DNA of 20,124 bases from a virus: positions 1 to 20,124 of IMG/VR virus record IMGVR_UViG_3300027833_000269; one strand, given 5' to 3'. Positions within the stretch are counted from its first letter, which is position 1, and each line of letters begins with the position of its first letter. A model generated the notes under the pieces. The model was not told the DNA's origin. It made no database searches and saw nothing but the letters and a program-made list of their open reading frames with translations. The translations under genes were made by a program, and so were the position numbers. Positions 1 to 20,124 of this stretch are shown one piece after another.

Positions 1-1032
1 ATCCACGGGCTCAATCTGTATAGCTTCCGTTGCCGATATTGTTCCAGTCGCTGTAGACGAGGGGACAATCTGCCTAGCTACAGGTATAGCTATGCCATAT
101 GTCTTGTCTATTTCAAATAATGTATTTGCTGGAAAAGAATCGCTATCATATAGGGCAAAGATTCTAGTTCTCTTTTTTATGAGTCCAGTATTATTTACCT
201 CTTCTTTTCTTAACGTGTAAGTGTCTGAATCAAAAGTTAAGTTGGTGCTGTTAATTGTACCAAACTCAAAGTCGCTTGCAGATAGCTCAATTTTTCTGAC
301 AAAATTTAAATCATCACTAGTAGTTTCAAGAGTAGTTAGTTGGTCAATCTTATAGACATATATATTAACTTCAAAGCCATCCTTGTTTTGAGTCTTGTCC
401 GAAGTTAATTCGTGATTTCCAATTAGGGAATCAAGGGCAGTGGACACCTCCGCGGAAGTTAACTCCACGCATTCAACACTGACAATTTGTGAGTCAGAAT
501 CTCTTTCTACGGTTACGTTTAGTATACCAGACTGCCTGTATACTTCGGTTAGCTCCGCAAATGCCGTATTGTCCTTTATTGAAGATGTAGCTAAAATCTC
601 TCCGCTATCTAAGGTAGTTGTTCCAACGCTGTTAGAATTGGTTGTGCCAGAAACAGCACGATAAACTTTAGTTATTTCTTTTAAACCACTTTCCGAAAAA
701 GTGACAGTGGGGTCAGTTGTTTCAACAAATGTTTCGGTGAGAGTTTCGTAGGTTTTAACAAGAATAGGATTCTCCGCGTTAGAAAGAGCGTTGAAACGAC
801 TATCAACTTCTACCTCTATTAGTCGGCAGTTCGTATAACCCTGTCCAGCTATTTGTTCATCGGCTGTATCTTGAGCACCAAAGTCTCCCATGAGGGATCC
901 CAAGCTTGAGTTATCTACATCTTCCCTAGTAAACTTTTGAAAACGACGAATTACCCTAATGCGACCATTAGGTAGTTTTGTAATTTCTGGTATTTCACCT
1001 TTTTGATGTATGTTTCCGTTTCCTAAACTCAT
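1..1032 (-). CDS. Phage virion structural protein, partial (N-terminal 344 residues)
   Basis: An open frame runs uninterrupted from ATG at 1032 to the window edge, so only the first 344 residues are visible. The protein begins MSLGNGNIHQKGEIPE and is rich in Thr, Ser, Val and acidic residues, with no signal peptide or membrane segment. It is the last visible gene of the minus-strand structural arm, after the holin-like and tiny basic genes. Position and composition suggest a large tail or virion structural protein, but I see no diagnostic motif, so the function is an inference from context. There is no clear Shine-Dalgarno before the ATG; the preceding bases are AT-rich. Confidence 0.72.
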   Translation of the reverse strand, partial: MSLGNGNIHQKGEIPEITKLPNGRIRVIRRFQKFTREDVDNSSLGSLMGDFGAQDTADEQIAGQGYTNCRLIEVEVDSRFNALSNAENPILVKTYETLTETFVETTDPTVTFSESGLKEITKVYRAVSGTTNSNSVGTTTLDSGEILATSSIKDNTAFAELTEVYRQSGILNVTVERDSDSQIVSVECVELTSAEVSTALDSLIGNHELTSDKTQNKDGFEVNIYVYKIDQLTTLETTSDDLNFVRKIELSASDFEFGTINSTNLTFDSDTYTLRKEEVNNTGLIKKRTRIFALYDSDSFPANTLFEIDKTYGIAIPVARQIVPSSTATGTISATEAIQIEPVD

Positions 1033-1081
1033 TTATTTTTCTCCCTAATGCTTTGAAATCTATTTGGTTTACCCTAGGGCA

Positions 1082-1177
1082 TTACTTGCATTTTCCTTTT
1101 TTGACACGCTTAGTCATTGTTTTCTTTTTAACTGGTCGACCTACTTGACTTCCGTATGTTCCTTTTCCTTTTGGCAT
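1082..1177 (-). CDS. Tiny basic protein, 31 residues
   Basis: ATG at 1177 and TAA at 1082-1084 give MPKGKGTYGSQVGRPVKKKT followed by a Lys/Arg-rich tail ending in KGKCK. About a third of its residues are Lys or Arg. Its start lies 2 bases beyond the stop of the 44-residue gene, as expected for a packed phage operon. Short proteins opening MPKGKGTYGS-VGRP are familiar to me from marine phages, usually left unnamed. A nucleic-acid-binding or virion role is plausible from charge alone. It is too short for ordinary gene finding, so absence from automatic annotation would not count against it. Confidence 0.65.
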   Translation of the reverse strand: MPKGKGTYGSQVGRPVKKKTMTKRVKKGKCK

Positions 1178-1179
1178 AA

Positions 1180-1314
1180 TTACTTCCCTTTCTTTTTCTT
1201 TTTCGGAAAGCCAGCCTTCATGTTTTTGTAAGCCTTATCTGAGATTGTAGACTTAGATTTTGAACGACTTTTTCCTGCTTTCTTACGCTTGTTTATGTTT
1301 TCATATAGACTCAT
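1180..1314 (-). CDS. Small basic phage protein, 44 residues (MSLYENINKRKKAG type)
   Basis: ATG at 1314 and TAA at 1180-1182 encode a 44-residue protein starting MSLYENINKRKKAGKSRSKS and ending in a run of lysines (FPKKKKKGK). The pattern 'LY-NINKR-KAG-SRSK-KSTIS--AY-NM-AGFPKKKK' recurs in small proteins of marine phages, as I recall; this is family recognition from memory, not a search. It starts 2 bases after the stop of the holin-like gene. The function is unknown. The charge suggests DNA binding or a minor virion component. Confidence 0.75.
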   Translation of the reverse strand: MSLYENINKRKKAGKSRSKSKSTISDKAYKNMKAGFPKKKKKGK

Positions 1315-1316
1315 AC

Positions 1317-1715
1317 TTATTTTATTTGGGATGAACCAAAGTAGAATCCTACGATAGCTAAGGCAGTTTGCCTAATTTCTGGTAAAATAACAAAGCCCTG
1401 AATGGTGTCCCATTTGAGGGTCTTAAATAGCCCTAGAAAGCCGTTAGTCTCTCTAGCTACGCTTACCCCTACGTCAGTCCACGCAAAGACAAAGGGGGCT
1501 ATTACAATGGCAAAGACGGTTGATACTACAAGGAACCTACGAACTAAAACACCGCCATCGCGTTTAGCCGCGGCATCCGCTGAGTCATCTGCTTCTTGCT
1601 GATAGGTAATCATGCGCTCAAATTGACGAGCCTGACTTTCCATCTGCGTACCAATGAGCTTCATTACAAAGCCACTGATTCCTCCTCCGAGCATTGCTAA
1701 TAGTTCTGGTGTCAT
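1317..1715 (-). CDS. Putative holin-like membrane protein, 132 residues
   Basis: The protein opens with a glycine-rich apolar segment (residues 5-21), has a polar helix rich in Gln, Glu and Ala (24-52), then a basic RR at 59-60 before a clear membrane helix (61-79), and a further apolar stretch near the C-terminus (about 107-126). This 2-3 segment layout, the size and the position after the fibre gene suit a phage holin of the three-segment (GTA-holin-like) type. The start ATG overlaps the stop of the 54-residue membrane protein as TAATG, so the two are probably translated together. There is no experimental marker in the sequence, so 'holin' is an inference; a membrane-anchored virion protein remains possible. 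Confidence 0.65.
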   Translation of the reverse strand: MTPELLAMLGGGISGFVMKLIGTQMESQARQFERMITYQQEADDSADAAAKRDGGVLVRRFLVVSTVFAIVIAPFVFAWTDVGVSVARETNGFLGLFKTLKWDTIQGFVILPEIRQTALAIVGFYFGSSQIK

Positions 1716-1879
1716 TATTTTTTTAGGAGTTCTTGGATTACTTTAACCGCAGAAGCAGTCATATAGATAAAGGTTGCAAGACCCACGCAGAAACCAAGTA
1801 GTTCGTTAATTGGGGCTAATTCAATGGTAGCGATAAAGCCTCCTGTTCCGATTGTTGATCTGTATATAATATCATTCAT
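1715..1879 (-). CDS. Small membrane protein, 54 residues, holin or holin partner candidate
   Basis: ATG at 1879 and TAA at 1715-1717 give MNDIIYRSTIGTGGFIATIE followed by an apolar helix around residues 27-46 and a Lys-ending tail. A second in-frame ATG does not occur until residue 40, and the stop overlaps the next start (TAATG), which supports the call. The ORF fills exactly the space between the fibre stop and the 132-residue gene. One membrane helix with a short charged tail is consistent with a small holin or an antiholin. There is no Shine-Dalgarno; the leader ACATATTTAA resembles the CATATAAAA leaders of the right arm. Confidence 0.65.
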   Translation of the reverse strand: MNDIIYRSTIGTGGFIATIELAPINELLGFCVGLATFIYMTASAVKVIQELLKK

Positions 1880-1892
1880 TTAAATATGTTTG

Positions 1893-4472
1893 TTAGATGC
1901 TTACTGCTTCCGTGGAAAATTTAACCCAACCAGTTCCCGCTTGGAATCCCTGAAATTCATTATGGTCACTGTTGTAAATAATCATTCCGTTTTGAGCAAC
2001 AGGTGTGCTTGATGAAGTGGGTCTCGTTACATCCGAATAGTGCCCTAATCTAATAGATTCATTAAAGAAAGATCTACCAATAACTCTTAACGCTTCATCT
2101 ATTTCATCAGTAGAATTGTTTTTACCCGCCACAATTTCCAATGTAACAGGATTGGTAGAACTGGGGTTTTTGTTAATTCCAATTCTTGAACCAGTATATC
2201 CATTAAACTTCTGGATTACCATTAAGTTAGTAGGATTAGCATCGAAATCCCTAAACCTATGCTCCATTGAATCATATACAATTGGTTGAGTAGTTGAACC
2301 CGTCGACCCTATAGCCTGTATTTCTTTAACGTGTAATTTGTTATTTGCTGTAACATCTTTAGCTATAACATTACCACCAGTTCCATCTCCACTTGTATCG
2401 CTTACTGTTATGTCTCCATTGTTAACTATTACGTTATTCGCGCACGTAGTTGTTCCATCAATTGTAAGATCATCATCTATTTGTAAATCTCCATCAACTT
2501 TAGCGTTAACCATTGTCACCAATGGACTAGCAGTGCTGGCATTTACATTAAAGACGGTTGTACTGGCGGCATCTACAGTTTCAACTTTTATAGCATTTGG
2601 ATTGATGCTTCCTAGGGTAAGTTTAGCATTGTTTTCACCAAATCCTAAAAAGGTAGTAGCACCCTGAAGCGAATACCCATCACTAATATACGCATTTCCA
2701 TTTATATCTAGCACGCCACTTGGATTTGTAATGCCCCCTCCTATGCCAACAGGTCCCTCCAATAAAGAATTACCTGTAACCTTTGCATTCTTTATGGTTA
2801 CCAATTTATTAGTACTGGGGTCTACTTCAAGAATTGTATCGTAAAAACTACCAGCATAATTAGCGTTTACCTTGAAAGCACCATCAACTCTAGTTGTTCC
2901 AACTACACGAAGCTTTGTTGTGCTATCTGCAGTTCCACCCACTCCAAGTCTTGTGGTTGGGTTAAAAATTAGTTCCTCCTTATCAATGAAATTAAAAATC
3001 TCAGTTCCATCATTGGAGTGTAGCGTATGATCTTGTAAATTCAGGACTTCGTGGACATCGTGATACAATGTATCTGCTTTAACAATTCCAGTAAATGTGG
3101 GTGCATTTCTTGATGCTTTACCAGCTATATTAGTGTTGGCAGTTGCAATGTTTGCTACGTTCATCGCAACAGAGTAAGCAGTCGTTGATATGTTCGTTGC
3201 GTTAGTTGTTATATTAGCAGTGTTAGCTAGGATTGCGCTAGAGTTAGTAGATGCGTTTGCAGTATTGGTAGCAATGTTGCCAGTATTAGTAGCTATATTA
3301 GAAGTATTAGCGGCAATGGCACTTGTATTTGTAGCTATGTCGGCTTCATTCGCACCAATATCATTAGTGTTGCTTAATATATCAGTAGAATTGCCTGCTA
3401 TATCATCAGCGTTAGATGATATATTAGCGGTGTTGGCAGTGATAGCAGTTGCGTTTGAATTAACTGCTGTAGCTAAGCTAGCTATGCCAGCAATGTTAGT
3501 AGTTATATTAGCAGTGTTCGTTGTGATTGAACTCGATAAAGTTGAAACGGAAGTTTCGTTAACTGCAACCTTAGCTAGTGTTGCTTGAGTTGCTGAATCA
3601 AGCGCAACTGTAATGCTTCCAGATGTTGTTACTGGACCCCCGCTGGGAGTAATTCCCGTTCCGCCCGTTATATTGACCGAAGAGACTGTTCCCTGAGAAC
3701 TTGTTCCAGTATTCACCCAAGAAGTTGTGTCCGAATCCCACAACCAAAAAGTGTCAGTCGCCCCAACAATAGCAAACCATCCATTTTGACCAGTAGAATA
3801 GGCTGTGGTCAATGCTGATTCTGTTGCAAAAAATCCTTTATTATTTGGTGAAGTTACCGCATCAACATAGGCAGTTGTAGCAATTTTTGTAGAATCATCA
3901 TTTGCATTTTGAGTTGGTGCAGTTGGATTGCCAGTCAATGCAGGCGATGCAAGATCTGCTTTTATGTTATACAAATCACTTATATTAGACTCGTTCTCTA
4001 TTGACAATTCACCGTTGTTACCTATCGCACTTACTTGGGCTGGGGTAATACCTACCTTTAATGTATTAGCGGCAATGGCACTTGTTTGTCCAGAAGTGAT
4101 TCCAGTCTTTAATGTATTGGCGGCAATCGCATTTACTTGTGCGGTTGTAATTCCAGTCTTTAATGTATTGGCGGCAATGGCACTTGCTTGTGCTGAAGTA
4201 ATTCCATCCTTGAGCGTATTAGCGGCAATCGCATCTGCTTGTGCTGGAGTAATTCCAACTCTTCCAGTGTTAGTTACAATGGCACTTGCTTGCTCGGGAG
4301 TAATTCCAACCTTAGCTGTATTAATAGCTATGTCTGCTGTATTAGTAGCTATGTCGGCTTTGTTAATGGCTACTTGACCACTATTGTTTAAACCCAAAAA
4401 TGAAGCCGCCTCTTCCTTGGTGGATTTTTTTAGAAATGTATCAATGTCCGAGGATACTTTAATATTTGACAT
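1893..4472 (-). CDS. Long phage fibre protein with repeat shaft, 859 residues
   Basis: This is a probable receptor-binding or appendage fibre. Residues 1-40 form a short attachment region. Residues 50-151 hold six 17-residue repeats of the type ANTLKTGITSAQASAIA. A globular part with aromatic residues (FWLWDSDTTSWVNTG) follows, then Gly/Thr/Ser-rich strand repeats, then a long run of seven-residue repeats IxxNTxx (roughly residues 305-450), then repeated VDG/VNGDI-type strand-turn segments typical of a beta shaft. The C-terminus has GMIIYNSDHNEFQGFQ then GW, a motif I associate with fibre ends. No S74 peptidase chaperone motif was seen. The gene follows the small surface-type genes and precedes the holin candidates. 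I cannot tell tail fibre from head fibre. Confidence 0.85.
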   Translation of the reverse strand: MSNIKVSSDIDTFLKKSTKEEAASFLGLNNSGQVAINKADIATNTADIAINTAKVGITPEQASAIVTNTGRVGITPAQADAIAANTLKDGITSAQASAIAANTLKTGITTAQVNAIAANTLKTGITSGQTSAIAANTLKVGITPAQVSAIGNNGELSIENESNISDLYNIKADLASPALTGNPTAPTQNANDDSTKIATTAYVDAVTSPNNKGFFATESALTTAYSTGQNGWFAIVGATDTFWLWDSDTTSWVNTGTSSQGTVSSVNITGGTGITPSGGPVTTSGSITVALDSATQATLAKVAVNETSVSTLSSSITTNTANITTNIAGIASLATAVNSNATAITANTANISSNADDIAGNSTDILSNTNDIGANEADIATNTSAIAANTSNIATNTGNIATNTANASTNSSAILANTANITTNATNISTTAYSVAMNVANIATANTNIAGKASRNAPTFTGIVKADTLYHDVHEVLNLQDHTLHSNDGTEIFNFIDKEELIFNPTTRLGVGGTADSTTKLRVVGTTRVDGAFKVNANYAGSFYDTILEVDPSTNKLVTIKNAKVTGNSLLEGPVGIGGGITNPSGVLDINGNAYISDGYSLQGATTFLGFGENNAKLTLGSINPNAIKVETVDAASTTVFNVNASTASPLVTMVNAKVDGDLQIDDDLTIDGTTTCANNVIVNNGDITVSDTSGDGTGGNVIAKDVTANNKLHVKEIQAIGSTGSTTQPIVYDSMEHRFRDFDANPTNLMVIQKFNGYTGSRIGINKNPSSTNPVTLEIVAGKNNSTDEIDEALRVIGRSFFNESIRLGHYSDVTRPTSSSTPVAQNGMIIYNSDHNEFQGFQAGTGWVKFSTEAVSI
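3130..3580 (-). repeat. Heptad-coding repeats of the fibre coiled coil (IxxNTxx)
   Basis: The DNA repeatedly encodes heptads with Ile or Val at one core position and Asn, usually followed by Thr, at the other (for example IAANTSNIATNTGNIATNTA). The period is 21 bases, with diverged copies. Boundaries are approximate. The same strand read backwards gives a long hydrophobic antisense ORF that is only a shadow of this repeat. Confidence 0.75.
4020..4325 (-). repeat. Six tandem 51-base repeats coding 17-residue fibre units
   Basis: Residues 50-151 of the fibre fall into six consecutive 17-residue units: INTAKVGITPEQASAIV, TNTGRVGITPAQADAIA, ANTLKDGITSAQASAIA, ANTLKTGITTAQVNAIA, ANTLKTGITSGQTSAIA and ANTLKVGITPAQVSAIG. 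Units 3-6 are the most alike and units 1-2 are diverged. They remain in frame, so copy number can change without breaking the gene. Confidence 0.85.
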
Positions 4473-4482
4473 AGCTAATTAC

Positions 4483-4563
4483 TTATGGGGTTGGGGTTAC
4501 GTTCTGAGATACCACAACGGTAGTATCACCAACGGACATACCTAGTGCTAGTGACATTTGCAT
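4483..4563 (-). CDS. Possible 26-residue peptide gene
   Basis: ATG at 4563 and TAA at 4483-4485 give MQMSLALGMSVGDTTVVVSQ followed by NVTPTP. It begins 4 bases after the stop of the 89-residue gene and ends 10 bases before the fibre start, so it fits neatly into what would otherwise be a gap. The sequence is not low-complexity and looks like the edge of a beta-rich virion peptide. There is no Shine-Dalgarno, and at this length chance cannot be excluded. Confidence 0.42.
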   Translation of the reverse strand: MQMSLALGMSVGDTTVVVSQNVTPTP

Positions 4564-4567
4564 GGGG

Positions 4568-4837
4568 CTAAGCTTTGTATGCTTCGATTGAGCCAGCGGA
4601 TACCGTAATGGACGTAAAGTTGCCATAGCTAGTGTATCCAGCGGGTAAAGTTCCAGTTAGACCAGCTGCAGTGCCAGTCTTATTTGAGCAGGTAAAAGCA
4701 TCCAGAGTTGCTCCTCTTGGACCAGCAACGATAATTGCAAATTTACCAAGAAACTCTGTGCCTGTGCCTGAAGTATCAGTAGCAATTACACTACCACGTT
4801 TGCCTAGACTTTGTTCTGTGAATGCGGGTGTTGACAT
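4568..4837 (-). CDS. Small beta-rich virion-type protein, 89 residues
   Basis: The 89-residue product contains FTCSNKTGTAAGLTG, LPAGYTSYGNFTSITV and ends in SGSIEAYKA. The arrangement '-TG-LPAG--IYG-FTSI-V-SGS--AYK' is one I associate with small proteins encoded next to connector and fibre genes in marine phages, often thought to be capsid or tail surface proteins. There is no signal peptide or membrane helix. The start ATG is separated by 2 bases from the stop of the 234-residue gene. The leader is AT-rich without Shine-Dalgarno. A surface decoration role is an inference. Confidence 0.75.
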   Translation of the reverse strand: MSTPAFTEQSLGKRGSVIATDTSGTGTEFLGKFAIIVAGPRGATLDAFTCSNKTGTAAGLTGTLPAGYTSYGNFTSITVSAGSIEAYKA

Positions 4838-4839
4838 AA

Positions 4840-5544
4840 TTATATGATTAGTTGGTTATAGTTAGTGAGTATATTTTTTGCAATATACGAGTTGAAAATT
4901 CCTTGGTCATCGATCTTAGCTAGCTCATCTTCTAGGATAGAATTAACTAGACTCATTGAAATCGTAAAGTTGTTTTCGTCTGAGTTTTGATTAACACTTC
5001 TTTGCCAAGTGTAAGCCGCTAAGTGAGCCATGTAGGGCATAAGCTCCGCGGGTACTGTTGTGTTGCCGCCTTGTTGTGGTCCTATGTCCACATCTAAATT
5101 CTTCTTGTATACAACAAAAACACTTGCGTCGTCCTCGCTGGAATCTGGTTGAATATAAAATCCAGTATTATCTGGGTCTTCATAGAGATCTGAGCTTGCC
5201 CTTCCAGCTAATCCAGTTAGCATTGCACCGTTATTTTTTGAAACAAATTTGTAATCTACACCTCTTTTTTTGTGTGGATCATCTTTTAAAATTTTTAAAA
5301 AAGTATCAATTGTGTCTAGTCCAGTTTGGCTTCTAGGAACAATGTTTTTATTTGATACAGTTCTTTCTTCGCCAACAACTAAATATCGTTCCCAATAGTT
5401 AGTAGCCATGTAGGCTTTTTTAGCCGCATAATTCCAAAGCGAGGTGAGTCTTTTATAGCTAGCCGAAGTGGTAGTATATTCTCTTCCAATTAAAGCAAAG
5501 GTTAAATCCCTTAGCTCCTGCAATGTTGAATTTTTTAGTGACAT
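4840..5544 (-). CDS. Probable head-tail connector or adaptor protein, 234 residues
   Basis: The protein starts with a helical region (LQELRDLTFALIGREY, then SLWNYAAKKAYMATNYWERY), has a central mixed beta region (about 65-160), and ends in a helical tail. Size, position two genes after the capsid gene and the alpha-beta-alpha layout suit a connector, adaptor or tail-tube-like completion protein. No family signature is certain. Its ATG overlaps the previous stop (TAATG at 5542-5546), so it is probably coupled to that gene. It is not membrane-bound and has no enzymatic motif. Confidence 0.62.
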   Translation of the reverse strand: MSLKNSTLQELRDLTFALIGREYTTTSASYKRLTSLWNYAAKKAYMATNYWERYLVVGEERTVSNKNIVPRSQTGLDTIDTFLKILKDDPHKKRGVDYKFVSKNNGAMLTGLAGRASSDLYEDPDNTGFYIQPDSSEDDASVFVVYKKNLDVDIGPQQGGNTTVPAELMPYMAHLAAYTWQRSVNQNSDENNFTISMSLVNSILEDELAKIDDQGIFNSYIAKNILTNYNQLII

Positions 5545-5849
5545 TATAGTTTGTTTGCCGCCATTCCGTTGGGGGCTAATACTTTATTGTTTAGATACTT
5601 CATAAACTCATCATCATTAGAAAAGCCCACTCCATACTTTTTATTCATAGCGTAGTATTCGTTCATCGGCACGCTACCGATGTGTTTGCCAAAAATAGGG
5701 TGATCTTTACCCTTGAAAATGTTTGCGGATTTCCGAGCTAAATTAACCCGTTGCTCTTGAGCTTTGTGGCTAAATATTTCTTCGGCTTTCGCGTTAAGAA
5801 TCTTAAATTGATTCTCGAAGAGTTCGTCTTCTGATGGTAGTATTGACAT
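5544..5849 (-). CDS. Hypothetical structural-region protein, 101 residues
   Basis: I chose ATG at 5849 (MSILPSEDELFENQF). The frame extends upstream to a TTG at 5897, but that stretch runs through the hairpin terminator behind the capsid gene and codes the improbable GLGGLIPPSLFV, so the longer form is rejected. The protein is helical and charged at first (residues 1-50, KILNAKAEEIFSHKAQEQR), then has a Gly/Pro segment with IFGKHIGSVPMNEYYAMN. No family was recognised. Its place between capsid and connector genes suggests a head-completion protein. There is no Shine-Dalgarno before the ATG. Confidence 0.7.
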   Translation of the reverse strand: MSILPSEDELFENQFKILNAKAEEIFSHKAQEQRVNLARKSANIFKGKDHPIFGKHIGSVPMNEYYAMNKKYGVGFSNDDEFMKYLNNKVLAPNGMAANKL

Positions 5850-5852
5850 AAC

Positions 5853-5881
5853 AAAAAGGGATGGGGGGATTAGACCCCCCA
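5853..5881 (-). terminator. Hairpin terminator behind the major capsid gene
   Basis: On the minus strand a 7-pair stem (TGGGGGG with CCCCCCA, plus-strand 5862-5868 and 5875-5881) with a 6-base loop is followed by CCCTTTTTG. This is the standard factor-independent terminator layout. It begins about 20 bases after the capsid stop and ends just before the next start. It probably lets the capsid transcript outnumber the downstream tail genes. Confidence 0.85.
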
Positions 5882-5900
5882 AGCCCAGAATTGTCAACAG

Positions 5901-6926
5901 TTAGACAGTCTTGAAGTCCGAGATCTTACCGAGACCATTAGGACCCTTGCAAAGAAGAGTTCCCATTGCGTCGATGTAACCACGAGGACCGCCACCTTGG
6001 TCTTCCAACATTGTGGAACCCATGCTCATTGCTTCTGCGTATCCAAGTAGGCTTGGGTCGAGAAGATATGCACGCTTAGCACCGAGGCACTTTGGATTGC
6101 CAGAGATGATCTTTACAATGCCATAAGGACCTTGGAAGATTTCAACATTGTAGTTGACCTCTGTGCCATCACCTTGATTGAAGACCGTAGCGTTGTTTGC
6201 GGGCTGGACGCGAGTGAAGCCATCAATGACAGCGTTACGAACGGATGTGCCAGCAACAAGAACGTGATCGCCTTGCTCACCAGTTTGCTCGAAAATGCTT
6301 GTAAGCATATCGTTGAAACGGGCTTCAGTTAGTTCTAGGTCAGAATCACCAGCTTCATCACCAATAATGGATGCAGATGGAGTCTTGAAGTCAGCAGGAA
6401 CAGCGGCTACAGCGTCAGCTGTTGGGCTGTTGTTGATCCATTGACCTAGTCCGCGGAACTCATTTGCAATAGTTCCGTTGCCGAGAACAGCAACATTATC
6501 CGAGCAAATTGACTTCTCGATGTCGCGAAGGACTTGAGAAGCGGCTTTTTCTTCGGCTTCTTGGATGCGGACTGGAGTAACGGAGTCCATGATTTCTTGC
6601 TTCTTGGATACGTTGAATGTATCGCGGAAGTGCTGAAGACGATTGCCCAAGCGAGCTAGTTTTCCGAACTGACCTTCAAACGTATTGCCAGTTGTGCCAT
6701 CTACGTCTTGACCTTCAGCAACAGCGTTATCGGCTACTGCATCACGAAGACCATCAACGGTCCATTCAACCAAGTCCGCGGTTGCGGCTTGTTTAGGAAG
6801 CATACCGTAAACGGGAGCTTGACGAGGAGCAAGAACAGTAGTTAAGTCTAACAACTGCTCACGATTGCCTACATTAGAGCCGACATCGGCTGTGGGTAGA
6901 CCTGTGTATGTATTATCAAATGCCAT
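5901..6926 (-). CDS. Major capsid protein, SU10-like (DUF5309 type), 341 residues
   Basis: The protein forms the capsid shell. It begins MAFDNTYTGLPTADVGSN and has the features I associate with the SU10/DUF5309 capsid family: an N-arm, VEWTVDGLRDAVADNAVAEGQ, then a long helix region rich in KK-EIMDS and EEKAASQVLRDIEKS (a spine helix, about 105-145), 'FKTPSAS', 'LTEARFNDMLTSIFEQTGE', and a C-terminal beta part with LLDPSLLGYAEAM. It directly follows the scaffold gene, as in most tailed phages. Base composition differs from its neighbours: more G+C and none of the TAGCTA words. A hairpin terminator follows it. There is no Shine-Dalgarno; the leader is AT-rich. Confidence 0.9.
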   Translation of the reverse strand: MAFDNTYTGLPTADVGSNVGNREQLLDLTTVLAPRQAPVYGMLPKQAATADLVEWTVDGLRDAVADNAVAEGQDVDGTTGNTFEGQFGKLARLGNRLQHFRDTFNVSKKQEIMDSVTPVRIQEAEEKAASQVLRDIEKSICSDNVAVLGNGTIANEFRGLGQWINNSPTADAVAAVPADFKTPSASIIGDEAGDSDLELTEARFNDMLTSIFEQTGEQGDHVLVAGTSVRNAVIDGFTRVQPANNATVFNQGDGTEVNYNVEIFQGPYGIVKIISGNPKCLGAKRAYLLDPSLLGYAEAMSMGSTMLEDQGGGPRGYIDAMGTLLCKGPNGLGKISDFKTV

Positions 6927-6943
6927 GATATTAATTTATTTGT

Positions 6944-6985
6944 GAGTTAATTTGTGTTATCTATTGATAACGAGAGTTAATTTGT
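6944..6985 (-). repeat. Direct repeats flanking a hairpin at the scaffold/capsid junction
   Basis: The 12-base word GAGTTAATTTGT occurs at 6944-6955 and 6974-6985. Between them lies the inverted repeat GTTATCTATTGATAAC (6956-6971; 6-base arms, 4-base loop), which overlaps the scaffold stop codon. The block ends 17 bases before the capsid start. It could stabilise or process the capsid mRNA or bind a regulator; the function is an inference. Confidence 0.6.
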
Positions 6986-8082
6986 AGTTGCCGTAATTGG
7001 CGAACCGCAATAAGATTTCCTTTTTGAGCCGCTTCTTTCAGTTTCTTGACTTGATTGGATTCCGTTGTTTGCCGTGAGTTGCTAGCTGAGCTACCACTTA
7101 CTGCATTCTGAGGAACTTTTTTAGGAATAATAATTTTCTTTTTCCTAGTTGTTTTTGGTTTTACCATACTACTAGCCGCGTGTGCTAGTTGGTATTTTAA
7201 ACGAGCCATTAACGCTGGAGCAACTTTAGAAACGATAGCTAAGTCCTCGGACTGTATCATCTTTAAATACTCAGCGTAGGTGTCGGAGGAATCATCATTT
7301 AACCAAGAAAATTCTTCCTTGGATTTTAATTCTAATTCCCCTGCTTCCTTTTGGGCAACTTCTAGTTTCTTTAAATACTTTCTTTGCTTAGGCAATTCAT
7401 CGTATTTGTCTTGAAGACCAGAAATGTAGGTAACTACGTCAGAACGGCTATAATCTTTGCCGTCGTGCTCAAAGTTATCTTCATCACTAGCTAGCCAGTT
7501 TTGATAATATCGAATATGATTTTTGGTTTCCTTTTCAATTTCATCTAGCTTGTCATTACTTGTTATTGATGCTAGTCCGTTAGAAGGAATTATAATATTT
7601 TCGATTCCACTACTTAAAGCGGCATCCTTGCTTTCTAGTTGTCCCTTTAGCTCTTTGATCTGACTAGTGAGTTCTCCGATCCTCTTACCACTTCCGCTAC
7701 CCATTTTTTTGGCTAGCTCGCCCAGTTTTTCTGGGGGCAATATTTCCATTGCTTGTATAGCAATTTCGGATCTAGAGTCATCGTCTAGTTCATCCCAATC
7801 AATCTGTGAAAGAACGCCTTCGCTTTCCTTTGCCTCTTCAATAGTTTCCTCAACTTCCGTTTCTTCGGTTTCTTCCACTTCAGATGCCTCTTCTGTGGGT
7901 TGCTCCTCTTTAACTTCTTTTGATTCCTCTACCACTTCTGGCGTAGGAGTTAGCTTTTCCACTCTTGCTTGACGAATTTCGTCTAGCGTTTGCGGTTTGG
8001 CTTGTTCGACTGTCGATACTTCTTCTTGAAGGGCTGTATCGTTACCCTTAATTGCGGTTTCATCCATAATACTGTTCTGCAT
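6961..8082 (-). CDS. Probable capsid scaffolding protein, 373 residues
   Basis: The N-terminal 90 residues are extremely acidic (many EE, EV and EETEE runs), followed by a helical region with LAKKMGSGSGKRIGELTSQI, a coiled-coil-like middle (about 160-270, rich in Lys, Glu and Leu), and a basic C-terminus (KTTRKKKIIIPKKV, then KKLKEAAQKGNLIAVRQLRQL). An acidic helical protein with a basic C-terminal helix immediately before the capsid gene is the standard profile of a tailed-phage scaffold. No protease triad was seen, so it is not obviously a fused protease. An extended -10 promoter lies 30-40 bases upstream. There is no Shine-Dalgarno. Confidence 0.8.
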   Translation of the reverse strand: MQNSIMDETAIKGNDTALQEEVSTVEQAKPQTLDEIRQARVEKLTPTPEVVEESKEVKEEQPTEEASEVEETEETEVEETIEEAKESEGVLSQIDWDELDDDSRSEIAIQAMEILPPEKLGELAKKMGSGSGKRIGELTSQIKELKGQLESKDAALSSGIENIIIPSNGLASITSNDKLDEIEKETKNHIRYYQNWLASDEDNFEHDGKDYSRSDVVTYISGLQDKYDELPKQRKYLKKLEVAQKEAGELELKSKEEFSWLNDDSSDTYAEYLKMIQSEDLAIVSKVAPALMARLKYQLAHAASSMVKPKTTRKKKIIIPKKVPQNAVSGSSASNSRQTTESNQVKKLKEAAQKGNLIAVRQLRQLQINSRYQ

Positions 8083-8111
8083 TTTTACGCCAAGCAGTAG
8101 GGCGAGTTAGT

Positions 8112-8140
8112 ATTATAACACTTGGATATTATATGTTAAA
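8112..8140 (-). promoter_or_regulatory. Promoter before scaffold and capsid genes
   Basis: Minus strand GTGTTATAAT (8112-8121) contains TGTTATAAT, an extended -10 box. A weak -35, TTTAAC (8135-8140), sits exactly 17 bases away. The same GTGTTATAAT occurs before the portal gene and, as GTGTTACAAT, before the small terminase gene. Confidence 0.6.
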
Positions 8141-9302
8141 AATTATATCCGTATTTTTTTGCTATTTTTTTCCAACTGTCAGGAGTAGTCCTTTGGTTGG
8201 GGCTTTCAACCCTTGGTCTTGGTGTAGGTTTAGGTGTTGGTGTTGAAACTGGTGGAGTAACTCGTGCGGATGGTTTAGCTGGTGTAACCTTTTGCATAGA
8301 ATCCACCGATTGCTGTAGTTTATTTAATTCCCTTCGGACATTTTTACTATCTCCTTTGCCGACATAATAAGCCGCGCCCCCTACAATGGCAGGAGTGATT
8401 GATCCTTTTATTCCTTTGCCTGCAAGCCTAGCGGAACCTGTAACTGCTCCCTTGACCGCTTTTTTGGCGTTTCTACCTAGGTCTTTTCGGAATTGTTTTC
8501 TGCCAACGTCATAAGCTTCTTTGGCTTCTCTTCCGCCTCGAGGACCTTGAACTGGACCTTGTGGCTTACCCCTTGCATTAATGGCGGATTGTTCAGCACG
8601 AGTTGGAGGACCTTGAACTGGGCGTTGAGTCACGTTTGCATTTCTTGCTTTGTTTTTATAGAAATCTTGAGCTCCCTTTAGGTCACCCTTTTTTCCACCC
8701 ATAACAATTACATTGCCTTTGCTGTCTTTTCCGTATGCACCACCAGAAACGCCCTTGGGCTTAGTTGGTTTCTTAGCGGGTGTTTTAACGGGAGCCTTCT
8801 TAGCGGGTGTTTTAACGGGAGCCTTCTTAGCTACCTTCTTGACAGGTGTCTTAGCAGGAGCCTTTTTAACTGCCTTCTTTACGGGAACTTTTTTTACTGC
8901 TTTTTTTACTGGTGTCTTAACCGCTTTTTTGGCGGGAGTCTTTACTGGCTTTGCTCCAGCTTTAGAAATTTTAGTAATCTTTACATTGGGTGGCAAGACC
9001 CGATCATTCTTAAAACCCGCCTTAGATGCTTCCTTGGGTGTTTGTTTAACCGTGGATACTTTTTGTAAAGGGGGCTTGGGGCTAGTTGCAAGCTTGGGTG
9101 GGGGCGTTGCTTTTTTCTTAGCTAATGCGTTTAGCTCAGCTTTATTGTTAGCCTTATTAATGTCATTTTGCTTCTTTGTATTATAAGTCCTTTTGGGAGT
9201 AGTAGGCTTAGGAGCCCCAGTAGGCTTAACATTTTTAGTGTTTTTACCAGCTTTAATAACTCCGTCTAGTATTGTTTTAACTGCTTTTTTTCTTACACTC
9301 AT
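8136..9302 (-). CDS. Histone-H1-like lysine/alanine/proline-rich protein, 388 residues
   Basis: Residues 1-115 are basic and proline-rich. Residues 117-183 are a nearly pure series of KTPAKKAVK, KTPVKK and KAPVKTPAK units like the tails of histone H1 and bacterial H1-like proteins. Next comes a Gly/Lys segment (GAYGKDSKGNVIVMGGKKGD), two PVQGP units (228-253), a short apolar stretch GSITPAIVGGAAYYVG (300-315) that could touch a membrane or be buried, a short helix (321-335), a Pro/Thr hinge, and the ending DSWKKIAKKYGYNF. It lies between portal and scaffold genes, so a virion component that binds packaged DNA is a reasonable guess; a tether or ejection protein is another. The function is not established. 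Confidence 0.8.
   Translation of the reverse strand: MSVRKKAVKTILDGVIKAGKNTKNVKPTGAPKPTTPKRTYNTKKQNDINKANNKAELNALAKKKATPPPKLATSPKPPLQKVSTVKQTPKEASKAGFKNDRVLPPNVKITKISKAGAKPVKTPAKKAVKTPVKKAVKKVPVKKAVKKAPAKTPVKKVAKKAPVKTPAKKAPVKTPAKKPTKPKGVSGGAYGKDSKGNVIVMGGKKGDLKGAQDFYKNKARNANVTQRPVQGPPTRAEQSAINARGKPQGPVQGPRGGREAKEAYDVGRKQFRKDLGRNAKKAVKGAVTGSARLAGKGIKGSITPAIVGGAAYYVGKGDSKNVRRELNKLQQSVDSMQKVTPAKPSARVTPPVSTPTPKPTPRPRVESPNQRTTPDSWKKIAKKYGYNF
8770..8823 (-). repeat. Perfect 27-base tandem duplication inside the H1-like gene
   Basis: Two identical 27-base copies (8770-8796 and 8797-8823) each code nine residues of the KAPVKTPAK type. Identity at the DNA level, including silent sites, points to a recent slippage or unequal-crossover event, while neighbouring units are diverged. 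Confidence 0.85.
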
Positions 9303-9306
9303 TGGA

Positions 9307-9531
9307 TTATTTCTTGTAGATTGTTTTCATGGTTTCCACCTTGCCCTTAGCTGGTTGGATTTTTGGAATTTGACCTAGCTTGTTGGGGATGGTTCCCATG
9401 GAACCCATTGACTGAACGCCACCCTTGGATACTTGACCAGCACCACCGAGCATACCTTGCGTTGTTTTTTGATTTGCGCCCCCCGCAAGAAGACGGATTC
9501 CTTTTTGAAGTATTGATTTTCGTAATGACAT
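9307..9531 (-). CDS. Small Gly/Gln-rich basic protein, 74 residues
   Basis: The product starts MSLRKSILQKGIRLLAGG and continues with a low-complexity Gly, Gln, Met and Ser region (GMLGGAGQVSKGGVQSMGSM), ending KGKVETMKTIYKK. Apart from a short amphipathic N-terminal helix it looks disordered. The ATG overlaps the stop of the 96-residue gene (TAATG), and the stop lies 4 bases before the H1-like gene start. Its N-terminal style (MSLRKS-LQKG) resembles the MSVRKKAVKT of the next gene. No family was recognised. It is probably part of the same cluster of basic head-region proteins. Confidence 0.7.
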   Translation of the reverse strand: MSLRKSILQKGIRLLAGGANQKTTQGMLGGAGQVSKGGVQSMGSMGTIPNKLGQIPKIQPAKGKVETMKTIYKK

Positions 9532-9821
9532 TAGTATTTTCCTCGTTTAGATTTTGGTGATGATTTTTTGCTTCCGCCTTTACCAGCCCAGAGCTTAGTG
9601 CAAGCTAAATGTTTTGCCGTTCCCCATTTTGCAGATGAGCATTTGTGCCTAGCTTTAAAGTTCTTTCGTGCGGCTGGTGAATAGTTGTGACCGTATCCTG
9701 TTGCTCCAGCGTGAACTAGCTTTTTTTTGCCAGCTTTGCAGTAGAGTTTCATTATCTTTTTGCCAGAACGAGAACTCTTTCGAGTCTCTCCGCAACTCAT
9801 ACTGGATTTAGTGCTAGCCAT
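9531..9821 (-). CDS. Basic cysteine-containing phage protein, 96 residues
   Basis: The protein is rich in Lys, Ser, Gly and Ala, with Cys at four places (SMSCGE, LYCKAG, HKCSS, LACTK). Its core, KLVHAGATGYGHNYSPAARK then NFKARHKCSS and GTAKHLACTKLW, resembles a family of short marine-phage and algal-virus proteins that share a KLVHFGA-GY and KARH-C pattern, as I recall. Cys/His spacing might allow metal binding but does not form a standard zinc finger. It overlaps the start region of the previous gene by 8 bases. The function is unknown; nucleic-acid binding is likely from its charge. Confidence 0.75.
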   Translation of the reverse strand: MASTKSSMSCGETRKSSRSGKKIMKLYCKAGKKKLVHAGATGYGHNYSPAARKNFKARHKCSSAKWGTAKHLACTKLWAGKGGSKKSSPKSKRGKY

Positions 9822-10044
9822 CTTTCTGGGGTGTTAGAATTTTTAGTAAATAATCGTCTTCTATCATACCACCAATTATTTTAGCATCCGCACGTTCACC
9901 TGAGTCTAAACCTTGTTCTAGGGCTTGAAACTTTGTTTCTCGGCAATCCTCTATAAAGCTTAAAATAAACTGATACTGATCGAGTTTAGAGAGATATTTT
10001 ACGGCTTCAACTAGGTTGTCTACTGGTTTTACGTTATTCGACAT
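9814..10044 (-). CDS. Hypothetical small helical protein, 76 residues
   Basis: The product is acidic and predicted largely helical (LVEAVKYLSKLDQYQFILSF, then ECRETKF-type helix, ending GGMIEDDYLLKILTPQKDG). A strong ribosome site GGAGGAATAAA precedes its ATG. The start lies 2 bases after the portal stop, and its 3' end overlaps the next start. No family was recognised. Placed directly after the portal gene, it could be a head assembly chaperone or accessory protein, but the sequence does not decide. Confidence 0.72.
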   Translation of the reverse strand: MSNNVKPVDNLVEAVKYLSKLDQYQFILSFIEDCRETKFQALEQGLDSGERADAKIIGGMIEDDYLLKILTPQKDG

Positions 10045-10045
10045 T

Positions 10046-12136
10046 TTATTCCTCCATACCTTGAGTATTTACTGAGCCCATTTGTGCGGGAGCAGTTCCA
10101 AGTTTTCCAATTTCTGCATTCTGTTGTTGAACAACTTGTTGCTGATATTGAGCCGCATAATTTTGTATATTAGTAGCAAAGCTAGGATCACTCTGGATCC
10201 TTGCCTGTATGCCTTCTTGTGAAGTGTATTCCTGTATAACTTGCATAGCTATATCACCACCATTGGGTCTAGCACCAACAGGGATACCCGCAAAAATCTT
10301 AGTAAGATCATCAGTAATGTTTTTAACCATTTCTTCCTGACCCTGACCTTCGGGCTGAATAATCATGTCAGCAATACTTGGGTCAATTGCATTAACAGCT
10401 AGTTGCTCAGCCGCTTGTAGGTTAAATGTATTGCTTGGGGATGTTCTAGCTAATTGTAGAATAGCATCTATCTTTGCTTTCATTACATCTGGGTCTTGGT
10501 TTTGAACATCAAAAGAAATGCATATATCTATTTCTTCGTCCTCTGGGGACTTGTAGATAACCATTTCATTTGGGTATCCAGTAACCCGAAAGAATTTTTC
10601 ATCTGGTCCAAATACCAAGAATGCCTTGTAGGCTTTCTTTAATATGCTAGAGCAGTGTGTTAAAAACTTGTCAATAAAAAACTGCTGGCGTTGGGAGGAC
10701 AACTCATTGGATGAATTTAATCCAACTAAATCCATGGCTTCCTGCTGAACGTATTTTTCTAGCTGGCTAGCTATGCCCGATGTATTCGGAACATTCATGT
10801 ATTCAAACTTGTCGTTTGCCCTTACGCCAATCCAAGCACCAGCACCCATTTGAGCTGGGGCGCGACCCACGGGGTGAAGCAGTGGAGGAGCAACAGCTAA
10901 AGCCATTTGATCGCTCCATCCGTCACGAAGTGTCTTCATTGCTTTTTGTGGACCACGAAGAAGATCACCGAATGTATTTACATCGTATAATCTTTTACCA
11001 GCGTTGCTAATCCTGCTAAACACGAAGGGGTATTCGTCATACCCAGAAAGTAGCTCGTTGCTCAAGTACCCATCAGTTAACCTTGGATTCCATATAGTTA
11101 CATAAATGCCCTCGGAGTTGCTCTTGGGGTCAATTAATCTTCGGTATGTATATACAACTTCAATAAGATCCTTGGAATCAACCATTCCGTTCATTCCATA
11201 CGTAGAACCCCCTCGGGCTTGTGATGATCTAAGAGTTGAAAAGCTAGTCTGGCTTAAACCAGAGGAATCAGATCCCCTGTGTTCCTCTATGAGTTCTCCC
11301 GCTACACCAGCGTCCCATCCTTTGGTTTCCACGCAGTTTTCAATTTCTTGTGGGGTAAGGAATGTTCGCATATGAACTCGGGGAGATCGTTGAAGATCCG
11401 TAACATAGCTAGGGATAACAATATCAATATCAGGAAATTTTGTTTCCACGAAGGGTCTTGAGACATCTTTTTTAGCTACAGGTATCTTAGCTATACCAAA
11501 ATCCCTTAGTTCTTTTAGGGCTGATTTTGCTTTTGGAACATCTACGTAATCAAACATATCAGTCATCATTACGATAGTTTCTTCATCGCGATTTTCATCT
11601 GCAAGGAGATCATAGAGTTCTGGAGCAATTTCCTCAATTAACTCTAGGTTAAACTCTTCTTCGTGAGTTCTGGATTTCATCTCCCAGTCCACGTATGTAA
11701 TAGCTATTCCTTTTTCTAAAAGGTTGTTGGCGGCTATTTCGCATTCGCGTTTAAAATCACGAATATAAGTTTTTTGCATATACTTCAAAAAAGAAGATAT
11801 GATGCCAGCTTGTTTAACATCTGAGGACTCAATGGGATACGCTCGTATGTTACTACGGGATAGTGCGTTCATCATCATACCAACATAGGTTGATATGCAT
11901 TGTTCAATTAAGCGAACCTCCGTGTCGGAAGCTCCCGCCCAAGGGAAAGCCTCATCTCCACTTTTGGTCAGCTGTGCATTCTTGCCTAGCCACTCCGCAT
12001 TGCGGTTGTTATAGCTGTCCTGACATTGAGAAACATAAGCACTTAGATCTGTTACATCAGCATCGTAGTCGCGTTTTATTTCATTTATATCTGGCTCGGA
12101 TGTTACGTAATATGCTTCTAGCTCTTTGTCGTCCAT
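10046..12136 (-). CDS. Phage portal protein, 696 residues
   Basis: The portal is the dodecameric ring at the DNA entry vertex. The call rests on length (typical portals are about 450-750 residues), position between terminase and scaffold/capsid genes, and composition: an N-terminal region with FPWAGASDTEVRLIEQCIST, a helix pair around SFLKYMQKTYIRDFKRECE, a long mixed middle with 'GYDEYPFVFSRISN', a helical stem region (ALAVAPPLLHPVGRAPAQMG onward), and a Gln-rich C-terminus (YAAQYQQQVVQQQNAE) as in many portals with a barrel or crown. No other large head gene in the window could fill the role. A GTGTTATAAT promoter box precedes it. Confidence 0.85.
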   Translation of the reverse strand: MDDKELEAYYVTSEPDINEIKRDYDADVTDLSAYVSQCQDSYNNRNAEWLGKNAQLTKSGDEAFPWAGASDTEVRLIEQCISTYVGMMMNALSRSNIRAYPIESSDVKQAGIISSFLKYMQKTYIRDFKRECEIAANNLLEKGIAITYVDWEMKSRTHEEEFNLELIEEIAPELYDLLADENRDEETIVMMTDMFDYVDVPKAKSALKELRDFGIAKIPVAKKDVSRPFVETKFPDIDIVIPSYVTDLQRSPRVHMRTFLTPQEIENCVETKGWDAGVAGELIEEHRGSDSSGLSQTSFSTLRSSQARGGSTYGMNGMVDSKDLIEVVYTYRRLIDPKSNSEGIYVTIWNPRLTDGYLSNELLSGYDEYPFVFSRISNAGKRLYDVNTFGDLLRGPQKAMKTLRDGWSDQMALAVAPPLLHPVGRAPAQMGAGAWIGVRANDKFEYMNVPNTSGIASQLEKYVQQEAMDLVGLNSSNELSSQRQQFFIDKFLTHCSSILKKAYKAFLVFGPDEKFFRVTGYPNEMVIYKSPEDEEIDICISFDVQNQDPDVMKAKIDAILQLARTSPSNTFNLQAAEQLAVNAIDPSIADMIIQPEGQGQEEMVKNITDDLTKIFAGIPVGARPNGGDIAMQVIQEYTSQEGIQARIQSDPSFATNIQNYAAQYQQQVVQQQNAEIGKLGTAPAQMGSVNTQGMEE

Positions 12137-12146
12137 AAATCAGTAA

Positions 12147-12156
12147 ATTATAACAC
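12147..12156 (-). promoter_or_regulatory. Extended -10 box before the portal gene
   Basis: Minus strand GTGTTATAAT lies 11 bases upstream of the portal start codon, in the 28-base gap after the preceding gene. It holds the extended -10 TGTTATAAT but no good -35. The word is identical to that before the scaffold gene. Confidence 0.5.
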
Positions 12157-12164
12157 AAGTTTAT

Positions 12165-12401
12165 TTATTTAGTTAGTCTTATTTTGATGTTGTTTAAAAA
12201 AGTGGTATACCACTGGTAGTCCCTAGCAATCATATTTAAAAAATTGTCCAAAGGGATTTCTTCATATATTTCGTTGTTCGCCCTATACAATATCTCCCAA
12301 TCAACAAATGCGCTGGAGTGTTTGCTTGCAAAGCGTTTAAAGTTTTTTTTGTCGATTGAGCTCTCTTTGTAATATGATTTCATGCCTATAGAACTTTTCA
12401 T
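12165..12401 (-). CDS. Hypothetical small protein, 78 residues, overlapping the HTH gene
   Basis: The product is basic at its N-terminus (MKSSIGMKSYYKESSIDKKN) and aromatic later (FVDWEILYRANNEIYEEI, YQWYTTFLNNIKIRLTK). I take ATG at 12401; a TTG at 12413 would add four residues and ATG at 12383 would remove six. With any of these it overlaps the end of the HTH gene in another frame by about 47-77 bases, which is larger than the other overlaps here. That weakens the call, but the stretch 12165-12336 has no other gene. No family was recognised. Confidence 0.5.
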   Translation of the reverse strand: MKSSIGMKSYYKESSIDKKNFKRFASKHSSAFVDWEILYRANNEIYEEIPLDNFLNMIARDYQWYTTFLNNIKIRLTK

Positions 12402-12744
12402 TACTTTTTTCAATTTCTTGTGCCTTAAAGATTAAGTTGGGTCTCATGGTGGATCTGTGAGTTGGGGGTATTGCTACAATTATTTTTTTTGGAGATTTTC
12501 CAAATAGTTTGCACTCCCAGAAGAAGTCATTGCTACAAGGTCTAAGGCACTGAACTTTTACAAGTTTGGGCTCTAGTATACTATCATCCTCCTTTTTAAG
12601 GTAATCCTCAATTTTCTTAACACCCTTCGGGGTCAAACTTTTTGTTTCTTCGCAGAAGTCATCTTCATCGCAATGTTTCTTGCGTATTTGACCAACCCTC
12701 TGCGGTGTAATTCCGTATTTTTCTGCTAATTCTTTTTGTTTCAT
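12337..12744 (-). CDS. Helix-turn-helix DNA-binding protein, 135 residues
   Basis: The N-terminus MKQKELAEKYGITPQRVGQI is a textbook helix-turn-helix (ELAEKYGITPQRVGQIRKK, residues 4-22). A second short helical part (LTPKGVKKIEDYL) follows, then a beta-rich C-terminal half with QCLRPCSNDFFWECKLFG and a basic tail. The gene overlaps the large terminase stop by one base (TAATG) and has a strong ribosome site AGGAGGATAC. It could regulate the structural arm or act in packaging-site recognition. Its position inside the late operon is unusual for a repressor. The target site is unknown. Confidence 0.78.
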   Translation of the reverse strand: MKQKELAEKYGITPQRVGQIRKKHCDEDDFCEETKSLTPKGVKKIEDYLKKEDDSILEPKLVKVQCLRPCSNDFFWECKLFGKSPKKIIVAIPPTHRSTMRPNLIFKAQEIEKSNEKFYRHEIILQRELNRQKKL

Positions 12745-14393
12745 TAGTATCCTCCTGTTAATCTTTGTTGTGTAAAATCTAGTTCGGTGTAGTGAATCGG
12801 ACCATCTCCCGCATTCGACATACGTAGGTATCTGATTAAGTCAAAGAAATCCTTTAGAGCTTCGTCTGACTTTCCTTGTGCGTTGTAGTTAATAAGGCTG
12901 TCTATTAAATTCCCGCAGGATTCATGTATAAAGCACTTGGGTCGATTTACTTCGTCCAATTCGTAGTTTGGATTGTAGCTAAACCATTCGTCCAGTGCCT
13001 GTATACCCACCTGCTCTTGTCTTCCATCCGAGGGGACAAATTCAAATTCGTATTCAGAAAAAGAAGCAAAGAGATCCAGATTGTTTTCATTTTCTCTGGC
13101 AAAATATCTAGAGTCCCCTATGCGTTCAAATACTTCTATTCCCAAATCTTCCTCTATTTCGTTGAACAGAGCGCAATAACCCTGTATATCAAACCCGATC
13201 TTTTTGGAAGCGGGACCATACCTCCATTTTTCTCCAAACAAAGCCCACTCCCCGTAGGATTCCCTGTCGGGGAACTCTTTGCTGATATATATCTCTCCAT
13301 ATTCATTAACGGAAGCCCATATGGCGCAGAAGTTTCTGTTACCCGCGGGGTCAACTACTTGGTAATGAGTGAACCCCTCCGTTGTTATATCTGGAAAAGT
13401 CCAGCCCTCGGAGTTTTCTTCTTCTCCTAGAACTTGGACTTCGGTGGAGAACAAAGGGAGGAGTGATGTGATGCTCTTGACGGGTATTCCGTAAGCACGA
13501 ACCATTATCTCTTCGTCTGGTCTGCCAATGAGATCCTTCTTTATACGTTCATATCCCCCAAAGGGGTTTTCATCGGAGTGAAGGTAAACTACGGAGGCAT
13601 CTCTGGCTGGGGCATACTGGACTACGGGAACTTCGACTCCTCCTAGGAGTTCAGCGGGCTTAGTAGCTAGGGTTCTTGCATCCCTTTGGTATTCAGCTAC
13701 AAAGGGAGTGAATCCGTCAATGGGAGTAAATCCCAACAGCATCTTGGAGTTCCGTGTAGCTAAGCGAAATCGTAGAGTGTTGACCAAAGCGGCATCCCCT
13801 AGGTATTCGTCTAGCCATGATCCAATATTTAAATCTGGATTGTTCTTGAATCCGAATTCAAATCCCTCTAGGATTGTCTGGTTGTTAGAGAACTGAGTAT
13901 AAGTTTTGAAGTCCACTCGGGTTCTGGTGTCTGGGAAGATAAAGCTACTGCCAGTAAAGCCATTCTGCATACTGAAGTTAATGTAGCCCTCGATGCTCTT
14001 TGTTTTTTTCTTGAACTCCTTGGGCATCATCTCCCAGATTGAGGCTTGCTGAACCTTAACGGAGGTGTCAGCATTCTGGCTAAAGCAGACTATGTGACCA
14101 TCTTGGTTTTTTGTAACGGCTTCCATTACTAGTTTGGCGCAACCCGTGGTCTTTCCAGATCTATTACCCCCTAGGGCTAGAACCTCATTGTATTCCATTA
14201 ATCCCTGCCGAATCCTATCCCAACCCGCTAGGTCGAACCCATGCCTCAGGGGATCATCCTGAGATGCCTTTATAAGCCCCTCACGTGCCCTGTAGAGCTC
14301 TTCAAGAGCCTTGGGGTCACTCTCCCCTAGGAGAAGGATTTCTTCGTCTGTAGGGGCTTCTATGAGGGGATGCGGTGTAAATAGTAATTCCAT
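12744..14393 (-). CDS. terL: Terminase large subunit, 549 residues
   Basis: This is the DNA packaging motor. The ATPase domain has Walker A GGNRSGKT at residues 75-82 and Walker B with catalytic acid LNIGSWLDE at 188-196, followed by a coupling-like segment LLGFTPIDG (219-227). The C-terminal RNase-H-like nuclease begins with YQVVDPAG (Asp348 as the likely first metal ligand), continues through IGFDIQGYCALFNEI, and has a late acid pair in DFFDLIRYL. Length is usual for the family. The start overlaps the stop of the 66-residue gene (TAATG) behind GAGGAAGAAG. The call is secure from motifs and from the adjacent small subunit. Confidence 0.95.
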   Translation of the reverse strand: MELLFTPHPLIEAPTDEEILLLGESDPKALEELYRAREGLIKASQDDPLRHGFDLAGWDRIRQGLMEYNEVLALGGNRSGKTTGCAKLVMEAVTKNQDGHIVCFSQNADTSVKVQQASIWEMMPKEFKKKTKSIEGYINFSMQNGFTGSSFIFPDTRTRVDFKTYTQFSNNQTILEGFEFGFKNNPDLNIGSWLDEYLGDAALVNTLRFRLATRNSKMLLGFTPIDGFTPFVAEYQRDARTLATKPAELLGGVEVPVVQYAPARDASVVYLHSDENPFGGYERIKKDLIGRPDEEIMVRAYGIPVKSITSLLPLFSTEVQVLGEEENSEGWTFPDITTEGFTHYQVVDPAGNRNFCAIWASVNEYGEIYISKEFPDRESYGEWALFGEKWRYGPASKKIGFDIQGYCALFNEIEEDLGIEVFERIGDSRYFARENENNLDLFASFSEYEFEFVPSDGRQEQVGIQALDEWFSYNPNYELDEVNRPKCFIHESCGNLIDSLINYNAQGKSDEALKDFFDLIRYLRMSNAGDGPIHYTELDFTQQRLTGGY

Positions 14394-14593
14394 TAATCTT
14401 CTTCCTCATCCCAGATTACTTCCACTGAATCATCTCTGAAATCCAGAGAGGCTTCTCTTAGAAGCATTCTAGCTACGGAAACCGTAGTGTAGTCCGATTG
14501 AACCTCTCCCTCCTCGTCAAGAACTACTATTAGATAGTTGGGGTAGTATTCTCCGAGTATCTCTTTTAGCTTAGCTAGGATCTCCTCCTCCAT
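14393..14593 (-). CDS. Small acidic protein between the terminase genes, 66 residues
   Basis: The product is strongly acidic (MEEEILAKLKEILGEYYPNY at the start and VEVIWDEEED at the end), with an alpha-beta pattern: one helix, a strand LIVVLDEE, another helix (SVARMLLREAS), then a strand. A clear ribosome site GAGGAGG precedes the ATG. It overlaps the small terminase 3' end by 23 bases and the large terminase start by one base, so all three are probably translated in a coupled way. No family was recognised. A packaging accessory or modulator is an inference from position. Confidence 0.75.
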   Translation of the reverse strand: MEEEILAKLKEILGEYYPNYLIVVLDEEGEVQSDYTTVSVARMLLREASLDFRDDSVEVIWDEEED

Positions 14594-15167
14594 CTGGGTC
14601 CTCCTCTTCTATTACTTGGGCTTCGATAGCTCCATCTTTTATCTTCTGTATTCGCTTTCTGGCGGCAACTAGGGTTTCTTGGAAGTCCTCCATTGTGTAT
14701 GTATTGTTTACATCTACAACTTGTGAAGCTTCGCCTCGTGCGGTCATTGCCTGCCTTTGGGAGTTCGCCTTAGCTATAGAGATCTCTTTGAGATCCCTGA
14801 ACTCTGGCTCGTAGCCACCATCCATTTTGACCCGAAGGGCATCTATCATATCTTCTTCTAGGGATTCTAAGTTGATGTAGCTCCTAGCCGCTAGCTGACC
14901 ACCTAGCTCCCGAAAGGAGTTTGTGTGATCCGCGTAGTCCGCAAGGACAGCCACCACCGTAGTCCTAGATATATTATGCCTGCGAATCATGTTAGTCTGC
15001 GAGCAACCCAAGGCGTGCAGGTAAAGTATCTTAGCTACCTTTTCTGGGTTGTGCCTAGATAGGCTCTTGATCTTGGACGCTTCCTTCTCTCGCTGAATAG
15101 TTACAATAGCATTGGAGATGCTCTGCATCAGTTCATCTTTTTCTTCTTCGTTAGAGTCCTGTTTCAT
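14571..15167 (-). CDS. terS: Probable terminase small subunit, 198 residues
   Basis: Small terminases recognise the phage packaging site and load the large subunit. Residues 42-80 read as a helix-turn-helix (EKVAKILYLHALGCSQTNMI then RRHNISRTTVVAVLADY). A helical middle (about 85-165) suits oligomerisation, and the acidic C-terminus (EEEDPDGGGDPS) suits contact with the large subunit. It is the first gene of the minus-strand arm, two genes ahead of the large terminase. The family is poorly conserved, so the call rests on layout and context. Operator-like repeats sit over and upstream of its start. Confidence 0.78.
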   Translation of the reverse strand: MKQDSNEEEKDELMQSISNAIVTIQREKEASKIKSLSRHNPEKVAKILYLHALGCSQTNMIRRHNISRTTVVAVLADYADHTNSFRELGGQLAARSYINLESLEEDMIDALRVKMDGGYEPEFRDLKEISIAKANSQRQAMTARGEASQVVDVNNTYTMEDFQETLVAARKRIQKIKDGAIEAQVIEEEDPDGGGDPS

Positions 15168-15232
15168 TTCTGCAATAGGGTATTAGTGAAACCTGTTTCA
15201 ATTTTGCAATGAGTTGTTTCAATATTGTAACA
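15161..15232 (-). repeat. Three operator-like direct repeats over the terS start
   Basis: Plus-strand copies: GTTTCATTTCTGCAATA (15161-15177, covering the start codon), GTTTCAATTTTGCAATG (15195-15211) and GTTTCAATATTGTAACA (15216-15232). Copies 2 and 3 are 21 bases apart, two helical turns; copies 1 and 2 are 34 apart. Copy 3 overlaps the putative -10 box. The layout suits a protein binding site that controls the structural arm. Confidence 0.6.
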
Positions 15233-15233
15233 C
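15224..15233 (-). promoter_or_regulatory. Promoter -10 box for the packaging operon
   Basis: Minus strand GTGTTACAAT contains TGTTACAAT, an extended -10 one base from consensus, 57 bases upstream of the small terminase start. It overlaps the third operator-like repeat. No convincing -35 lies 17 bases further up (TTAGTC). Confidence 0.5.
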
Positions 15234-16016
15234 CAATACCATTATAGACTAATTATATAATATATATATGGGGAATATGGGTTGTTCAACTCGGTCATGG
15301 TCTCCTTATGGGCACTCAGGGGGCAGAAGTCAAGCTCTATCCCAATCGAATGTTGGATTTTTTTAAGGGGTATATTATATATATATAAAAAGAAAGTAGT
15401 AGCCAAACGTTGACCCCCTCCCCCCATAACAGTAGCCACAACCTGCCGACATTCCGTAACCCGTTGACTACCAATACTATGGACACGTGGGGGGTAGTGC
15501 CCTAGCTACGTCTAGCTACGATACATACGCCAAGCTAGCTACGTGCATGAGTATATATATACTTATTGCTAGTGGAAATGTATTTAGGGTGTGGTTTTAG
15601 TATGCATATCCCCTTTGAATGCCTATATCCCCAATATAGCTGATGCATAACTCGTTGATAGCCAAGCAGTAAAACTTTAGTCTTGCAAGGTAGCTAAGAA
15701 TACCACATATTTTAGACCATCAAATATTGATTCGTTCATTACCAGTCAGCTTCACAGCCAAGTCCATTGCAGACTTACATACAACTGCAAGCGGAGACCA
15801 CTCTGATGGCATTACCACTACTGCCTACGTCATATTCTCCGTAACACACACAGAGGAGTAGCGTCCTCGACAGGGAAGCATTAAAAGTGGCTATCCCTTT
15901 ATCGACCGAGACCGAAACGCTTTATGCGTCCATTGCTAGCTATGCAATGCTGATGAGGTCAATCATCACGAGAAATTCACAAATCACTACAAACCAACAA
16001 CATATAAAATACAATT
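15234..16016. other. Gene-free divergent hub with repeats and palindromes
   Basis: This stretch between the two arms holds no convincing gene. Visible content: two AT-only tracts (about 15250-15269 and 15370-15388); three copies of CTAGCTACG (15502-15510, 15512-15520, 15535-15543); the 14-base perfect palindrome AGTATATATATACT (15550-15563); two ATATCCCC words 19 bases apart (15606-15613, 15625-15632); and a short stem followed by ATTTTTTT on the plus strand near 15342-15366. The right part (15700-16000) is less AT-rich and leads into the plus-strand operon. A control region, and possibly an origin, is plausible. No clear plus-strand promoter for the ATPase gene was found. Confidence 0.6.
15342..15367 (+). 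terminator. Weak plus-strand terminator candidate
   Basis: CCAAT-CGAAT-GTTGG forms a 5-pair stem (one G-T pair) and is followed directly by ATTTTTTT. The stem is short. If real it would end a short plus-strand transcript inside the hub or block read-through. Confidence 0.35.
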
Positions 16017-17273
16017 ATGAAAAAACCAAACAACGACATACTCAAGGATTACATCAAATCATTCGCTGACTACGCAGAAAGACTGGGCATTACTGGATCC
16101 GATGTGGGCAATGCGGGGCGTGCCAAGCTCGACGATTGGGTAGCTAAGCTTGGAGGAAATCCCGAGCACCTAATCAGCGATTACCGCAACGGTGAGTGGG
16201 GCAAGGAGCTTGTGCAACCCGTTGAAGCCAAGCCAGTTGAGCCCGTTCAACCAATCGAGCCCGCCAAGATCGAGGATCACGTGGCGATCAATCCATTTCC
16301 AACAGACGCAGACAAGCTCGGTCAAGCTATGATCGATGCGATGGGCGTTGTGGGTGGCAGGGATGAGAAGCTACGTGAGGATGTGACCAAGATTGCGGAA
16401 ATAATGAGTCAGCAAGAGGATGTGCTCTTGAGCTTTTCCGACAACTTCGACAAGGTTTGGAAGGAGCTAAGGCAGGGCAAAGTAGCTAACCTGCACATCA
16501 AGATCGGTGACAAGCCAGTCATTGACGCAGGCAAGGTGCATAAACGCTTCGGTGATCTGTTAGCTGTAGCTACCTGCCGTTGCCATGCTTTCCTAACTGG
16601 GGGAGCGGGTTCCTTCAAGACTAGCTCCGCAGAGAAGGTTGCGGAAGTGCTTGAGCTAGAGTGCTCTAGCATATCTATCTCCTCGCAGACTACCGAGACC
16701 AAGCTACTTGGCTACATGAATGCCGAAGGCAGGTATGTAACTACCGAGTTCAGAAAGCGTTACGAAACTGGTGGCGTGTTCATCTTGGACGAAGTTGACA
16801 ATGGCAACCCCAACACGCTAGCGGTTCTCAACTCTGCCCTAGCTAACGGCAACTGTGCCTTTGCTGATGGCATGGTGACCAAGCATGAGGATTTCATCTT
16901 GATCGCTACAGCCAACACCTTCGGTAGCGGAGCCAATGCTCAGTATGTGGGACGCAATGCACTCGACCAAGCTACGCTTGACCGCTTCTGCTTCATCGAA
17001 TGGGATTACGACAATGATCTCGAGTATCACATCGCAAGCAACGGTGCATGGTGCAGAGATGTCCAAGCTATCCGCAAGGCTGTCGATCAGCTAAAGCTCA
17101 AAGCTGTAGTCAGCCCACGTGCTACCTTCGAGGGTGCTAAGCTACTCGAGGCAGGTATGAGCTACGAGGACGTGCTCTTCGCCAAGGTATGGAAGGGCTT
17201 AGCTAAGGACGCAGTTGACAAGGTGCTCGAGAAGGTGGCTAGCAACGGTCACATCCTCAGCAATCTCAAATAA
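16017..17273 (+). CDS. AAA+ ATPase of MoxR/CobS type with atypical Walker A, 418 residues
   Basis: The N-terminal helical region (1-65) is joined by a Pro/Glu linker (VQPVEAKPVEPVQPIEP, 67-83) to a further helical segment, then the AAA+ core. Walker A reads GGAGSFKT (195-202), with Phe200 where the invariant Gly normally precedes Lys. Walker B is GGVFILDEVD (252-261), sensor 1 is ATANT (297-301), a probable arginine finger is LDRF (Arg323), and a sensor-2-like SPRAT is at 367-371. Such ATPases remodel or load partner proteins; the next gene is the likely partner. The leader is A/C-rich with CATATAAAATACA and no Shine-Dalgarno. It looks more G+C-rich than the structural genes. Confidence 0.85.
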   Translation: MKKPNNDILKDYIKSFADYAERLGITGSDVGNAGRAKLDDWVAKLGGNPEHLISDYRNGEWGKELVQPVEAKPVEPVQPIEPAKIEDHVAINPFPTDADKLGQAMIDAMGVVGGRDEKLREDVTKIAEIMSQQEDVLLSFSDNFDKVWKELRQGKVANLHIKIGDKPVIDAGKVHKRFGDLLAVATCRCHAFLTGGAGSFKTSSAEKVAEVLELECSSISISSQTTETKLLGYMNAEGRYVTTEFRKRYETGGVFILDEVDNGNPNTLAVLNSALANGNCAFADGMVTKHEDFILIATANTFGSGANAQYVGRNALDQATLDRFCFIEWDYDNDLEYHIASNGAWCRDVQAIRKAVDQLKLKAVVSPRATFEGAKLLEAGMSYEDVLFAKVWKGLAKDAVDKVLEKVASNGHILSNLK

Positions 17274-17301
17274 TTATAACCCAATAGAAAGGATACACAC
17301 A

Positions 17302-18132
17302 ATGAACCTAGTAAATACATACGATTCAGTCGGAGATTACGTAGCTAAGGGCGAGACCCTAGCTAAGAGCAAGCGAGGATCATCCTCAAGCAGGGGTGAC
17401 TCTGCTTGGTATGGCACAGCTAACATGGATGAGGCAGTCAAGCTAGTGCGTGGTGGGTGGGATAAGCGACCCAACCTTAGCAAGCTAAGCAAGGACATCG
17501 ATAGCCAGACATCAGCTAACATCGACAAGATGGCGATGGAGCATCAAGTTCAAGGTGCTTACGTGGATGTGGGTGCTTACCTTGAGGGTGTGCCCGAGTG
17601 CATGGTTGAGTTCATCGATCAGCCCGAGCCCAAGGTTGTGACCATCGCGTTCAACATCAGCACCTTCGCGTCAATGCCAGAAAAAGCCTTCGCCAACCGA
17701 GGTGCGGTTACCTTAGCTATCTGCAATAAGCTACAGCTAGCAGGCTACTCGGTAGAGATCAAAGCCTACTGCACCGTCAAAGCTACTAAGCACGGCGAGA
17801 AGCGGGGCAGGCACACGACGGTCTTCACCGTCAAGGACAGCGGGCAGATGCTCGACGAAGACTCCCTTGCCTTCTGGTGCTGTCATCCAAGTGCCCTTCG
17901 CAGGCTACACTTCTTGCACAACGAAAGCCTCTCGGCTGAAGCGTGTGAGAAGTTCGGATACAACGCAGGGTGCGGTGGCTACGGCAAGCCATGCAAGCTA
18001 AGCGAACATCCCAAGGGTGAGAAGCAAGTCGACGCTGATGTCAACGTGGACTTCCAAGAGGCTAACTTCTCCAAGGCAGTCAACGAATACAACAAGCTCA
18101 TAGCTAAGCTAAACAAAGGGTTAGCTAGCTAG
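17302..18132 (+). CDS. DUF7192-like partner of the AAA+ ATPase, 276 residues
   Basis: I chose ATG at 17302, behind AGAAAGGA; a start at 17215 would overlap the ATPase gene. The N-terminal part has SAWYGTANMDEAVKLVRGGW (34-53), then GAYVDVGAYLEGVPECMVEF (85-104), then a Rossmann-like stretch VVTIAFNIS (112-120) with RGAVTLAICNKLQLAGYSVE (133-152), then FWCCHPSALRRLHFLHNE (191-208). This order matches my memory of the phage DUF7192 family. The strand-Asn-x-Ser-helix segment resembles a degenerate von Willebrand A fold, which would parallel MoxR/CobT pairs, but the metal-site DxSxS is absent. The tail (212-276) has four Cys/Gly turns. The function is unknown. Confidence 0.75.
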   Translation: MNLVNTYDSVGDYVAKGETLAKSKRGSSSSRGDSAWYGTANMDEAVKLVRGGWDKRPNLSKLSKDIDSQTSANIDKMAMEHQVQGAYVDVGAYLEGVPECMVEFIDQPEPKVVTIAFNISTFASMPEKAFANRGAVTLAICNKLQLAGYSVEIKAYCTVKATKHGEKRGRHTTVFTVKDSGQMLDEDSLAFWCCHPSALRRLHFLHNESLSAEACEKFGYNAGCGGYGKPCKLSEHPKGEKQVDADVNVDFQEANFSKAVNEYNKLIAKLNKGLAS

Positions 18133-18143
18133 CTACCACAGCT

Positions 18144-18170
18144 CACACTCCTCGGGGTGTGGGCTTTCTG
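18144..18170 (+). terminator. Hairpin terminator after the AAA+/DUF7192 pair
   Basis: CACACTC (18144-18150), loop CTCG, GGGTGTG (18155-18161) form a 7-pair stem with one G-T pair, followed by GGCTTTCTG, a weak T tract. It closes the two-gene operon and may be leaky. Confidence 0.6.
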
Positions 18171-18223
18171 GGTAGAAGCACAACGCATCTACTATGGACA
18201 ATCCAAACAACCCAATAAAAATT

Positions 18224-18385
18224 ATGGATAATAAACTAAGAATGAAAATGTGGACGGATTTAGATTCGCCAAAACCGAGCTGGGAGACATTCAAGCGAAT
18301 GTTGCCAGCGTGTGATAATGATCCTCGTGCTGTAAAAGCAAGATGGATTCGGAAAAAGATTAAGAAACTAAATCTAGATAGCTAG
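18224..18385 (+). CDS. Small basic protein of cassette 1, 53 residues
   Basis: ATG at 18224 is preferred because the 22 bases up to and including it are repeated exactly before the next gene; an in-frame ATG at 18194 would add ten residues that simply translate that leader. The product MDNKLRMKMWTDLDSPKPSW is followed by a helical basic half (AVKARWIRKKIKKLNLDS). The last six residues KLNLDS and the stop are shared with the next gene through the DNA repeat. No family was recognised. The basic helical end suggests nucleic-acid contact. Confidence 0.6.
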   Translation: MDNKLRMKMWTDLDSPKPSWETFKRMLPACDNDPRAVKARWIRKKIKKLNLDS

Positions 18386-18410
18386 CTAACTAAACAACCC
18401 AATAAAAATT

Positions 18411-18557
18411 ATGAAACAAAAACTTAAAAGCGGAGAAGAGGTCGATGTCATCGTCGGCAAACGTCATTACAACTGGCAGGCGGGGCAACGTGCCACGGTT
18501 AAGAAGGCACTCAACAAACGCCTCAGAAAATCTCACAAACTAAATCTAGATAGCTAG
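18411..18557 (+). CDS. Small basic protein of cassette 2, 48 residues
   Basis: ATG at 18411 and TAG at 18555-18557 give MKQKLKSGEEVDVIVGKRHY then NWQAGQRATVKKALNKRLRK and the shared end KLNLDS. The first half reads as a small beta hairpin, the second as a strongly basic helix. Start and stop both lie inside the duplicated blocks, which supports this ORF despite its size. It is below the length many gene finders report. The function is unknown. Confidence 0.6.
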   Translation: MKQKLKSGEEVDVIVGKRHYNWQAGQRATVKKALNKRLRKSHKLNLDS

Positions 18558-18580
18558 CTAACCAACCAACCACATATAAA

Positions 18581-18877
18581 ATGGAAACAGTAAAAATATT
18601 AGATAAGGTTGCCGAAAACGGCACAACAATGCAAACGCGAACGGTAGCTACCCCAGATGTGGTAGACATCGAGTTCGGTGTGATCTTTAATCCCCTAGAG
18701 GATCAATACGAATACTTCGACGCGAGGCTAGTGGACGATCCTCCGCAAAGACTAAGCAGGTTACTGCTCGTCGATATGTTCCGAAGCGATCTAGCTAACG
18801 TAGCGTATAACGCCTTGGCGGTCGCGGTGCTAACCAAGGAGCTCGAGGCAGAGGTCGACCGCAGAGAAAATAAATAA
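18581..18877 (+). CDS. Hypothetical protein, 98 residues
   Basis: The product is acidic and mixed alpha-beta: METVKILDKVAENGTTMQTR at the start, a strand DIEFGVIFNPLEDQYEYFDA, then a helical half with RLSRLLLVDMFRSDLANVAY and a coiled end (LTKELEAEVDRRENK). The ATG follows ACCACATATAAA directly, the same A/C-rich leader seen before the ATPase gene, with no Shine-Dalgarno. It lies 23 bases after the cassette 2 stop. No family was recognised; the end resembles a short coiled coil that could dimerise. Confidence 0.72.
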   Translation: METVKILDKVAENGTTMQTRTVATPDVVDIEFGVIFNPLEDQYEYFDARLVDDPPQRLSRLLLVDMFRSDLANVAYNALAVAVLTKELEAEVDRRENK

Positions 18878-18885
18878 ATTTGCCG

Positions 18886-18914
18886 TTGACTGCTGATGTC
18901 AGCGTTATTACAAT
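18886..18914 (+). promoter_or_regulatory. Sigma-70-type promoter with palindrome in the spacer
   Basis: TTGACT (18886-18891), 17-base spacer, TACAAT (18909-18914). Each box is one mismatch from consensus. The spacer begins with the perfect 12-base palindrome GCTGATGTCAGC (18892-18903; arms GCTGA/TCAGC), well placed for a repressor. It lies 44 bases upstream of the DUF3846-like gene and separates it from the preceding genes. Confidence 0.72.
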
Positions 18915-18957
18915 AATGATTCACCTAACATAATAAAAATAACCCACATATAATACA

Positions 18958-19302
18958 ATGAAGGCAATACTAATAAATTCAGAGAAATATGAAGTCACGG
19001 AAGTCGACCTTGAAGAGGACGAGTTTGGCGAGGTAAAGATAGAGGACATATCTAAGCAGTTGAAGTGCAACTACTTCGACGTAGCTAGGATAGGTAACGG
19101 GGATGCAATCTTCGTGGATGACGAAGGTTTACTTCGCGAAGGGGTGCAACCCGCCTTTGAGCACAAGGGGTATCACTCCCTGCTCGTGGGCAACGGGGTA
19201 GTGCTTGGTAGTGGATCGATGGGCGAGAGTCTACCGCCCAAGTCAACCATCGAAGAGATTCGTGAAGCTATCCAATTCGGAGTTGTGGGGATAGAAAACT
19301 AA
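18958..19302 (+). CDS. DUF3846-like protein, 114 residues
   Basis: The product begins MKAILINSEKYEVTEVDLEE and carries FDVARIGNGDAIFVDDEGLL, then a short run to HKGYHSLLVGNGVVLGSGS. The order 'strand, acidic stretch, DEEGLL, Gly-rich VVLGSG' matches my recall of DUF3846, a family of small phage and plasmid proteins of unknown function. The leader is CACATATAATACA without Shine-Dalgarno; a good promoter lies 44 bases upstream. The stop overlaps the next start as TAATG, so it is coupled to the hydrolase gene. Confidence 0.75.
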   Translation: MKAILINSEKYEVTEVDLEEDEFGEVKIEDISKQLKCNYFDVARIGNGDAIFVDDEGLLREGVQPAFEHKGYHSLLVGNGVVLGSGSMGESLPPKSTIEEIREAIQFGVVGIEN

Positions 19303-19736
19303 TGGATCACTACATTAAAATCCTAATCGCCTCGACTATCGTATTGTTCTGCGGCTACAACACTAGCTACGCTCAATCCCAACGGGAGATCGTCACGGCT
19401 ACTCTTATATTAGAGGCAGGTGGCGAATACTCCTTGGGTGCAATGGAGGCAGTTCATGAGGTTATAATAACTCGAGCCCACAAGCGAGGGCTAAGCCCTA
19501 GCCAAGTTTGCCTACAGCCCCGTCAGTTTGCCTGTTGGAGCGATGTAGAGTTAGCTAGCCAAGTCATCAAAGCCAAGCGTCACCGTAGGTGGCGTGAGGC
19601 TTTTGCCATTACTCACCTACCGCTAACTAGCTACGCTAGGGGTGCGGATCATTACCATGCCGACTACTGCGATCCCTACTGGAATAAATCCATGCGGGTG
19701 GTAGCTAGGGTAGGCAGACATATATTCTATAAATAA
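19302..19736 (+). CDS. Exported SleB/CwlJ-type cell-wall hydrolase (endolysin), 144 residues
   Basis: The enzyme cleaves peptidoglycan. Residues 1-24 form a Sec-type signal peptide (Lys6, apolar ILIASTIVLFCGY, cleavage expected after TSYA). The rest is a minimal Hydrolase_2 domain: REIVTATLILEAGGEYSLGA with the catalytic-type Glu38, HEVIITRAHKRGLSPSQV, LQPRQFACWS, AFAITH, then GADHYHADYCDPYW and GRHIFYK. These motifs match phage endolysins of the SleB family, where the domain alone is about 110-130 residues. Export would make lysis partly independent of a holin pore. It overlaps the previous gene by one base. Confidence 0.88.
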   Translation: MDHYIKILIASTIVLFCGYNTSYAQSQREIVTATLILEAGGEYSLGAMEAVHEVIITRAHKRGLSPSQVCLQPRQFACWSDVELASQVIKAKRHRRWREAFAITHLPLTSYARGADHYHADYCDPYWNKSMRVVARVGRHIFYK

Positions 19737-19740
19737 TAAT

Positions 19741-20019
19741 ATGAAATCAAACAACGACAAATTCCTAGTTACTATTACCACTCGACTCATGGACTTCGAG
19801 TATGTAACTCACAGCCTGAATAGGTGTCACACTGAAGCCGAAGCCATAGCTAGGGGTTTCCGAGGTGTCTTTAGATCGGACAGCAAGGACATGGAGGTTC
19901 ACATGGACAGGGGTAACTCCCTAGCCTACGAGGACATCGTGACTGGAGAGTGGCACGAGCTCATCGAGGTAGTTCGACTCAGCAATGATGAGTATGAAAC
20001 GCTAGCCAAGTTTATCTAA
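19741..20019 (+). CDS. Hypothetical protein, 92 residues
   Basis: The product starts MKSNNDKFLVTITTRLMDFE and is a mixed alpha-beta protein with a helix TEAEAIARGFRGVF and an acidic end (WHELIEVVRLSNDEYETLAK). It lies 4 bases after the hydrolase stop and is followed by a strong terminator, so it ends the operon. Its first 25 bases resemble the start of the ATPase gene (both contain CAAACAACGACA just after ATGAAA), perhaps a shared 5' module. No family was recognised. Confidence 0.72.
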   Translation: MKSNNDKFLVTITTRLMDFEYVTHSLNRCHTEAEAIARGFRGVFRSDSKDMEVHMDRGNSLAYEDIVTGEWHELIEVVRLSNDEYETLAKFI

Positions 20020-20034
20020 CCAAACACAACGACT

Positions 20035-20063
20035 CGCATTCCGAAAGGGGTGCGGGTTTTTTT
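20035..20063 (+). terminator. Strong hairpin terminator of the right-arm operon
   Basis: CGCATTCC (20035-20042), GAAA tetraloop, GGGGTGCG (20047-20054), then GGTTTTTTTG. Eight pairs including two G-T pairs with a stable GNRA loop and a seven-T tract make a textbook terminator. Confidence 0.88.
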
Positions 20064-20110
20064 GTGCCTACTATGGACTTACTATGATCCCAACCTTTTA
20101 AAAAAAACAT

Positions 20111-20116
20111 TTGACA
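20111..20116 (+). promoter_or_regulatory. Consensus -35 box at the right edge
   Basis: TTGACA is a perfect sigma-70 -35 box just after the operon terminator and an A-rich tract. The matching -10 would fall outside the window, so this is only half a promoter and probably starts the next plus-strand operon. Confidence 0.4.
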
Positions 20117-20124
20117 ACCTATTG

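Follow-up and report, generated by a model that had tools for sequence, protein, structure and literature searches.

The window, by which is meant the whole stretch of DNA analyzed, is a complete IMG/VR virus record of 20,124 bases, possibly a fragment. Packaging and structural genes occupy its minus strand, and the plus-strand, nonstructural arm opens with two genes that are divergent and separate from the structural genes and whose joint purpose is the question considered here. The first (positions 16017 to 17273, plus strand) encodes a 418-amino-acid AAA+ ATPase and is followed, after a gap of 28 nt, by a gene for a 276-amino-acid DUF7192 protein (positions 17302 to 18132, plus strand; phrog_1909; PF23822, E value 2.9e-40). 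A preliminary description made from the sequence alone had placed both reading frames at these same coordinates. Three other proteins of the window can be mentioned: an 859-amino-acid fiber-like protein with repeated NTxxIxxNT units (positions 1893 to 4472, minus strand), a structural-arm protein with Lys/Pro/Ala-rich repeats resembling histone H1 tails (positions 8136 to 9302, minus strand) that is also carried by the related contig L017, and, in the nonstructural arm, a cell wall hydrolase (positions 19302 to 19736, plus strand; Hydrolase_2, 4.7e-11) that is a probable endolysin.

The ATPase matched the AAA_5 domain (3.7e-15) and phrog_249 (1.2e-52), whose annotation reads "porphyrin biosynthesis." Sequence-profile matches were obtained to Midasin (1.9e-43), CobS (1.4e-20), and CbbQ (3.2e-15). 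Among solved folds, those nearest to a model of the L017 ATPase were CbbQ and NorQ (Z 20.9 to 17.9; top match, CbbQ 6l1q at 20.9), with the next family at 16.6. Walker B (VFILDE, D258 and E259; positions 16776 to 16793), sensor 1 (N300) and the Arg finger (R323), which together with the intervening post-sensor-1 loop span positions 16914 to 16985, and sensor 2 (R368; positions 17118 to 17120) were all present. The MoxR-type assignment and the intact Walker B, sensor 1, and Arg finger proposed earlier were thus upheld, with sensor 2 kept as well. By analogy with NorQ, the post-sensor-1 loop could be assigned, as could a helix-2 insert region, LLGYMNAEGRYVTT (positions 16704 to 16745), which forms a strand pair in the L017 model (PMC13036017). 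Because its Walker A sequence, GGAGSFKT, departs from the canonical GxxGxGK[ST], the window ATPase is better described as a divergent relative of the MoxR clade (CbbQ/NorQ type) carrying a variant motif than as a standard member. Its variable N-terminal region (residues 1 to 164; positions 16017 to 16508) comprises a small helical domain followed by a Pro/Glu-rich linker; in the L017 model, residues 6 to 63 were helical with high pLDDT and residues 63 to 96 had low pLDDT. The N termini of the ATPase relatives were unrelated to one another, some carrying paired cysteines and some being SAP-like. The SAP and zinc matches returned by Pfam for these modules all fell below curated cutoffs and are only suggestive.

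Walker A lies at residues 195 to 202 (positions 16599 to 16622), and, as first noted, Phe replaces the Gly that precedes the Lys; the codon for Phe200 is TTC (positions 16614 to 16616). A sequencing or frame error at positions 16615 to 16620 that hid a Gly had been considered beforehand and can be ruled out. Reaching a Gly codon from TTC takes two substitutions, so that neither one miscalled base nor one indel accounts for Phe200, and DNA patterns (one for the GGAGSFKT-type motif and one wider) recovered Phe from three further IMG/VR contigs, L017 (TTC), L098 (TTT), and L147, giving four independent contigs in all. The L017 ATPase shared 73% identity with that of the window, and those of L098 and L147 shared about 49%. 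All four proteins come from related phages with syntenic terminase genes, and they formed one clade (SH-aLRT, 95) in a tree from which both variant P-loop columns were omitted. Phe200 is, on this sequence evidence, a genuine inherited feature of the lineage of the window phage. It is not a family trait, since the site preceding the Walker A Lys was Gly in 156 of 162 homologues, Phe in 4 (window included), and Ser in 2, and it marks one small clade. The same lineage shares a highly iterated palindrome, TAGCTA, found 65 times across positions 1 to 20124 of the window, where 6.7 copies would be expected (0 of 100 shuffles); it is also enriched 8- to 12-fold in L017, L098, and L147.

P-loop NTPases as a rule have a near-essential Gly just ahead of the Walker A Lys, and Phe200 could have killed the ATPase, leaving the ring in this clade as a static scaffold. 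The presence of Gly at the site in 156 of the 162 relatives speaks for such a loss. However, none of the four Phe proteins, even those at about 49% identity, has lost K201, T202, D258, E259, N300, R323, or R368, and the dN/dS ratio of 0.22 between the window and L017 contrasts with the drift expected of a dead site; loss of activity is therefore considered unlikely. With none of Walker B, sensor 1, the Arg finger, and sensor 2 disrupted in any of the four, the sequences argue for a site that is altered yet still used. A second P-loop variant was observed at the neighboring position, where Asn stands in place of the Mg-binding Thr/Ser after the Lys (GKN) in 39 of the 162 homologues (for example, L004 and L201), mainly from Staphylococcus-type phages and from Bacilli, Clostridia, and Eggerthellaceae contigs. 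The Asn proteins require three changes on the same tree. Together, the Phe and Asn variants are natural tests of how far Walker A tolerates change.

No mention of DUF7192 by name was found in the literature searched, and a PDB sequence search gave no convincing match. An AlphaFold2 model of the partner, built from 60 sequences, reached a pLDDT of 89.4 and a pTM of 0.86. Foldseek searches of the PDB with this model returned E values of ≤0.001 only for the NorD VWA chains of NorQ-NorD complexes (E value, 6.5e-5), and viral CobT/VWA proteins came next among structural matches in BFVD. A second aligner, which placed residues 1 to 275 against the NorD C terminus (365 to 638), gave VIA Z values of 7.0 to 7.5 to Rea1-MIDAS and NorD; these values taken alone are weak to modest since unrelated folds can reach that range. 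Because the two programs agree, the protein is the partner of the ATPase, and the ATPase model lies nearest NorQ/CbbQ, the predicted VWA-type fold is persuasive. At the aligned MIDAS position (residues 118 to 122; positions 17653 to 17667), the window protein reads NxSxF, and canonical DxSxS was found in none of the 60 sequences, Asn being the commonest residue at the first MIDAS-equivalent place (29 sequences) and Asp occurring in 13. For this reason DUF7192 is "VWA-like" and not a MIDAS-bearing VWA protein, and the degenerate VWA-type fold without a metal motif suspected beforehand was borne out by the model and the column counts. The model spans the VWA-like domain only, with no N-terminal target domain and linker of the NorD/CbbO type. 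Conservation peaked at residues about 80 to 101 and 195 to 204. The former stretch falls within a segment directly before the first core strand (residues 78 to 104; positions 17533 to 17613), which may be a pore finger, a role suggested by NorD; the latter, HPSALRRLHF (positions 17884 to 17913), contains the invariant R200.

In the window, the phrog_249 and DUF7192 families are adjacent on the same strand. Single-protein scans gave almost nothing, and loci were therefore drawn with a hand-made DNA pattern based solely on the ATPase sequence GRNxLDxATLDRF, so that the counts apply to that part of the family. The pattern identified 119 viral loci. DUF7192 was present in all 100 of those with at least 1.2 kb downstream, lying no more than 400 nt away on the same strand in 93 and nearby in the remaining seven. 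Of the bacterial loci with 1.2 kb of downstream sequence, all 62 likewise carried it, 60 of them in this close, same-strand arrangement. The pairing is conserved, and the possibility that it would not be clearly fails. Named Gordonia, Mycobacterium, Staphylococcus, Listeria, crAss-like, Tunturiibacter, and Rhizobium phages also carry the pair, which is very widespread in phages. Most mycobacteriophage matches had two DUF7192 copies; in Mycobacterium phage Tourach, the second gene (L005:7508-8356) lies about 4 kb from the pair. The pair had been thought phage specific, a view contradicted by its occurrence in Gordonibacter, Bacilli, and Clostridia contigs, in some cases among housekeeping genes. 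In Gordonibacter the surrounding genes include histidine kinase, HAD, Crp, and FabH, and elsewhere PFL, GlmS, and FolD, while further copies, as in Runella, have terminase genes next to them and resemble prophages.

No conserved third gene emerged from the viral loci, none being shared by more than 8 of 92, and recurrences around the bacterial loci were lineage bound. Terminases, helicases, and exonucleases were present among the neighbors with no single association. Terminase genes near some pairs would suit a virion maturation chaperone that helps to assemble phage structural proteins, for which the MoxR/VWA proteins p618 and p892 of the archaeal Acidianus two-tailed virus provide a precedent (PMC7911831). 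Such a role is nevertheless improbable given that the operon is divergent and separate from the structural genes of the window, that no structural neighbor is constant, and that bacterial chromosomal copies sit among housekeeping genes.

Both genes of the pair are under purifying selection and yet change fast. Between the window and L017, the pair had dS values of 0.91 and 1.00 and dN/dS values of 0.22 and 0.32; the corresponding values for terminase and portal were 0.84 and 0.80 (dS) and 0.034 and 0.048 (dN/dS). Recombinational import of the pair was considered as a cause of its divergence from L017 and is unnecessary, as a dS of 0.9 to 1.0 is like that of terminase and portal. The fast change fits a changing target or weaker constraint alike. 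Protein change several-fold faster than in terminase or portal at similar dS, location in the nonstructural arm, and swapped ATPase N-terminal modules, which suggest changing targets, would all be in keeping with a host takeover or counterdefense machine that pulls apart a host complex. Relaxed constraint alone would produce the same rates, though, chromosomal copies exist too, and PADLOC gave no match to known anti-phage defense proteins, so that this purpose is possible but rather doubtful. It concerns what the pair is for and is compatible with the remodeling mechanism preferred below.

In that preferred reading, to which a probability of about 0.68 is given, the two genes encode one compact remodeling machine resembling NorQD and CbbQO, in which a VWA-type plug without a MIDAS metal sits in an ATPase ring. 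The ATPase would form a MoxR-clade AAA+ hexamer, and a single DUF7192 in the mouth of the ring would correspond to the NorD VWA domain minus its N-terminal domain and MIDAS metal site. In NorQD, a finger of the VWA domain enters the pore, the C terminus of NorD holds on to the post-sensor-1 loop, and the VWA domain is rotated in steps driven by ATP (PMC13036017, PMC9976466); the helix-2 insert of NorQ binds the finger (PMC13036017). The DUF7192 segment preceding the first strand is read as equivalent to the NorD finger, such that residues 78 to 104 would lie in the pore and the C terminus on the post-sensor-1 loop. As ATP drives the ring through its steps, the plug could be turned or pulled, and a bound protein or nucleoprotein thereby remodeled. 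NorD MIDAS mutants retain NorQ binding but leave the target unmatured, which assigns the MIDAS to the target and not to ring binding (PMC9976466, PMC13036017). By analogy, the conserved prestrand segment and lost MIDAS of DUF7192 fit this division of roles, and the plug would be coupled to the ring while making no metal-mediated contact with the target. Since the plug has no NorD-like N-terminal domain, the variable N-terminal region of the ATPase, together with the plug surface, probably selects the target; the dissimilarity of N termini among the ATPase relatives likewise indicates that targeting may lie there. Phe200 in the clade of the window would alter nucleotide binding or exchange without having destroyed the site. 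A model of a fused, read-through ATPase-DUF7192 chain from L017 reached a pTM of only 0.50 and yielded no confident docking of the two proteins; with one ATPase copy, it cannot show a hexamer interface.

A broader proposal can be put forward tentatively, that the pair constitutes a distinct, widely moving class of MIDAS-free AAA+/VWA systems with exchangeable ATPase N-terminal target modules (zinc-ribbon-like or SAP-like in some cases, which hints at nucleoprotein targets) and with P-loops altered at two neighboring positions in separate lineages (Phe before the Lys and Asn after it), changing nucleotide handling. The pair represents a pared-down AAA+/VWA system of only two proteins, in which binding to the ring may be separate from MIDAS-dependent target binding, and the large family DUF7192 can now be placed structurally and given what looks like an obligate partner.

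The annotation of phrog_249 and the profile match to CobS structures (1.4e-20) raise a metabolic alternative, in which a CobST-type auxiliary pair, together with host CobN, inserts cobalt and raises cobalamin for phage DNA synthesis. An auxiliary metabolic role in cobalamin synthesis has been proposed for viral cobST pairs (PMC8651126). For the present pair it is highly improbable. The window ATPase had no NCBIfam match, including to the CobS equivalog TIGR01650, which scored 27.5 bits against the relative L201 (cutoff, 558.55). CobN was found in 0 of 36 pair-bearing records, many of them fragments whose hosts could supply CobN, and the class II reductase NrdJ was above cutoff in 0 of 44, many of them partial and with host enzymes that could substitute. 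The partner also has no canonical DxSxS and, at 276 amino acids, compares with about 580 to 730 for viral CobT-type proteins in BFVD. The "porphyrin biosynthesis/CobS" label, common on such phage genes, should not be applied to the phrog_249/DUF7192 module.

Among known systems, NorQ/NorD, which matures nitric oxide reductase, shares with the pair the ATPase fold (Z 17.9 to 20.5), the two-gene arrangement, and the NorD VWA fold, the sole significant PDB match of DUF7192. NorD differs in having 638 amino acids with an N-terminal domain, linker, and MIDAS, whereas DUF7192 consists of a VWA-like domain by itself and has no DxSxS. Of all structures, CbbQ (6l1q) of the Rubisco activase CbbQ/CbbO matched the ATPase best, but the window pair has no Rubisco context, and DUF7192 has neither MIDAS nor target domain. 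Viral CobS/CobT pairs of cyanophages and haloviruses are likewise AAA+ plus VWA gene pairs of tailed viruses, and both proteins are distantly similar; CobT, however, is long and carries a MIDAS, DUF7192 is a separate short family, and a cobalamin link is unsupported here. Acidianus two-tailed virus p618/p892 and RavA/ViaA also combine a MoxR ATPase with a VWA protein but belong to other subfamilies with larger partners. Midasin (Rea1/Mdn1) gave the strongest sequence-profile match of the ATPase domain and has a MIDAS-domain fold similar to DUF7192 (Z 7.0 to 7.5) but is a single giant eukaryotic protein with an intact MIDAS.
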